A stretch of DNA of 64,000 bases from contig NZ_CP132507.1 of assembly GCF_032191775.1 (NCBI RefSeq), positions 893,001 to 957,000 on the forward strand, in the 5' to 3' direction. The notes below the pieces were generated by a model, which saw only the letters and a list, made by a program, of their open reading frames with translations, made no database searches and was not told the DNA's origin. Both the position numbers and the translations under genes were made by a program. The DNA is from Rhodoferax mekongensis (lineage in GTDB: Bacteria > Pseudomonadota > Gammaproteobacteria > Burkholderiales > Burkholderiaceae_C). This document shows, in pieces, positions 1 to 64,000 of the stretch (position 1 is the first letter of the stretch; every line of letters begins with the position of its first letter).

Positions 1-1331
1 GCCAGGGCCGAGCCCACGCCGGTGGTGATCTGAGCGGCGCCGGCATTGCCCACCTGTGCGCCGGTGACGGTGGCGGAGTCCGCGCCCAGGGTATCGGCGC
101 TGGCATTGGTGCCGGTGACCACATTGCCGGTGATGCCGGTGTCGTCCTCGGAGACGGTGCGGGAGTCGGCCACGGCCACGGGGGCGGTATCGGTGATGCG
201 GATATCCAGGCTGGAGGCGGAGTTGGTATCGCCCTGAGGATCGGTGACGACCAGATTGAAATGCTCGATCACATTGCCGGCAGTGTGGTTGGTGCTGGTG
301 CCGGTGGGGTCATAGCTGTAGGAGACCACACCGGTGGAGCTGTTGTAGCCGGTGAGCGTCAAAGTGCCGTTGGAGCCTGTGACGGTAATGGGAGCGGCGG
401 GGGTGGCCGCGGAGAGAGCCGCAGCCGTGATCACGGTGGAGCCGATGGTCAGAGAGGTCAGGCCATCGGGAGCGGAGATGGTGAAAGAGCCATTGACCGT
501 GGCGTTCTCGGCCACGGAGAGGTCGGAGCCGCCCACGCCGGTGCCGTCATTGGGGATGGAGACGGTGGGGGTGCCTTCGGAGGCGCCGGTGACCGTCATG
601 GTGACGGTGGTGGTGGAGAAGGAGCCGTCGGAGTCCTTCAAGGTGTAGCTGAAGACATCCTGCTTGGAGTCGCCCACATTGAGGGCTTGAGCGGCGGCAT
701 TGGTGACATAGGTGTAGGAGCCGTCGGCATTGATGGTCAGGGTGCCGTAGGTGCCAGCCAGGGCCGAGCCCACGCCGGTGGTGATCTGAGCGGCGCCGGC
801 ATTGCCCACCTGTGCGCCGGTGACGGTGGCGGAGTCCGCGCCCAGGGTATCGGCGCTGGCATTGGTGCCGGTGACCACATTGCCGGTGATGCCGGTGTCG
901 TCCTCGGAGACGGTGCGGGAGTCGGCCACGGCCACGGGGGCGGTATCGGTGATGCGGATATCCAGGCTGGAGGCGGAGTTGGTATCGCCCTGAGGATCGG
1001 TGACGACCAGATTGAAATGCTCGATCACATTGCCGGCAGTGTGGTTGGTGCTGGTGCCGGTGGGGTCATAGCTGTAGGAGACCACACCGGTGGAGCTGTT
1101 GTAGCCGGTGAGCGTCAAAGTGCCGTTGGAGCCTGTGACGGTAATGGGAGCGGCGGGGGTGGCCGCGGAGAGAGCCGCAGCCGTGATCACGGTGGAGCCG
1201 ATGGTCAGAGAGGTCAGGCCATCGGGAGCGGAGATGGTGAAAGAGCCATTGACCGTGGCGTTCTCGGCCACGGAGAGGTCGGAGCCGCCCACGCCGGTGC
1301 CGTCATTGGGGATGGAGACGGTGGGGGTGCC
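1..1331 (-). repeat. 756-bp perfect tandem repeat inside the adhesin gene
   Basis: Bases 1-575 are identical to 757-1331, giving a period of 756 bp (252 codons, frame preserved). One complete unit (576-1331) and part of the next are visible, and the array continues past the left edge. Each unit encodes one VCBS-like segment plus one segment beginning GTPTVSIPNDGTGVGG. Identity at synonymous positions implies recent duplication or ongoing homogenisation. Confidence 0.97.
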
Positions 1332-1844
1332 GGCTGATTGTGGAGATGTACCGTCCTGCCCTGTGAGATTAAATTCTTGATCAGACTGCAGGAAGTCGCG
1401 CTGGATATTTAACGGACTGACTACTTCGCTGATCCGTAGCACTCGTACAAAGCTGTGCGAGTCACTCGCATCTCCCCCGCTTAAACCGGCAGCTGTCGGT
1501 TCCAGTTCAGCAGAAAGATCTCCTCCAGAAGCAATGACTCTGGCGATGGCCGCCGGACTGCTATTGAGGTCCTTGAGTGCTGCGTTGGTTGCATCTTCTG
1601 GAGAGAAGCCCAATAAATTGGCATCAATTAGCAGTTCGCGACCCGACTCAAGGCTGATTTCCCGTCCGTTCGGGAGTGCAAGCTCCAAGCGCGTCCCGTC
1701 TTCGGTAAGAACAATTTGGCCTTCCTGTATCTCATCACCCAATTTGATGGCGCGTTTGCTACCGTCAGGTGAAACCACCCATGCATTACCTTGCAGGATG
1801 ACAACAACGCCGCGGGCTTGGGCAGAAATTTGGGAAGTAGCCAT
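1..1844 (-). CDS. LapA-like giant repeat adhesin with retention module (N-terminal part, cut by window edge)
   Basis: This is the first 614 residues of a type I secreted surface adhesin that continues beyond the window. The start MATSQISAQ at 1844 opens a retention module (about 1-115) typical of LapA-type proteins, with the conserved RELLIDANLLG segment at 69-79. TAAG at 117-120 matches the motif at which the periplasmic protease LapG cuts LapA. From about residue 172 the protein is built of 252-residue units containing VCBS/cadherin-like beta-sandwich sequence (VSEDDTGITGNV). One full unit and three quarters of a second are visible and identical in DNA. It lies downstream of its exporter, adaptor and regulator on the same strand, so it is probably their substrate. 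Total length and the C-terminal secretion signal cannot be seen. Confidence 0.9.
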   Translation of the reverse strand, partial: MATSQISAQARGVVVILQGNAWVVSPDGSKRAIKLGDEIQEGQIVLTEDGTRLELALPNGREISLESGRELLIDANLLGFSPEDATNAALKDLNSSPAAIARVIASGGDLSAELEPTAAGLSGGDASDSHSFVRVLRISEVVSPLNIQRDFLQSDQEFNLTGQDGTSPQSAGTPTVSIPNDGTGVGGSDLSVAENATVNGSFTISAPDGLTSLTIGSTVITAAALSAATPAAPITVTGSNGTLTLTGYNSSTGVVSYSYDPTGTSTNHTAGNVIEHFNLVVTDPQGDTNSASSLDIRITDTAPVAVADSRTVSEDDTGITGNVVTGTNASADTLGADSATVTGAQVGNAGAAQITTGVGSALAGTYGTLTINADGSYTYVTNAAAQALNVGDSKQDVFSYTLKDSDGSFSTTTVTMTVTGASEGTPTVSIPNDGTGVGGSDLSVAENATVNGSFTISAPDGLTSLTIGSTVITAAALSAATPAAPITVTGSNGTLTLTGYNSSTGVVSYSYDPTGTSTNHTAGNVIEHFNLVVTDPQGDTNSASSLDIRITDTAPVAVADSRTVSEDDTGITGNVVTGTNASADTLGADSATVTGAQVGNAGAAQITTGVGSAL

Positions 1845-1936
1845 GTAAGAACTCCAGAGACAGCAAAACTAGCTGATCAATGTAGTGCTTTACCGGCTCC
1901 TCGCCTATTGGACTCAAGTACAGGGTGTGTGACGCA

Positions 1937-2575
1937 TTACTGAATTCCGTGCACTTTCAAGGCAAGCTGCAATCGATCTGTGACCCCCAGCTTTTCGAAC
2001 ACGGCACTTAAATGCGCCTTGACGGTGCGTTCAGTAATGTCGCATTGCTCTGCTATTGCCAAGTTTGATGCGCCATGGGCTGCCATTTTGGCGACTTCGC
2101 GTTCCCGAGCGGTGAGTTCATCATCCCAAGCCCCCGGCGTGGAACGTATTGAAGGTTTTGCGCGATTTGCCGTTTGGATTAATTGCTGCATCAAGTGTTG
2201 GCCTATCCATACGTGGCCGGCCATGGTGACTTGATGGACTTGTCTCAGCGTTTCCGGATCCGAAAATGCATGACAGTAACCCGCGCACCCTAAGTCCAAG
2301 GCTGCAATCGCTTCTTCATCTTTTGGATATGAGCTGGCGGCCACAATGCGCATTTGCTTGTCATGCAAAAGACCGTTCCATTCAGTCGAGGCCCATGGGG
2401 GTACATCGCCTACCTTCAGATCCAACCAAATGACATCCCCATTTCTCCGGGCTAGCTGCTTAAGTGCTGAAAAACTTCCCAGCTCAACAGCGGACTTGAT
2501 CTTGAGCGCGTCCCGCCAGTGTTTCAAGAGTCCTTTGTCTTTGCTAACCAGCAAAGGCGCCGTATTCCTTCTCAT
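1937..2575 (-). CDS. LuxR/NarL-type response regulator of the adhesin locus
   Basis: A 212-residue DNA-binding regulator. The C-terminal part (about 153-212) is a clear LuxR helix-turn-helix beginning LTAREREV and continuing through NLAIAEQCDITERTVKAHL. The N-terminal part (1-130) resembles a receiver domain but is weak. An aspartate at 52 (VIWLDLK) could be the phosphorylation site, while the usual acidic pair near the N-terminus is not evident. Its start codon overlaps the stop of the LapC-like gene in an ATGA junction, so it is co-transcribed with the exporter. It ends 92 bp before the adhesin start. I infer that it controls adhesin or exporter expression. No partner histidine kinase is present in the window. 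Confidence 0.88.
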   Translation of the reverse strand: MRRNTAPLLVSKDKGLLKHWRDALKIKSAVELGSFSALKQLARRNGDVIWLDLKVGDVPPWASTEWNGLLHDKQMRIVAASSYPKDEEAIAALDLGCAGYCHAFSDPETLRQVHQVTMAGHVWIGQHLMQQLIQTANRAKPSIRSTPGAWDDELTAREREVAKMAAHGASNLAIAEQCDITERTVKAHLSAVFEKLGVTDRLQLALKVHGIQ

Positions 2576-3990
2576 CGTTCAGTCATTGCCTTTGACTTTG
2601 CGCGCAAGATGGGCTTCATCAGATAGGCAAGTACGGATTTTTTGCCTGTCAGGATGTCGACCTCGGCCACCATGCCAGGAATGATCGGTAATTTCTGTTG
2701 ACCAATGGTGGTGGACAAAGTCCTCACGCGGACCACAAAGAACGCATTCCCTTTTTCATCGACTACGCTGTCTGCTCCAATTTGTTCCAGAGTGGCTTCC
2801 AAGCCGCCGTACACCGCAAAGTCATAGGCAGTGAACTTGACAAGTGCTTTTTGGCCTGGTCGCAAAAATGCGATATCTCGCGGCAACACGCGCGCTTCCA
2901 AGAGTAAAGCATCGTCAGATGGTACTAACTCAATGAGATCCTTACCGGGCTGCACTACGCCTCCAACGGTGTTTACACGCAGCTGTTTAACCGTTCCGTT
3001 GACCGGTGACCTGATCTCAGTCTGTTTAACCCGGTCCTCGAGTGCAGTGCTGCCTTCGGACAGGGCATTCAACTTGGCATTGGTTTCACTCAATTCAGAG
3101 CGCGCAATGTTCCTGAATGTGAGTTCTACTTCTTGGATCTTGCGATTCGACTCGGCAACTGCAGATTCCAGTCTGGGAATATCGGAGTTGGCGCTGTCAC
3201 GCTCACCCCGGTAACGTGCTACGTCACGCTCCAGTCTCAACAACTCAACGTCTGAGATTGCCCCAGTCTTGACCAGAGGGCGGGTCAGTTCCAGTTCCTT
3301 GGCGGTCAGGGTGTAACTCTGCGAGGCTTGCTCACGCCGGGCCTTCACCGAAATCAATTCCTGAGAGCGTTGTGCAGACTGCTGTCGAGCAACGCCGACA
3401 GTTGCATCCAATTCTGCGCGGCGTGACTCGTAGAGCGCGCGCTCCTGCTCCACGATTTCGGGTGCTTCCTTCAGCACCTCCTCTGGGGGAACAAAGCGAG
3501 AGCCCTCCGCCAACGCACGGAGACGGGCAGCTTTGGCCAGTAGTGACAGGTACTGTGATTGGTTTTCCCGCAGCGAAGAGACCATCCGCGTCGGGTCTAC
3601 TTTCAGGAGCAAGTCACCAGCCTTTACTACTTGTCCCTCGCGCGCGAGGATCTCGGAGACAATGCCTCCGTCCAAACTTTGCAAGACTTGGATCTGGCGC
3701 GATGGGATGACTTTGCCCTCACCTCGGGTCACCTCATCCAACTCGGCAAAAGCAGCCCAAATCAGCAGCACCAACACAGTCAATGCGCTCAACCACACCA
3801 AAATGCGGGCGCCTTGGGGTGTTTGCTCTGCGATGGCCCAGTCGGCATTGGCGTCGAAGTCGCTGTCCAATTCTTTCTGTTTGCCTGTAACCGCAAGCAT
3901 CAACTTGTCCAGGAAGTGTGAGCTTGCTCCGTAAAACTTGTCCCAAAGAGTAGGTGTTGTCGGGGTGGCTTGTGGATCGGGGTTCATCAT
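2572..3990 (-). CDS. LapC-like type I secretion membrane-fusion protein (HlyD family)
   Basis: A 472-residue periplasmic adaptor that bridges an inner-membrane ABC exporter to a TolC-like outer-membrane channel. A short cytoplasmic N-terminus is followed by one membrane segment at about 62-83. Next comes a lipoyl-like half (VLQSLDGGIVSEILAREGQ), a long central coiled-coil region (about 170-320) and the returning beta-barrel part (IRSPVNGTVKQL, then IELVPSDD). Length and order fit the HlyD/LapC family. Its start overlaps the stop of the upstream exporter gene by ATGA, and its end overlaps the regulator start in the same way, so the three are translationally coupled. No outer-membrane partner gene is visible. 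Confidence 0.95.
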   Translation of the reverse strand: MMNPDPQATPTTPTLWDKFYGASSHFLDKLMLAVTGKQKELDSDFDANADWAIAEQTPQGARILVWLSALTVLVLLIWAAFAELDEVTRGEGKVIPSRQIQVLQSLDGGIVSEILAREGQVVKAGDLLLKVDPTRMVSSLRENQSQYLSLLAKAARLRALAEGSRFVPPEEVLKEAPEIVEQERALYESRRAELDATVGVARQQSAQRSQELISVKARREQASQSYTLTAKELELTRPLVKTGAISDVELLRLERDVARYRGERDSANSDIPRLESAVAESNRKIQEVELTFRNIARSELSETNAKLNALSEGSTALEDRVKQTEIRSPVNGTVKQLRVNTVGGVVQPGKDLIELVPSDDALLLEARVLPRDIAFLRPGQKALVKFTAYDFAVYGGLEATLEQIGADSVVDEKGNAFFVVRVRTLSTTIGQQKLPIIPGMVAEVDILTGKKSVLAYLMKPILRAKSKAMTER

Positions 3991-6173
3991 GATGCCCTCC
4001 CGATACGTCCGCTTTGAAGCGCTTCCACGACCTGTGCCTTGGGCCCATCGGCCACGATTTGACCACTATCAATCACGATCAGGCGGTCAATCAGTTCCAG
4101 TAACGAAGTCCGGTGGGTGACCAGAATCATCGTTTTGCCAGTGGCGAAACGCCGCAGTCTGCTTTTGAGTGCATCCTCACTCTGGTGGTCCATGGCACTG
4201 CTGGGCTCGTCGAGGAGCAACATGGGTGAGTCATTCAACACTGCCCGGGCGATGCCGACGGCTTGGCGCTGCCCTCCGGACAAGGATTCGCCCCGTTCAC
4301 CGATGGCCATATCGAAGCCCTTGGGATGGCGGTTGGCAAATTCCGTCACACCCGCAATCTCTGCTGCCGCCAGAATGTCCTGGTCATCGGCAAAGGGCGC
4401 TCCCAGTGCAATATTCTCTTTCAACGTGCCGTAAAAGAGGCTGACGTCTTGGGACACAAAGCCTGCAGCACGGCGCAGTTCGGCGGGGTCGATCTGCCGC
4501 GAATCGATTCCGTCAATCAGGATGGCTCCCTCTGTCGGTTGGTGCAGGCCCAGTATCAGGCGCTGAATCGTGGATTTTCCTGAACCCACCCGTCCGATAA
4601 AGGCTACTTTTTCACCCGCATGGATCTTGAAGGACACCTTGCTCAGTACGGCTTGTTGCTGCCCCGGGTAGGTAAAGCTGACGTTCTTGAACTCAATCGT
4701 TCCCTGAAAACCAGTTCGATGCAGGTAGGAGGTTTCTTCTGAACGTTCCGGTTCTTGCTTCATGTGAGTGTCGACGGAAGCCAACCCACTCTTGGCACTG
4801 TGATATTGAAGGAGCAGACCTGCGACTTGTCCGAACGGTGCCATGGCACGACCGGCCAGCATCGATGCAGCAATGATGGCGCCCATGCTGATCTGGTTGT
4901 TTATGAGCAGGTACACGCCGACGATGACGCTGGTGACCGACACCAGCTGCTGCATGGCTTGTGCAAAGTTCATCGTGCCGTTGGACAGCAGCTTAAGTTT
5001 TGTGCCTGTCTGTGCGATGAAGATGGTGCTTTGTTCCCATTTGCGTTGAAAGCTGCTTTCCGCCACCATGAATTTGATGGTTTCAATGCCCACCAGGCTC
5101 TCCACCAGTGTGGCGTTGCGCTGGGAGGTCGCCCGGGACGAGACTTCCACCAGCTCTTGCATCTTGCGCTGTGTGGCCAGTGACACGACCAAAAGCAGGA
5201 CGATGCAAACCAGAGGCGGCAGCGTTAACCAAGGCGAAATCCAGATCAGAGCCAAAAAGAACACCAGCACAAAGGGCAGGTCCACTAGCGTGGTGATGCT
5301 CGCAGATGCGACAAAGTCTCTGACGGATTCAAACGCCCGCAGATTAGCGGCAAAAGATCCTACGGAAGCAGGCCGGTCCGACATCTTGAGGCCCAGTACG
5401 CGTTCCATGATGCGTGCGGACAATGTCACATCAATCCGCTTGCCCGCTGTGTCCAGGATGTAGGCTCGCATGGTGCGTAGCACCGTATCAAACACCATCA
5501 TCAGCATCACACCGATGGCCAGAACCCACAACGTCTCCTCGGCCCGGTTGGGTACCACGCGGTCGTAGACCGTCATCGAGAACATGGGCATGGCCAGCGC
5601 AAAAATGTTGATCAGCAGTGCGGCGATCAAGCTGTCACGGTAGAGGCGCCAATTCTGGAAAACAACCCCCCAGAACCAGTGTTTGGATTTCAGTTCGCCG
5701 GTGGCAGGCGTGCGAGGGTCGAACTTGAAAACCGGACGCACGAAGAACACCACGCCGGCAAACAGGGATTCCAAAGCCTCTTTGCTGATCACATCACCGG
5801 ATTCGCCGCTTTCCGGAAAACGCACTCGCGCTTGGCCGTCCTCCGTCCATTCCAGTAGCAGGCAAGCCTGTTTGTCCTGCAGCAACAAGATGACGGGCAG
5901 TAAGCCAGGGCGCAAATCGCTGAGCTTGCGTCTGGCAAGGCGCGCCGTCAGACCTGCCCGTGCCGCAGCGCGTGGCAAGAGGGCTGGTGTGACCAGGTTG
6001 TTTTCCAGCGGAAGTCCGGCAGACAGGGCTTCTTGCGTGGTGGATATGCCGTAAATGCGGGAAATCGAGACCAAGCTGTCCAGCAAGGGGTCGAAATGGG
6101 TCCCGTGTTCACCGATCCGCCAATGAGCGGGTTTTGGATTTGCAGGGCCGGAGGGAGGCAGGCTGTCTGTCAT
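3987..6173 (-). CDS. LapB-like type I secretion ABC transporter (permease/ATPase)
   Basis: A 728-residue inner-membrane exporter. Residues 1-145 form a C39-peptidase-like domain without a recognisable catalytic cysteine, as in exporters that bind their substrate rather than cleave it. A six-helix transmembrane domain follows (about 165-460), then an ATPase domain. The ATPase has Walker A GRVGSGKS at 527-534, the signature LSGGQRQ at 631-637 and Walker B MLLLDEP at 651-657. It starts immediately after the stop of the small upstream gene and overlaps the LapC-like gene, giving one operon. The probable substrate is the adhesin at the left edge. Confidence 0.96.
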   Translation of the reverse strand: MTDSLPPSGPANPKPAHWRIGEHGTHFDPLLDSLVSISRIYGISTTQEALSAGLPLENNLVTPALLPRAAARAGLTARLARRKLSDLRPGLLPVILLLQDKQACLLLEWTEDGQARVRFPESGESGDVISKEALESLFAGVVFFVRPVFKFDPRTPATGELKSKHWFWGVVFQNWRLYRDSLIAALLINIFALAMPMFSMTVYDRVVPNRAEETLWVLAIGVMLMMVFDTVLRTMRAYILDTAGKRIDVTLSARIMERVLGLKMSDRPASVGSFAANLRAFESVRDFVASASITTLVDLPFVLVFFLALIWISPWLTLPPLVCIVLLLVVSLATQRKMQELVEVSSRATSQRNATLVESLVGIETIKFMVAESSFQRKWEQSTIFIAQTGTKLKLLSNGTMNFAQAMQQLVSVTSVIVGVYLLINNQISMGAIIAASMLAGRAMAPFGQVAGLLLQYHSAKSGLASVDTHMKQEPERSEETSYLHRTGFQGTIEFKNVSFTYPGQQQAVLSKVSFKIHAGEKVAFIGRVGSGKSTIQRLILGLHQPTEGAILIDGIDSRQIDPAELRRAAGFVSQDVSLFYGTLKENIALGAPFADDQDILAAAEIAGVTEFANRHPKGFDMAIGERGESLSGGQRQAVGIARAVLNDSPMLLLDEPSSAMDHQSEDALKSRLRRFATGKTMILVTHRTSLLELIDRLIVIDSGQIVADGPKAQVVEALQSGRIGRAS

Positions 6174-6497
6174 TTAAATAATACGTTGATCGCCACCAAG
6201 CAGATTCAGTGCTCCCTGCATCCGGTTGCGCAGGCCTTTGCGTTTGCTGATCTTTTGTTGAGCCGCCGCAGGCAAGTCCGTGTGCCGGATGACGTTTTTG
6301 ATGATCAAGGTGTCGATCAAGTCTTCCAGCACCCGTACGAATTCAGCATCTGCTTCGCCGAAGCCGCTTCCACTGGCGGTGTGCCCCAGAAACGCTTGGA
6401 TATCGGGGTGCTCATCGCTCAGCAGCTCGCCGCCGGGCCTTTCCGCGCGGGAGAGGGAGGCAATCGATCCATCCTCGTTACGCAACACATGGAACAT
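6174..6497 (-). CDS. Small conserved protein at the head of the type I secretion operon
   Basis: A 107-residue soluble, charged protein. It resembles short proteins found beside LapB/LapC exporters in pseudomonads and betaproteobacteria, which are often mislabelled 'tryptophan synthase subunit beta'. The shared pattern is a central VRVLEDLIDTLI helix followed by ITDLP-like (HTDLPAAAQQKI) and a basic region. It has no signal peptide and no catalytic motif that I can identify. Its TAA stop directly abuts the ATG of the exporter gene with no spacer, which points to tight co-expression. Its function is unknown; a role in exporter assembly or substrate handling is only a guess. Confidence 0.75.
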   Translation of the reverse strand: MFHVLRNEDGSIASLSRAERPGGELLSDEHPDIQAFLGHTASGSGFGEADAEFVRVLEDLIDTLIIKNVIRHTDLPAAAQQKISKRKGLRNRMQGALNLLGGDQRII

Positions 6498-6523
6498 GGC
6501 AAGCCGCTTTCAATTGGGACATG

Positions 6524-6542
6524 GGGTTGGGGATGCCAACCC
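6524..6542. promoter_or_regulatory. Perfect inverted repeat upstream of the secretion operon
   Basis: Arms GGGTTGG and CCAACCC are separated by 5 bases and lie 26 bp upstream of the first gene of the adhesin-secretion operon. It may be an operator or a leader hairpin. The rest of the 133-bp gap to mnmA (6498-6630) shows no gene. Confidence 0.35.
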
Positions 6543-6630
6543 GGATGGCATTGAATGCTAGCACCGCATGGTGAAAACAAGGTGCCAAAAATGCCATGTT
6601 TTCCATGAATATTTGTTGTAATTGCGCAGT

Positions 6631-7755
6631 TCAGGTCGCCGGCAAGGCTGATGCGTTGTGGATGATTCCTCCACCAAGGCATACATCCCCGTCATACAAC
6701 ACCGCGGATTGACCGGGCGTCACGGCCCACTGGGCTTGGGGAAATTGCAGGGCAAATGCATCAGCGCCTAGGGGGACGAATCCACAGGGCGCATCAGTTT
6801 GGCGATACCGCGTTTTGGCAGCCGCTGTCATGGGGAAGGGTGCTTCGCCGCTAACCCAAGAGGCGTTCAGGGCTTCCAGACGTTCCGATTGCAACCAAGG
6901 GTGATCGTGCCCTTGTACGACCCATAGCGTGTTGTTCGGCAAATCTTTGCGCGCCACAAACCACGGCGTGTGTTCGCCACCACCTCGCTGAGCACCTCTG
7001 GCTTTGATGCCGCCTATGCCCAGGCCTTGGCGTTGACCCAATGTGTAGAACGACAGGCCCACGTGTTCCCCGATGGTGTGGCCTTTGGGGTTTTTGATGG
7101 GCCCCGGCTCCTTGGAGATGTAGCGGTTCAAAAACTCGCGGAACGGCCGCTCCCCGATGAAGCAGATGCCGGTGGAGTCTTTCTTCTTGGCATTGGGCAG
7201 ACCAATCTCGTCGGCGATGCGGCGTACCTCGGTTTTATGGAGATCCCCCACAGGGAAAAGCGTTTTGGACAGCTGAGCCTGGTTCAACCGGTGCAAAAAA
7301 TAGCTCTGGTCCTTGGCCGGGTCCAAGCCTTTGAGTAACTCGTGCTTGCCGCTGGAAGCATTGAGGCGAACTCTTGCGTAGTGTCCGGTAGCAATCTTTT
7401 CGGCACCCAGCCGCATGGCATGGTCCAAAAATGCCTTGAATTTGATTTCGGCATTGCAAAGGATGTCGGGGTTCGGGGTGCGGCCTGCCTGGTATTCGTG
7501 CAGGAACTCCGCAAACACACGGTCACGGTATTCGGCCGCAAAGTTGACGTGCTCGATTTCAATGCCCAGCACATCGGCGACGGCAGCGGCATCGACGAAG
7601 TCGATGTTGGAGGAGCAGTATTCGCTATCGTCGTCATCTTCCCAGTTCTTCATGAAGATGCCGACCACCTCATGCCCTTGCTGTTTCAAAAGATGGGCGG
7701 TCACAGCCGAATCCACGCCACCGCTCAGGCCCACGACAATACGTTGCTTACTCAT
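6631..7755 (-). CDS. mnmA: tRNA-specific 2-thiouridylase MnmA
   Basis: A 374-residue cytoplasmic enzyme that thiolates U34 of glutamate, glutamine and lysine tRNAs, using ATP and sulfur relayed by the cysteine desulfurase pathway. The PP-loop SGGVDS is at 11-16. The two catalytic cysteines are in NPDILCN (C100) and GICFIGE (C198). MKNWEDDDD and ATGHYARV are also family signatures. The length is normal. It lies downstream of nudJ on the same strand, the same pairing seen in E. coli. The 84-bp space between them carries a dispersed repeat copy. Confidence 0.98.
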
Positions 7756-7797
7756 GCCCTGATTTTAGTCCCCGTTGCAGGTGTCAACATGGAGTGT

Positions 7798-7852
7798 CAA
7801 ATTTGCCCCTGGAGCCCGCGGAATATGCGCAAGCAGCTATTATTTTTGTAGC
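7798..7852 (-). repeat. Dispersed ~55-bp repeat, family A, copy 1 (3' end of nudJ)
   Basis: On the minus strand this reads GCTACA, then TAGCTGCTTGCGCA, then a GGGCTC block, matching the family A layout. It overlaps the last codons of nudJ and provides its TAA stop. Confidence 0.75.
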
Positions 7853-8343
7853 GTTTGCAAAGATGCCCAAACGCTGGGATCGGTGTGAATCACATCCAGC
7901 GGGTAGCGTTGACCGCGCAGATAGTCTTCCATGCACTGGACTACCAAGGGGCTGCGATGCCGCTCCCGGCTGGCGCGAATATCCTCCGGTGTCAGCCACA
8001 GGGCCTGCACGATGCCTTGGTCCAGCTCCATGCCTTCGATTCGTTCGCCAACGGTGCCGCAAAAGGCAAAGCGCAGGTAGGTAATGTCTTGAGTGCCGTC
8101 CGGCAGCTCGCGCACGAAGCGCGACAGGTAGATACCTACCAGTGCGCCGGGCACAAAGGGGTAAGCCGTTTCTTCCAGTACCTCGCGTGCGCAGCCTTGG
8201 ACAGGAGACTCACCCGGGTCCAGGTGACCGGCGGGGTTGTTGAGTCGCAGGCCTTCGGGGGTGTGCTCCTCCACCAGAAGAAAGCGGCCGTTCTGCTCAA
8301 TCACTGCCGCCACTGTGGCACTGGGTTTCCATCGTTCGGTCAT
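7840..8343 (-). CDS. nudJ: NUDIX phosphohydrolase, NudJ type
   Basis: A 167-residue NUDIX hydrolase. The Nudix box runs from GHLDPGE to REVLEETAY, with alanine where the consensus has glycine near its end. The position directly upstream of mnmA matches the nudJ-mnmA pair of E. coli, where NudJ hydrolyses thiamine and nucleoside pyrophosphates. That neighbourhood is the main reason for choosing NudJ over other Nudix families. The last residues (QTLQK) and the stop codon are supplied by a dispersed repeat, so the C-terminus is probably not conserved in relatives. Confidence 0.88.
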   Translation of the reverse strand: MTERWKPSATVAAVIEQNGRFLLVEEHTPEGLRLNNPAGHLDPGESPVQGCAREVLEETAYPFVPGALVGIYLSRFVRELPDGTQDITYLRFAFCGTVGERIEGMELDQGIVQALWLTPEDIRASRERHRSPLVVQCMEDYLRGQRYPLDVIHTDPSVWASLQTLQK

Positions 8344-8465
8344 GGATGATTATGTGTATTTAGCGCAAAAGTCTTTGCCGAAAGCTGCAACTTTAGCCCT
8401 ATGGAATGCAGGGAAACTCATGTAAGCTAACAGACAGCTTGAATCCAACTCTATAGGAGTGCCCC

Positions 8466-9593
8466 ATGCACATAGGCGTACCCGCTGAAACACTGGCGGG
8501 AGAGACCCGAGTTGCCGTGACCCCGGAGACAGTGAAGAAACTGAAATCCCAGGGGCACACGGTGCGTGTTCAATCCGGAGCCGGTCTTGCCGCCAGCGTG
8601 ACTGACGAGGCCTATGTCGCCGCGGGTGCAGAGATTACCGACGCAGCGGGAGCCTTGGGAAGCGAGCTGGTACTCAAGGTACGCACCCCCGTGGACGCGG
8701 AGGCTGCAATGATGACCCCTGGTGCCACGCTGGTGGGCATGCTCAATCCGTTCGATGCAGAGGGCCTGCAGCGTCTGGCTGCTGCCAAGCTCAATGCCTA
8801 TGCCTTAGAAGCGGCGCCCCGCACCACCCGTGCGCAAAGCATGGACGTGCTGTCCAGCCAGGCCAACATCGCCGGCTACAAAGCCGTGATGATGGCGGCT
8901 GACAAGTACCAACGCTTTTTCCCCATGTTGATGACGGCTGCTGGCACTGTCAAAGCGGCGCGCGTTGTCATTCTCGGCGTTGGTGTGGCCGGTTTGCAGG
9001 CCATCGCCACTGCCAAGCGCTTGGGCGCAGTGATCGAAGCCTCGGATGTGCGCCCCAGCGTCAAAGAACAGGTCGAATCCCTCGGGGCCAAGTTCATCGA
9101 CGTGCCCTATGAGACGGATGAAGAAAAAGAAGCCGCTGTCGGCGTGGGCGGATACGCCAAGCCCATGCCTCAGAGCTGGCTGGACCGCCAGAAGGCGGAG
9201 GTTGCCAAGCGCGTCGCGCAGGCTGATGTGGTCATCAGCACCGCGCTGATACCCGGTCGCGCAGCCCCCACGCTGATTACCGAGGACATGGTCAAGTCCA
9301 TGAAGCCCGGATCGGTGATTGTGGATATTGCTGCGGGCAAGGGCTTGAATGGCGGCGGTAACTGCCCGCTGTCCGAGGCAGACAAAACCGTTGTCAAACA
9401 CGGCGTGACCCTGATCGGCGAAACCAATCTGCCTGCGCTGGTAGCGGCGGATGCTTCGTCGCTCTATGCGCGCAACGTGCTGGACTTCCTGAAGTTGATC
9501 ATCAACAAGGAAGGTGCCTTGCACGTGGACCTGGAAGACGACATCGTGGCAGCCTGCCTGGTGACCCAAGGTGGCGAAGTGCGTCGCAAGTAA
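8466..9593 (+). CDS. pntAA: NAD(P) transhydrogenase alpha subunit, part 1
   Basis: A 375-residue soluble NAD(H)-binding domain I of proton-translocating transhydrogenase, which makes NADPH from NADH using the proton gradient. It begins MHIGVPAETLAGETRVAVTP, the standard alanine dehydrogenase/PNT N-terminus, and contains the dinucleotide-binding stretch VVILGVGVAGLQAIATAKRLG. TAGGAG lies 6 bp before the ATG. The alpha subunit is split here: the membrane part is the separate small gene that follows, as in Rhodospirillum and many betaproteobacteria. pntAA, pntAB and pntB form an operon. Confidence 0.97.
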   Translation: MHIGVPAETLAGETRVAVTPETVKKLKSQGHTVRVQSGAGLAASVTDEAYVAAGAEITDAAGALGSELVLKVRTPVDAEAAMMTPGATLVGMLNPFDAEGLQRLAAAKLNAYALEAAPRTTRAQSMDVLSSQANIAGYKAVMMAADKYQRFFPMLMTAAGTVKAARVVILGVGVAGLQAIATAKRLGAVIEASDVRPSVKEQVESLGAKFIDVPYETDEEKEAAVGVGGYAKPMPQSWLDRQKAEVAKRVAQADVVISTALIPGRAAPTLITEDMVKSMKPGSVIVDIAAGKGLNGGGNCPLSEADKTVVKHGVTLIGETNLPALVAADASSLYARNVLDFLKLIINKEGALHVDLEDDIVAACLVTQGGEVRRK

Positions 9594-9652
9594 ACCGCGC
9601 ACGCAAGCTCACGCCCCACTTTATTCACTTAGCCCAACCAAGGAGCGACACC

Positions 9653-9973
9653 ATGGAAATGGTTTCCCCCACCATCCTGAACCTGATCATCTTTGTGCTG
9701 GCCATCTACGTGGGCTACCACGTGGTCTGGACCGTAACCCCCGCACTGCATACGCCGCTGATGGCCGTGACCAACGCCATTTCTGCCATTGTCATCGTCG
9801 GCGCCATGTTGGCCGCTGCGCTGACGGAAACCACCTTGGGCAAATCCATGGGCGTGCTGGCTGTGGCCTTGGCGGCCGTCAATGTTTTCGGCGGTTTCAT
9901 GGTGACCCGCCGCATGCTGGAAATGTTCAAGAAAAAGGACAAGAAAGCATCCACCGCAGGAGCCAAAGAATGA
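9653..9973 (+). CDS. pntAB: NAD(P) transhydrogenase alpha subunit, part 2
   Basis: A 106-residue membrane component with three hydrophobic segments (about 7-25, 37-56 and 63-84) and a lysine-rich C-terminus ending KKKDKKAST. It forms half of the proton channel together with the membrane part of PntB. A good ribosome site (AAGGAG) precedes the ATG. The stop overlaps the start of pntB in an ATGA junction, so the two membrane subunits are translationally coupled. Confidence 0.95.
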   Translation: MEMVSPTILNLIIFVLAIYVGYHVVWTVTPALHTPLMAVTNAISAIVIVGAMLAAALTETTLGKSMGVLAVALAAVNVFGGFMVTRRMLEMFKKKDKKASTAGAKE

Positions 9974-11406
9974 GCCTCAACCTCGTCACTCTGTTGTACC
10001 TCTTTGCCAGCGTCTGCTTTATCCAGGCGCTCAAGGGCTTGTCCCACCCGACCACTTCCATCCGTGGCAATGTGTTCGGTATGGTGGGCATGGCGGTGGC
10101 CGTGTTCACCACCGGCGCCCTGATCTTCAAGCTCGCAGGCCAACTCGGACAGGACGGCATGACCGGCATGGCCTGGGTGTTGGGCGCCTTGCTGGTAGGC
10201 GGCACTGCCGGTACTGTGATGGCCAAGCGCGTGGAGATGACCAAGATGCCAGAGCTGGTGGCCTTCATGCATAGCATGATCGGTTTGGCAGCAGTATTCA
10301 TTGCGGTGGCTGCAGTGGCGGAACCTTGGGCCTTCAGCATCGCGGAAAAAGGGGGCTCCATTCCCGGTGGCAACCGGATTGAGCTGGCCTTGGGCGCATT
10401 CATCGGTGCGGTGACCTTCAGCGGCTCCGTGATTGCCTTCGGCAAGTTGTCCGGCAAGTACAAGTTCCGCCTGTTCCAGGGTGCTCCGGTCACCTTCCCC
10501 GGCCAGCACAAGCTCAATCTGGTGCTGGGCCTGGCGTCTGTCTTCTTTGTGTTTGGCTTCTGGCATTCCCAGAGCCCCATGGACTTTGCCCTGATTCTGG
10601 CGCTGGGCTTTGTGATGGGTGTGCTCATCATCATCCCCATCGGCGGCGCGGATATGCCCGTGGTGGTGTCCATGCTCAACAGCTATTCCGGCTGGGCGGC
10701 TGCAGGCATCGGTTTCAGTTTGAACAACAGCATGCTCATCATTGCCGGCTCACTGGTCGGGTCCAGCGGCGCCATCCTGAGTTACATCATGTGCAAGGCG
10801 ATGAACCGCTCGTTCTTCAACGTGATTCTGGGCGGCTTCGGTGGCGACGCGTCTTCGGGCCCTGCTGGTGCTGCGGTGCAACGCACCGTCAAAAGCGGCA
10901 GCGCGGATGACGCAGCCTTCGTGTTGGGCAATGCCGAGACGGTAGTGATCGTGCCCGGCTACGGCTTGGCAGTGGCCCGCGCTCAACACGCCGTCAAAGA
11001 ACTGGCTGCCAAGCTCACCGAGAAGGGCATTACTGTCAAGTACGCCATTCACCCGGTCGCAGGGCGTATGCCCGGCCACATGAACGTACTGTTGGCCGAA
11101 GCCGAAGTGCCTTACGACCAAGTGTTTGAGATGGAAGACATCAACGGCGAGTTCGGCCAGGCGGATGTGGCCATCATCCTGGGCGCCAACGACGTGGTGA
11201 ACCCTGCAGCCCACACCAAGGGCAGCCCGATTTACGGCATGCCTATCCTCGAGGCCTACAAGGCCAAGACCATCATCGTGAACAAGCGCTCCATGGCCGC
11301 GGGCTATGCCGGTCTGGACAATGAGTTGTTCTATATGGACAAGACCATGATGGTGTTCGGTGACGCCAAGAAAGTCGTTGAAGACATGGGCAAAGCCATC
11401 GAATAG
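9970..11406 (+). CDS. pntB: NAD(P) transhydrogenase beta subunit
   Basis: A 478-residue subunit. The first about 270 residues carry multiple membrane helices forming the proton path. The C-terminal about 180 residues are the NADP(H)-binding domain III, with VIVPGYGLAVARAQH and later HPVAGRMPGHMNVLLAEA, which bind the nucleotide. The reading frame is open further upstream, but the ATG at 9970 overlapping the pntAB stop is the expected start. A short palindrome, GGCGTACGCC, lies just after the stop (11408-11417). Confidence 0.97.
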   Translation: MSLNLVTLLYLFASVCFIQALKGLSHPTTSIRGNVFGMVGMAVAVFTTGALIFKLAGQLGQDGMTGMAWVLGALLVGGTAGTVMAKRVEMTKMPELVAFMHSMIGLAAVFIAVAAVAEPWAFSIAEKGGSIPGGNRIELALGAFIGAVTFSGSVIAFGKLSGKYKFRLFQGAPVTFPGQHKLNLVLGLASVFFVFGFWHSQSPMDFALILALGFVMGVLIIIPIGGADMPVVVSMLNSYSGWAAAGIGFSLNNSMLIIAGSLVGSSGAILSYIMCKAMNRSFFNVILGGFGGDASSGPAGAAVQRTVKSGSADDAAFVLGNAETVVIVPGYGLAVARAQHAVKELAAKLTEKGITVKYAIHPVAGRMPGHMNVLLAEAEVPYDQVFEMEDINGEFGQADVAIILGANDVVNPAAHTKGSPIYGMPILEAYKAKTIIVNKRSMAAGYAGLDNELFYMDKTMMVFGDAKKVVEDMGKAIE

Positions 11407-11511
11407 AGGCGTACGCCTAAGGACAGCCCGCCTAAGGTAAACACCGTGGGAGGGCTGGTTGGCCTGCATGAAAATGGCAGGCTGCATAAAAATAGACCGG
11501 AGACACAAGAC

Positions 11512-13185
11512 ATGACTGATCGCGTTTGGCTTGGCAGCTACCCACAAGGTGTGCCTGCTGACATCGACCCTGCCAAATACTCCTCCTTGGTGGCCTTGCT
11601 GGAAGAAAGCTTTCGCAAGTACGAAAGCCGCGTGGCCTACAACTTCATGGGCAAGGACCTTACCTTCGGCCAAACCGACAGCCTGAGCCTGGCGGTGGCG
11701 GCGTATCTGCAGGGTCTGGGTCTGGTCAAGGGTGACCGCGTCGCCATCATGATGCCCAACGTGCCCCAGTACCCGATTGCGGTGGCTGCCATCCTGCGCG
11801 CCGGGTTTGTGGTGGTGAATGTGAACCCCTTGTACACCGCCCGGGAGTTGGAACATCAACTCAAGGACTCCGGTTCCAAGGCCATCATCATCATTGAGAA
11901 CTTCGCTCACACCCTGGAAAAGTGCATTGCTGCCACGCCAGTCAAGCATGTGGTGCTTTGCTCCATGGGCGACCGACTGGGTCTGCTCAAAGGCACTCTG
12001 GTGAATTACGTGGTGCGCAACGTCAAGAAGATGGTGCCGGCCTACAACCTGCCTCATGCTGTCCGCTTTAACGAGGTGGTGGCCCGTGGCACCAAGGCGC
12101 CTTTCAAGAGGCCCGACATCAAGGCGGATGACGTCGCGGTATTGCAGTACACCGGCGGCACCACGGGGGTGTCCAAGGGAGCAGTGCTCTTGCATCGCAA
12201 TGTCATCGCCAACACCTTGCAGTCCGAGGCGTGGTACGCACCCGCCATGGCCAAGGTGCCGGCGGAGCAGCAGCCCACCACGGTGTGTGCGTTGCCGCTG
12301 TATCACGTGTTTGCTTTTACGGTCGGCATGATGCTGTCTATGCGCACGGGCGGCAAACTGATCCTGATCCCCAACCCGCGTGATATTCCCGGCGTGCTGA
12401 AAGAGCTGTCCAAGCACACCATCCACAGCTTTCCCGCTGTCAACACCTTGTTCAATGGTTTGGCGAATCACCCCGACTTCCATACCGTGGATTGGAGCCA
12501 CCTGAAGGTGGCGGTGGGTGGTGGCACCGCGGTGCAGAGCGGTGTGGCCAAGTTATGGTTCGAAAAAACCGGCTGCCCCATCTGTGAGGGCTATGGCCTG
12601 AGCGAAACCTCGCCTACGGTGAGCTGCAACCCTATCACTTCCAACGAATACACCGGCACCATCGGCGTGCCCTTGCCCAGCACCTACATGAAGCTGCTGG
12701 ACGACGACGGTGTGGAAGTGGCGGAAGGTCAGAGTGGCGAGATTGCGATCAAGGGCCCGCAGGTCATGGCGGGTTACTGGCAGCGCCCGGATGAGACCGC
12801 CAAGGTCATGACGCCGGATGGCTACTTCAAGACCGGCGACATCGGCGTGGTGGATGCCCGTGGCTTCTTCAAAATTGTGGATCGCAAGAAGGACATGATT
12901 CTGGTCAGCGGCTTCAACGTGTTCCCTACCGAACTCGAAGACGTGGTCACCCAGATGCCTGGCGTCCTGGAGTGTGCCTGCGTGGGTGTGGCTGATGCCA
13001 AGTCCGGCGAGGCCGTCAAGCTGGTCATCGTCAAGAAAGACCCCAACCTCAGCGAAGAAGATGTGCGCAACTTCTGCAAAGAGAACCTGACCGGCTACAA
13101 ACATCCCAAGGTCGTGGAGTTCCGCGCCGAATTGCCCAAAACCCCGGTGGGCAAGATCCTGCGGCGCGAATTGCGCGAGAAATAA
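11512..13185 (+). CDS. fadD: Long-chain fatty-acid-CoA ligase
   Basis: A 557-residue AMP-forming acyl-CoA synthetase that activates fatty acids with ATP and CoA for beta-oxidation or lipid use. It has the P-loop YTGGTTGVSKGA, the adenylate motif GYGLSETSP, the YFKTGDIG motif and the C-terminal lysine in KTPVGKILRRELR. I placed the start at MTDRVWLGSYP, preceded by GGAGA, rather than at upstream in-frame starts. It follows pntB by 105 bp and is followed by two hairpins, the second a terminator. Confidence 0.96.
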   Translation: MTDRVWLGSYPQGVPADIDPAKYSSLVALLEESFRKYESRVAYNFMGKDLTFGQTDSLSLAVAAYLQGLGLVKGDRVAIMMPNVPQYPIAVAAILRAGFVVVNVNPLYTARELEHQLKDSGSKAIIIIENFAHTLEKCIAATPVKHVVLCSMGDRLGLLKGTLVNYVVRNVKKMVPAYNLPHAVRFNEVVARGTKAPFKRPDIKADDVAVLQYTGGTTGVSKGAVLLHRNVIANTLQSEAWYAPAMAKVPAEQQPTTVCALPLYHVFAFTVGMMLSMRTGGKLILIPNPRDIPGVLKELSKHTIHSFPAVNTLFNGLANHPDFHTVDWSHLKVAVGGGTAVQSGVAKLWFEKTGCPICEGYGLSETSPTVSCNPITSNEYTGTIGVPLPSTYMKLLDDDGVEVAEGQSGEIAIKGPQVMAGYWQRPDETAKVMTPDGYFKTGDIGVVDARGFFKIVDRKKDMILVSGFNVFPTELEDVVTQMPGVLECACVGVADAKSGEAVKLVIVKKDPNLSEEDVRNFCKENLTGYKHPKVVEFRAELPKTPVGKILRRELREK

Positions 13186-13190
13186 GCGTG

Positions 13191-13212
13191 GTTTCCTCCT
13201 CCTGGAGGAAAA
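13191..13212 (+). other. Hairpin directly after fadD
   Basis: TTTCCTCC, loop TCCT, GGAGGAAA gives an eight-pair stem just after the fadD stop. It has no following T-run, so it is more likely a 3' RNA-stabilising hairpin than a terminator. A terminator follows 15 bp later. Confidence 0.45.
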
Positions 13213-13226
13213 CCTCGGCAACCACG

Positions 13227-13249
13227 GCGGCCTTCGGGCCGCTTTTGTT
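13227..13249 (+). terminator. Rho-independent terminator after fadD
   Basis: GCGGCC, UUCG tetraloop, GGCCGC, followed by TTTT, 41 bp after the fadD stop and before mtnN. Confidence 0.8.
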
Positions 13250-13293
13250 GTGTGGCTTGCTAAGCTCCGTGTTTTGCATCTGAATCCATTGCC

Positions 13294-14046
13294 ATGAGCG
13301 CTGAAACTCCCATTGCCATCCTGAGCGCACTCGCTGAAGAACAAGAGGGCCTGCTCGAGCACTTGCAGGATGCCCGGCGAGTGGATCATGGGGGGCGTGT
13401 TTTCTGGACCGGCCGCTTGCAGGGCCTGCCTGTGGTGTTGGCGCTGTCCCGCATCGGCAAAGTGGCCGCTGCGACGACGGCTACCGGTTTAATCACCCAT
13501 TTCGGTGCTTCCCGGGTTCTGTTTACCGGCGTCGCCGGCGGGGTTGGGCCTGGAGTTCAGGTGGGCGATGTGGTGGTGGGCAGCCACTATGTGCAGCATG
13601 ACATGGACGCCTCGCCGCTGTTCCCCCGCTATGAGATTCCGTTGTGCGGACAGGCACTTTTTGCAGCGGATCCCCCGCTTTTGGCGACTGCCTGTGAGGC
13701 CTTCAATCGGGTGCAGCCGGCGTTGCGTACAGCGCGCTACCCGGCAAAGCTGCACACGGGTTTGATTGCCAGTGGCGACCGGTTTGTAAGCAGCACTGCC
13801 GAAGTCAGCGCATTGCTGGGCGCACTGGCTTCCTCCGACTATTGCCCATTGGCGGTAGAGATGGAGGGCGCCGCCGCGGCCCAAGTGTGCGCAGACTATG
13901 GCGTGCCTTTCGTGGCGATGCGAACCATTTCAGACCGGGCGGATGACACCGCACATGTGGATTTCCCGCAATTTGTGCGGGAAACGGCCAGCCTTTACGC
14001 CCGTGCCTTTGTGCTGGAGATGCTTGATTTGCTATCAAAAAGATAG
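13294..14046 (+). CDS. mtnN: 5'-methylthioadenosine/S-adenosylhomocysteine nucleosidase
   Basis: A 250-residue enzyme of the PNP/UDP-phosphorylase superfamily that removes adenine from methylthioadenosine and S-adenosylhomocysteine, clearing methylation and polyamine by-products. Diagnostic segments are the start ETPIAILSALAEEQ, FTGVAGGVGPGVQVGDVVVG, the nucleoside-binding AVEMEGAAAAQV, and the RTISDRAD loop carrying the catalytic aspartate. The C-terminal residues (LLSKR) and the TAG stop come from a dispersed repeat copy. It stands alone between the fadD terminator and convergent corA. Confidence 0.93.
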   Translation: MSAETPIAILSALAEEQEGLLEHLQDARRVDHGGRVFWTGRLQGLPVVLALSRIGKVAAATTATGLITHFGASRVLFTGVAGGVGPGVQVGDVVVGSHYVQHDMDASPLFPRYEIPLCGQALFAADPPLLATACEAFNRVQPALRTARYPAKLHTGLIASGDRFVSSTAEVSALLGALASSDYCPLAVEMEGAAAAQVCADYGVPFVAMRTISDRADDTAHVDFPQFVRETASLYARAFVLEMLDLLSKR

Positions 14047-14083
14047 CTGTCTGCGCATGTGTGTCGGGCGCCAAAGCCTCAAA
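14031..14083 (+). repeat. Dispersed repeat, family A, copy 2 (between mtnN and corA)
   Basis: GCTATC, then ATAGCTGTCTGCGCA, then GGGCGCCA. It overlaps the mtnN stop codon and fills the gap between the convergent genes mtnN and corA. Confidence 0.75.
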
Positions 14084-14089
14084 AGAGTG

Positions 14090-15079
14090 CTAACGCAGCC
14101 AGCCGCGTTTGTAGAAGTACCACATGGGCACCAGAGCACTGGCGACCATCAGTGCTACGGTGTACGGGTAGCTCCACCCGCCCAGGAACTCCAGTTCCGG
14201 GAACTTGAGGTTCATGCCATACACGCTGGCGACCAGGGTCGGCGGCAGCAAGGCTACGCTGGCCACCGAGAAGATCTTGATGATCTTGTTCTGGTTGATG
14301 TTGATGAAACCTACCGTTGCATCCATCAAAAAGTTGATTTTGTCGAACAGGAATGCGGTGTGCGAGTCCAGCGAGTCAATGTCGCGCAAAATCTGCCGAG
14401 CCTGTTCGAACTGCTCTGCGTTGAGCATCTTGCTGCGCATCATGAAGCTGACCGCACGGCGCGTATCCATCACGTTGCGGCGGATGCGGCCACTCAAGTC
14501 TTCGTGGCGGGCAATCGCGCCCAGCGCTTCGCCGGCGATGGCATCGGTCACGTTGCCTGAAAGAACCTTCTTGCTGACTTTTTCCAGCTCGTCGTAGATG
14601 CCTTCCAGCGTGTCGGCGGAGTACTCGGCGTCCGCATCGAACAGCTTGAGCAGCACTTCCTTGGCGTCTTCGATCAGGCCGGGTGCACGGCGGGCGCGCA
14701 TGCGCAGCAGCCGGAAGACGGGAACGTCTTCATCGTGGATGGAAAAGAGCACACCTTTGCTTTTGAGATTGTCATTGACGAGGTTCAAGATGAACGCAGC
14801 CCGGACGGTGCGGGGTTCGTCGTCGTCCGCAATCAAAAAGTCGCTGCGGATGTGTACGTCGCCATTGTCTTCAGCGTAGAAGCGCGCAGATTCTTCGATG
14901 TCCTCGTCCATCGCGTCATCCGGGATGGAGAGGCCGTAGTACTGCTTGACCCAGCGCTTTTCTTCGAGCGTGGGGGATTCCAGATCGACCCAGATGGGCT
15001 GGAATTTGGAAAGCTCTTCGAGCGACTCGATTTCTTCTTGAAAGAGTCGGCCATTGGCGAGCGTAAAGATGTTGAGCAT
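14090..15079 (-). CDS. corA: Magnesium/cobalt transporter CorA
   Basis: A 329-residue pentameric divalent-cation channel of the inner membrane. The large cytoplasmic N-terminal funnel is followed by two C-terminal membrane helices. The selectivity signature YGMN is at 287-290, and the end, YFYKRGWLR, gives the usual basic tail. It is transcribed towards mtnN. About 110 bp of strongly structured leader lies upstream of the start and may sense the metal or another signal. Confidence 0.96.
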   Translation of the reverse strand: MLNIFTLANGRLFQEEIESLEELSKFQPIWVDLESPTLEEKRWVKQYYGLSIPDDAMDEDIEESARFYAEDNGDVHIRSDFLIADDDEPRTVRAAFILNLVNDNLKSKGVLFSIHDEDVPVFRLLRMRARRAPGLIEDAKEVLLKLFDADAEYSADTLEGIYDELEKVSKKVLSGNVTDAIAGEALGAIARHEDLSGRIRRNVMDTRRAVSFMMRSKMLNAEQFEQARQILRDIDSLDSHTAFLFDKINFLMDATVGFININQNKIIKIFSVASVALLPPTLVASVYGMNLKFPELEFLGGWSYPYTVALMVASALVPMWYFYKRGWLR

Positions 15080-15120
15080 GGCTCACTCCCAAAATGGTTG
15101 GCTGCAGGCGGGTGTTGGGT

Positions 15121-15192
15121 GCTTTCAACCCCGGCGCAGTGGTGGGAGTTGAAAGCTACCGACTAGGGTAGGTTTCCAAGGAGCGTTCTCCG
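15121..15192 (-). promoter_or_regulatory. Structured 5' leader of corA with consecutive hairpins
   Basis: Upstream of corA there are three stems in series. The first is GCTTTCAAC / GTTGAAAGC (15121-15129 with 15148-15156, nine perfect pairs). The second is CTACC / GGTAG (15156-15160 with 15167-15171). The third is a GGAG / CTCC stem near 15180-15191. Such an array fits a metal-responsive leader RNA, but it does not show the M-box consensus that I know. Confidence 0.45.
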
Positions 15193-15276
15193 GTAATTCA
15201 GAAGCGGAAATTATCGCACCGCCCCGGGTGATAGAGTGGCTGCCCACCATCCCGGTTCCCCATTTTTTTACTCCCC

Positions 15277-16494
15277 ATGCCCATTACTTTGAGTTCGACG
15301 CGTGAACGCTGGCTGCTGATCACGCTTGCCGGCATCCAGTTCACCAACATCCTGGACTTCATGATCATGATGCCCTTGGGGCCAGCTTTGACCGCGTTAT
15401 TCCACATCAGCGATGCCCAGTTCGGCATGCTGGTCTCGGCCTATACCTTGGCGGGCGGAGCTTCTGGACTGCTTGCATCCACCTACATCGATCGCTTTGA
15501 CCGCAAGCGCTTGCTATTGGTGTTGTACGGGTTGTTCGCCTTGTCTACTTTTGCTTGCGGTGTAGCGCCGACCTATGAGACGTTGTTGTTGGCCCGGGTC
15601 AGCGCCGGCATCTTTGGGGGCGTCTTGTCGGCATTGAGCCAGACCATTGTGGGCGACGTGATTCCCTTCGAGCGAAGAGGTCATGCGATGGGCATCGTCA
15701 TGACCTCGTTTTCTGTTTCTACCGTCGCAGGCGTTCCGCTGGGCTTGTTCTTGGCAGCGCATTTCGGGTGGCACATCCCGTTCCTGCTGATTGCGGGGGT
15801 GTGCGTTTTGTTTGCTGTGTTTGCATTTCTGACTCTTCCCGCGCTGAATGCGCACTTGCAGGCCCATGCGCCGGTATCGGCGTGGTCTCGGATCTCCGAG
15901 GTCTTGAAAGACCGCAATCACTTGCGCGCCTTTGTTTTCTCCGCTTTGCTCATGTTCTCCGGCTTTACCGTGATTCCTTACATCACCATCTTCATGCAGT
16001 CCAATGTCGGATTGCGTGCGGATCAGGTGCCTTATGTGTACCTGTGTGGTGGTGTGGCGACGCTGATGACTGCGCGCTGGTTCGGAAACCTCGCGGATAG
16101 CTGGGACAAGTTCCAGACTTTCAGGGCTATCGCTCTGGTGTTTTTGCTGCCCCTGATCGGCCTCACCCTGTTGGGGCCGGTCGGAATGTGGGGCGCATTG
16201 GCGGTATCGACCCTGTTTTTCGTGTGTGGAAGCGGACGCATGATTCCCGGTATGGCCATGCTCACCTCTGCGGCCAACCCGGCCCTGCGAGGTACTTTCA
16301 TGACCCTGAATGCCTCGGTGCAGTCAGCCGCGATGGGGCTTGCGGCCCTGGTGGGTGGCGCCATCATCAGCCGCGACACGGCGGGCCTGGTTCAAAACTA
16401 TTGGGGCTCTGCCTTGATCGGCGCTGTTGCCAGCGTTTTGGCGGTGGTTGTTGCCGGAAGGCTGAACCTGCATCAAGCAGCTGGAAAATCGTGA
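15277..16494 (+). CDS. Major facilitator superfamily exporter
   Basis: A 405-residue polytopic inner-membrane transporter with about 12 hydrophobic segments. The loop between helices 2 and 3 reads YIDRFDRKRLL, a form of the MFS loop motif. The N-terminal half (LTALFHISDAQFGMLVSAYTLAGG) resembles drug or sugar efflux carriers of the DHA1 group. It is a single gene with no adjacent regulator, so the substrate cannot be inferred. The start ATG at 15277 is preceded by a T-run and lacks a strong ribosome site. Confidence 0.88.
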   Translation: MPITLSSTRERWLLITLAGIQFTNILDFMIMMPLGPALTALFHISDAQFGMLVSAYTLAGGASGLLASTYIDRFDRKRLLLVLYGLFALSTFACGVAPTYETLLLARVSAGIFGGVLSALSQTIVGDVIPFERRGHAMGIVMTSFSVSTVAGVPLGLFLAAHFGWHIPFLLIAGVCVLFAVFAFLTLPALNAHLQAHAPVSAWSRISEVLKDRNHLRAFVFSALLMFSGFTVIPYITIFMQSNVGLRADQVPYVYLCGGVATLMTARWFGNLADSWDKFQTFRAIALVFLLPLIGLTLLGPVGMWGALAVSTLFFVCGSGRMIPGMAMLTSAANPALRGTFMTLNASVQSAAMGLAALVGGAIISRDTAGLVQNYWGSALIGAVASVLAVVVAGRLNLHQAAGKS

Positions 16495-16664
16495 AATTCG
16501 AAGTCATTTCATTGCTGCAGTGCATTACAAAAAAGACTTTGCAATTGGCCTGATTCGGGCGCATAGTGGATTCATAAACAGCGCAAATCGTTTAACAAGT
16601 TTGAGCGCCGACTGCTACTTTTGCAGAAGGCATTTTCAACCCTGAGAGCAACTGGAGGCTATTT

Positions 16665-16994
16665 ATGAATTTGACGATCAGCGGTCATCACCTGGAAGTT
16701 ACCCCGGCCCTGCGTAGTTATGTCACGACCAAGCTCGATCGCATCATGCGCCACTTCGATCAAGTGGTAGATGTCAAGGTGCTACTCACCGTTGAAAAGC
16801 AGAAGGAGAAGGAACGACGGCAGCGCGCCGAGTGCAACATCCATGTCAAAGGCAGTGACATGTTCGCCGAAAGCGCCCATGCCGACTTGTATGCTGCTGT
16901 GGATGATCTGGTCGACAAGCTCGATCGGCAAGTCGTTCGTCACAAGGACCGTTTGCAAAATCATCACCATGAGGCCCCCAAGCGCCTAATGTAG
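16665..16994 (+). CDS. hpf: Ribosome hibernation-promoting factor (short form)
   Basis: A 109-residue cytoplasmic protein that binds the 30S decoding region and helps pair ribosomes in stationary phase. [20 protein letters not shown] is the standard HPF/YfiA start, and [19 protein letters not shown] is the conserved helix. It lacks the long C-terminal dimerisation domain. ACTGGAG precedes the ATG by eight bases. In related genomes rpoN often lies just upstream, but here an MFS gene does. It is followed by a strong terminator and by ptsN. Confidence 0.95.
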
Positions 16995-17018
16995 TGTTGC
17001 AATAGAGACGACAACACT

Positions 17019-17047
17019 AAAACCGCCCAGACACGGGCGGTTTTTTT
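17019..17047 (+). terminator. Rho-independent terminator after hpf
   Basis: AACCGCCC, six-base loop, GGGCGGTT followed by seven T. It separates hpf from ptsN, which starts 24 bp later. Confidence 0.92.
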
Positions 17048-17070
17048 ATGTGCATAATCCGCTCCTTACC

Positions 17071-17538
17071 ATGAACCGCCTAGCGTCTATCCTTCCTCCT
17101 TCGCAAGTACTTGCGCAAGTTGATGTCACCAGCAAAAAGCGTGCATTTGAAGAGGCAGGCCTGCTGTTCGAGAACCTGCACGGTCTGAGCCGCGCGCTCG
17201 TGACCGACAGTCTTTTTTCCCGTGAACGTTTGGGCTCCACAGGTTTGGGGCATGGCGTAGCGATCCCCCATGGCCGTATCAAGGGCCTGAAGTCACCGAT
17301 GGCCGCAGTGTTCCAGTTGGCACACCCCATCGGCTTTGACTCACCGGACGATGTTCCTGTGAGTCTGCTGATATTCCTGCTGGTGCCCGAAGCAGCGACC
17401 CAGAAGCACCTGGAAATCCTCTCTGAAATCGCTGAACTCTTGAGTGATTCCGCGCTCCGTGAGCAAATCACTACCTGTGCAGACGCCACCCTTTTGCACT
17501 CCCTGATTGCCGGCTGGCAGTCCGCCAGAGCGGCTTAA
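17071..17538 (+). CDS. ptsN: PTS IIA-like nitrogen regulatory protein PtsN
   Basis: A 155-residue EIIA-Ntr protein of the nitrogen phosphotransferase chain, a regulator and not a sugar transporter. The phosphorylated histidine is in [11 protein letters not shown] (H67). The [16 protein letters not shown] segment is typical. I chose ATG 17071 (MNRLASIL); an upstream in-frame ATG overlaps the hpf terminator tail. It is followed by hprK, the usual betaproteobacterial arrangement that ties HPr phosphorylation to regulation. Confidence 0.95.
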
Positions 17539-17564
17539 GTTCTTTCCCACCTTCAGGTGCCGCA

Positions 17565-18515
17565 TTGAAACCCACCGCAGTCAGTGCAGACGCACTCTTT
17601 GAGGAATTCAGGGGGCATTTGCGCTGGGAGTGGGTTGCCGGTCTGGGTGCCTCTGAACGTCGGTTCGATGAGGTTGCCATCAAGGCAGCCCGGTCCGGTG
17701 CCGATCTGGTGGGTTACCTGAACTACATCCACCCGTACCGCGTCCAGATCCTCGGTGAGCGTGAGATCACGTACATCACCAACGCCACTCCCGAAGACTG
17801 CGCCCGCCGCATTTCCCGCATCGTGACATTGGAGCCGCCAGTGCTTGTACTGGCAGATGGGCAAGTTGCTCCGCAGGCTCTGTTGGCCATGTGCGAGCGA
17901 GCACAAATTCCCATGTTTGCGACCAAGGAGTCGTCCGCCTTCGTGATTGACGTACTTCGGGCCTATCTGTCCAAACACTTTGCGGACCGCATGTCCATGC
18001 ACGGGGTGTTCATGGACATCTTGGGGCTGGGGGTGTTAATTACCGGTGAATCCGGTCTTGGCAAGAGTGAGCTCGGTCTGGAGCTGATTTCGCGCGGCAA
18101 CGGCTTGGTGGCCGACGATGCCGTAGACCTCTATCGCATCAATCAGACCACGATCGAGGGGCGCTGCCCGGAGTTGCTGCAGAACCTGCTGGAAGTGCGC
18201 GGCATCGGTTTGCTTGATATCCGCGGGATATTTGGTGAAACGGCGGTGCGCCGCAAAATGCGCTTGAAATTGATCGTGCACCTCGTGCGCAGAGAAACCC
18301 TGGAGCGGGATTACGAGCGCATTCCCTATGAACCTTTGACGCAGGATGTGCTGGGCATACCGGTGCGCAAGGTGGTGATTCAAGTGGTGGCTGGCCGCAA
18401 CATTGCAGTGCTGGTGGAGGCCGCTGTCCGCAACACGATCCTGCAGTTGCGCGGGATTGACACTTACCAGGAATTCGTCGAGCGCCACCGCAAGGCGATG
18501 GCCCAAGGCGGCTAA
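17565..18515 (+). CDS. hprK: HPr kinase/phosphorylase
   Basis: A 316-residue bifunctional enzyme that phosphorylates and dephosphorylates a serine of HPr. The P-loop [15 protein letters not shown] is followed by the family helix [24 protein letters not shown] and the C-terminal [10 protein letters not shown] stretch are also typical. The start is a TTG (17565-17567), 26 bp after the ptsN stop; no better in-frame start is visible. Its stop overlaps the convergent stop of fur. Confidence 0.95.
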
Positions 18516-18946
18516 TTGCTGCTGTTGCGGTGAGGGCAAGCGCCTTTGGTGCAATTGGCGTACAAACTCAGGGCGTGGTCGGAAATCGCAAATCCCTTGG
18601 ATTTGGCTACGGCATGCTGGCGTTTTTCGATTTCTGCGTCGTAAAACTCTTCCACCCGTCCGCAGTCCAGACACACCAGATGGTCGTGGTGCTGGCCTTC
18701 GTTCAGTTCGTACACCGCTTTGCCGCTCTCAAAGTGGCTGCGGCTCAAGATGCTCGCCTGCTCGAATTGGGTCAATACCCGGTAGACGGTGGCCAAGCCC
18801 ACATCAGAGCGTTCCTGCAGCAAAACGCGGAACACATCTTCCGCCGTCATGTGGCGCTGGGTGCCGCGTTGAAAGACTTCCAGAATTTTCAGGCGGGGGA
18901 CCGTGGCCTTGAGGCCCGTGTTTTTCAATTCTTCGATATTGCTCAT
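18512..18946 (-). CDS. fur: Ferric uptake regulator Fur
   Basis: A 144-residue iron-responsive repressor. The winged helix contains [15 protein letters not shown]. The metal sites include the [10 protein letters not shown] stretch and the C-terminal CTKGACPH. I chose ATG 18946 ([21 protein letters not shown]), which gives the normal length, over an upstream in-frame start. It is divergent from bamE with only 53 bp between them, an arrangement common in betaproteobacteria. It converges on hprK with overlapping stops and no terminator. Confidence 0.97.
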
Positions 18947-18999
18947 CAGCACATTCCTGGCATGGTCATCAAACAGGCCGACAGAGGCCAACCGCTACA

Positions 19000-19581
19000 A
19001 TGACACGATCATATCGCCCTTCAATTTTCATGCTCCTTACCTCTTGCCGTAGTCTCCGTTCAGCCGCATTGGCTTTGGTTGTGGCAACCCTTGCCGCGTG
19101 CGGGTCCGTCAGCACCACAGGAGAAAAAGTCGCGGGGGTGATGACGCCATACAAAATCGACATCGTTCAGGGCAACGTGGTCACCCGCGAGCAGTTGGCT
19201 GTCTTGCGAGTGGGCATGCCCCGTGCCATCGCGCAGGATGTACTCGGCACCCCCTTGCTCACCAGCGTGTTCCATGCAGACCGTTGGGACTATGTGTTCA
19301 CCCTCAAACGCCAGGGCAGTGAGCCTCAGGCACGCAAGGTGACCGTGTTTTTCGCCAATGAAGTGATCAGCAAGATTGAAGCGGACGAGCTGCCCAGCGA
19401 AACGGAGTTTGTGTCAACCTTGCGTTCGAAAACGGTGCTGGGCCCGGTGCCTTCGTTGACAGCTTCTGAAGAAGCGCTCAAAAAATTCCCGGCGCCGAAA
19501 AAGGCGGAGGCACCCGTATCCGGCAACACCGCACCAGCAGCTGCTACCTCCTACCCGCCGCTGGAGCCCGGCGGCCTCTGA
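19000..19581 (+). CDS. bamE: Outer-membrane assembly lipoprotein BamE
   Basis: A 193-residue lipoprotein of the BAM complex that inserts beta-barrel proteins. The lipobox is LAAC, the last four residues of VVATLAAC. The SmpA/OmlA core contains REQLAVLRVGMPRAIAQDVLG and DRWDYVF. The C-terminal about 60 residues are a proline/alanine-rich tail not needed for the fold. The first ATG (19000) is embedded in a TACAAT that could be a -10 element, so translation may start at ATG 19030 (MLLTSCRSL), which still gives a full signal peptide. Confidence 0.93.
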   Translation: MTRSYRPSIFMLLTSCRSLRSAALALVVATLAACGSVSTTGEKVAGVMTPYKIDIVQGNVVTREQLAVLRVGMPRAIAQDVLGTPLLTSVFHADRWDYVFTLKRQGSEPQARKVTVFFANEVISKIEADELPSETEFVSTLRSKTVLGPVPSLTASEEALKKFPAPKKAEAPVSGNTAPAAATSYPPLEPGGL

Positions 19582-19602
19582 TCTTTCTTTTTTCTTTTGA
19601 CC

Positions 19603-20406
19603 ATGACCCACACCATTGCCATTGCTGGCGCTTCAGGCCGCATGGGCCAGATGCTTATTGATGCTGTCCGTGCTGCGGACGATTGCTCGCTGGCCGGCGC
19701 GCTGGATATTGCCGGCAGTCCTTCCCTGGGTCTGGACGCGGGCGCGTTCTCTGGACAAGCTACCGGAGTGTTGATCACTGCAGATGTGCGCGAAGGCCTG
19801 AAGAACAGCCAGGCGCTCATTGACTTCACCCGCCCGGAAGGCACACTGGCTCACTTGCAGGTGTGCCGCGAATTGGGTGTTGCGGCCGTGATCGGAACCA
19901 CAGGATTTACCGACGAGCAAAAAGCCGAAATCGCCGAGATTGCCAAGTCCATCCCCGTGATGATGGCGCCCAACATGAGCGTCGGGGTGAACGTGACCTT
20001 GAAGCTGCTGGAGATGGCGGCCAAGGCGCTTGCCACCGGTTATGACATTGAAATCGTGGAAGCCCACCACCGTCACAAAGTGGATGCTCCTTCCGGCACC
20101 GCACTCAAGATGGGCGAAGTGATTGCCGACGCCCTGGGCCGCGACTTGAAGGAATGTGCTGTCTACGAGCGCTACGGCGTGACCGGCGAGCGCGACCCTT
20201 CCAGCATCGGCTTCGCCACCATTCGCGGAGGCGATATTGTCGGTGACCACACCGTGCTATTTGCAGGCACCGGCGAACGGATTGAGATCAGCCACAAGTC
20301 GTCGAGTCGCGCCACGTATGCCCAGGGCAGCTTGCGCGCGGTGCGTTTCCTGGCAGGTCGTGCGCCGGGGCTGTATGACATGTTCGACGTTCTGAATTTG
20401 AAATGA
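19603..20406 (+). CDS. dapB: 4-hydroxy-tetrahydrodipicolinate reductase
   Basis: A 267-residue NAD(P)H enzyme of lysine and diaminopimelate synthesis. The Rossmann start is [14 protein letters not shown]. The active-site motif is [26 protein letters not shown] is also conserved. ATG 19603 is preferred over a TTG two codons earlier. It follows bamE by 21 bp, and its stop overlaps the start of the ExbB-like gene (ATGA), so it shares an operon with the motor proteins. Confidence 0.97.
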
Positions 20407-21053
20407 GCCCGTTGCAGCTGCTTTTCCAGGGAGATGCGGTTCATACCGCCGTGGCGTTGATATTGCTGTGCATGTCCATCGCCGCTTGGTTTGTGATTTT
20501 CTGGAAAAGCTGGTTGCTGCAGCGCGCGCTGACGGACGTGTCGCGCAGCACAGCGGCCTTTTGGCAGGCGGCGGATGTGACTGCCGCATTGGCGGCGCTG
20601 CCCGCATTTGACCGGGAGGGCCTGGTCTTGCCCCTGGTCCAAGCCACGCAGACCCAAGGTGCCGGGACGCTGGCAGCTGCCGGTGACAGGGGCCAACAAC
20701 TCACCCGCGTCCTGCGTGACGCTTTGCACGGCGTGTTGCAACGTCTGCAGTCCGGTCAGGTATTGCTGGCTACCGTGGGATCGACCGCTCCCTTTGTGGG
20801 CCTGTTGGGAACGGTATGGGGCATCTACCATGCGCTGATCAGTATTACCGGTGGCGGGCAGGTCAGCATCGACAAAATCTCCGGCCCGGTGGGTGAGGCG
20901 CTGATCATGACAGCGGCTGGCTTGGCCGTGGCGATTCCCGCTGTGTTGGCCTACAACGTGTTCGGCCGTCTGGTCGCCCGTCTGGAGGCCGATCTCGAGG
21001 GCTTTGCCCTGGACCTGCGCGAACTGCTGCTGAGCAGCCCCAAGGCGGACTGA
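20403..21053 (+). CDS. exbB: ExbB/TolQ-type proton channel subunit
   Basis: A 216-residue inner-membrane protein with three hydrophobic segments (about 13-35, 115-140 and 163-185). The conserved [18 protein letters not shown] segment of the MotA/TolQ/ExbB family lies in the second helix. Together with ExbD it converts the proton gradient into force for a TonB- or TolA-like protein. It is coupled to dapB by ATGA and abuts exbD directly. No tonB or tolA gene is adjacent, so the partner is unknown. Confidence 0.92.
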
Positions 21054-21482
21054 ATGGCATTCGGCCGCTTGGAACGCCCGTCCGGCGCGCAGCCGATGAG
21101 CGACATCAACATGACGCCGCTGATTGACGTGATGCTGGTCTTGCTGGTGATCTTCATCATTACTGCTCCCCTGATGGTGAGCGCTGTGAAGGTGGATTTG
21201 CCTCAGGCGCAGGGTACGCAAGCGGTGGATGCTCCCAAATTTATAGCGATCACCATTGACCCTGCAGGGCAGACCTATGTGAACGATGCGCCCATGGACA
21301 AGCCCGCTTTGGCCAATGCTTTGGCCGACGCTGCCAAACGCAACCCGAATACCGAAGTCCGACTGCGTGCTGACTCCACCGTGCCGTACGGCCGCGTGGT
21401 GGAAGTCATGGGTTTGGCTCAAAAAGCGGGCTTGAGCCAGATCGGATTTGTAGCCGAACCTGAGGCGTCCGCCTCCCCCTGA
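21054..21482 (+). CDS. exbD: ExbD/TolR-type transport energiser
   Basis: A 142-residue protein with a short cytoplasmic start, one membrane helix and a periplasmic domain. The sequence [20 protein letters not shown] is the family signature, with the proton-binding aspartate in PLIDVML. Its ATG touches the exbB stop with no gap. A 74-bp space with no clear terminator separates it from leuS. Confidence 0.94.
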
Positions 21483-21556
21483 ACCCCGCGCGCAGTGCAA
21501 CGCCTAAAATCGCACCAAGCCTCTCTTCACGGCAGCGTGACCGCTGCCCATTCCCC

Positions 21557-24325
21557 ATGCAAGACAAGTACCAGCACCTCGACGTAGAACAAGCCGCGCA
21601 AGCCCATTGGGCACAGCCTTTGTGGAATGGCGATACCGCCTACCGTGTCACCGAAAACGCCGTGGGCGTGGACGGCAAGCCCAAGAAGAAGTTCTACGCC
21701 TGCTCCATGCTGCCGTACCCCAGCGGCAAGCTGCACATGGGCCATGTGCGCAACTACACCATCAACGACATGCTGGCCCGCTACCTGCGCATGAACGGCC
21801 ACAACGTGCTCATGCCCATGGGCTGGGACGCCTTCGGCTTGCCTGCCGAAAACGCGGCACTCAAGAACAAGGTGCCCCCTGCCAAGTGGACCTACGAGAA
21901 CATCGCCTACATGAAGGGCCAAATGCAGGCCATGGGCCTGGCCATCGACTGGAGCCGTGAAGTCGCCACCTGCGATCCCGATTACTACAAATGGAACCAG
22001 TGGTTGTTCCTGAAGATGCTGGAAAAAGGCATCGCCTACCGTAAGACCCAAGTGGTGAACTGGGACCCGGTGGACCAGACCGTGCTGGCCAATGAGCAGG
22101 TGATTGACGGCAAGGGCTGGCGCACCGGTGCGGTGGTGGAGAAGCGCGAGATCCCCGGCTACTACCTCAAGATCACCGACTACGCGCAGGAACTGCTGGA
22201 CCATGTGCAAATGGGCAACGACAAGGCCACGCTCACCGGCTGGCCCGACCGTGTGCGCCTGATGCAGGAGAACTGGATCGGTAAGTCCGAAGGCGTGCGC
22301 TTTGCGTTCACCCATGACATCAAGGATTCGACGGGTGCCTTGATCGGTGATGGCCGCATGTACGTGTTCACCACCCGTGCCGATACCGTGATGGGCGTGA
22401 CCTTCTGCGCTGTGGCGCCTGAGCACCCCTTGGCCGCGCACGCCGCATCCACCAACCCCGCTCTGGCGGCCTTCATTGAAGAATGCAAAACCGGCGGCAC
22501 GACAGAAGCCGAGTTGGCCACGCAAGAGAAGAAGGGCCTGAACACCGGCTTGTTCCTGACCCATCCGCTGACCGGCGCCCGGGTGCCGGTGTGGGTCGGC
22601 AACTATGTTCTGATGGGCTATGGCGACGGCGCCGTCATGGGCGTACCTGCGCACGACGAGCGCGACTTTGCGTTTGCCAAGAAGTACGGCATCGAGATCA
22701 AGCAGGTCGTCTCCGCCGAGGGCGAAACTTTCTCGCTGGAGTCTTGGGCTGATTGGTATGGCGACAAGCAGCGCGCCGTGACGGTGAACTCCGGCAAATA
22801 CGACGGCCTAGCCTACAAGGCTGCGGTGGATGCCGTGGCTACAGACCTGGCTGCCAAAGGCTTGGGCGAGAAAAAGACCACTTGGCGCCTCCGCGACTGG
22901 GGCGTGAGCCGCCAGCGTTACTGGGGCACACCCATTCCCATCATCCATTGTGAGGAGCACGGCGCCGTGCCGGTGCCTGAAAAAGACCTGCCCGTAGTGC
23001 TGCCGCAAGACTGCGTGCCCGATGGCTCCGGCAACCCGCTGCACAAGCATGAAGGATTCCACGCCGGCGTGGTCTGCCCGGTGTGCGGCAAGCCCGCCCG
23101 CCGAGAGACCGACACCATGGACACCTTTGTGGACTCGTCCTGGTACTTCATGCGTTATTGCGATCCGAAGAACCCGGACGCCATGGTGGCAGGCGGTACT
23201 GACTACTGGATGCGGGACCAGAATGCCGCTACCGGCGGCAGCGGCATGGACCAATACATAGGGGGTATCGAACACGCCATCCTGCACTTGCTGTACGCCC
23301 GTTTCTGGACCAAGGTCATGCGCGACCTGGGCCTGGTGAAGGTGGACGAGCCCTTCACCAAGCTGCTGACCCAGGGCATGGTGCTCAACCATATCTACAG
23401 CCGCCGCACTGCCAAGGGCGGCAAGGAATACTTCTGGCCCAAGGACGTGGAGCACGTTCATGACGCCGCCGGTAAGGTGGTGGGTGCCAAGCTGATCGCC
23501 GAAGTGGATAGTGCCGATGGCTTGTTGCCGGTGGGCACTGCCATCGACTACGAGGGTGTGGGCACCATGTCCAAGTCCAAGAACAACGGTGTGGATCCGC
23601 AGGAGCTGATTGCCAAGTACGGCGCAGACACCGCCCGTATCTACACCATGTTCACCTCGCCGCCCGAGGCTACGCTGGAGTGGAACGACTCGGCGGTGGA
23701 GGGTAGCTACCGCTTCCTGCGCCGTGTCTGGAACTTTGGCTACAAGCTGTCTGCTATGGATTCTGTAGCTGCTCGCGCAAGCGTGGCGGGCGCCAAGAGC
23801 CTGAATGATGTGGAATTCGGCAAGGAAGCCAAGGCGCTCCGGCTGGAAATGCACACCGTGCTCAAGCAGGTGGACTTTGATTACCAGCGCATGCAATACA
23901 ACACGGTGGTGTCGGGTGCGATGAAGATGATCAACGCGCTGGAAGGCTTCAAGGCTATGGACAGCGCCGGTGCACAAGTGGCTCTGATCGAAGGTTTCGG
24001 CATCCTGCTGCGTTGCCTGTACCCCGCTACGCCACACCTCTCGCACGCCTTGTGGTCCGAGCTGGGCTATGCCTCCGCCCTCGGCGATCTGCTGGATGCG
24101 CCTTGGCCACAGGTGGACGCGGCGGCCCTGGTGCAAGACGAGATCGAACTGGTGCTGCAAATCAACGGCAAGCTGCGCGGTGCCGTGCGCGTGCCGGCAG
24201 GCGCTGACAAGGCCGCCATCGAAGCCGCTGCGCTGGCCAGTGAGGTGTTTATGAGCCATGCTGCAGGCGCGCCCGCCAAGAAGGTCGTCGTGGTGCCGGG
24301 CCGCTTGGTCAACATCGTCGTCTGA
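21557..24325 (+). CDS. leuS: Leucyl-tRNA synthetase
   Basis: A 922-residue class I synthetase, somewhat longer than the E. coli enzyme. The HIGH-type motif is [10 protein letters not shown] near residue 55 and the KMSKS-type motif is TMSKSKNNG. The editing domain lies between them. At about 733-750, just after WNFGYKL, a dispersed repeat is read in frame as [16 protein letters not shown]. It replaces a region between the catalytic and anticodon-binding domains that varies between species. lptE follows after 5 bp. Confidence 0.98.
23753..23806 (+). repeat. Dispersed repeat, family A, copy 3 (in frame inside leuS)
   Basis: GCTATG, then GTAGCTGCTCGCGCA, then GGGCGCCAAGAGCC. It is read in frame as [15 protein letters not shown] and lies wholly within leuS. 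Confidence 0.8.
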
Positions 24326-24330
24326 GCTCC

Positions 24331-24831
24331 ATGCTGAATCGCCGCCATCTTGTAGCCCTGCCTGCTGCCGCCTTGCTGGGGGGCTGCGGCTTCAAGCTGC
24401 GCGGCAAGCAGAACTTTGCGTTTGAAACGATTGCGGTCACCCCTGAAAAGGGGGCAGCGGTCGCATCTGAGCTGAGCCGCTACTTGGGCAGCATGGTGCG
24501 CCCGGTGGCGCCTGCGGCGGGAGGCGCTTTGCCGGATGTGATTGTTGACATCCTGGGCGAGACCCGTGAAAAGGTGATCGTGGCGCTGAACGCCTCGGGC
24601 CAGGTGCGGGAGTACCAGCTGCGCATCAAGGTGCGCTTTCGCATGCGCAGCTCCGAGGGGCGCGACCTGATAGCGCCCACCGACATTCTGCAGGAGCGGG
24701 ACATCAGCTTCAACGAATCTGCCGTGTTGGCCAAAGAGGCGGAAGAGGCTCTGCTCTATCGCGATATGCAGTCCGACATCGTGCAGCAGTTGCTGCGCCG
24801 GATTGCGGCGGTCAAGACGCTGGAGCCCTAA
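24331..24831 (+). CDS. lptE: LPS-assembly lipoprotein LptE
   Basis: A 166-residue outer-membrane lipoprotein that plugs LptD and helps place lipopolysaccharide. The signal and lipobox read LPAAALLGGCGFKLRG, with the lipidated cysteine at position 19. The mature part has the small alpha/beta fold with DIVQQLLRRIAAVK at the end. leuS-lptE is the standard order, with holA expected next. Here three unrelated genes come between lptE and holA. Confidence 0.94.
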   Translation: MLNRRHLVALPAAALLGGCGFKLRGKQNFAFETIAVTPEKGAAVASELSRYLGSMVRPVAPAAGGALPDVIVDILGETREKVIVALNASGQVREYQLRIKVRFRMRSSEGRDLIAPTDILQERDISFNESAVLAKEAEEALLYRDMQSDIVQQLLRRIAAVKTLEP

Positions 24832-24834
24832 GCC

Positions 24835-25314
24835 ATGGCCTTGGATCGGGTGGACCAGACCTTGCTGGAGCTGCTGCAGCGCGACGGGCGCATGAGCGCG
24901 CAGGCCTTGTCGGAAGTGGTTAACCTCTCGGCCCGAGCCACCCTGAACCGCATTCACAAGCTCGAGGACGATGGGCATATTGAAGGCTACCGTGCCTTGT
25001 TGGCGCGCCAGTCCATCGGCGAGCATGTGTCGGTGTTTGCCGAGATCGCGCTCAAAGACCAGCGTCAGGCCACGGTACAGCGCTTCGAACAGGCCATGGT
25101 GGCCTGTCCGGAAGTCATTGCCTGTTACTTGGTGAGTGGTCGCTACGACTACCTGGTGCGCCTGGCTTGCCGGGATCTGGCGCACTACCGGGACCTGACC
25201 AACACCTGGATTGACGACGTGGGGCTGGGCATCGACAAGGTGGTTACCAGCACCGAGCTGCAAACTGTCAAGGAATTTGCGGGCTTCCCGCTCATGGTGC
25301 GCACCCAGCGCTGA
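24835..25314 (+). CDS. Lrp/AsnC-family regulator of the arginine/ornithine cassette
   Basis: A 159-residue feast/famine regulator. The N-terminal helix-turn-helix (LDRVDQTLLELLQRDGRM to LSARATLNRIHKLEDDG) is followed by a RAM ligand-binding domain (VIACYLVSGRYDYLVRLACRD). It begins 3 bp after lptE and precedes ornithine cyclodeaminase and arginase on the same strand. I infer that it senses arginine or ornithine and controls those genes, perhaps through the palindrome at 25444. Confidence 0.92.
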   Translation: MALDRVDQTLLELLQRDGRMSAQALSEVVNLSARATLNRIHKLEDDGHIEGYRALLARQSIGEHVSVFAEIALKDQRQATVQRFEQAMVACPEVIACYLVSGRYDYLVRLACRDLAHYRDLTNTWIDDVGLGIDKVVTSTELQTVKEFAGFPLMVRTQR

Positions 25315-25320
25315 TGCAGG

Positions 25321-25337
25321 CACTTCCGTTTCGGAAG
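25321..25337. promoter_or_regulatory. Inverted repeat after lrp
   Basis: CACTTCCG, three T, CGGAAGT (a seven-pair stem ACTTCCG/CGGAAGT). It may be a weak hairpin or a regulator site in the 175-bp gap between lrp and ornithine cyclodeaminase. Confidence 0.3.
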
Positions 25338-25443
25338 TAAGGCGTATGCGGGGCAGCCGTTTGCTGCGTTTTGAGCCCTGCGCTTCGTCGTTTCGTGCCT
25401 CTCTGCCTCTCGTAGACTAGACGCACCAGCCGGCAGTGCAGTA

Positions 25444-25460
25444 GATGCGGATTCCGCATC
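25444..25460. promoter_or_regulatory. 17-bp palindrome upstream of ornithine cyclodeaminase
   Basis: GATGCGGA, one base, TCCGCATC: a perfect dyad ending 29 bp before the ATG at 25490. Position and symmetry suggest an operator, most simply for the adjacent Lrp-type regulator. Confidence 0.5.
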
Positions 25461-25489
25461 CTGTGGCGCTCGGCCTCGAGGAGAACCCC

Positions 25490-26542
25490 ATGACCCGCTA
25501 TATCGACGTTCACGACATGCAAGCCCTGGTGCACCTGCACGGACTGGCTCCCATGATGTCGGAAATGGCCCAGTCCATCCGTGAAGACTTTTTGCGCTGG
25601 GACGATTTTGACAAATCCCCCCGCACCGCCAACCACAGCACAAACGGCGTGATCGAGCTGATGCCAGTCTCTGACAACGCGCTCTACGCATTCAAGTACG
25701 TGAACGGCCACCCCAAGAACCCTTTGCAAGGACTGTCTACCGTGATGGCCTTTGGCGTGCTGGCCGATGTGGCTACCGGTTACCCCGAACTGCTGAGCGA
25801 GCTCACCATTACCACCGCGCTACGCACCGCCGCTACTTCCGCCATGGCGGCCAAGGTCTTGGCCCGACCGAACAGCCAAACCATGGCTCTGATCGGCAAT
25901 GGCTCTCAAAGCGAATTCCAGGCGATTGCCTTTATGACGCAGCTGGGCATTACGACGTTGCGCGTGTTTGATGTGGATGCCAAAGCCACCGACAAACTGG
26001 TCGCCAACCTGCGCCCTTACACTGATGCGGGCAAGCTGCACATCGTGCGTTGCGCTACCAGCCGGGAAGCCGTGCGCGGCGCCGACATCGTCACCACCGT
26101 CACGGCGGACAAGACCAATGCCACCATCCTGAGCGCCGACATGATCGAACCGGGCATGCACCTCAACGCCGTGGGTGGAGACTGCCCCGGCAAGACCGAA
26201 TTGGAAGCAGCCATCCTGCAACGCGCCAAAGTGTTTGTGGAGTTTGAACCCCAGACGCGTGTGGAGGGCGAGCTGCAGCAGATGCCTGCTGGGTTTGAGA
26301 CCCATCCACTCTGGAAGGTGCTGGCCGGCACAGCGGTAGGGCGCGACAACGCCGCGCAAGTGACCTTGTTCGACTCGGTGGGTTTTGCCCTGGAAGACCT
26401 GTCGGCCCTGCGCTATGTGCATGCCTTGTCCCAGAAGCTGGGCGTGGGCAGCACGGTGCAGCTGGTGCCGGAGATGGCGGACCCCAAGGACCTGTTTGCC
26501 TGCGCCACGGCGGCTCGTCCCGTTTTGCGCAAAGCAGCATGA
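25490..26542 (+). CDS. Ornithine cyclodeaminase
   Basis: A 350-residue NAD-dependent enzyme of the mu-crystallin family that turns ornithine into proline and ammonia. It shows the substrate-side segment FKYVNGHPKNP and the Rossmann site ALIGNGSQSEFQAIAF. The start MTRYIDVHDM is preceded by GAGGAGA. The stop overlaps the arginase start (ATGA), so the pair is coupled: arginase makes ornithine and this enzyme makes proline. The family also includes alanine dehydrogenases and other imine reductases, but the context supports ornithine. Confidence 0.92.
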   Translation: MTRYIDVHDMQALVHLHGLAPMMSEMAQSIREDFLRWDDFDKSPRTANHSTNGVIELMPVSDNALYAFKYVNGHPKNPLQGLSTVMAFGVLADVATGYPELLSELTITTALRTAATSAMAAKVLARPNSQTMALIGNGSQSEFQAIAFMTQLGITTLRVFDVDAKATDKLVANLRPYTDAGKLHIVRCATSREAVRGADIVTTVTADKTNATILSADMIEPGMHLNAVGGDCPGKTELEAAILQRAKVFVEFEPQTRVEGELQQMPAGFETHPLWKVLAGTAVGRDNAAQVTLFDSVGFALEDLSALRYVHALSQKLGVGSTVQLVPEMADPKDLFACATAARPVLRKAA

Positions 26543-27447
26543 ACGATCAAGTCCTGCACATCATCGGCGCGGCCGTCGGTGAAGGGGCCAGTGATGGCGG
26601 TTGCAAATGGGGCGCTGCTGCGCTCAAAGATCACGGCATGGCGAGGGCGCTCGCAGCCACCGGGCGTACGGTGACCTGGGGCGACACCATCAGCGCGCAG
26701 CCCATGCTGGCCACCAGCCGGCTGCATGCCATCGAGGTGTTTTCGGACCATCTGTCCGTCGCCGTGCAGCAAGTCCTGCGACATGGCCAGCAGCCGCTGG
26801 TCGTGGGTGGCGACCACTCCTGCGCCGTGGGCACTTGGAGTGCGGTGGCCGACCATGTGCGCCCGCAGGGCGCTTTGGGGCTGATCTGGATCGATGCCCA
26901 CTTGGATGCTCACACGCCGGATACCTCAGACACCCAGGCCCCGCATGGCATGCCCTTGGCAGCACTGTTGGGTCATGGTGCACCGGGCATGACCGGGCTT
27001 TTCGGTTGGAGTGGAAAACTGCGTCCGGAGCATGTGGCCCTCATCGGTGCCCGCAGCTATGAGCCCGCCGAGCAGGCACTTCTCGCGCGCTTGGGCGTGC
27101 GGGTGATGTACATGCCGGAAGTACTGGAGCGCGGATTCGCCGCTTGCTTTGCCGAGGCGCAAGCCATTGCGCAAAGCGGCACCGCGGGCTGGGGCATCAG
27201 TTTGGATCTCGATGGCCTGGACCCGCGGGACGCCCCGGGCACCGGCACGCCGGTGGAGCAGGGCATACGCTTGGCGGATGCTTTGGCTGTGCTCGCGGGT
27301 TGCCAGCAGCAAGCCGGCTTTGTGGCCATGGAACTCACGGAGTACAACCCGTTGCGCGACTTTGGAGGCCGCACCGCCCAGGCTGCTACCGATCTGGTGT
27401 GCGCCGTCTTGGCGCCCGAGCGCGCGACGATGGAACTGGCAGCTTGA
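26539..27447 (+). CDS. rocF: Arginase (ureohydrolase)
   Basis: A 302-residue manganese enzyme that hydrolyses arginine to ornithine and urea. All metal motifs are present: GGDHSCAVG, WIDAHLDAHTP and SLDLDGLDPRDAPGTGTP, with ELTEYNP near the end. It is coupled to ornithine cyclodeaminase upstream. Agmatinase-type relatives share the fold, but the neighbouring ornithine cyclodeaminase favours arginase. Urease genes are not in the window. Confidence 0.93.
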   Translation: MNDQVLHIIGAAVGEGASDGGCKWGAAALKDHGMARALAATGRTVTWGDTISAQPMLATSRLHAIEVFSDHLSVAVQQVLRHGQQPLVVGGDHSCAVGTWSAVADHVRPQGALGLIWIDAHLDAHTPDTSDTQAPHGMPLAALLGHGAPGMTGLFGWSGKLRPEHVALIGARSYEPAEQALLARLGVRVMYMPEVLERGFAACFAEAQAIAQSGTAGWGISLDLDGLDPRDAPGTGTPVEQGIRLADALAVLAGCQQQAGFVAMELTEYNPLRDFGGRTAQAATDLVCAVLAPERATMELAA

Positions 27448-27486
27448 ACTGCAGACGGAGCACGGGGGCCTTAAACTCGTGCCCCT

Positions 27487-28584
27487 ATGCAACTCCCAGC
27501 GAATCAACTCAGCAACCACCTGCAGCGCGGGTTTAAGAACCTGTACACGGTGCATGGCGATGAGCCTTTGCTGCAGCAGGAAGCGCTGGACGCCATTCGT
27601 GCCCACGCTCGCACGTTGGGATATACCGAGCGGACCTCGCACACGGTCGCCGGGGCCCACTTCGACTGGAGCGAGGTGCTGGCCGCGGGTGGCTCCCTGA
27701 GTTTGTTTGCAGATAAACAGATCGTCGAGATTCGCATTCCCAGTGGCAAACCCGGCAAGGATGGCAGCGTCGCTTTGCAGCAGCTGGCCGAAGCGTCGCA
27801 GGGCAATGATTCCACCTTGACTATCGTGCTCCTGCCACGGCTGGACAAGATGACAAAATCCGGCGCCTGGTTTTCTGCGCTGGAGAGCTATGGCATCACC
27901 ATCCAGGTGGATCCGGTGGAGCGCAACGCCTTGCCGCAATGGATTGCCCAGCGTCTGGGTGCGCAGGGCCAACGGGTGGCGGCCGGAGAAGAGGGGCAGC
28001 GCACTTTGCAGTTTTTTGCGGATCGGGTGGAAGGCAACTTGTTGGCCGCGCATCAGGAAATCCAGAAGTTGGGTTTGCTGTTCCCCGCCGATGCCCATGA
28101 CGGCGTGCTGAGCCTGGAGCAGGTGGAAAGTGCCGTGCTCAATGTGGCGCGTTACGACGTATTCAAGTTGTCAGAAGCGGTGCTCGCCGGCCAGGCCGGG
28201 CGCGTGCAACGCATGCTCGATGGTTTGCAGGCCGAGGGAGAAGCCGAAGTGCTGGTCCACTACACCCTGGCCGAAGACATCCGCGCTCTCAAGCGCGTCA
28301 AAGACGCCATGGGCCAAGGCCGCCCCCTGCCGATGGCGTTGCGCGAAAACCGCATCTGGGGCGCCAAAGAGCGACTGTTTGAACGGGTGTTGCCCAAGTT
28401 GTCCGAGCGCACCTTGGCGGAGCTGTTGCAGTCCGCCCATGTGGTGGACGGCATTGTCAAAGGCCTGAAGCAGCCGGACTGGCCCAGCTCCGGCTGGCAG
28501 GCGCTGCATCGGCTTGCCTTGCAGGTGTGTGCACTATGCGCAGGGCAAACCAAGGCGGCACCCGCAGGCGGTCCACGCCGCTAA
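27487..28584 (+). CDS. holA: DNA polymerase III delta subunit
   Basis: A 365-residue clamp-loader subunit that opens the beta clamp. The start MQLPANQLSNHLQRGFKNLYTVHGDEPLL is typical of betaproteobacterial HolA. AAA+-like domains I-II are followed by the C-terminal helical collar (FKLSEAVLAGQAGRVQRML). The essential gene normally follows leuS-lptE. Here it is displaced by the arginine cassette, with a 39-bp gap after arginase. Confidence 0.95.
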   Translation: MQLPANQLSNHLQRGFKNLYTVHGDEPLLQQEALDAIRAHARTLGYTERTSHTVAGAHFDWSEVLAAGGSLSLFADKQIVEIRIPSGKPGKDGSVALQQLAEASQGNDSTLTIVLLPRLDKMTKSGAWFSALESYGITIQVDPVERNALPQWIAQRLGAQGQRVAAGEEGQRTLQFFADRVEGNLLAAHQEIQKLGLLFPADAHDGVLSLEQVESAVLNVARYDVFKLSEAVLAGQAGRVQRMLDGLQAEGEAEVLVHYTLAEDIRALKRVKDAMGQGRPLPMALRENRIWGAKERLFERVLPKLSERTLAELLQSAHVVDGIVKGLKQPDWPSSGWQALHRLALQVCALCAGQTKAAPAGGPRR

Positions 28585-28604
28585 GGGACCGATCGGAGAC
28601 GCAT

Positions 28605-29165
28605 GTGACTGATGCTACCCCTGCCCAGCGGCACGTGCAGCGCCACAACCAGATCTCCATTCGCCTGCACTACCGGCTGGATGCCGATTGGCACCGCTTG
28701 GAGGCCCAGCAGTGGAATGAGCGTGGATTCTGTTTTTTCCATACCCATGCGTTGCAGGCCGGCCCGGTCGCCTTCAAACGCAGCCTGCAGCACTTCGAGG
28801 GCGAGATCGTCTGGACGCGCACTTGTCAGGACCAAGCGCAAGTGACAGAGATGCTCCTCAACGAGGCCATCCATCGCCAGGCAGACCGCTTGTCTTCCCA
28901 GCCCGACATGCAGCAACGCTTGCTAAGGCTGATGCGCGTGCAAGGCATGGTGGACGCCAAGCAGCGGGTGTTGGCCTCGCTCGGGGGAATGCCGGAAGAC
29001 TCCAAGTGGCAGCAACAAATCCAGCAGCGCATGCAAGAAGCGCTGTTTCAATCCGGAGTGCGTGTGGCCTCCCCCGTGTGGTCGTCAGTGGTGACCGATG
29101 CACTGGCCTTAGGCGATGTGGTGCAGGATCTGGAGCGATGGTCTGGCACCTTTGGGGCTTCCTGA
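28605..29165 (+). CDS. Conserved protein of unknown function between holA and proA
   Basis: A 186-residue soluble protein. I chose the GTG at 28605 because GGAGA lies 7 bp upstream; the ATG two bases earlier is out of frame. The N-terminal part ([19 protein letters not shown] to [10 protein letters not shown]) looks like a small beta-barrel, and the C-terminal half is helical. It has no signal peptide and no membrane segment. A PilZ-like fold is possible, but the RxxxR and D/NxSxxG c-di-GMP motifs are not clearly present. I do not recognise the family. Confidence 0.65.
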
Positions 29166-29211
29166 TTCGGGGTTTTCGTACCTCCCTTGCGGGTTCTGCG
29201 AAAATCATGGC

Positions 29212-30492
29212 ATGAACGCGACCAACACCACCGAATACACCCTGGCCCTCGGTTCTCAAGCAAAAGTGGCATCCGCGCTGATGGCGCGTGCGCCGGCAGC
29301 TATGAAAAACAGAGCGCTTCGACGCTTGGCCGAGCTGCTGCGCGAGAACACCCAGGCCCTGCAGGTGGACAACGCCAAGGATATTGAGCGGGCCTTGGCC
29401 AACGGCCTGTCCGCTCCGATGGTGGATCGCCTCAAGCTCACGCCCAAAGTGCTGGACACCTGCGCAGAAGGCTGCGAGCAGCTGGCCGCCATGGCGGATG
29501 TGATTGGCGAAATCATCGGCATGAAGCAACAGCCCAGCGGTATCCGCGTGGGCCAGATGCGCGTGCCGATCGGTGTGTTCGGCATGATTTTCGAGAGCCG
29601 CCCGAATGTGACCATTGAGGCTGCCAGCCTGTCTATCAAGAGTGGCAATGCCTGCATCTTGCGAGGTGGCTCGGAAGCCATTGACTCCAACAAGGCGCTG
29701 GCCAAGTTGGTGCAGCAGGCGCTGCTAGAGAGCGGTTTGCCCTCTGACGCCGTGCAACTGGTGCAAACCACCGACCGCGAGGTGGTGGGGCAGTTGATTG
29801 CCATGCCGCAGTTTGTCGATGTGATCATCCCCCGCGGTGGCAAGGGCCTGATCGAACGCATAAGCCGCGATGCCAAGGTGCCCGTCATCAAGCACCTGGA
29901 CGGCAACTGCCACACCTATGTGGACGACCCCTGCGATATCGCCATGGCCGTCAAGGTGGCGGACAACGCCAAGACCAACAAATACAGCCCCTGCAATGCG
30001 ACTGAGGGTCTGCTGGTGGCACGGGGTGTGGCCGCTGAGTTCCTGCCCTTGATCGGCAAGGTCTACGCGGATAAGGGCGTGGAGATGCGCTGCGATGCGG
30101 AAGGACGCGCCATCCTCGCCGCAGTGGCAGGCGCCAAGGTGAATGATGCAACCGAGCAGGACTGGTACGAGGAGTATCTCGCCCCCATCGTCAGCGTGAA
30201 AGTGGTGGCCGGTGTGGATGAGGCCATTGCCCACATCAACCGCTACGGCAGCCACCATACCGACGCCATCCTCACGACCAACCACGTACACGCCCAGCGC
30301 TTCTTGCGCGAGGTGGATTCCGCCAGCGTCATGGTGAATGCCAGCACCCGTTTTGCCGATGGCTTTGAATACGGGCTGGGCGCGGAGATCGGCATCAGCA
30401 CCGACAAATTCCATGCACGTGGTCCGGTGGGCATTGAGGGGCTCACGTCTCTGAAGTACGTGGTTCTGGGTGAGGGCGAAGTGCGGAAGTGA
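29212..30492 (+). CDS. proA: Glutamate-5-semialdehyde dehydrogenase (gamma-glutamyl phosphate reductase)
   Basis: A 426-residue NADPH enzyme, second step of proline synthesis from glutamate. It shows the [14 protein letters not shown] motif, [13 protein letters not shown] and the catalytic cysteine region [13 protein letters not shown]. The start MNATNTTEY at 29212 gives normal length. proB is not adjacent. With ornithine cyclodeaminase upstream, the region holds two separate routes to proline. Confidence 0.97.
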
Positions 30493-30648
30493 AGTGGGAG
30501 CAAGCCCTCTACTTCCTCTACTGACAAACCCTAAACGTGGATTTTTTCCTTGTTTTAACGATTTTCCGGGTGTAACTTAGGCGACGAGCAAGACGCTTTA
30601 ATAAAACATGCGCCTGACGAGCGCTGTTGGAACCGGAAAGTTAAAAAC

Positions 30649-31686
30649 GTGAGCATCTCGCTTCTCTCCAAACTGGAGAAAATTACCGCTACCCGTGACT
30701 TCGTCGCTATCGAACACAGTTTGCTGCGGGCCATAGGCTCCACAGTTCATGTCGAGGATCTGTCCTTGTGGACGCTGGATGCGAATCATGAGGTCACCAA
30801 AGCGCTTCACTACTACCGGCAGATTGAAGTCCTCGCGGGCAGTATGGGGCGGGACACCGAGCAGGTGGATACCGTTTACGCCAACATTGAGGTCCCTGCC
30901 GACGTGCGCAGCTTGGCACAGACGGTGGTACTCAGCCTCAAGCCTGCTGCCCGAAAAACGGAGACCGGCGGTCTGCAGATGTTCCCCCTCATCGGCTCAC
31001 ACGGCCTGAGTGGCTTGATCAGCATGCGCCTGAGTCAGCCGATGGGTGAGCATGACCAGGAGCTGATCAACGGCATATTGCGGGTCTATTCCAACTACCA
31101 CGCCCTTTTGGACGAAAGCCAGCGGGATCGGCTGACCGGCCTCTACAACCGCCATGCCATGGACCTGAATATCGACCGGATGTGGTCGGTGCTGGGCCGG
31201 GAGTCCACGCAAGCGGATGCCCGGCGCAACAGCGTGGTGCAGATGTATGCCTTGGCGGTGATTGATATTGATCACTTCAAAAAGGTCAACGACCAGTACG
31301 GACATATTCTGGGCGATGAGATTCTGCTGTTGGTGTCCCGACTGATTTCCAGCTGCTTTCGCAAAAGCGATCCGGTCTACCGGTATGGCGGCGAAGAGTT
31401 CTTGGTGGTGGCCGGCGCGGAGTCGCCGCAGGCCATGCATACCCTGTTTGAGCGGGTGCGCAGCAAGGTGGAGGGGCACTACTTCCCGCAAGTTGAAAGC
31501 GTGACGGTGAGCGTGGGCTACGCCATCATTGATCCCGCCCTGTCTCCGTCGGAAAACATCGGTCGGGCTGACCGGGCTTTGTACTGCGCCAAAGAAATGG
31601 GGCGCAATCAGGTGCAATCGTTCAGCGATTTGTTACAACGGGGACTGATCAAAGACATGCGCTACGGATCCACCGAGCTTTTTTAG
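30649..31686 (+). CDS. GGDEF diguanylate cyclase with GAF-like sensor domain
   Basis: A 345-residue enzyme making cyclic di-GMP. Residues about 10-150 resemble a GAF domain with no membrane segment, so it should be cytosolic. The cyclase domain has IDIDHFKKVND and an intact active site GGEEF at 247-251. RKSD at 238-241, five residues before it, is a complete inhibitory I-site, so product feedback is expected. The start is a GTG. It is a plausible but unproven input to Lap-type adhesion, since c-di-GMP protects LapA-like proteins from cleavage. It stands alone, 156 bp after proA. Confidence 0.94.
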   Translation: MSISLLSKLEKITATRDFVAIEHSLLRAIGSTVHVEDLSLWTLDANHEVTKALHYYRQIEVLAGSMGRDTEQVDTVYANIEVPADVRSLAQTVVLSLKPAARKTETGGLQMFPLIGSHGLSGLISMRLSQPMGEHDQELINGILRVYSNYHALLDESQRDRLTGLYNRHAMDLNIDRMWSVLGRESTQADARRNSVVQMYALAVIDIDHFKKVNDQYGHILGDEILLLVSRLISSCFRKSDPVYRYGGEEFLVVAGAESPQAMHTLFERVRSKVEGHYFPQVESVTVSVGYAIIDPALSPSENIGRADRALYCAKEMGRNQVQSFSDLLQRGLIKDMRYGSTELF

Positions 31687-31780
31687 GGTTACCGGGCGCT
31701 TGCAAAAACCTTGGGCAACCCCAAGTAACAAGGCGCTTCTAGAATGAAGCCTGACCTCCCACAAAGAAAGCCCACAGCGC

Positions 31781-33067
31781 ATGGTTCCGCATCTCATCAC
31801 TGCCCTGACAGGCCCCATCAATGAATTGGAGCAGCGGGTGCTGGACTCCATGCCGGCCATCGAGCGCTGGTTCCGCCTCGAATGGATGGAGCACACCCCC
31901 CCGTTTTACACGGCCGTCGATGTGCGCAATGCTGGTTTCAAGCTGGCGCCGGTAGATACCAACTTTTTTCCCGGCGGCTGGAACAACCTCACTTCTGCCA
32001 TGCTGCCGCTGGCCGTGCAAGCGGCCCAGGCAGCGATTGAAAAAATCTGCCCCGAAGCCCGCAACCTGCTGATCGTTCCCGAGAACAACAGCCGTAGCAC
32101 CTTTTATTTGATGAATCTGGCACAACTGCGCCGGATATTCAATATGGCGGGTCTGAATGTGCGCATCGGCTCCATCAGCCCTGACATCAAGAAAAGCACC
32201 ACCATCGAGCTGCCCGACGGGGAGTCCATCACCCTGGAGCCGGTGGTGCGGACCAAAGGCCGCTTGGGTCTCAAAGATTTCGATCCCTGCACCATTCTGC
32301 TGAACAACGACCTGCGTGCCGGCGTGCCCGGCATTCTGGAAGACCTGCACGAACAGTATTTGTTGCCGCCCCTGCATGCCAGCTGGACTACCCGTCGCAA
32401 GAGCACCCACTTCCGCTGCTATGAGGAAGTGGCCAAGCGCTTCGGCAAACTGATCGGGGTAGACCATTGGCTGATTACGCCCATGTTTGAGAAGTACGGC
32501 GTGGCGGACTTGCGAACCCCTGAGGGGCTGGCCGCCTTGGCCAGCCGCATTGACGGCATGCTGACCAAGGTCAAGAAGAAGTACAAGGAATACGGCATCA
32601 AGGAAAAGCCCTTCCTCGTAATTAAAGCGGACAACCGCACCAGCGGAAACACCATTTTGTCGGTGCGGGACACCAAGGACCTGGAAGCCAAACTGCGAAA
32701 AATGGGCGCTGGTGTGGAGGATGCGCCCGATCCTTTGGAGCTGATTCTCCAGGAAGGGGTGCTCACCAACGAGCGGGTGAACGACGCGGTGGCTGAGCCG
32801 GTGGTGTATTTGATGGACCGGTATGTAGTGGGCGGTTTCTACCGCATGCATGCAGAGCGCGGGGTGGATGAGAACCTCAGTGCACCAGGCTCCAGCTATG
32901 TTCCATTGGCTTTCGCGGAGAGTACGCACTTACCTCAGCCCGGGGTACGTCCCGGCGCAAGTGCTCCTAATCGGTTTTATATGTATGGTGTGATCGGCCG
33001 CTTGGCCATGTTGGCCGCCAGTTATGAACTGGAAGCCACCGATCCGGACGCAGAGCGCTACGACTGA
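31781..33067 (+). CDS. gshA: Glutamate-cysteine ligase, betaproteobacterial GshA type
   Basis: A 428-residue ATP-dependent enzyme, first step of glutathione synthesis. It belongs to the separate GshA group first noted in Acidithiobacillus and betaproteobacteria, recognisable from DTNFFPGGWNNL, LIVPENNSRSTFYL and VIKADNRTSGNTILS. The length is normal. gshB lies 3.5 kb downstream beyond kup and benE on the same strand. Confidence 0.94.
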   Translation: MVPHLITALTGPINELEQRVLDSMPAIERWFRLEWMEHTPPFYTAVDVRNAGFKLAPVDTNFFPGGWNNLTSAMLPLAVQAAQAAIEKICPEARNLLIVPENNSRSTFYLMNLAQLRRIFNMAGLNVRIGSISPDIKKSTTIELPDGESITLEPVVRTKGRLGLKDFDPCTILLNNDLRAGVPGILEDLHEQYLLPPLHASWTTRRKSTHFRCYEEVAKRFGKLIGVDHWLITPMFEKYGVADLRTPEGLAALASRIDGMLTKVKKKYKEYGIKEKPFLVIKADNRTSGNTILSVRDTKDLEAKLRKMGAGVEDAPDPLELILQEGVLTNERVNDAVAEPVVYLMDRYVVGGFYRMHAERGVDENLSAPGSSYVPLAFAESTHLPQPGVRPGASAPNRFYMYGVIGRLAMLAASYELEATDPDAERYD

Positions 33068-33206
33068 GCGCCGTCAAGTCCTGCGACAAGCAGGCGATGG
33101 GCCGAGTTGTTGCGCTGCAACAAGAGTGCGAAAACCCTGCAATTAGAGAATGAGATCCTTGCAGCCATTTTTGCGGGGAGCAAAATAGCGGTCCCTCAAG
33201 GAACGG

Positions 33207-33238
33207 AACCCGGCGCCCATCGCAGGCCGGGGTTTTTT
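33207..33238 (+). promoter_or_regulatory. Terminator-like hairpin covering the ribosome site of kup
   Basis: AACCCGGC (33207-33214) can pair with GCCGGGGTT (33226-33234) with one bulged G, followed by TTTTTT that runs straight into the GTG start. The only purine-rich ribosome site, GGGG at 33229-33232, lies inside the stem. The hairpin may control transcription (attenuation) or translation of kup. The remaining leader, 33068-33206, shows no gene. Confidence 0.5.
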
Positions 33239-35107
33239 GTGTCAGCATCTAAATCGTCTCTCGCGGCACTTACGCTCGGTGCCATCGGCGTTGTATACGG
33301 CGACATCGGCACCAGCGTACTGTATGCATTGAAAGAGGTCTTCGGCTCCGGTCATGTGCCTTTTACCGAAGCCAATGTGTACGGCATCCTCTCCATCTTC
33401 TTCTGGACCCTGACGGTCATCGTCTCCATCAAATACGTGGTGCTGGTGCTGCGCGCCGACAACCACGGTGAAGGCGGACTGGTGGCTATGCTGGCCTTGG
33501 CGTCGCAGTCCGTCAAAGACAAGCCCCGCTTGCGCAAGGGTTTGCTGCTCATCGGCATTTTCGGGACCTGCCTGTTTTATGGGGATGGAGTCATTACCCC
33601 GGCTATCTCGGTGTTGTCCGCAGTCGAAGGTCTGGAGGTGATTTCTCCGGGCTTCAAGCGCTTCGTGATTCCTCTCACCCTGGTGATCTTGTTCTGCCTG
33701 TTTGCGGTGCAAAAGCGCGGTACTGCGGGGATCGGCAAGTTTTTCGGTCCGATCACGGTGGTCTGGTTCATGGCCATTGCGGTGTTGGGTGTGAGCCATA
33801 TCGTCGATCAACCGCGCATTCTGTGGGCCATCAGTCCGCATTACGCCTTGGGCTTTATCTGGAACAACCCGGGCACCACCTTCATCATTCTGGGTGCGGT
33901 GGTGTTGTGTGTGACGGGCGGCGAAGCGCTGTATGCCGATATGGGGCATTTCGGCAAAAAACCGATTCGCTTGGCTTGGTTCTCTATCGTCATGCCGGCG
34001 CTCACCCTGAACTACTTCGGGCAAGGCGCGCTGCTATTGGATCACCCGGAAGCGGTGAAGAACCCCTTTTATTTGATGGCCCCCGAGTGGGCACTGCTTC
34101 CTTTGGTCGGATTGGCCACCATGGCCACTGTGATTGCTTCCCAGGCTTTGATATCGGGCGCATTCTCGGTGACCAAGCAGGTGATTCAGCTGGGTTATTT
34201 GCCTCGTTTGCGGATTGACCACACCAGCGTGAAAGACACCGGTCAAATTTATATGCCTTTTGTGAATTGGGGCTTGTTTGTGGCGATTGTGCTGGCGGTG
34301 GTGATGTTCAAATCGTCCAGCAATTTGGCAGCCGCCTACGGTATTGCGGTGTGTACCGACATGTTGATCACGACCATCCTGACGTTCTATGTAGTGCGAT
34401 ATGGCTGGAAGTACCCCCTGTGGCTATGTGTTGCTGCCACCGGTTTTTTCTTTGTCGTGGACTTCGCATTCTGGGCGTCCAACATGTTCAAGTTGTTTGA
34501 CGGTGGCTGGTTCCCCTTGGCGATCGGCGGAGCGATCTTCACGCTGATGATGACCTGGAAGGATGGCCGCCGGATGCTCAACGAAAAACTGCGCGCTGAC
34601 TCGCTGGATCTGTCGAGTTTTCTGGAGGCGGTTTTCGTGAGCCCGCCTGCACGGGTGGAGGGCACAGCGGTGTTCCTGACGGCGGACAAGGGCAGTGTGC
34701 CCAATGCGCTTTTGCACAACCTCAAGCACAACAAGGTATTGCATGCCAATAACCTGTTTGTCACCGTCAAGAGCCATGAGGTGCCTTGGATCGGGCTGGA
34801 CAAGCGCTTGCAGATCGAGTCTTTGGGTCACGACTGCTGGCAGGTCACCATCAACTACGGCTTCAAGAACGACCCGGATGTGCCCAAGGCCCTGGAGCAG
34901 ATGCGTGGCCGGGGTTGCGCTCTGGATGCCATGTCGACCAGTTATTTCCTGTCGCGTGACACCGTGGTGCCCACCCTGGGTGAAGGTATGGCGCCGTGGC
35001 GCGAGAAGCTGTTTGCGCAGATGCACCACAACGCCAGCGCAGCAGCCGACTTCCTCAACCTGCCCAATAACTCGGTGGTGGAGCTGGGCTCCAAGATCGA
35101 AATTTAG
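33239..35107 (+). CDS. kup: Potassium uptake transporter Kup
   Basis: A 622-residue KUP/HAK/KT proton-potassium symporter with 12 membrane segments and a soluble C-terminal part. The start region [26 protein letters not shown] is the family signature. The GTG at 33239 gives exactly the usual length; the frame is open 44 codons further upstream, but that part is unlike Kup. The start sits directly after a terminator-like hairpin. It lies between gshA and benE. Confidence 0.95.
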
Positions 35108-35115
35108 AAAGTAGT

Positions 35116-35238
35116 GCCCCCACGCTCCACCGCTGTGCGGGTCGCTGCCCCCCCGAGGGGGCGTGCTCACCTTGGGGCGGCCCGGCGGTTAAGCCTGACC
35201 CCCACGCTCCGCCACTGCGCGGGGCGCTGCCCGCATCG
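35116..35238. repeat. GC-rich dispersed repeat, family B, copies 1 and 2
   Basis: 35116-35188 contains CCCCCACGCTCCACCGCTG, then the hairpin CCCCCCCGAGGGGG, then CTTGGGGCGGCCCGGCGG. 35198-35238 repeats the first half (CCCCCACGCTCCGCCACTGC). The pair fills the gap between kup and benE. The full-length copy closely matches 46880-46952. Confidence 0.8.
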
Positions 35239-35252
35239 CTGACAATGCGGGC

Positions 35253-36470
35253 ATGCGATTTTTCAAAGACCTGAGTCTCTCGGCGTTTACCGCCGGATTT
35301 GTGGCGGTGCTGGTGGGCTTTACCAGCTCCGTGGCGATCGTCTTCCAAGCAGCGCTGGCCTTGGGCGCAACGCCCGAGATGGTCGCCTCCTGGATGTGGG
35401 CGCTAGGCATCGGCATGGGGCTGTGCTCTTTGCTTCCGTCCTTGTGGTGGAAGAAGCCTGTCATGGTCGCCTGGAGTACGCCGGGCGCAGCCGTACTGGC
35501 CACCGCCGCCACCGCAGGCGGTTTCAACATGGCCGATGGTGTGGGTGCTTTCATGTTGTGTGCCGTACTCATCACGGTGGCCGGTGCTACAGGCTGGTTT
35601 GAACGGGTGATGAACCGCATCCCCCTGGCGCTGGCCTCCGCCTTGCTCGCCGGTGTGCTGGCCCGCTTCGGCCTGCAAGGCTTTGCCGCAGCGCAAACGG
35701 CCTTGCCCTTGGTGGCTCTGATGTTCGCGACCTACTTGCTGGGCAAGCGTTTTTTGCCCCGCTATGCAGTTCCGCTCACTTTGTTGATTGCTATTATTTA
35801 TGTAGCTGCTCGCGCACAGTTCACGGGCGCTACCATTCATTTTGGCTTGACGATGCCAGTTTTCGTGGCGCCGGCCTTTTCACTGGCAGCGTTCATCAGC
35901 ATGTCCTTGCCGCTATTTGTCGTGACCATGGCCTCGCAGAACTTGCCCGGTGTGGCCGCCATCCAGGCTGCCGGTTTTGCCGACCGCCATGCACAGGGGG
36001 GTGGCGCAGGCATTCCTATCTCCAAAGTCATCACCTTGACTGGCTTAACGACGCTGGTGCTGGCACCTTTCGGAGCCTTCGCTTTGAATCTGAGTGCCAT
36101 TACGGCGGCCATCTGCATGGGGCCGGAAGCCCACGCGAATCCTGCGCGCCGCTATACGGCAGCGGCTTCATGCGGAGCCATTTATGTGGTGATTGGTCTT
36201 TTTGGCTCCGCAATCACCGGCATATTGACTGCGTTCCCCAAAGAACTGGTGGCTGCGATTGCCGGTTTGGCCCTGCTGGGCACCATTGGCGGCGCGATGC
36301 ACGCAGCCCTGCAGGACGAGCGCAATCGCGAAGCCGCCCTCATCACTTTTCTGGTCACGCTCAGCGGAGTGGTAATCGCCGGCATCGGCTCAGCCTTTTG
36401 GGGCGTGGTGGCAGGGGTGTTGGCGCTTTTGGTGCAACATGGTGCCCGCGCTCCGCAAGCCAAGAACTGA
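35253..36470 (+). CDS. benE: BenE-family benzoate/proton symporter-like transporter
   Basis: A 405-residue inner-membrane transporter with about 11-12 helices. VGFTSSVAIVFQAALALGA and WWKKPVMVAWSTPGAAVLAT are typical BenE/YdcO sequence. A dispersed repeat is read in frame at about 179-197 as AIIYVAARAQFTGAT, forming part of a membrane segment and loop. No benzoate-degradation gene is near, so the substrate is uncertain. It follows a pair of GC-rich repeats and interrupts the kup-gshB neighbourhood. Confidence 0.9.
   Translation: MRFFKDLSLSAFTAGFVAVLVGFTSSVAIVFQAALALGATPEMVASWMWALGIGMGLCSLLPSLWWKKPVMVAWSTPGAAVLATAATAGGFNMADGVGAFMLCAVLITVAGATGWFERVMNRIPLALASALLAGVLARFGLQGFAAAQTALPLVALMFATYLLGKRFLPRYAVPLTLLIAIIYVAARAQFTGATIHFGLTMPVFVAPAFSLAAFISMSLPLFVVTMASQNLPGVAAIQAAGFADRHAQGGGAGIPISKVITLTGLTTLVLAPFGAFALNLSAITAAICMGPEAHANPARRYTAAASCGAIYVVIGLFGSAITGILTAFPKELVAAIAGLALLGTIGGAMHAALQDERNREAALITFLVTLSGVVIAGIGSAFWGVVAGVLALLVQHGARAPQAKN
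35790..35842 (+). repeat. Dispersed repeat, family A, copy 4 (in frame inside benE)
   Basis: GCTATT, then GTAGCTGCTCGCGCA, then GGGCGCTA. It shares 16 consecutive bases with the leuS copy and is read in the same frame (VAARA). Confidence 0.8.
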
Positions 36471-36528
36471 TTGACTGATCGAGCCACAGCAGGGCTTTGC
36501 CCGACACCCCATTTTGCAGAAAGACACC

Positions 36529-37491
36529 ATGCACATTCTTTTCGTAGCCGACCCGCTGGAGTCGTTCAAGATCTACAAGGACACCACCTTCTCCATGATG
36601 CGTGAGGCTCAGAGGCGAGGCCACCGCATCAGCGCCTGCGAACCCAAGGACATCATGTGGCAGCGCGGCGGTGTGGTGACCGCCTATGTGCGCGACATCA
36701 CGCTCACCGGTGCCCCGGATGTGTGGTTTACCTCCGCCCAGAGCAAACCCGATGAGCGGCCCCAGGCACTGAAGGACTTCGACTGCGTGGTCATGCGCAA
36801 GGACCCGCCTTTTGACAGCGAGTTCTTTTACGCAACTCACCTGCTGGAGCAGGCAGAGCGGGAAGGTGCCAAGGTCTTTAACAAACCCCGTGCGCTGCGC
36901 GACCATCCTGAAAAATTGGCGATTCTGGAGTTTCCCCAGTTCATCGGCCCCACTCTGGTGACCCGAGATGCGGATGATGTCCGACGCTTTCACGCGGAAC
37001 ACCGCGACATTATCTTGAAGCCCCTGGATGGCATGGGCGGCATGGGCATCTTCCGCGTGAAGGAAGATGGTCTGAACCTGGGCGGCATCATCGAGACGCT
37101 CAACAAGGATGGGGCTCAGACCTTGATGGTGCAAAAGTTCTTGCCGGCCATCAGTGAAGGCGACAAGCGGGTGCTGGTGATTGGCGGTAAGCCCGTTCCG
37201 TTCTGTCTGGCGCGCATTCCGCAGGGTGGCGAGGTGCGTGGCAACCTGGCTGCGGGCGGCAAGGGTGTGGCGCAGCCGATCACCGACAGTGACCGTGCGA
37301 TTGCAGAAGCCTTGGGGCCCGTTCTCGCTGCACGCGGCTTGTTGCTGGTGGGCCTAGACATCATCGGCGATAGCCTCACTGAGATCAACGTCACCAGCCC
37401 GACCTGCTTCCAGGAAATCACGGACCAGACCGGTTTTGATGTGCCGGCGATGTTCCTGGACGCCTTGGAGGCGGCACAGGCTGCTGCTTGA
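36529..37491 (+). CDS. gshB: Glutathione synthetase
   Basis: A 320-residue ATP-grasp enzyme that joins glycine to gamma-glutamylcysteine. The start MHILFVADPLESFKIYKDTT and the ATP-grasp segments ILKPLDGMGGMGIFRV and GLDIIGDSLTEINVTSPT are characteristic. ATG 36529 gives the normal start; an in-frame TTG lies five codons earlier. It is the second glutathione gene, 3.5 kb from gshA on the same strand. Confidence 0.97.
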   Translation: MHILFVADPLESFKIYKDTTFSMMREAQRRGHRISACEPKDIMWQRGGVVTAYVRDITLTGAPDVWFTSAQSKPDERPQALKDFDCVVMRKDPPFDSEFFYATHLLEQAEREGAKVFNKPRALRDHPEKLAILEFPQFIGPTLVTRDADDVRRFHAEHRDIILKPLDGMGGMGIFRVKEDGLNLGGIIETLNKDGAQTLMVQKFLPAISEGDKRVLVIGGKPVPFCLARIPQGGEVRGNLAAGGKGVAQPITDSDRAIAEALGPVLAARGLLLVGLDIIGDSLTEINVTSPTCFQEITDQTGFDVPAMFLDALEAAQAAA

Positions 37492-37664
37492 GCTCGGAGA
37501 CGCCGCGGTAGTGCACCGGAGGGGCACTAGTTCACATTTCGTGACTTTTTACTGCTTCGGTTTGACCTTGCCCCCTTGCATTCACGATTGCAGCACGCAA
37601 AATCCCCCCACATGGTCTGCGGCCAAGATTGGCACTGCGGCATGGCAACTGGAGACGTATTTTT

Positions 37665-38219
37665 ATGAACTATCGAGCATCCCTTATCGCGGCTGGTCTG
37701 TTGTTGGCCGGTGTCGCCAACGCTCAGGTACTGGGCACCATCACTGCGTCCAGCACAAACGTCAAGGTGGGTGAGCCTGTCACCATCACGGCCAACATCG
37801 ATGTCATCAAATCGAATTACTGCGGATTCGTCGTGGACTTCGGTGATGGCACGTTCAAGGATGCCGTGAGCGATATGAACACCCCCGTACCCTTGGTCAT
37901 CACCCGCACCTTTGACAAGCCCGGTTCTTACCATGTGACTTTGGGCGGGAAGAATGTACAGAACCACCCCAATTGCGGCGGCCCGGAGCGTGCAGTTGAT
38001 ATTTCGGTGACGGGTACGGCTAAAGCCGCAGCCCCAGCCAAACCGGGCGATGTTTGTGAGAAGCCGTGGAAGCTGTCCGGCAAACCCAATGCCAAAACCG
38101 GTGCCTTTACGTGTGCGGCCAAGCCCGGCACCGCATTGCCGGCAGCCAAGCATGTCTGTAGTGGTGACCTGAGCTACTTCGAAAACACCAAGAAGGGCCA
38201 ATACGGTTGCAAGCCCTGA
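37665..38219 (+). CDS. Secreted protein with PKD-like domain
   Basis: A 184-residue exported protein. A signal peptide of about 20 residues ends in VANAQ. Residues 22-125 look like a PKD/Ig-like beta domain: VDFGDGTFKDAV is the characteristic D-F-G-D-G-T turn, followed by TRTFDKPGSYHVTL. The C-terminal part has four cysteines and several lysines, ending YGCKP. GGAGA lies 8 bp before the ATG. A role in surface or periplasmic binding is likely, but the function is unknown. The 173-bp gap before it holds a weak hairpin (TAGTGC/GCACTA near 37510) and no gene. Confidence 0.85.
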   Translation: MNYRASLIAAGLLLAGVANAQVLGTITASSTNVKVGEPVTITANIDVIKSNYCGFVVDFGDGTFKDAVSDMNTPVPLVITRTFDKPGSYHVTLGGKNVQNHPNCGGPERAVDISVTGTAKAAAPAKPGDVCEKPWKLSGKPNAKTGAFTCAAKPGTALPAAKHVCSGDLSYFENTKKGQYGCKP

Positions 38220-38232
38220 GGCCCGTTAACCA

Positions 38233-39123
38233 TTAACCTGCAGCGGAGGCTGCCAGGGCTGCGGCTTTGGCAGCCTCTTCGGCTTCCCGTTGTGCCGCCG
38301 CTGCCGCGGCCGCTGCAATCAGGGTGGCTTTACACACGGTGCGTGTGAGCGGTATGCCATCCACGAAGGCCTGCAATTCGCCGGACTCCATGGCGACCCA
38401 AGCCTCGTTGGTGGTGAGGGGTTCGGTCACCACAATCACCTGCCGGTCCTCGGGACCGTTCAGGTCTGAGAGGTCGACGGTCATGTCTTCGTCCTTGAGC
38501 TGCACTTCCGGGAAAGGGTGCTGGCGTAGCACGTAGCAGAGCTTGGTGCTGGCGTGCGCCCACAAGGCTTGGCCATTGCTCAAGAGAAAGTTGAACGTGC
38601 CGTGCTTCGCAATCTGGGGAACCAGTTCCGCCAAGGTGCGCGTGAGTTCTTCGACGGTAGGCACCTTGACGTGGGATTTGTTCAACTCCTGCAGCAGCCA
38701 GCAAAACGCCAGCTCGCTATCGGTGCTGCCCACTGGTTTGAAGCTGCCATGCAGTCTGGGGTTGAATTCTTTCAGGTCACCGTTATGGGCGAAGACCCAG
38801 TAGCGGCCCCAAAGTTCACGGGTAAAGGGGTGGCAGTTTTCGAGGGTAACGGCGCCCACGGTGGCCTTGCGCACATGGGCCACGACGTTATGGCTTTTGA
38901 TCGGGTAGGACTTGAGCATCTTCGCAATCGGCGAGGTCGATGCACTTTCCTTGTCCACAAAATGCCGTGCCGCCTTGCCGGGCTGGTCGCCTTCGCTCTC
39001 AAAGAAGGCGATGCCCCAACCATCCGAATGGTGGTCGGTGCAGCCGCCCCGCTGCGAAAAGCCGGTGAAGCTCAGCGTCAGGCTGGCCGGCAAATGGCTG
39101 TTCATTCCAAGCAGTTGGCACAT
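38233..39123 (-). CDS. Class II glutamine amidotransferase (YafJ type)
   Basis: A 296-residue protein starting MCQLLGMN, so cysteine 2 would become the N-terminal nucleophile that releases ammonia from glutamine. The GGCTDHHSDGWGIAFF and VVAHVRKATVG segments are typical of GATase type II domains, and there is no attached synthase domain. The alanine-rich C-terminus (AAAAAAQREAEEAAKAAALAA) is low complexity. The physiological acceptor is unknown. It lies on the minus strand with the small tautomerase upstream. Confidence 0.92.
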   Translation of the reverse strand: MCQLLGMNSHLPASLTLSFTGFSQRGGCTDHHSDGWGIAFFESEGDQPGKAARHFVDKESASTSPIAKMLKSYPIKSHNVVAHVRKATVGAVTLENCHPFTRELWGRYWVFAHNGDLKEFNPRLHGSFKPVGSTDSELAFCWLLQELNKSHVKVPTVEELTRTLAELVPQIAKHGTFNFLLSNGQALWAHASTKLCYVLRQHPFPEVQLKDEDMTVDLSDLNGPEDRQVIVVTEPLTTNEAWVAMESGELQAFVDGIPLTRTVCKATLIAAAAAAAAQREAEEAAKAAALAASAAG

Positions 39124-39187
39124 GGAAACAGTTTACTCCGCAGGGTGCGTGAAAGGCTAGGGCAGGTCGGATGGAATGTGCATTTGC

Positions 39188-39379
39188 TTATGTGCGCGGC
39201 TCTGACCAGAGCTTCCCGCCGGTGGACCAGTTCTCGCGCTTGACCTCGGTGATGATGATGTCCACCGCCTCGGGTGAGCAGCCCAGGGTTTCGGCCGTGA
39301 CCCGGGTCACTTCTTCCACCAGCTTTTTCTTTTGCTCGGGGGAGCGGCCTTCAAACATTTCGACGTGGTAGGTGGGCAT
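39188..39379 (-). CDS. 4-oxalocrotonate tautomerase family protein
   Basis: A 63-residue protein. MPTYHVEMFEGRSPEQKKKLV leaves proline 1 as the catalytic base after methionine removal. The arrangement matches the hexameric 4-OT tautomerases. The 64 bp between it and the amidotransferase gene hold no other gene. No aromatic-degradation operon is nearby, so the true substrate is open. Confidence 0.9.
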   Translation of the reverse strand: MPTYHVEMFEGRSPEQKKKLVEEVTRVTAETLGCSPEAVDIIITEVKRENWSTGGKLWSEPRT

Positions 39380-39465
39380 GGTCTTCCTTGTTGCGGGGGT
39401 GTTATGACGTCAATGGGGCGTGCAGATTAGACTGCGGGGGTTGCCATTTTCCTCCGACTCTTCCT

Positions 39466-40968
39466 TTGCAATTTTTGTTCCCTCCCGAACCGTCAGCCCG
39501 CGCACGTGGTGTGTTGCTGCTGGTGTTTGTGCTGCATGCCTTGCTGGGAGGGCTCCTGGGTCTGTCCGTGGACGAGGCGCATTACTTGCTGTACGCCGCC
39601 CACCCCGCCTTGAGCTACTTCGACCATCCGCCTCTGGTGGGTTGGGTGCAGATACCGTTGGTGGCTCTGGACGCGCCGATCGCGGTGCTTCGCTTGGTGC
39701 CGGGCGTGTGCTGGTTGCTCACGGTGTGGGGCGTGCACCGGCTGACGCTGCGGCTTTTTGCGGGCCAGGCGATGGCCCCGCAAGCGGCATTGGCTGCGGT
39801 GTCGGCACTCGCGCTGGCGCCTTTGCTGCATGTGCTGGGTATAGGCCTGCTGCCTGATACCTTGCTGATGGCGCTCACCGTGGCCCTGATGCAGCAGACC
39901 TGGACCTTGATGCAGCCAGCAGCTACCACCCGCGTTGTACCGTGGGTGGTGATGGGCGTGTTGCTGGGCTTGTCGGGCTTGGCCAAATACACCGCCGTCT
40001 TCACTGCGGTTGCAATTGCCGTATGCGTTGTCGGTGCCCAAGGGTTGCGGGTGCTGCGTCTGCCTGCGTTGTGGCTCGGCTTGGTCATTGCCGCGCTGCT
40101 GATTACACCCGTGCTGGTGTGGAACGCCCAGAACCAGTGGATTTCATTTACCTACCAGCTCGCGCACGGCAAGGGCAGTGTATGGCAGTTATCGCACGTG
40201 TTGCGGTTTCTGCTGACGCAACTGCTGGTCTTTGGCCCGATGTTGCTGTTCGCGGCGCCGGGTTGGCGCAGTGCCCCGACACCTTTGCGGCCCTTGGTCT
40301 GGCTGTTTGTCATTCCCTTTGTGATTTTCGCCTACATGTCCGGTGGCGGGACTGCGTTACCGCACTGGACGGCACCCTCTTGGGTGGCGCTGGCACCTTT
40401 TGCGGGTTGGGGGCTGGCTTTTGCGTGGCGCAGAGGCATGCGAAGGGTGATAGCGGGTTTGGCCTCTTTGCAGTTCTTGGCAAGTGCTTGCTTGCTGGGG
40501 CTGATGAGCAGCGCGGGCTGGCCGGTCATTGCCGGTAGCGATGCTGCTGTGGCGCCGCGGCCCAATCCCTTTGCGGATTTGCATGGCTGGGAACTTGCGG
40601 GTGCCCGCGCCCAAACGCTGGCGGAGCAACAGGGATTGTCGCGAGTCGCCGTGCAGAACTGGACGCTGGGCAGCCGCCTGGGTTGGTATGCGCGGCCCTT
40701 GCCGGTGTTCGTTCTGGAGGAGGGGGATTCCCAGTTCAAACTGTGGGCAGGGGACTTGTCCGCAGGCGAGGGGGCTTTGCTGGTTGATTGGTCCCATATG
40801 GCTTACGAGGCTCCCGTGGGAGCACATGGTTTTGCGTCCTGTACCCTGCTGGAGAGTCTGCCGGTGCAGCACTGGGGTCAGCCCCTGGCGAGCTTCCGCT
40901 TCTATGACTGCCGCGGTTGGTCCGGTGCCGCACCGCAGCCTCGGCTTACACTCCCGCCCAATTCCTGA
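39466..40968 (+). CDS. GT39/ArnT-like membrane glycosyltransferase
   Basis: A protein of about 500 residues with about 11 hydrophobic segments. The first loop carries LSVDEAHYLLYAAHPALSYF followed by DHPPLVGW, the catalytic-loop signature of ArnT-type and PMT-type enzymes that use polyprenyl-phosphate sugars. The start is uncertain. A TTG at 39466 (MQFLFPP) is preferred, the frame is open back to 39388, and a GTG lies slightly downstream. A PAP2 phosphatase follows after 6 bp, fitting lipid-linked sugar or lipid A modification. Confidence 0.88.
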   Translation: MQFLFPPEPSARARGVLLLVFVLHALLGGLLGLSVDEAHYLLYAAHPALSYFDHPPLVGWVQIPLVALDAPIAVLRLVPGVCWLLTVWGVHRLTLRLFAGQAMAPQAALAAVSALALAPLLHVLGIGLLPDTLLMALTVALMQQTWTLMQPAATTRVVPWVVMGVLLGLSGLAKYTAVFTAVAIAVCVVGAQGLRVLRLPALWLGLVIAALLITPVLVWNAQNQWISFTYQLAHGKGSVWQLSHVLRFLLTQLLVFGPMLLFAAPGWRSAPTPLRPLVWLFVIPFVIFAYMSGGGTALPHWTAPSWVALAPFAGWGLAFAWRRGMRRVIAGLASLQFLASACLLGLMSSAGWPVIAGSDAAVAPRPNPFADLHGWELAGARAQTLAEQQGLSRVAVQNWTLGSRLGWYARPLPVFVLEEGDSQFKLWAGDLSAGEGALLVDWSHMAYEAPVGAHGFASCTLLESLPVQHWGQPLASFRFYDCRGWSGAAPQPRLTLPPNS

Positions 40969-40974
40969 AACCCC

Positions 40975-41793
40975 ATGTTGATGCCTCGTCCCGTTACGCC
41001 CCACGCCCTCGCCAGCCCGGTATCCGCCAGCAGCTGGTGGTGGCCTTTGGTGATCTTCGTTTTGGGCACACCACTATGGCTGCAGCTGTGGGAGCCCACG
41101 CTTTTCATCACCATCAACCAGTGGTGCGCGCCCTTGGCCGCCGAGTTCTGGACCGGCTTGTCCCTCCTGGGCAATGGCTGGGGTTTGCTGGCGGTAACGG
41201 CCCCGCTGCTGGTATTCGCTCCTCGCTTGATGGTGGCCTGGCTGTGTGCGGCACCTTTTGCCGTGCTGTTCGCGCGCACCGGCAAGTTCTTTATTGAAAG
41301 CCCGCGCCCGGCAGCGGTAGTCGACAACGCGCAGATGCGCGTGGTCGGTGAGCTGCTGCACAACGTGTCCATGCCCTCCGGCCATACCTTGACGGCTTTT
41401 GCTGTCGCCTCGGGCATCTACTACGCCCTCACGGTGGCCCAACGCAGGCGCCACTGGTGGTTGCTGGTGTTGGCTGCCGGCACCGGACTGTCCCGCATTG
41501 CAGTGGGTGCCCATTGGCCGGGTGATGTGGCGGTGGGTGCCAGTCTGGGCCTGCTCGCTGGTTTGCTGGGGCACCAAGTTTGGATCCGCTTGCCTTCAAC
41601 GCAGTTTGCGCCTACGGCCTGGGGTGTGCGCATCGCTGCGGTGTTGGTGGCCTTGTCCATCTTTCATTTGGTCACTGAAGATCTTGATTTTGCGGAAAAC
41701 CATAGGGCTCAGATGGTGCTCACTGTGGTGGCAGTCACCAGTTTGTTGATTTACCTCTGGCGATTGCTCGCATCGACGTTTCAAAAGAAATAG
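40975..41793 (+). CDS. PAP2-family membrane phosphatase
   Basis: A 272-residue membrane phosphatase with the complete three-part PAP2 active site: KFFIESPRP, PSGHTLTAF and SRIAVGAHWPGDV. It probably acts on undecaprenyl-pyrophosphate or lipid A, given the glycosyltransferase six bases upstream. The TAG stop lies inside a dispersed repeat. A second, degenerate PAP2 protein is encoded at 45383-46066. Confidence 0.92.
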   Translation: MLMPRPVTPHALASPVSASSWWWPLVIFVLGTPLWLQLWEPTLFITINQWCAPLAAEFWTGLSLLGNGWGLLAVTAPLLVFAPRLMVAWLCAAPFAVLFARTGKFFIESPRPAAVVDNAQMRVVGELLHNVSMPSGHTLTAFAVASGIYYALTVAQRRRHWWLLVLAAGTGLSRIAVGAHWPGDVAVGASLGLLAGLLGHQVWIRLPSTQFAPTAWGVRIAAVLVALSIFHLVTEDLDFAENHRAQMVLTVVAVTSLLIYLWRLLASTFQKK

Positions 41794-41852
41794 GCTGCTA
41801 GCGCAGGCTGTATGGGCGCGAGTAGCTATCAATTTCATAGCTAATGCCCCTT
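41790..41852 (+). repeat. Dispersed repeat, family A, copy 5 (3' end of PAP2 gene)
   Basis: TAGGCTGCTAGCGCA, then GGGCGC, then a second GCTATC / CATAGC dyad. It begins at the stop codon of the PAP2 gene and looks like a rearranged or double copy. Confidence 0.65.
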
Positions 41853-41907
41853 TGGAAAATGGGACTACTGATGAAAGTCCGTTTTTTTCTGTCATGATCC
41901 GTCCACC

Positions 41908-42042
41908 TTTAGGGGAGTAGCAATCCCGGCGCGCAGGTGCCGGGTTTGCATGTTTCGTCAGTACGTCGCGGGTGGCAGTGTTACCCCGGCCGGAACATGC
42001 AGAGGCGCCATCCGGCGCTCTCCCGCAAGACCTACAGGAAAT
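41908..42042 (+). ncRNA. yybP-ykoY manganese riboswitch upstream of terC
   Basis: TTTAGGGGAGTAGC at 41908-41921 is the hallmark 5' element of this riboswitch class. The 3' partner region, CGCAAGACCTACAGG, lies at 42025-42039. GC-rich paired arms lie between them. It sits 27 bp upstream of a TerC-family gene, one of the standard targets. Known members bind Mn2+ and switch on exporters. The first part of the 275-bp gap holds a dispersed repeat. Confidence 0.9.
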
Positions 42043-42068
42043 GTTTCAACCATTTCAGGGTCTTGCAT

Positions 42069-43028
42069 ATGCAAACAATCGCACCACTGTGGCTATGGGC
42101 CACGTTCATTGGCATCGTTCTGGTGTCGCTCTTCGTTGACTTCGTCGTCCTCAAAAAGCAGGGCGCGCATGACATCGGCGTCAAAGAGGCGCTCAACTGG
42201 TCCCTGATCTGGATCGCCTTGAGCTTTCTGTTCAATGGCTTGTTCTGGTGGGCTGTCAAAGACACCACCGGTTCGACCGAGATCGCGAACACCAAGTCGC
42301 TGGAGTTCCTGACCGGCTACCTCATCGAGAAGTCACTGGCGGTGGACAACATCTTTGTGTTCCTGATGATCTTCACCTACTTCGCGGTGCCGTCGCACTA
42401 CCAGAAGCGGGTGCTGATGATCGGCATCATCGGTGCGATCGTGTTGCGCACCATCATGATTCTGGTGGGCGGCTGGTTGTTGGCTGAGTTCCACTGGATC
42501 TTGTACGTGTTCGGCGCCTTCCTGATCCTCACGGGCGTAAAGATGTGGTGGGCCGCAAGCCAGGAGCCCAGTCTGGATGACAACCCAGCCTTGAAGCTGC
42601 TGCGCAAAATTCTGCCCGTGAGCAAGAACTACGACGGTGAAAATTTCTGGACCGTGGAAAACGGCAAGAAGATCGCAACGCCTTTGTTCATGGTGATCTG
42701 CTTGGTGGCCCTGACCGACGTGATCTTTGCCGTGGACTCCATCCCCGCGATCTTTGCGATCACCAGTGACCCCTTCATCGTGCTGACCAGCAACGTGTTT
42801 GCGATTCTGGGGCTGCGTGCCATGTACTTTCTGCTGGCTGCGGTGGCGAACAAGTTCCACTTGTTGAACTACGGCCTGGCGGTCATCCTGGTGTTCATCG
42901 GTACAAAGATGTGCCTGATCGATATCTACAAGATCCCCGTGGGTGCATCCCTGGGTGTGGTGGTGGGCATTCTGGCCGTCACCATGTGGTTGAGCGTTCG
43001 CACCAGCAAGGTGGAAGAACGCGCATGA
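42069..43028 (+). CDS. TerC-family manganese-linked membrane protein (Alx-like)
   Basis: A 319-residue inner-membrane protein with about nine helices. It carries the two acidic repeats of the family, EKSLAVDNIFVFLM and TDVIFAVDSIPAIFAI. Members controlled by yybP-ykoY riboswitches export manganese or help metallate exported proteins. The start MQTIAPLWLW at 42069 is chosen because the riboswitch occupies the upstream part of the open frame. It overlaps exoD by ATGA. Confidence 0.94.
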   Translation: MQTIAPLWLWATFIGIVLVSLFVDFVVLKKQGAHDIGVKEALNWSLIWIALSFLFNGLFWWAVKDTTGSTEIANTKSLEFLTGYLIEKSLAVDNIFVFLMIFTYFAVPSHYQKRVLMIGIIGAIVLRTIMILVGGWLLAEFHWILYVFGAFLILTGVKMWWAASQEPSLDDNPALKLLRKILPVSKNYDGENFWTVENGKKIATPLFMVICLVALTDVIFAVDSIPAIFAITSDPFIVLTSNVFAILGLRAMYFLLAAVANKFHLLNYGLAVILVFIGTKMCLIDIYKIPVGASLGVVVGILAVTMWLSVRTSKVEERA

Positions 43029-43642
43029 GTGATCACCACACGCAGGCCGATCGCCTGCGGGCCGCAGCGGCATCGCTGCAGGATCAACCCCTGAGCCTGC
43101 AGCAACTGTTCCGCCTGCATGGGCGGGCGGGGCCGGGGGCCTTGCTGGTAGTGCTTGCAGTCCCCTGCCTCTTGCCCGTGCCTGGCGCGGGCATGTTGCT
43201 TTCCATGGGGATGGCGATGGTGGCATGGATGATCTGGCGTTACTACCCGCGCCTGGTCATGCCGCGCAAGGTGGGGCGCTTCCAGCTCTCGCCACCCATG
43301 GCGCGCCGGGCGCTGAACACCCTGGCCTGGTTGTATGAAAAAGCCTCCCGCGTCATGCGGGCGAGGTTGCGCTGGTGGGTGCAGCCCGGTCACCGGGTCT
43401 GGCTCGCTCCCTTCGTCGCCGCCATGGCGCTGATCATTTTTCTGCCCATTCCGTTCGGCAATGTGGTACCGGCGGCAGCCTTGCTGCTCATCGGACTGGG
43501 GCTCGTGTTTGAAGACGGACTGGCCATGCTCTCCGGTGTCGTTTTGGGTTTGGCGCTGGTCGCCGTACTGGCCGGACTGGCCGGCGGTGCGGCCCACTGG
43601 GCGCCAGAGCTGTGGGCTGCCTGGCCTCTTCGTCCTCAGTAA
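43025..43642 (+). CDS. exoD: ExoD-family membrane protein
   Basis: A 205-residue membrane protein with four to five hydrophobic segments. SLQQLFRLHGRAGPGALLVVLAVPCLLPVPGAG is the ExoD signature region (residues about 24-56). The family was named from exopolysaccharide and alkali-tolerance mutants of rhizobia; the molecular role is not settled. It is coupled to terC by ATGA and so probably shares the riboswitch. It converges on the DUF2520 gene with a 14-bp gap. Confidence 0.88.
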   Translation: MSDHHTQADRLRAAAASLQDQPLSLQQLFRLHGRAGPGALLVVLAVPCLLPVPGAGMLLSMGMAMVAWMIWRYYPRLVMPRKVGRFQLSPPMARRALNTLAWLYEKASRVMRARLRWWVQPGHRVWLAPFVAAMALIIFLPIPFGNVVPAAALLLIGLGLVFEDGLAMLSGVVLGLALVAVLAGLAGGAAHWAPELWAAWPLRPQ

Positions 43643-43656
43643 ATCGCTGCCGAATT

Positions 43657-44475
43657 TCAGTGGCCTGCCATCCTCAGTGCCAGGGTGCTGAGGGCCCTAT
43701 AGGCATCACCACTGGGCGCATCCCATGCCTGCACCACGTCAGCTTGCCGTGCAATCGCGGCCACATCGCCCCGCGCAGCGGGCCCGGTCAAGGCGCCTGC
43801 GGGCCCCTGGCGGGTGATGTTGTCTGCCGCGTTACGCAGTAGTGTGGCGCGCAAGTGAGGAATCAGCTCGGGTGGTACGCCGCTGCGAGTCCATGCAGCT
43901 TCTGCCACGGACTGCAGCACCGGCAAAAAGTTGGTCGCAAACACCGCTGCAGCGTGGTACAGCACTTTGTCTTCGCTGGCCACACCAAACGTTTGCGCGC
44001 CGATCGATTCGAATGCCGCACGCATAGTTTCGCAAGCGCTGGCGTCGCCCTCGAGTGCGCATGCTGTGCCCGCAAACTGCTGCACCGTCGCCGCTACGTT
44101 GGAAAAACTCAGGATGCAGTGCGCGCTGGCCGTACGCCAACCCAACTCGGCTAAGGGCTGCAAGCTGCTTGAGTTCTGGGCGCCGCTGCAATGAAAGACG
44201 ATAGGGCGGGAGGATCCGGATGCGTGTGTGGCAGCCAGTGCATGGGCGACCTCCGCAATCCGTGCGTCCTGCACCGCCACCATCCACACATCGGCCGGGC
44301 GCATGCCCTGAATGGTTGCTACGGCGGTACCAGCGCCTATGGCGGTGCAAGCCTCTTGGGCGCTCGTCAGGCTGCTGGTCAGCACATCCTGAATTTCGAA
44401 TACGCCATGCCGTGCCCACAGGGAGGCCAATGTGCGGCCGACCCGGCCGGCACCCATCAGGTTCAAAGTTGTCAC
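43657..44475 (-). CDS. DUF2520/Rossmann-like NAD(P)-binding protein
   Basis: A 272-residue protein. The N-terminal Rossmann fold starts TTLNLMGAGRVGRTLASLW. The C-terminal half has YHAAAVFATNFLPVLQSVAE and a helical domain, matching the DUF2520 group related to ProC and ketopantoate reductases. The substrate is unknown. It is divergent from the epimerase gene with 44 bp between starts, so the two may share a control region. Confidence 0.85.
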   Translation of the reverse strand: MTTLNLMGAGRVGRTLASLWARHGVFEIQDVLTSSLTSAQEACTAIGAGTAVATIQGMRPADVWMVAVQDARIAEVAHALAATHASGSSRPIVFHCSGAQNSSSLQPLAELGWRTASAHCILSFSNVAATVQQFAGTACALEGDASACETMRAAFESIGAQTFGVASEDKVLYHAAAVFATNFLPVLQSVAEAAWTRSGVPPELIPHLRATLLRNAADNITRQGPAGALTGPAARGDVAAIARQADVVQAWDAPSGDAYRALSTLALRMAGH

Positions 44476-44519
44476 GCGCGCTTCACTCCAGGAACGGTGG
44501 GCGCCGCTACCATGGCGGC

Positions 44520-45386
44520 ATGAAAAAAATTCTGGTTACAGGCGGCACCGGTGCCGTCGGCAAATACATTGTGGACGATCTGGTGCAGCACGGGTACGCC
44601 GTGGGTGTGCTGGATCTGGCAGCCCCCGCCCGCAGCGACGTGGCGCACCATGTTGTGGACGTGCTGCAGCTCGATGCGGTGCTGCAGGCCATGGCAGGGT
44701 ATGACGCGGTGATGCATGTAGCGGGCATTCCGCACCCGCTCAATGACCCGGCCAAGCGGGTGTTTGACGTGAACGTGAACGGCACCTTCAACGTGCTGGA
44801 AGCCGCCGCCCAGCATGGCATTGCCAAAGTGGTGTTTACCTCCAGTGAATCGACCATGGGCTTCGCTTTCGCCGCGCACCGCTTGGCGCCTTTGTACATC
44901 CCGGTGGACGAGTCGCACCCGGCCCGCCCGCAGGACCCCTACGGCCTGAGCAAAGTGGTGAGCGAGCAAATCTGCAAGACCTACACCGAGCGCTATGGCA
45001 TGCGCACCGTGTGTTTGCGCATGCCCTGGGTCTGGCTGCCGGACGATGCGCAGCGCCCCTTCTACCGCTCGCTGGTTGCCGAATATCCCAACTGGTTCAA
45101 AAACATCTGGACCTTTGTGGATGCGCGCGATGTGGCCACCGCGCACCGCCTGGCTCTGGAAACCGATCTGGAGCACCAACACGAAACCTTTTTCATCACT
45201 GGCCCGCACAACTGGACGGGCCGCGACGGTCGCGCACTGATGGCCGAGTTCTGGCCGGAAGTCACGCAGTTCGCGTCGGACTTTGCAGGCGCAGATCCGC
45301 TGATTTCGCACGCTAAAGCGGCACGTCTGTTGGGCTACAAGCCGCTCTATGGCGTGCAGGAAGTATTGGGCAGTTCGTCGATCTAG
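44520..45386 (+). CDS. NAD-dependent epimerase/dehydratase (extended SDR)
   Basis: A 288-residue extended short-chain dehydrogenase. The nucleotide site is LVTGGTGAVGKYIVDDL. The catalytic tyrosine and lysine are in YGLSKVV, with serines in FTSSESTMG. NAD-binding HVAGIPHP and the C-terminal substrate domain are present. The ATG at 44520 is chosen by homology; the frame is open far upstream over the divergent gene. The exact sugar or acid substrate is not predictable. Its stop overlaps that of the convergent PAP2-like gene. Confidence 0.92.
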   Translation: MKKILVTGGTGAVGKYIVDDLVQHGYAVGVLDLAAPARSDVAHHVVDVLQLDAVLQAMAGYDAVMHVAGIPHPLNDPAKRVFDVNVNGTFNVLEAAAQHGIAKVVFTSSESTMGFAFAAHRLAPLYIPVDESHPARPQDPYGLSKVVSEQICKTYTERYGMRTVCLRMPWVWLPDDAQRPFYRSLVAEYPNWFKNIWTFVDARDVATAHRLALETDLEHQHETFFITGPHNWTGRDGRALMAEFWPEVTQFASDFAGADPLISHAKAARLLGYKPLYGVQEVLGSSSI

Positions 45387-46066
45387 GGCGCACCGCCCAC
45401 CGCAGGCGGCGTTGGTGCTGCGGCCGGGTGACGGGCATGCAGGTGGTGCCGCACGAATGGTTTGCCTTGCCCCGAAACCCAGAGTGCCAGTCGCACCTCG
45501 ATCTCATGCGTGGGCAGCAAGGTCGCGCTATTGCCATGCAAGGCCAGCAGCAGGATCAGGGGCGCGAACTTGCTGGCCCAGTGGGTCAGCGGTCGTGAAC
45601 CCAATGCACGCAACGTCGGCCAGCTCACCGCGGCCCCCAGTACCCAGCCGGCCACCACTTCGCTCACGCTGTGTGCGTTCACCATCACCCGTGAAATGCC
45701 CACTGCCAGGGCCAGCGCCCAGCCCATGGCTGCGCCCAAGCCACGCCCTTGCATGGCTGGCCAGGGAATGCCCCGTAGCAACAGCGGCAAGATGCTGGTG
45801 GCCAACAGGGTGTGGCCGCTGATGCCGGTGAAATCCAGCGCCGCAATGCCTATGCCCCAGCCGAAGAACAAGCACTTGCTGATGACCGTGATCGTGACGG
45901 CCAGCACGATGCGCATCAGGTAGGCGCGTGCCACTGTACGGGCGCCGCTTTCCCATAGCCCCCCCAGTACCAATGCCAAGGCAGGCAGCAGCAGGCTCGA
46001 TGCGCCCATGTGGGTGATTACCCACCAGGCTTGGGTGCTCAGGGGCAACGTGTGGGACATGGGCAA
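45383..46066 (-). CDS. PAP2-superfamily membrane protein with altered active site
   Basis: A 227-residue membrane protein with about five or six hydrophobic segments. It resembles PAP2 phosphatases (KCLFFGWG, GISGHTLLATS, SRVMVNAHSVSEVVAG). The RP after the first lysine is missing, proline before SGH is replaced by isoleucine, and glutamate stands where the third motif usually has aspartate. It may have weak or different activity. The C-terminal 40 residues (HHLHARHPAAAPTPP) are histidine/proline-rich. Confidence 0.8.
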   Translation of the reverse strand: MPMSHTLPLSTQAWWVITHMGASSLLLPALALVLGGLWESGARTVARAYLMRIVLAVTITVISKCLFFGWGIGIAALDFTGISGHTLLATSILPLLLRGIPWPAMQGRGLGAAMGWALALAVGISRVMVNAHSVSEVVAGWVLGAAVSWPTLRALGSRPLTHWASKFAPLILLLALHGNSATLLPTHEIEVRLALWVSGQGKPFVRHHLHARHPAAAPTPPAVGGAP

Positions 46067-46115
46067 ATGCTGCGGTGCAAAAAGAGGCGTCAGTGTAGCC
46101 CTCGGCGCAGCGCGG

Positions 46116-47246
46116 TCAGACGATCAGCGGGTCGTGGTCCATGGCCTCGATCTGGTCTTCCAGCATCTGGATTTGGCCCTTCCAGTAGTCGCTGGTGCCG
46201 AACCACGGAAAGTTGGCCGGAAAGGTCGGGTCGCTCCAGCGCCGGGCCAGCCAGGCGCTGTAGTGGATCAGGCGCAGGGTGCGCAGCGGCTCGATCAGCG
46301 CCAGCTCGGCCCGGTCGAACTCTCGGAATTGCTCGTAGCCGTCCACCAGCATGCCGAGCTGGTGGGTTTGCTGATGCCGGTCGCCGCTGAGCAGCATCCA
46401 GAGGTCTTGCACCGCCGGACCGGTGCGCGCGTCGTCCAGGTCCACAAAATGCGGGCCGGGGCCCGCGCTGACAGCCACGTCAGTCGGCGTCCAGAGAATG
46501 TTGCCGGGGTGGCAGTCGCCGTGCAGTCGCAGCTGGCGTATGCCGCTGGTATTGGACTTGTTTTGGCCGGTGGCGCCCGCCATATCTGCGCGAGCAGCTA
46601 TCAAATCAATAGCGTGCTGGCAGCGCTCACTCCACAGGGTTTGCACATCCAGCGGCACCATGTTGTTGGCCAGCAGCCACTGCATGGGCTCGATGGCAAA
46701 GGTTTGCACATCCAAGGCCGGGCGGTGCACAAACGGGCGCTTGGCACCCACGGCATGGATGCGCGCCAGAAAGCGGCCAATCCATTCCAGCACCTCGCCA
46801 TCGTCCAGCTCGGGCGGGCGGCCACCACGGCGGGGGCTCACCGAGAAGGCAAAGCCGCCGAAGTGGTGAAGAGAACGTGGCCCCCACGCTCCACCGCTGC
46901 GCGGGTCGCTGCCCCCCGAGGGGGCGAATTCGCCTTGGGGCGGCCCGGCGGCGAATTGACCACTAAGCACCATCGGCCCCACCACAGGAATTTCGGCGGC
47001 CATCAGTTCCGCCGCAAAGTCGTGCTCCTCCTGGATCTGGGCATCGCTCCAGCGCTCAGGCCGGTAGAACTTGGCGACCACCGGGGCGCCGTCTTCCAGC
47101 TGCACTTGGTAGACGCGGTTTTCGTAGGACGAGAGAGCGGTCAGGCGCCCGTCGCCACGCAGGCCTACGCTGTCCAGGGCGTCAAGCACCAGGTCGGGAG
47201 TGAGGGATTCAAAGGGGTGGAGGGCGGAGCCCGCGGTGCTGTGCAT
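46116..47246 (-). CDS. srkA: Stress-response Ser/Thr kinase SrkA (RdoA/YihE) with two repeat insertions
   Basis: A 376-residue cytoplasmic kinase of the APH/choline-kinase fold. LSSYENRVYQVQLEDG, KFYRPERW, LHGDCHPGNILW (catalytic D244) and FVDLDDARTGPAVQDLWMLL match E. coli SrkA, which is about 50 residues shorter. The extra length lies mostly at two points. Residues about 97-125 (FAAGPPQGEFAPSGG and onward) are the translation of a GC-rich repeat. Residues about 211-232 (HAIDLIAARADMAGATG) are a family A repeat. A third small expansion lies at 254-265. I start at MHSTAGSAL (47246); upstream in-frame codons run into the divergent regulator's promoter. Confidence 0.92.
   Translation of the reverse strand: MHSTAGSALHPFESLTPDLVLDALDSVGLRGDGRLTALSSYENRVYQVQLEDGAPVVAKFYRPERWSDAQIQEEHDFAAELMAAEIPVVGPMVLSGQFAAGPPQGEFAPSGGSDPRSGGAWGPRSLHHFGGFAFSVSPRRGGRPPELDDGEVLEWIGRFLARIHAVGAKRPFVHRPALDVQTFAIEPMQWLLANNMVPLDVQTLWSERCQHAIDLIAARADMAGATGQNKSNTSGIRQLRLHGDCHPGNILWTPTDVAVSAGPGPHFVDLDDARTGPAVQDLWMLLSGDRHQQTHQLGMLVDGYEQFREFDRAELALIEPLRTLRLIHYSAWLARRWSDPTFPANFPWFGTSDYWKGQIQMLEDQIEAMDHDPLIV
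46560..46614 (-). repeat. Dispersed repeat, family A, copy 6 (in frame inside srkA)
   Basis: On the minus strand: GCTATT, then ATAGCTGCTCGCGCA, then GGGCGCCA. It is translated as AIDLIAARADMAGAT, the same frame as the leuS and benE copies. Confidence 0.8.
46880..46952. repeat. GC-rich dispersed repeat, family B, copy 3 (inside srkA)
   Basis: CCCCCACGCTCCACCGCTG, then CCCCCCGAGGGGGCG, then CCTTGGGGCGGCCCGGCGG. It is nearly identical to 35116-35188 and lies wholly inside the srkA coding region without breaking the frame. Confidence 0.85.
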
Positions 47247-47313
47247 GGGGCTATTGTCGTCCTCCTGCCCATCCGCGGCACGGCGACATGGCCAGCGGTG
47301 TGACAATGCCGCC

Positions 47314-48312
47314 ATGCAATCTCTGCCACCCCATGCGCCCAAGCGGGTCGACGTCTTGGTCTACCCCGGATTCAAGGGCATCGAGGCCATAGGCGCCATG
47401 AGCGTCTTTGAGTACGCCAACATCCACCTGGTGCAACAGGGCCGCCCGGCCGGGTATGTGCTGCGCATCGTGTCCAGCGCATCAGGCCCCGTGGCCTCCG
47501 ACATGCACATGCAGCTGGACGCGCAGGCACTGCGTGAGGACGATCTGCCCCACACCGCCCTGATCGTCGGGGCGCGCGGCATCGAACAGGCGCTGGAAGC
47601 CAACCCCGCGCTTGTGGCCTGGACCGCCGCGGTGGCGCCGCGCCTGGAGCGTCTTGTGGCCTTGTGTTCCGGGTGCTTTTTCCTCGCCAAAGCCGGCGCG
47701 CTGGACGGCCTGTTGGCCACCACCCACTGGAGTGTGGCGTCCCTGTTGCAAGAGCGCTTTCCGGCGGTGGATGTAAAGGCCGATGCCATCTACCTGCGTC
47801 AAGGCCGTATCTGGACCTCCGCCGGTGTGACCGCCGGTATTGACTTGGCGCTTGCTTTGGTGGAGGAAGACCATGGCCGCAGTCTGGCGCTGCAAGTTGC
47901 GCGCGATCTGGTGGTGTACCTCAAGCGCCCTGGTGGCCAGTCGCAGTTCAGCGTGCACCTCACCAGCCAGAGTACCGGTCATGCCGGCATCCGCGATGCG
48001 CAGGACTGGGTGCTCTCGAATCTTTCCCAACCCTTGGATGTCGCGGCGCTGGCAGCCCGCGCCGCCATGAGCGAGCGCAACTTCAGAAGAGTTTTTGCCA
48101 AAGAAGTGGGCAGCAGCCCTGTGCAATTCATTGAGGCAGCCCGATTGGAGGCCGCCAGACGCATGCTGGAAGAGGGCGACTTGCCGCTCAAGACGATTGC
48201 CGCGCGCGTTGGCTTCGCTTCGGAACAGCCTTTGCGCAAGTTGTTCCTCAAGCACTTGGGGGTGAGCCCCCAAGCCTACCGGGAGCGTTTTGCCAGCGCA
48301 CTCCCGGCATAA
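47314..48312 (+). CDS. GlxA-like AraC-family regulator with DJ-1/PfpI domain
   Basis: A 332-residue regulator. Residues about 10-180 form a class I amidotransferase-like DJ-1/PfpI domain with the nucleophile-elbow cysteine in LVALCSGCFFLAKAGALDG. Residues about 225-325 contain two AraC helix-turn-helices (LAARAAMSERNFRRVFAKEVG and IAARVGFASEQPLRKLFLKHLG). The ligand is unknown. It is divergent from srkA (67 bp) and converges on the formaldehyde dehydrogenase gene. ATG 47314 gives the normal start. Confidence 0.93.
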   Translation: MQSLPPHAPKRVDVLVYPGFKGIEAIGAMSVFEYANIHLVQQGRPAGYVLRIVSSASGPVASDMHMQLDAQALREDDLPHTALIVGARGIEQALEANPALVAWTAAVAPRLERLVALCSGCFFLAKAGALDGLLATTHWSVASLLQERFPAVDVKADAIYLRQGRIWTSAGVTAGIDLALALVEEDHGRSLALQVARDLVVYLKRPGGQSQFSVHLTSQSTGHAGIRDAQDWVLSNLSQPLDVAALAARAAMSERNFRRVFAKEVGSSPVQFIEAARLEAARRMLEEGDLPLKTIAARVGFASEQPLRKLFLKHLGVSPQAYRERFASALPA

Positions 48313-48325
48313 GCTTCAGCGGGTT

Positions 48326-49444
<1,119 letters not shown>

Positions 49445-49583
49445 GAGTGTCTCGGTGTGGGTGGGGAATGCGCTGCGGTGGGTGGGGCTATGGTAGGGGC
49501 AATCAGGCGCATGGCTGCGGACGTGTGTGCCTTCGCGGCGTAGCTTGTCCGGCCCGGACAGCAATTTGGCCGCCCAAGCGTGT

Positions 49584-51107
49584 TTAGCCCAGCGGGCCGA
49601 GGTCGTCCCCGTAGCCTGAGAGGCTGTCACCGTGGGCGTCGGAGTCGGAGTCCGAATAGCCGCCCCCCTCATGTGCTCCGCCTTTTCCACCCAGGTGTTC
49701 GAAGGGCAGTGCTTGCTTTACCAGGATGATGGTGCACGGGGCTTCCATGGCCACCTTGATGGGCACGGTGGCGACAAATCGCTGTGTTTTGAGGCCGTGG
49801 GTAGCCGCACCCATGACGATGACGCTGACGTTGTTGCCGCGTGCATAGTCCAGCAGCGCTTGGGCGACGTCACTGCTTTCCAGCACGTGGCAAGAGATTT
49901 GATGGCCCGGGTAATCCAAGGGCTGCGCCCATTGCCGCAAGGTGTTCAGGTAGCGGCGGTGCACCTGTGTTTCGCTGCGGGCTTCGTCCGAGGCGCTGGT
50001 TTGACCGCCAGAGATGACGGTGACGCAGGCCAGCCGAGCACCGGGGCGGGTGCCCAGTGATCGGGCCACAGCCTGACGCAGGCTGTACAGGGTGGCATCG
50101 GTCGCGTCTTTGTGGGGGACTGCCACCATGACGATGGGCACCTCTTCCACCTGCTGTGCGGGCACCGGGCTGGGCTGGTAGTGCATGCCCGCTGCCTTGA
50201 TCCAGCGTTTGAAGTGGGTGCTGAAGGGCGTTCCCTCCACATTGGTGCCCCGGCGGGTGACGTGCACTTGCGTGGGGTGCGCCAGATCAAAGGCCAGGTG
50301 TGCAGCCGAAGGGTAGCGCTTGGCGGCTTCAGGTTCGAGGCAGCGCAGCACCACCTCTTGCAACCATGCGGGTACGTCCGAGCGGCGCTTGCGTGGCGGC
50401 ACAGGGTCCATCCACAGCCGCTGGCGCAGCCCAGCGCTGGTTTGTGGTTCGCCGAAGGGCAGCTCTTCGGTGCACAGCTGGTAGAGCATGACCCCGATGG
50501 CGAATACATCGCTGCGCGGGTCGCCCCGCACCCCCACCACCTGCTCCGGGGCGATCCAGGCCGGCGAGCCCACTGCCTTGCGCAATTGTTCGGCCAGCAG
50601 ATCCGGAAAGTGGGCGTTGCAGGACAGGCCGAAGTCCAGCAGGACGGCACTGCCATCGTCGCGGATGAGCACATTGGCCGGCTTGAGGTCCAGGTGCACG
50701 GTGTTCTGCTGGTGCAGTGCATGGGCCGCCCGCGCCACTGCTGCTCCGAGGCGGGTGATCTCCGCAATGTCCAGAGGTTGCGGGCCCTCCAGCCAGTGCT
50801 GCAGCGTGCGGCCGTGCACATATTCCATCACCAGGTAGGGCACGTGCAGAAGGTCGCCGGCCGCTACAAATCGGGGCGTGTGCGGCCCACTCAGGGCCTG
50901 CATGATCTGGCATTCCACCTCGAAGCTGACGATGTTTTCTGCGCCGTCGCCTGCAGTCATGCGGGGCACTTTCATCGCCATCTCAAAACCCGGACCCGGC
51001 CTGCCATCGGAATACACCACTTGGTAAATGTGGGCCATGCCGCCCGAGTGGAGGCAGGCCTCAATACGGAAGCCATCCAGTATTTCGCCGGGCTCCAGCA
51101 GTTTCAC
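49584..51107 (-). CDS. Ser/Thr protein kinase fused to a universal stress protein domain
   Basis: A 507-residue cytoplasmic two-domain protein. Residues 10-278 are a Hanks-type kinase. The lysine is in MAMKVPR (K46), the catalytic loop HLDLKPANV (138-146) has leucine in place of the usual arginine, DFGLS is at 158-162 and APEQV at 186-190. Residues about 323-465 are a UspA-like domain ending [13 protein letters not shown] and CTIILVKQ. The tail (470-507) is rich in Gly, Ser and Asp. The start is GTG, overlapping the metallophosphoesterase stop by four bases (GTGA), so kinase and phosphatase are coupled. The HLD rather than HRD motif suggests an activation-loop-independent kinase. Targets are unknown. 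Confidence 0.92.
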
Positions 51108-51853
51108 CGGCCTTCCTCCAAGCGCTGGGCGAAGAACTCAGGCAGCCCTGCGTGCCGTATGGCAGCGGCGGCTGCGTCATGGTCGTAGGGCACGCGGTGG
51201 TAGGTGAGTTGTTGGCGCTCGGTATCAAGCAAGGTGTACATGGCTTGCGGGTTGCCGTCGCGCGGCTGGCCGACTGAGCCCACAGTGCTCAACCACTGCC
51301 GGTGTTTGGGGACGGGCACCGCGACTCCGGCTTGCGGGGTGAACTTCATCAGTCCGTCCGTGCCCCGGTAGTACAGGCTTTGCAAGTGCACATGGCCACC
51401 GAACACGTACCGCACATCCGGGAAGGCACTGGCGGCATTCAGGCTCTCGGTGGCACTGCGCTCGTCGTACACATAGCGCCAGAGTTCGGGCGCCTCCACG
51501 CTGGCATGCACCAGTAGCACAGTGTCCATGTGGTGGGTGAGGGGCAGGGCGGCCATCCATTCCCGCTGGCTGTCGTTGAGTTGATGGTGTGTCCAGTCCG
51601 CGGTGCTGTCACCCAGCGTCTTGGCCACTGGGGGCGGATTGACGGCCATGTCGTCATGGTTGCCCTTGAGCACGATGGCACCTTCTTCGGTGAGCAGCAT
51701 GATGCGCTCCACCACTTCGGCCGGTTGTGCGCCATAGCCCACCATGTCCCCCAGAAAGGCGAAGCGCTGCGTCTTTTGCGCACGCGCATGCGCCAGGCAG
51801 GCGTCCAGCGCCTGCAGGTTGCCGTGAATGTCGGACAACAAAGCCAATCTCAT
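51104..51853 (-). CDS. Calcineurin-like metallophosphoesterase
   Basis: A 249-residue soluble phosphoesterase with the complete binuclear metal motif set: LLSDIHGNLQAL, GDMVGYGAQP, KGNHDDM and the late GGHVHLQ. It resembles YfcE/ApaH-like or PPP-like bacterial enzymes of the DUF2437/MPP group. It lies directly upstream of the kinase-USP gene and overlaps its start. That arrangement suggests the two act on the same phosphoprotein or signal, but no target is visible. Confidence 0.93.
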   Translation of the reverse strand: MRLALLSDIHGNLQALDACLAHARAQKTQRFAFLGDMVGYGAQPAEVVERIMLLTEEGAIVLKGNHDDMAVNPPPVAKTLGDSTADWTHHQLNDSQREWMAALPLTHHMDTVLLVHASVEAPELWRYVYDERSATESLNAASAFPDVRYVFGGHVHLQSLYYRGTDGLMKFTPQAGVAVPVPKHRQWLSTVGSVGQPRDGNPQAMYTLLDTERQQLTYHRVPYDHDAAAAAIRHAGLPEFFAQRLEEGR

Positions 51854-51989
51854 CCCGTCTCCATCTCTGTTCTTGTCATCATCGCTGCATCATGCCTTGC
51901 CGGGCTGACGGCAAGTTTGCAGAATGGAGGTGCTTGGCCAATTGATGCAGGTCAATGTCTGCCCTGCAGGGCGGCCTTACAGTGGTTTT

Positions 51990-52415
51990 ATGCGCAAAGT
52001 CAAACTGCACAAACTCGTGATCGGTCGCCGTGGGCTCATCTATTCATTGGGCCTGTGCATGCTGATTCTGGGGTTGGGCGGTTTGGGCTTTTGGGCTTTG
52101 GAGCCCAGGGCGGAGACTTACAGCGATGGCCTGTGGCTGGCTTTCACGACCGCCGCCACGGTGGGCTACGGAGATATCGTGCCCAGTACGCATGCATCGC
52201 GCTTCTTTGCCGTGGTGGTGGTGCTCATGGGGCTGGCGGTGCTGTCCCTGGTGACTGCATCCGTGGCGGCCATGCTGGTGGAAGTGGAGGAGCGGGCGGT
52301 GGACAGTGAGTTGCTACGCGAGATCCACGCCTTGCGGCTGGAGGTGCGTCATTTGCGCGATGAAGTTCACACCCTGCGGGAAGAAGGCCCCAAAGAAAAA
52401 ACCGGCACACCCTAA
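51990..52415 (+). CDS. Two-helix potassium channel with C-terminal coiled coil
   Basis: A 141-residue membrane protein. Helix 1 is at about 16-36 (YSLGLCMLILGLGGLGFW), the pore loop has the selectivity filter TVGYGD at 57-62, and helix 2 is at about 72-97. Residues 98-133 form a heptad-rich helix (EERAVDSELLREIHALRLEV) likely to tetramerise. It has no RCK or cyclic-nucleotide domain. The ATG at 51990 is preceded by no strong ribosome site. It is divergent from the metallophosphoesterase-kinase pair, 136 bp away. Confidence 0.9.
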   Translation: MRKVKLHKLVIGRRGLIYSLGLCMLILGLGGLGFWALEPRAETYSDGLWLAFTTAATVGYGDIVPSTHASRFFAVVVVLMGLAVLSLVTASVAAMLVEVEERAVDSELLREIHALRLEVRHLRDEVHTLREEGPKEKTGTP

Positions 52416-52427
52416 AGGGCATGCCGG
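52396..52427 (-). terminator. Rho-independent terminator of ohr
   Basis: On the minus strand CCGGCA, inner CCC/GGG pairs and TGCCGG are followed by six T, 50 bp after the ohr stop. It overlaps the last codons of the K+ channel gene on the other strand. Confidence 0.85.
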
Positions 52428-52477
52428 CGTGTGGGCAGGAGCGCAAGGGCGCCAAGACGCCGCTGCGAACCTTCCTC

Positions 52478-52906
52478 TTAGACCACGGTGATCTTCACTT
52501 CGATGTTGCCGCGGGTGGCGTTGGAATACGGGCACACCTCGTGAGCCTTGGCAACCAGGGCTTCTGCAGCAGCTTTGTCCATGCCGGGGATGCTGACTTC
52601 CAGCGCCACTTCAATGCCGAAGCCCTGGGGAATCTGGCCGATGCCCACCGACGCGTTGATGCTGGTGTCCGCAGGCAGGGCGATCTTCTGGGTGCCAGCC
52701 ACAAACTTCATGGCGCCGATGAAGCAAGCGCTGTAGCCAGAGGCGAACAATTGTTCAGGGTTCACGCCGCCGCCGGGGCCGCCCATTTCCTTGGGGACAG
52801 CCAATTTCAGGTCCAACAGGCCGTCAGAGGTGCGGGTTGTGCCGTCACGGCCACCGGTGGACTTGGCGTGGGCGGTGTAGAGAACTTTGTCGATCTTGTT
52901 GACCAT
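52478..52906 (-). CDS. ohr: Organic hydroperoxide resistance protein Ohr
   Basis: A 142-residue thiol peroxidase of the OsmC/Ohr family that reduces organic and fatty-acid hydroperoxides using lipoyl thiols. The reactive cysteine is in [10 protein letters not shown] (C61) and the resolving one in [11 protein letters not shown] (C125). [22 protein letters not shown] fixes the start. It lies downstream of ohrR on the same strand with 50 bp between, so both depend on the ohrR promoter. Confidence 0.97.
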
Positions 52907-52956
52907 GGTGTTTTCCTTTGAAAAAACTGCGTCTGCAGCGGTGGGGTGGGTAAAAC

Positions 52957-53421
52957 TTAGTGGTGTGCGGCGCTTATCTGGTCGCGCAAGTTTCGGATTT
53001 GGCCGGTGAGCGACATCAATTCCGGGATGGGGCAAGCGCTGGCCGCCACCACACAGGCCGGAATGCTGATCGCTTTGGCCTTCAAGGCGCGGCCTTCAGG
53101 GCTCAGAAAAACTTCAACTTTGCGTTCATCTTGGGCGCTGCGCTGGCGGTGCAACAGGCCACTGGCTTCCATGCGCTTGAGCAAAGGGGTGAGCGTGCCC
53201 GAATCGAGGAACAATCGTTCGCCCAGCGCAGAAACGCTCATGCCATCGGTTTCCCACAGTACGAGCATGACCAGGTATTGGGGGTAGGTGAGTTGCAACG
53301 CTTCAAGCAAAGGCTTGTACAGCTTGGTCATGGCCAGCGATGCCGAATACAGCGCGAAGCACAGCTGGTTGTCCAGCCGCAAGGCGGCATCGTTGGCAGG
53401 GAGTGTGCGTTTGCTTGGCAT
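52957..53421 (-). CDS. ohrR: Organic hydroperoxide-sensing repressor OhrR
   Basis: A 154-residue MarR-family repressor. The peroxide-sensing cysteine is in [11 protein letters not shown] (C21). Two more cysteines near the end (C123 and C130) fit the two-cysteine OhrR type, which forms a disulfide between subunits. The winged helix contains [22 protein letters not shown] 53421 is preferred to an upstream TTG. An OhrR-type operator lies 19 bp upstream. Confidence 0.95.
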
Positions 53422-53439
53422 GGGTTGAATTGTAGCTGG

Positions 53440-53465
53440 CAATTAAATTGTGTGCAATTTAAATT
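53440..53465. promoter_or_regulatory. OhrR operator between ohrR and the GMC oxidoreductase
   Basis: CAATTAAATTG (53440-53450, perfect dyad) is followed by AATTTAAATT (53456-53465), spaced 16 bp. This closely resembles the tandem TACAATTAAATTG boxes known for OhrR. It lies in the divergent region between ohrR and the GMC oxidoreductase gene and could control both. Confidence 0.85.
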
Positions 53466-53560
53466 AAGAAACCATGGTCACGTCGGGGACAAGGGTAAAT
53501 CGGGTCTTGGCAGGGCGCAGCGCAGTGGCTAACGTGCGGTCTGGTACCGGACAAGGGGTA

Positions 53561-55165
53561 ATGCACATGTGGGACTACATCATCATCGGTGGCGGATCGG
53601 CAGGCTGCGTGCTGGCAGCACGCTTGAGCGAAAACCCCGCCATTCAGGTTGCCTTGCTGGAGGCCGGGCCGGTAGACAAAAGCGTGCTCATCCACTGTCC
53701 GGCAGGTATTGCGGCGCTGGCGCGCAACGGGCAGGCCAACTGGGCCTTCAACACCACGGTACAGCCGGGCCTCAATGGCCGCCGCGGTTACCAGCCACGC
53801 GGCAAGGTGTTGGGGGGCTCCAGTTCGGTCAATGCCATGATCTACGTGCGCGGCCAGAGGGAAGACTATGACCACTGGGCAGCCGAAGGTAATCCGGGCT
53901 GGAGTTACGACGAAGTCTTGCCCTACTTCAAAAAGGCCGAAGACAACGCCCGTGGCGCGGATGCCTTCCATGGCACAGGCGGGCCGCTTCATGTGCAGGA
54001 CCTCACCAGCCCGACCGACCTCGGACCGGCATTTATCCAGGCCGGTGTGCAAGCGGGCTACCCGCAAAACATGGACTTCAACGGGGCGGTGCAAGAGGGC
54101 GTGGGCATGTACCAAGTGACCCACAAGCATGGAGAGCGCTTCAGTGCCGCCAAGGCCTATCTGACGCCCAACCTCCATAGACCGAATCTGCATGTATTCA
54201 CAGGGGCTCACACCACCCGCATCCTGACCGAGCGCAAGCGTGCGGTTGGGGTGGAGTTTGTGCACCAAGGCCACACCAAGCAGCTGCGCGCCAGCCGCGA
54301 AGTGTTGCTGTGCGCGGGCGCACTGCAGTCGCCTCAGATACTGATGCTTTCTGGCATAGGCCCGCATCAGCACTTGCTGGAACACCGTATTCCCACCGTG
54401 CATGACCTGCCCGGCGTGGGGCAGCAACTGCATGACCATATCGACGTCGTGCAAATGGTGCATGCGCCCAAGCTCACCCAAAGCGTGGGCGTGACTCCCG
54501 GCGGAATTGCACGCCTGATAGGCGCCACGCTGGAGTGGCGCAAACAGCGTACGGGCCTGTTAACCACCAACTTCGCCGAGGCCGGTGGATTCGTGAAAAG
54601 CCAGAGCGAGGAAAAAACGCCGGATCTGCAGTTCCACTTTGTGATCGCCAAGCTGGTGGACCACGGGCGCGGCACGGTGTTTGGCCACGGGTATTCCTGC
54701 CACGTCTGCCTGCTGCGCCCCATGAGCCGCGGCAGCGTGACGCTGGAGAGCAAGGACCCGTTCGCCGCTCCACTCATAGACCCGAACTTCCTGGGTGTGC
54801 GGGACGATGTGGAGCGACTGATGCGGGGCTTTCGCATCATGCGCCATGTGCTGCAACAGCCGGCCATGCAAGCGCTGGGCGGTCGGGAGGTGGCGGCCTC
54901 TGCCCAAGCTACCAGCGACCTGGCCATCGAGCAATTCATCCGCGATTACGCGGATACGGTGTATCACCCTGTGGGCAGCTGCCGCATGGGGCCGGGTGAA
55001 TTGGATGTGGTGGACCACGAGCTGCGTGTCCACGGTATGGAGGGCCTGCGGGTGGTGGATGCCTCCATCATGCCCCGCATCGTCAGCGGCAATACCAACG
55101 CCCCGACCATCATGATTGCAGAAAAAGCGGCGGATTTGATCAAGGGGGCATGGGGGACGGCTTAA
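53561..55165 (+). CDS. GMC-family FAD oxidoreductase (choline-dehydrogenase-like)
   Basis: A 534-residue flavoenzyme. The FAD site is YIIIGGGSAGCVLAARLSE. The GMC signature GKVLGGSSSVNAMIYVRGQ is near residue 85, and a second signature (GALQSPQILMLSGIG) follows. The active-site histidine lies in YHPVGSCRMG and the asparagine in SGNTNAPTIMIAEKAADLI. AAGGGG precedes ATG 53561. Substrates of the family are alcohols such as choline or aliphatic alcohols; the substrate here is unknown. Its promoter faces the OhrR operator. Confidence 0.93.
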   Translation: MHMWDYIIIGGGSAGCVLAARLSENPAIQVALLEAGPVDKSVLIHCPAGIAALARNGQANWAFNTTVQPGLNGRRGYQPRGKVLGGSSSVNAMIYVRGQREDYDHWAAEGNPGWSYDEVLPYFKKAEDNARGADAFHGTGGPLHVQDLTSPTDLGPAFIQAGVQAGYPQNMDFNGAVQEGVGMYQVTHKHGERFSAAKAYLTPNLHRPNLHVFTGAHTTRILTERKRAVGVEFVHQGHTKQLRASREVLLCAGALQSPQILMLSGIGPHQHLLEHRIPTVHDLPGVGQQLHDHIDVVQMVHAPKLTQSVGVTPGGIARLIGATLEWRKQRTGLLTTNFAEAGGFVKSQSEEKTPDLQFHFVIAKLVDHGRGTVFGHGYSCHVCLLRPMSRGSVTLESKDPFAAPLIDPNFLGVRDDVERLMRGFRIMRHVLQQPAMQALGGREVAASAQATSDLAIEQFIRDYADTVYHPVGSCRMGPGELDVVDHELRVHGMEGLRVVDASIMPRIVSGNTNAPTIMIAEKAADLIKGAWGTA

Positions 55166-55536
55166 TTGAACGAGGAGTGGTGAAAGGCGATGGTGATGAC
55201 GGGCGGCACGCGTCCACTGCTGTCTAGTGGGAGGCGCTTTGTTCGATCAACCGCCTGGAGCGCTGCCTCATCCCAGGAAGGCACGCCACTGGACCTTAGT
55301 AGTCGGCGGTCCACAATGCTACCGTCGACGGCCAGGGTGATTTCCACCTCGGCGGCCTTGTTGACTGCAAGGGCTTCCGTGTAGACCAAATTGCGTTTCA
55401 CGGCCGCGGCAATACGGCCAGCGTACTGCGCAGAAGGTTGGTAAGGCGTCGCCTCATCGGCGAGTGCAAGCGGAATGCCCTTGTCGCCGAGTGCTGCTGC
55501 CAACGAGAAGAGAGCAAGTAGGCGCATAGGCCGCAT
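55162..55536 (-). CDS. Exported TonB C-terminal domain protein
   Basis: A 124-residue protein. A cleavable signal (about 1-27, ending ALADE) is followed directly by a TonB/TolA-type C-terminal domain: AEVEITLAVDGSIVDRRLLRSSGVPSWDEAALQAV. The usual proline-rich spacer and stable membrane anchor are missing, so it would be a free periplasmic domain. The start is MRPMRLLALF (55536), although the frame is open further upstream over the ABC permease gene. Its stop overlaps that of the convergent GMC gene. Confidence 0.8.
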   Translation of the reverse strand: MRPMRLLALFSLAAALGDKGIPLALADEATPYQPSAQYAGRIAAAVKRNLVYTEALAVNKAAEVEITLAVDGSIVDRRLLRSSGVPSWDEAALQAVDRTKRLPLDSSGRVPPVITIAFHHSSFN

Positions 55537-55556
55537 GACCAATCCCCTGTGCCCGC

Positions 55557-56384
55557 TTACTTCGCAAACCGCTTGCGCGTCAACGCCAACGCCACCCAGA
55601 ACGACACCACCGCGTAGCCCACCAGTACCCCCAGATGCCGCATGGTGTCGGTCGGCCACTGGTCCATGAACAGTGGCCGTACCAGCGCCACGGCGTTGGA
55701 CAGGGGCAGCCAGTCGGCCACCACGCGCACCGCTTGGGGCAGCTGTTCCAGCGGGAAGAACACACCGCTCAAAAACATCATGGGCGTGAGGAATAGCGTG
55801 AAGTAGTAGGTGAAAAAGTCGTAGCCCTTGGCCAGCGCGTTGAAGATGAGCGCAATGCAGCTGAAGGTGATACCTACCCCCAGCAAAATGGGCCAGGCCA
55901 CCAGTAGTTTGGGGCTGTGGCTGATGCTCAGGGCCAGCATCACGCCCATGATGGCGGTGACGGTGAACAGCGACTTGAAGGCCGCCCACAGCATCTCCGC
56001 CAGCACCACGTTGTCGAGGCTCACGGGCGCGTTCATGATGCCGTCCCAGGTCTTTTGCACATGCATGCGGCTGAACGCGGAGTACAGCGCTTCAAATGAG
56101 GCCGATTGCATGGCGCTCATGCAAATGGAGCCGCTGGCCAGAAACAGGATGTAGGGCACTTGCTGCCCGTTCACCGTGATCTGCCCGACCAGCGCACCCA
56201 TGCCGTAGCCGAAGGCGACCAGCCACATCAAGGGCTCGGCAATATTGCCCACCAGGCTGGGAATGGCCAGCTTGCGCCAGACCAGCAGGTTGCGCAAAAA
56301 CACCGGCCAGAAACGCATGGATAGCTCGGGCGCGCGCCAGATGCTCTGAGGCTTGAGAAGTGGGGCAGTTGTGGGGGTGCTCAT
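55557..56384 (-). CDS. ABC-2 type permease (NodJ-like)
   Basis: A 275-residue membrane protein with six hydrophobic segments, of the ABC-2 family close to NodJ. It shows VGNIAEPLMWLVAFGYGMG, MSAMQSASFEALYSAFSRM and the late MMFLSGVFFPLEQLP. With the ATPase upstream (one base between the genes) it forms a complete exporter. NodIJ-like pairs in betaproteobacteria are common and not linked to nodulation; a lipid or polysaccharide substrate is likely. Confidence 0.93.
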   Translation of the reverse strand: MSTPTTAPLLKPQSIWRAPELSMRFWPVFLRNLLVWRKLAIPSLVGNIAEPLMWLVAFGYGMGALVGQITVNGQQVPYILFLASGSICMSAMQSASFEALYSAFSRMHVQKTWDGIMNAPVSLDNVVLAEMLWAAFKSLFTVTAIMGVMLALSISHSPKLLVAWPILLGVGITFSCIALIFNALAKGYDFFTYYFTLFLTPMMFLSGVFFPLEQLPQAVRVVADWLPLSNAVALVRPLFMDQWPTDTMRHLGVLVGYAVVSFWVALALTRKRFAK

Positions 56385-56385
56385 A

Positions 56386-57318
56386 TCAGGCGTCCTCTCG
56401 GATCTGGCGTCCGGTCAATTTCAAAAACAGGTCTTCCAGATTGGCCGGGCGGTGCAGGGTGCGCAGCTGGGGGTGGGCTGCAAGCGCCTGCAACAGCGGC
56501 GCGGAATCCTGGGTGTAGAAGAACACGGTCTCGCCGCTGACTTCGACCCGCGCAGCAAGGTTGCGCAAAGGGCTGTCCACCAGCGCCTGAGCGCCTACAC
56601 CAAACACCTCGACCACATCGGGCTCGAGGTGGGCAGCAATCAGGTCGCGTGGGGTGCCTTCGGCAATTTTCTTGCCATGGTCCAACACCAGCAGGCGGTT
56701 GCACAGGCGCTCGGCCTCGTCCATGAAGTGGGTGGTCAGCAGAATCGACTTGCCCTGCTGCAACAAGACCTGCAGCCGCTCCCACATGAGGTGGCGGGCT
56801 TGCGGGTCCAGCCCGGTGGTGGGCTCGTCGAGCAGCAGCAGCTTGGGGTCATTCACCAGTGCGCGGGCCAGGCTCAAGCGCCGGCGCATGCCGCCGGACA
56901 ATTCGCCGGGCTTTGCATTGGCTTTGTGGGTCAGCGCCGCAAACTCCAACAGCTGCGGAATGCGAGCCTTGATCGCGGCATCCTTCATGCCGAAGTAACG
57001 GCCATAGACCAGCAGGTTCTCCGCGCAGGTGAAGTCCGGGTCCAGGGTGTCGAACTGGGTGACCACGCCCAGTTGCGCCTTGATGGCCATGGCCTCATGG
57101 GGCATTTGCAAGCCCATGGCCGTGATGGTGCCGCCGTCGGGCAGCGTGTGGCCCAGGCACATGCGGATGGTGGTGGTTTTGCCTGCACCGTTGGGGCCGA
57201 TGACGCCCAGGCACTCGCCCGGTGCGATGTGGAAGGACAGGTCTTTGACGACCTCGGCATCGCCGTAGCGCTTGTGCAGGTGCTCGACTTGGAAAAAGGT
57301 GGAGTTCGGTGTTGCCAT
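56386..57318 (-). CDS. ABC transporter ATPase (NodI-like)
   Basis: A 310-residue ATPase. Walker [14 protein letters not shown], signature [15 protein letters not shown] and Walker [14 protein letters not shown] are intact. The C-terminal extension of about 70 residues, with [18 protein letters not shown], is typical of DrrA/NodI-type exporters. The start [19 protein letters not shown] overlaps the stop of the AMP nucleosidase gene by one base (TAATG). It partners with the NodJ-like permease. Confidence 0.95.
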
Positions 57319-58810
57319 TATTGAAATGCCACTTCCGCAAAACTGCGCAGCTTGCGGCTGTGCAACTGGTCTATGCCTTGAGAACGCAACAGCTCCAGGG
57401 CGCGGATGCCGATGCGCAAATGCTGGTCCACCCGCTCGCGGTAAAAGTGGTTGGCCATGCCGGGCAGCTTGATTTCGCCGTGCAGCGGTTTGTCGCTCAC
57501 GCACAGCAAGGTGCCGTAAGGCACGCGGAAGCGAAAGCCATTGGCGGCAATCGTGGCGCTTTCCATATCCAGCGCCACGGCACGGCTTTGGCTGAAGCGG
57601 CGCTGGGGCTGGTTGTCGGGCAGCAGCTCCCAGTTGCGGTTGTCGGTGCTGGCCACGGTGCCGGTGCGCATGATGCTCTTGAGTGCGCTGCCGCTCACCT
57701 GCGTCACATCGGCCACGGCTTGTTCCAAAGCGACCTGGATTTCGGCAAGCGCCGGAATCGGCACCCACAGCGGCAGCTCTTCGTCCAGCACATGGTCTTC
57801 GCGCACATAGCCATGGGCCAGCACATAGTCGCCTAGCTGCTGGCTGTTGCGCAGGCCCGCGCAGTGGCCCAGCATGATCCAGGCGTGCGGGCGCAATACG
57901 GCAATGTGGTCGGTGATGTTTTTGGCGTTGGCCGGGCCAACCCCGATGTTCACCATGGTGATGCCGGCGTTGTCGGCGCGCACCAGGTGGTAGCCGGGCA
58001 TCTGGGGCAGGCGGGGGGCTCTTTGCCCAGTGCGTCTGCGGCCTCTGGCGGCAGACCGACCCGGCGGGTAATCATGTTGCCGGGCTCCACGAAGGCGATG
58101 TACTCGCTGTCCGGGTCCTGCATGGCTTTGCGGCCCAGCGCGATGAACTCGTCAATGTAGAACTGGTAGTTGGTAAAGAGCACAAAGTTCTGGAAGTGCT
58201 CCGGGCCAGTGCCGGTGTAGTGGCGCAGGCGGTGCAGCGAGTAGTCCATGCGCGGCGCGGTGAACAGCGACAAAGGCAGGGGCTCTCCGGGGCGGGGCTG
58301 GTAGGTGCCGTTGGCAATGCCGTCGTCCATGGCGGCCAGGTCGGGCAGGTCGAACACATCGCGCATCAGGGTGCGGCGCTCGGCGCTCATCTGGCCTTCC
58401 ACATGGTCATGCTCGGCGAACGAAAAATGCACTGGAATCGGCTGGTTGCTGGTGGCCACCTCAATCTCGCCGCCATGGTTTTGCAGCAGCAGACGGAACT
58501 GCTCCAGGTAATAGCGGTGGTACAGGTCAGGCCGCGTGAGCGTGGTCTCGAACCGGCCGGGGCCTGCCACAAAGCCGTAGCTCAGGCAGGCAATGTCGGC
58601 GGCCGCCTTGCGGGACACGGTATCGGTGTGGATGCGCACCAGCGGGTAGCAGGCGCGTACATGGCCGCCCAGCTCTTCACCGGCCACAAAGCGCTGCATG
58701 GCCTGGCGCAAATGGCTGATGCTCTGGTCGTAAATGGCATGCACCTGGGCCAGGGCGGCGGCCGGGTCGGTAAAGCGGGCGGGGGCGATGAAGGGGGGCA
58801 GGCTGGTCAT
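57318..58810 (-). pseudogene. amn: AMP nucleosidase with a frameshift in a C-run
   Basis: This should be a single gene of about 497 codons. The 5' part (MTSLPPFIAPARF to [20 protein letters not shown]) ends in a wrong frame. The 3' part ([17 protein letters not shown] to [10 protein letters not shown]) continues in another frame. The break lies at the six-G run 58013-58018; one more base would restore [14 protein letters not shown]. Both halves match AMP nucleosidase, which splits AMP into adenine and ribose-5-phosphate; the C-terminal half is the nucleosidase domain. A homopolymer sequencing error is as likely as a true mutation. Confidence 0.85.
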
Positions 58811-58867
58811 GCCCCCATTGTGCCGCTGGAATACGTCAGTAGCGCGGCGGACGGCGTGGAGTAAAGT

Positions 58868-59221
58868 GTGGGCTTCAAAATACAAGTGCGCCCGGTGACC
58901 GACCCCAAAGACTCCCGTTTCTCAGAAACCGGCTTCCCCTCCTTGCAGTGGGAGGACGAGGATTTGGACACGCGCCCCCTGCCGCTTAATGAGCGCCCCT
59001 TGCAGGCACAGATTGACCATGAAATGGCCATCATTGCGGAACACCACATACGCATTGCCTTGGCGATAGAGAAGTTTTGGGGCCACCGGGATTGCGTGGA
59101 ATACATCCGCACCCTCATCCTGAACGGCGGCTATTCGGATGGCGCAACCAAGCGGGTTGGCTTCAAATCGGAAGTGATTTCGGCGCTGATCAATCTGACG
59201 GCGCTGCACCGGATCGAGTAG
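58868..59221 (+). CDS. Small conserved protein of unknown function
   Basis: A 117-residue acidic N-terminal and helical protein with no signal peptide. The core QIDHEMAIIAEHHIRIALAI and EFWGHRDCVEYIRTLILNGGY-like region (KFWGHRDCVEYIRTLILNGG) looks structured and conserved. The start is a GTG at 58868, but a slightly later GTG is also possible. It is divergent from amn. Its end overlaps the convergent cysteine-rich gene by 32 bp. I do not recognise a family. Confidence 0.65.
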   Translation: MGFKIQVRPVTDPKDSRFSETGFPSLQWEDEDLDTRPLPLNERPLQAQIDHEMAIIAEHHIRIALAIEKFWGHRDCVEYIRTLILNGGYSDGATKRVGFKSEVISALINLTALHRIE

Positions 59222-59423
59222 CACAAGCCTCGCAAATGCAGGCTTGGCCCCGCGCCTGTGCGGGAATGCGGCTCAGCAGTTCCGCACTGAAATCCACTTG
59301 GGTGCACCAGCATGGGCCCTGCGGCTGGCCGGTCATTTTTTCAATTTCCATGGCGCAACGGTTTCCCTGGCCGCACACAGGGCACACTTCGGGGTTGACG
59401 TTGGCAGCGGGTGTTTCAGACAT
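59190..59423 (-). CDS. Cysteine-rich CWC-family protein
   Basis: A 77-residue protein. The pairs CPVCGQGNRCAME, GPCWC and CICEAC give eight cysteines, matching the small 'cysteine-rich CWC' family of unknown function that probably binds metal. MSETPAANVNPEVC at 59423 is the start. It overlaps the opposite-strand gene at its 3' end. Confidence 0.85.
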   Translation of the reverse strand: MSETPAANVNPEVCPVCGQGNRCAMEIEKMTGQPQGPCWCTQVDFSAELLSRIPAQARGQACICEACATRSGAAPSD

Positions 59424-59472
59424 GAAGCTTGCAGTGTAGCCAGACCCCAACCGCACCTCAGAGGAGAACCCC

Positions 59473-59955
59473 TTGGCCGTAGAAATAGAACGCAAGTTTC
59501 TGGTGACGGGCGATGCCTGGCGCAACGACAGTGGCGTGTTGTACCGGCAGGGCTACCTCAACCGGGACAAGGTGCGCACCGTGCGCATCCGCATTGCGGG
59601 GAATGCGGCCTTTCTTACCATCAAAGGCAAAAGCACCGGGGCGACCCGGGCTGAGTTTGAGTATCCGGTGCCCCTGGACGATGCGCAGGCCCTGATGGCC
59701 TTGTGTGATGGCCCATTGATAGAGAAAACCCGCTATGTCGTGCTGCATGCAGGTCACCGTTGGGAGGTGGACGAGTTTGCAGGGGACAACGCCGGTTTGG
59801 TGGTGGCCGAGCTGGAGCTGGGCACAGAGGACGAGGCCTTTGAGCGCCCCGCGTGGTTGGGTGAGGAGGTCACCCACGACGCGCGCTACTTCAACTCCAA
59901 TCTGGCCACGCAGCCGATTAGTACGTGGAGTACATCCCATGAAGGCTTGGGATAA
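59473..59955 (+). CDS. CYTH-domain protein (inorganic triphosphatase-like)
   Basis: A 160-residue protein with the CYTH tunnel fold. VEIERKFLV at 3-11 is the signature, followed by alternating charged beta strands (VRTVRIRIAGNAAFLTIKGK, AEFEYPVPL, WEVDEFAGDNAGLVVAELEL). CYTH proteins hydrolyse triphosphate; some are adenylate cyclases. The start is a TTG (59473) with AGAGGAG upstream. It is divergent from the CWC gene (49 bp). Confidence 0.9.
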   Translation: MAVEIERKFLVTGDAWRNDSGVLYRQGYLNRDKVRTVRIRIAGNAAFLTIKGKSTGATRAEFEYPVPLDDAQALMALCDGPLIEKTRYVVLHAGHRWEVDEFAGDNAGLVVAELELGTEDEAFERPAWLGEEVTHDARYFNSNLATQPISTWSTSHEGLG

Positions 59956-60012
59956 AAATGGCCTCTAGCGCTCATTGGGTTTGCGCCAGTAGCTCCTGTT
60001 TTTATAGCAAAA
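59953..60012 (-). repeat. Dispersed repeat, family A, copy 7 (between CYTH gene and lrp)
   Basis: On the minus strand: GCTATA, then GAGCTACTGGCGCA, then AGCGCTAGAGGCC. A diverged copy filling the gap between two convergent genes. Confidence 0.65.
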
Positions 60013-60064
60013 TTAGCTCGCGCGGGTGTACCGGATGATGGGCCGTCAGAGCCTGCGGTTGCGC

Positions 60065-60532
60065 TTATTCGTCTACCGGCACGTACAGGTCGGACTTCAT
60101 CGCATCGATCACCACATTGGTGGTCATGCGAATGACCTGGGGCACCTCGGCCATCAGCCGGGCGGAGAGGGCGTCGTACTCTTTCACGCTTTTGCTCAGG
60201 ATGACCATCACCAGGTCCACTGCACCGGTCACGTAAAAAAGCTGCTGCACCTCGGGTTCTTTTTGCACCCAGGCGCGAATGCGGGGCAGGGCCTCGTAGT
60301 TGTCCTTGAGCTCGATGCCGGCGATGAACTGCATGCGCTGGCCTACGACCTGCGGGTCCACGATGGCCACCTCGGCCGTAATCACCTTCTCGGCTCGCAG
60401 CCGGCGCAAGCGGCGTTGCACCGCGGATGCGGACAGGCCGACCGCCTCGGCAATCACTTCTGCATTGACCTGGCAATCGCGTTGCACGAACTCCAGAATC
60501 TTGCGGTCAAAGGGGTCCAAAGGCGTTTCCAT
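60065..60532 (-). CDS. Lrp/AsnC-family regulator
   Basis: A 155-residue regulator. The helix-turn-helix (LDPFDRKILEFVQRDCQVN to LSASAVQRRLRRLRAEKVI) is followed by the RAM domain (QQLFYVTGAVDLVMVILSKS). The start is METPLDPFDRK (60532). It is divergent from the amino-acid ABC importer across a 305-bp region and is a good candidate regulator of it. It is distinct from the Lrp at 24835. Confidence 0.93.
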   Translation of the reverse strand: METPLDPFDRKILEFVQRDCQVNAEVIAEAVGLSASAVQRRLRRLRAEKVITAEVAIVDPQVVGQRMQFIAGIELKDNYEALPRIRAWVQKEPEVQQLFYVTGAVDLVMVILSKSVKEYDALSARLMAEVPQVIRMTTNVVIDAMKSDLYVPVDE

Positions 60533-60837
60533 CGCTTGATTGTAGGTAAAAGGGGGTGCTGAGCCTGCGCGGCGCGAAAGCGCTTGCTTATGCGGTTTTC
60601 CCGCGTTCAATGTGGCGAATACGCCGCCTGGCGCCATTTCTTTTGCGGAAACTTGAGCTTCCTTTGCGTCTCAAAAACACGTTTTTGCGTACCTAACGCG
60701 AGGTGCCGGGTGGCAGGTGGCTATAGACAACATGTTGTTGTTTTTGGCCACCCGATGTGCTTACTCCGGCGCAGGATGTCGTTCCCGTGATGGGATGTGG
60801 TCTGCCGGTTGACCGGTGTTGTCTGGAGTAACGAAGA
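60533..60837. promoter_or_regulatory. Divergent control region between lrp and the ABC importer
   Basis: 305 bp without a gene. It contains several dyads: CAAAAAC/GTTTTTG (60672-60687), ACAACATGTTGT (60727-60738), an outer GGGTGGC/GCCACCC pair around the latter (about 60705-60752), and CCGGT/ACCGG near 60815. TGGAG lies 12 bp before the importer start. This density suits Lrp-type binding but no site is proven. Confidence 0.45.
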
Positions 60838-61623
60838 ATGAATCGTCAGGTTGTGAAAGCTTTAGTGGGTGGTTGGTTGTTGGCCGCAGGTCTGGCCTAT
60901 GCCCAGGATGTGGTGCGTATCGGCACCCTGTCTGACTACCCTCCCTTTGAATACAAGGATGCGTCCGGCCAGCTCAAGGGCATGGAAATCGAGTTGGGCA
61001 ACGCGATGTGCAAGCACATGCAAGCCAAATGCGAATACGTGACCATGGACTTTGATGCCCTGATCCCTGCACTCAAAGCCAAAAAGATCGATGCCGTGCT
61101 GGCCCAGATGTCCATCACCGATGAGCGCAAGAAAGTGGTGGACTTCACCGACCTGTTCACCCTGGCACCGGTGCAATACGTGGCCAAGGTAGGCTCCGGC
61201 ATCAACGAAGACCCGGCCACCCTGCGCGGCAAGATAGTGGGCGTGTACAGCGGCTCCAATAGCGAGACTTACTTCAAGAAGCGCCTGCCCAAGGCAAAGT
61301 CCGGCATTGCCACCAAGTCCTACCCCAACCAGGACGCGATCTGGTTGGACCTGGAAGCCGGCCGCCTGAACACCACCTTGACCGACACCACTGTGGCCTA
61401 CGAGTGGCTGCAAAAAACCGGCAAGGCCAAGGGCTTCGACTTCGCCGGCAAGCCGGTGAACGATGTGGAAATTTTCGGCGAAGGCACCGGCATCGCCGTG
61501 CGCAAGGGCGACGCCCTGAAGGCCCGCTTCAACGCCGCCATCAAGAAGGTGCTGACCGACGGCACCTTTGCGGCCGAGAACAAAAAGGTGTTTCCGTTTA
61601 GCATTGCTCCCGCTAGCAAGTAA
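60838..61623 (+). CDS. Amino-acid ABC transporter substrate-binding protein
   Basis: A 261-residue periplasmic binding protein of family 3 (ArgT/HisJ/GlnH type). A signal peptide ends AYAQD (about 1-23). DVVRIGTLSDYPPFEYKDASG and MEIELGNAMC form the first lobe, and ITDERKKVVDFTDLF and GVYSGSNSETYF follow. The ligand is polar or cationic amino acids by family. It is first in an importer operon ending at mmuM, which might mean S-methylmethionine or methionine, but that is inference. Confidence 0.94.
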   Translation: MNRQVVKALVGGWLLAAGLAYAQDVVRIGTLSDYPPFEYKDASGQLKGMEIELGNAMCKHMQAKCEYVTMDFDALIPALKAKKIDAVLAQMSITDERKKVVDFTDLFTLAPVQYVAKVGSGINEDPATLRGKIVGVYSGSNSETYFKKRLPKAKSGIATKSYPNQDAIWLDLEAGRLNTTLTDTTVAYEWLQKTGKAKGFDFAGKPVNDVEIFGEGTGIAVRKGDALKARFNAAIKKVLTDGTFAAENKKVFPFSIAPASK

Positions 61624-61629
61624 CTGACA

Positions 61630-61659
61630 GGCCGCCACCGCCCCGAGCGGGTGGTGGCC
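61630..61659 (+). other. Intercistronic hairpin between binding protein and permease genes
   Basis: GGCCGCCACC, nine-base loop, GGTGGTGGCC: a very stable stem without a T-run, in the 55-bp gap. Such hairpins often protect the upstream mRNA so that binding protein is made in excess. Confidence 0.6.
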
Positions 61660-61678
61660 GCGCTTTCCCGGAGTCGAG

Positions 61679-62359
61679 ATGGATGTTTTGCAGGCCTACA
61701 CGGGCCAGCTGCTGCAAGGTGCGCTGATGACCGTGCAACTGGCCTGCGCCGCCTTGGTCTGCGGGCTGGTGTTGGGCTTGGTGCTGGCGGCTTGCCAGCT
61801 CAGCCGCCACACCTGGCTGCGTCGTCCGGTGGCGGTGCTCACCGGCGTGCTGCGCGGGGTGCCCGAGTTTCTGGTGGTGCTGGTGTGCTACTTCGGGCTG
61901 TCCAACCTCATCAACAACCACTTTGACAGTGCGTTTGACATCAGCCCGTTTTTTGCGGGCGTGGTGTCTTTGGCGCTGGTGATGGGGGCCTATGCCTCTG
62001 AGGTGTTTCGCGGCAGTTTTGTGGCGCTGGAGCGCGGGCAGCTGGAAGCCGCCCGCTCGCTGGGCCTGAGCCCGGTGCAAACCTTCTTTCTGGTGCGCTT
62101 GCCACAGGCTTGGCGCATCGCCATTCCCAGTCTGGGCAACCTCTGGCAATCCCTGCTCAAAGACACCTCGCTGGTGTCGGTGGTGGGCCTGGAAGACTTG
62201 CTGAAAAAGTCCAACATGGCGGCGCAGGCTTCGCATCAGCCGTTCCTGTTTTTGATGGCGGCAGCCGTGATGTATTTCTGCCTGCTGGCGCTGTCTGACC
62301 CGCTGGTCTCCGCACTGGAGCGGCGTGCGCAGCGCCCTTATCAGGCCCACCGCAGCTAG
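61679..62359 (+). CDS. Amino-acid ABC transporter permease (first)
   Basis: A 226-residue inner-membrane permease with five helices, of the HisM/GlnP type. The cytoplasmic loop QLEAARSLGLSPVQTFFLVRLPQAWRIAIP is the ATPase-contacting EAA motif. LRGVPEFLVVLVCYFGL is the other conserved part. It is followed by a second permease two bases after the stop. Confidence 0.94.
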   Translation: MDVLQAYTGQLLQGALMTVQLACAALVCGLVLGLVLAACQLSRHTWLRRPVAVLTGVLRGVPEFLVVLVCYFGLSNLINNHFDSAFDISPFFAGVVSLALVMGAYASEVFRGSFVALERGQLEAARSLGLSPVQTFFLVRLPQAWRIAIPSLGNLWQSLLKDTSLVSVVGLEDLLKKSNMAAQASHQPFLFLMAAAVMYFCLLALSDPLVSALERRAQRPYQAHRS

Positions 62360-62361
62360 CC

Positions 62362-63057
62362 ATGGACGCCTGGTTCACCGACATCCTCGTCCTGCTGCAG
62401 GACAACCGCGCCGAGCTGTGGGAAGGCTTGATTGTTACCCTGCAGCTGTGGGCGGCTTCCGGAGCCGCCGGTTTGGTGCTGGCGCTGGGCTTGGCTCTCG
62501 GCGCGACGCATGGCGGGCCGGTGCTGAAGCGGCTGGTGCGTGTGTACAGTGCGGCCTTTCGCGGCACGCCGCTGCTGGTGCAAATGTTCCTGCTCTATTA
62601 CGGGCTCAGCCAGTTTGAATGGGTGAGGGCGTCTGCTGCGTGGGTGGTGCTGGAGGATGCGTTTTACTGCGGGCTCATCGCCTTGACGCTCAATATAGCT
62701 GCCTACATGGCCGAAGACATTCGCGCCGGCCTACTTGCCGTTCCCTTGGGGCAGCAGGAGGCGGCCCGCGCCTTCGGCATGCCGGGCGGCACGCTCTTGC
62801 GCCGCATCGTGCTACCGCAGGCATTGCGCATCGCCACTCCCGCTTTGGGGAACGAGGTGGTGTCCTTGCTCAAAGCCACGGCGCTGGTAAGCACCATCAC
62901 CGTGTTTGACCTGACCGGTGTGGCCCGTCGCCTGTCCACCGAGTCGTACACCACGGATGCGCTGGTGCTGGCTGGCGTGGTCTATGGCGTGCTGACCCTG
63001 CTGATTTCGGCGGGTGTGCATTTTCTGGAGCGACGCCGCAAAAGCCACGCTGCGTGA
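62362..63057 (+). CDS. Amino-acid ABC transporter permease (second)
   Basis: A 231-residue permease with five helices, the partner of the preceding one. FRGTPLLVQMFLLYYGL and the EAA loop QQEAARAFGMPGGTLLRRIVLPQALRIATP are intact. The ATP-binding subunit does not follow; mmuM does, 88 bp on. The ATPase may lie beyond the right edge or elsewhere. Confidence 0.94.
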   Translation: MDAWFTDILVLLQDNRAELWEGLIVTLQLWAASGAAGLVLALGLALGATHGGPVLKRLVRVYSAAFRGTPLLVQMFLLYYGLSQFEWVRASAAWVVLEDAFYCGLIALTLNIAAYMAEDIRAGLLAVPLGQQEAARAFGMPGGTLLRRIVLPQALRIATPALGNEVVSLLKATALVSTITVFDLTGVARRLSTESYTTDALVLAGVVYGVLTLLISAGVHFLERRRKSHAA

Positions 63058-63145
63058 GCTGCTTGTGTGCACAGAGGCCTGGCAAATTGCCGCCGCAGCG
63101 CGGGCGCTTTGTCTAAGCTCATCCTCGAATTTTTGAATGATCCCC

Positions 63146-64000
63146 ATGATGCTGAATCCCCTGAATAGTTTTCTCGCCCACGACCGCCTGATGGTGCTGG
63201 ACGGCGCCCTGGCCACCGAGCTGGAGCGCCGTGGCGCCAACCTGAATGACGCGCTGTGGTCTGCCAAGCTGCTGATCGAACAACCCGAGCTCATTCGCGC
63301 GGTGCATGCGGACTACTTTGCCGCCGGCGCCGATGTGGCCACCACCGCCAGCTACCAAGCCACCTTTGAAGCGTTTACCCGCCGTGGCATGAGCCGGGCG
63401 GAGGCAGCGGATTTGATGCGCCTGTCGGTGACTCTGGCCTGCGAGGCGCGCGATGCCTTCTGGGCCGAGCCCTCGAACCGCGTGGGGCGCCTGCGTCCGC
63501 TGGTGGCTGCCTCGGTAGGCCCGTATGGCGCTATGCTGGCCGATGGCTCGGAGTACCGCGGCCACTACGGCCTGAGCCGTGCCGCGCTGGCCGACTTCCA
63601 CCGCGAACGCATGCAGGTGCTGTCTAGCTCTGGCGCTGACCTGCTGGCCTGCGAGACGATTCCGTGCCTGGACGAAGCTTTGGCGATTGCTGATGTGCTT
63701 GCAGAGCAAAACAACATGACTGCGTGGATCAGCTTCTCTTGCAAAGACGGCGAGCACAACGTGCAGGGCGAGCGCTTGGCAGACTGCGTGGCTGTGCTGG
63801 AGGCCTACCCGCACATCGTTGCCATCGGTGTGAACTGCACGGCGCCTGAGCATGTGGCCAGCTTGGTCGAGCAGGCAAAGGCCCGCACCACCAAGCCGGT
63901 GCTGGTCTACCCGAACTCCGGTGAGCATTACGACGCCGAAGGCAAGGTTTGGACCGGTGCTTGCAACCCGGCGGATGCTTACGCAGAGATGGCTGCGCGC
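63146..64000 (+). CDS. mmuM: Homocysteine S-methyltransferase (3' end outside the window)
   Basis: The first 285 residues are visible. The enzyme transfers a methyl group from S-methylmethionine (or SAM) to homocysteine, giving methionine. MVLDGALATELERRGANLNDALWSAKLL is the MmuM start region. The zinc-binding GVNCTAPEHV is present at about 230; the later GGCC motif would be beyond the edge. YPNSGEHYDAEGKVW is also conserved. The two consecutive ATGs at 63146 and 63149 are both possible starts. Confidence 0.95.
   Translation, partial: MMLNPLNSFLAHDRLMVLDGALATELERRGANLNDALWSAKLLIEQPELIRAVHADYFAAGADVATTASYQATFEAFTRRGMSRAEAADLMRLSVTLACEARDAFWAEPSNRVGRLRPLVAASVGPYGAMLADGSEYRGHYGLSRAALADFHRERMQVLSSSGADLLACETIPCLDEALAIADVLAEQNNMTAWISFSCKDGEHNVQGERLADCVAVLEAYPHIVAIGVNCTAPEHVASLVEQAKARTTKPVLVYPNSGEHYDAEGKVWTGACNPADAYAEMAAR

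Follow-up and report, generated by a model that had tools for sequence, protein, structure and literature searches.

Two families of dispersed palindromic repeats lie in frame within the stress kinase gene srkA of Rhodoferax mekongensis

REP/REPIN sequences are short palindromic elements, mostly extragenic and present in high copy number, that are mobilised by RAYT transposases. The Rickettsia palindromic elements (RPE) comprise several families found in frame within unrelated protein genes (Ogata 2000, 2002, as covered in the review PMC10969869), and the best-known examples of repeats inserted in frame into core genes come from Rickettsia. Closer to the organism considered here, a 2017 study (PMC5217627) reported two spaced motifs, one in Polaromonas naphthalenivorans (ATAGCT(N)22CAAAAG) and the other in Acidovorax ebreus (GCTTAT(N)5AAGCG), with 125 and 114 copies, respectively, located near gene ends and with 14% and 4% of copies in genes, and identified Rhodoferax ferrireducens as the genome with the most motif pairs. 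These motifs were presented only as potentially novel, their role was left unexplained, and the account did not extend to insertion into proteins in frame, to the age of the elements or to their structure. The srkA gene of Rhodoferax mekongensis, analysed within a 64,000-nucleotide stretch of its chromosome (the window; Table 1), carries members of two such families, termed A and B. Most probably each of these short palindromic families has contributed one copy, B recently and A in the distant past, and the kinase, which is still under selection, tolerates both without being served by them.

Table 1. Positions in the window of srkA, its repeats and further repeat copies
Feature	Position	Strand	Basis
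srkA / yihE-type stress kinase, 376 aa	46116..47246	-	PRK11768, PDB 1zyl, Foldseek
Insert of 81 nt net (residues 98-124, FAAGPPQGEFAPSGGSDPRSGGAWGPR), lacking in most orthologs	46875..46955	-	Ortholog alignment, empty sites
Palindromic element of family B, with stem I variable, stem II GC and the 3' end (GGAGCGTGGGGG) conserved	46881..46957	-	Aligned genome copies
B stem I: arm AATTCGCC (46957-46950) paired with GGCGAATT (46934-46927)	46927..46957	-	Covariation
B stem II GCCCCCTCGGGGGGC	46911..46925	-	Almost invariant; 96.6% of cells paired
Family A element, core GCTATTGATTTGATAGCTGCTCGCGCA (46587-46613), read AIDLIAARADMAGATGQNK	46557..46613	-	Genome pattern copies, ortholog conservation
In-frame A element of leuS (21464-24322 +), translated as 16 residues	23753..23800	+	TIGR00396, 997 bits
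In-frame A element of benE (35199-36467 +), translated as AIIYVAARAQFTGATI	35790..35840	+	TIGR00843, 377 bits
Two adjacent B copies (35116-35188, 35198-35242), near gene end	35116..35242	+	Genome copies

The product of the gene is confidently SrkA/YihE by equivalog, motif and fold. It scores 474 bits against the NCBIfam equivalog PRK11768 (cut-off 194), contains the APH Pfam domain, and matches PDB 1zyl both in sequence (E 1e-86) and as the best Foldseek hit of its predicted model (TM 0.91 by target length); its closest named relatives are from Rhodoferax. The catalytic HGD and DLDD are intact within the motifs LHGDCHPGN and DLDDA, as the original prediction had described, and its suggestion that the protein may still work is supported. 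Comparison of this genome (G000) with its sister G058 gave a dS of 0.156 and a dN of 0.018, values that indicate a functional gene, and the resulting dN/dS of about 0.11 points to purifying selection; this ratio and the HMM scores rule out a pseudogene. Relative to E. coli YihE the protein has 48 additional residues, contributed by B (~27), the surroundings of A (~12) and a later non-repeat loop (9). Most of the excess coincides with the repeats, as the original prediction had it. The net gain at the A site, however, amounts to only about 8–12 residues against non-Comamonadaceae orthologs, and nearly all Rhodoferax orthologs share it. An AlphaFold model built with a 62-sequence alignment has a mean pLDDT of 86, falling below 50 at residues 98–121 and 225–229; the B insert is thus predicted to be a disordered loop, and the modelled helix 199–217 ends in the A core. 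Whether both inserts are surface loops had been posed as a question for structure prediction; the model predicts loops for the B insert and for the tail of A.

Both segments of srkA have copies genome-wide, as had been proposed. The B segment finds about 35 further significant copies in the 3.89 Mb single-contig genome (best E 1.7e-24), the family numbering at least 35–40 among the matches listed, and the A segment finds several; a family A pattern allowing up to three mismatches occurs at least 392 times, compared with 0 for a reversed control pattern. A chance match is excluded by these copies. The B element is about 75–85 nt in size, and its aligned copies share a 5' hairpin with the loop GCCGGGCCGCCCCAA and variable eight-base arms, followed by a CCCCC-GGGGG hairpin. 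Across 29 copies, all eight arm pairs of stem I have changes on both sides, with a covariation score of 0.409 against 0.141 (sd 0.017) when shuffled and at most 0.132 in slid controls. Almost all of these changes preserve Watson-Crick pairing, and G-U pairs are very scarce, as would be expected if the palindrome acts as DNA and not as RNA. The structure rests on covariation, since single copies of B or A do not fold with unusual energy when compared with shuffles; a known RNA family is rejected, Rfam having no match in the window. The window also opens with a 300-base direct repeat, 100% identical, at 1–300 and 757–1056.

Family B is usually intergenic: 19 of 33 copies lie, on the antisense side, behind a stop codon, mostly at a distance of 0–18 nt and in one orientation. 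It is spread family-wide, with a match in 70 of 80 other genera sampled. Of 38 genomes of the genus with good assemblies, 28 contain the B peptide, in several instances inside a long open frame. In other genera B also forms tandem arrays that repeat about every 84 nt (e.g., G179:C28:272513-273006).

Orthologs of srkA, drawn from 80 named loci and from the 95 genomes of the genus that gave a match, locate the arrival of B in this gene. The 27-residue insert is present only in this genome and in G058, G087 and G003, and the site is empty in most relatives. An assembly error is ruled out by the identical insert in G058, whose gene differs by 4.7% overall; around the insert the two genes are identical over a run of 254 nt (nt 147–401), a pattern compatible with, and suggesting, recent recombination between these lineages. 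G087 shares both B junctions with this genome, and the lineages between them in the tree are empty. In G003 the left junction differs from that of G000, which makes an independent insertion probable. The flanks there follow the lineage of G003 itself, leaving transfer of G000-like flanks together with the insert unsupported, and the B core is identical at 65 of 66 bases in a gene that is roughly 20% different. A further genome, G032, retains CAACTCGCCGCCG...GGGCCACACACTCTG at the site, in what looks like the remnant of an in-frame internal deletion of the insert. By these comparisons, B in srkA is a real insertion, recent relative to A.

That in-frame insertion should be unusual, as the original prediction held, finds no support here: both families recur within other genes, and at least eight B copies in all lie in genes. 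On the evidence of family HMMs and of the coding score to either side, B copies lie in frame inside radA, relA, uvrA, glpK, a copper-type P-type ATPase gene and a GST gene. Further copies form fused ends of cysW, of metX and of two genes for branched-chain-type ABC ATPases. The two relA copies (L178:777-3197) are in opposite orientations, at aa 148–174 and, antisense, at aa 374–402. Clean empty sites are seen for relA in G058, G091, G066, G001 and others, and G033 and G059 have site 1 only; besides these two and G000, relatives with a readable site have neither insert. The radA site is filled only in G000 and G059, and cleanly empty in most relatives. Net B inserts at the compared sites measure 81, 81, 84 and 84 nt. 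Family A copies are found in frame in leuS, benE, thiL, polA, nadD, maf and putA, and 6 of the 36 copies in a sample chosen regardless of context are in genes. At least two genes, srkA and uvrA, combine the families, the latter (L184:2-2707) with a sense B at aa 212–236 and an antisense A at aa 282–300. The kinase gene is one clear case among many core genes with in-frame repeats, and not an exceptional one.

The A element, about 50 nt long, has its srkA core at residues 212–220. A-like DNA occupies this site in 29 of 30 Rhodoferax orthologs and in 20 of 74 others (a set that includes further Rhodoferax as well as Giesbergeria, Comamonas, Xylophilus and Tibeticola loci), compared with 12 of 882 control segments. 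Some orthologs hold what are descendants at the protein level, such as ALDLIAASANQQSAEGHF, and in high-GC relatives the peptide appears kept as codons drift, for example ALDLMAPAADGMSAAGHFGL in L068. The event is an old one, and the orthologs counted carry the element or a decayed form of it. That the two families are comparable independent insertions into this gene, as had been envisaged, is not supported: the insertion of B is genuine, but A is genus-wide, with decayed forms in other genera. Likewise, the reservation that relatives might have equally long, similar segments at the same sites does not apply to B and largely applies to A as an event of this genome. The loop at the A site contains long non-repeat low-complexity expansions in two other Burkholderiales (L100:523-1710, L101:2929-4104), and thus tolerates added length.

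Within Rhodoferax the A core shows half the synonymous variation expected. In 28 srkA genes its synonymous difference is 0.20, against an expectation of 0.40 (rank 2 of 336 windows, p 0.0003), and the fixed codons GCT, ATA, GCT and GCA coincide with the invariant bases of the family, variation falling in the family's variable loop. Either selection on the DNA or gene conversion is a possible cause. The former would follow if copies within genes kept a DNA-level function, for instance as a protein-binding or chromosome-organising site, a reading that we consider possible though doubtful and that the nearly exclusive Watson-Crick pairing of B stem I, as in a DNA palindrome, would also suit. Reinsertion or gene conversion from other copies of the family gives the same pattern, however, the catalytic LHGD stretch of srkA is an equally low synonymous window, and G052 (L021) keeps the peptide AIDLIAARA with changed codons.

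It is less likely still that the A-like stretch of srkA is native coding sequence that happens to resemble the repeat. The repeat-less orthologs L055 and L059 already have an AL.LIA helix at this position, and the net length gain is small; yet the match spans about 50 nt, including GGGCGC and GGCCAAAA parts beyond that helix, and is present in about half of the orthologs as against 1.4% of control segments. Adaptation of the kinase by the inserts, e.g., as interaction or regulatory loops, is very improbable: G003 does have a nearly identical B core in the same loop despite its different left junction and divergent gene, but the same peptide appears in the unrelated radA, relA, uvrA and ATPase, is absent in most relatives, and is disordered in the predicted model.

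On the favoured reading, insertion of tolerated elements proceeds as follows. B normally sits a few bases past stop codons and occasionally lands inside genes. It is free of stop codons in most frames, and a copy with a net length that is a multiple of three can therefore persist as an additional loop, probably without structure; in srkA it added 27 residues at the turn of an N-lobe beta-hairpin. The insertion of A into the loop that precedes the catalytic LHGD strand dates back to some ancestor in the family, and A has since become a fixed part of the protein. Spread would most likely combine transposition of some kind, homologous recombination between species and selection for frame, and the patchy distribution of B (relA site 1 in G000, G033 and G059 but not in G058 or G091) requires precise loss or recombination. 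Tolerance would be the cause of persistence, the inserted peptides having no specific role. Comparison of filled and empty sites at srkA, relA sites 1 and 2 and radA revealed no evident target-site duplication, the feature sought as the mark of a MITE, and no transposase in the genome could be linked to either family. A more ambitious proposal, put forward only tentatively, is that A and B might form an active, coding-compatible palindromic system of Burkholderiaceae that repeatedly enters the same core-gene loops in frame by a dedicated mechanism, with the DNA selected even where it is translated.

Set against the described systems, A and B resemble REP/REPIN in being short, palindromic, mostly extragenic and of high copy number, and the genome has one Y1 (Y1_Tnp, RAYT-like) transposase gene (L242, G000:C1:1452570-1452809), upstream of a glutamate synthase-like gene. 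They differ in that this gene is not flanked by a good A copy or by B, there being no B nearby and only a weak A-like stretch after its stop, with about 5 mismatches in 20 fixed bases. The motifs of PMC5217627 are probably family A, given their similar core; beyond that study, a literature search on the A and B sequences and on in-frame repeats in this group returned nothing, and no described coding insertion. The availability of many close genomes, clean filled and empty sites, two family ages, and copies in relA, radA, uvrA, leuS and polA makes the origin, spread, tolerance and permanence of such inserts directly testable, and serves as a warning that non-native loops will be met wherever genomes of this family are annotated or their protein structures predicted. 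By behaviour, and as far as published descriptions go, the likeness is to RPE: dispersed palindromic repeats, in frame in several unrelated genes, with a recognisable peptide and with empty orthologs. The differences are a free-living betaproteobacterial host, elements of about 50 and 80 nt rather than about 150 bp (PMC10969869), and a mostly intergenic location of A and B copies, with B hugging stop codons and having copy-specific, covarying arms. In-frame palindromic repeats are thus already known from Rickettsia, whose elements appear by analogy to be the closest known kind to the A and B coding insertions, and coding insertion in this bacterial group, a free-living case, appears to be new.
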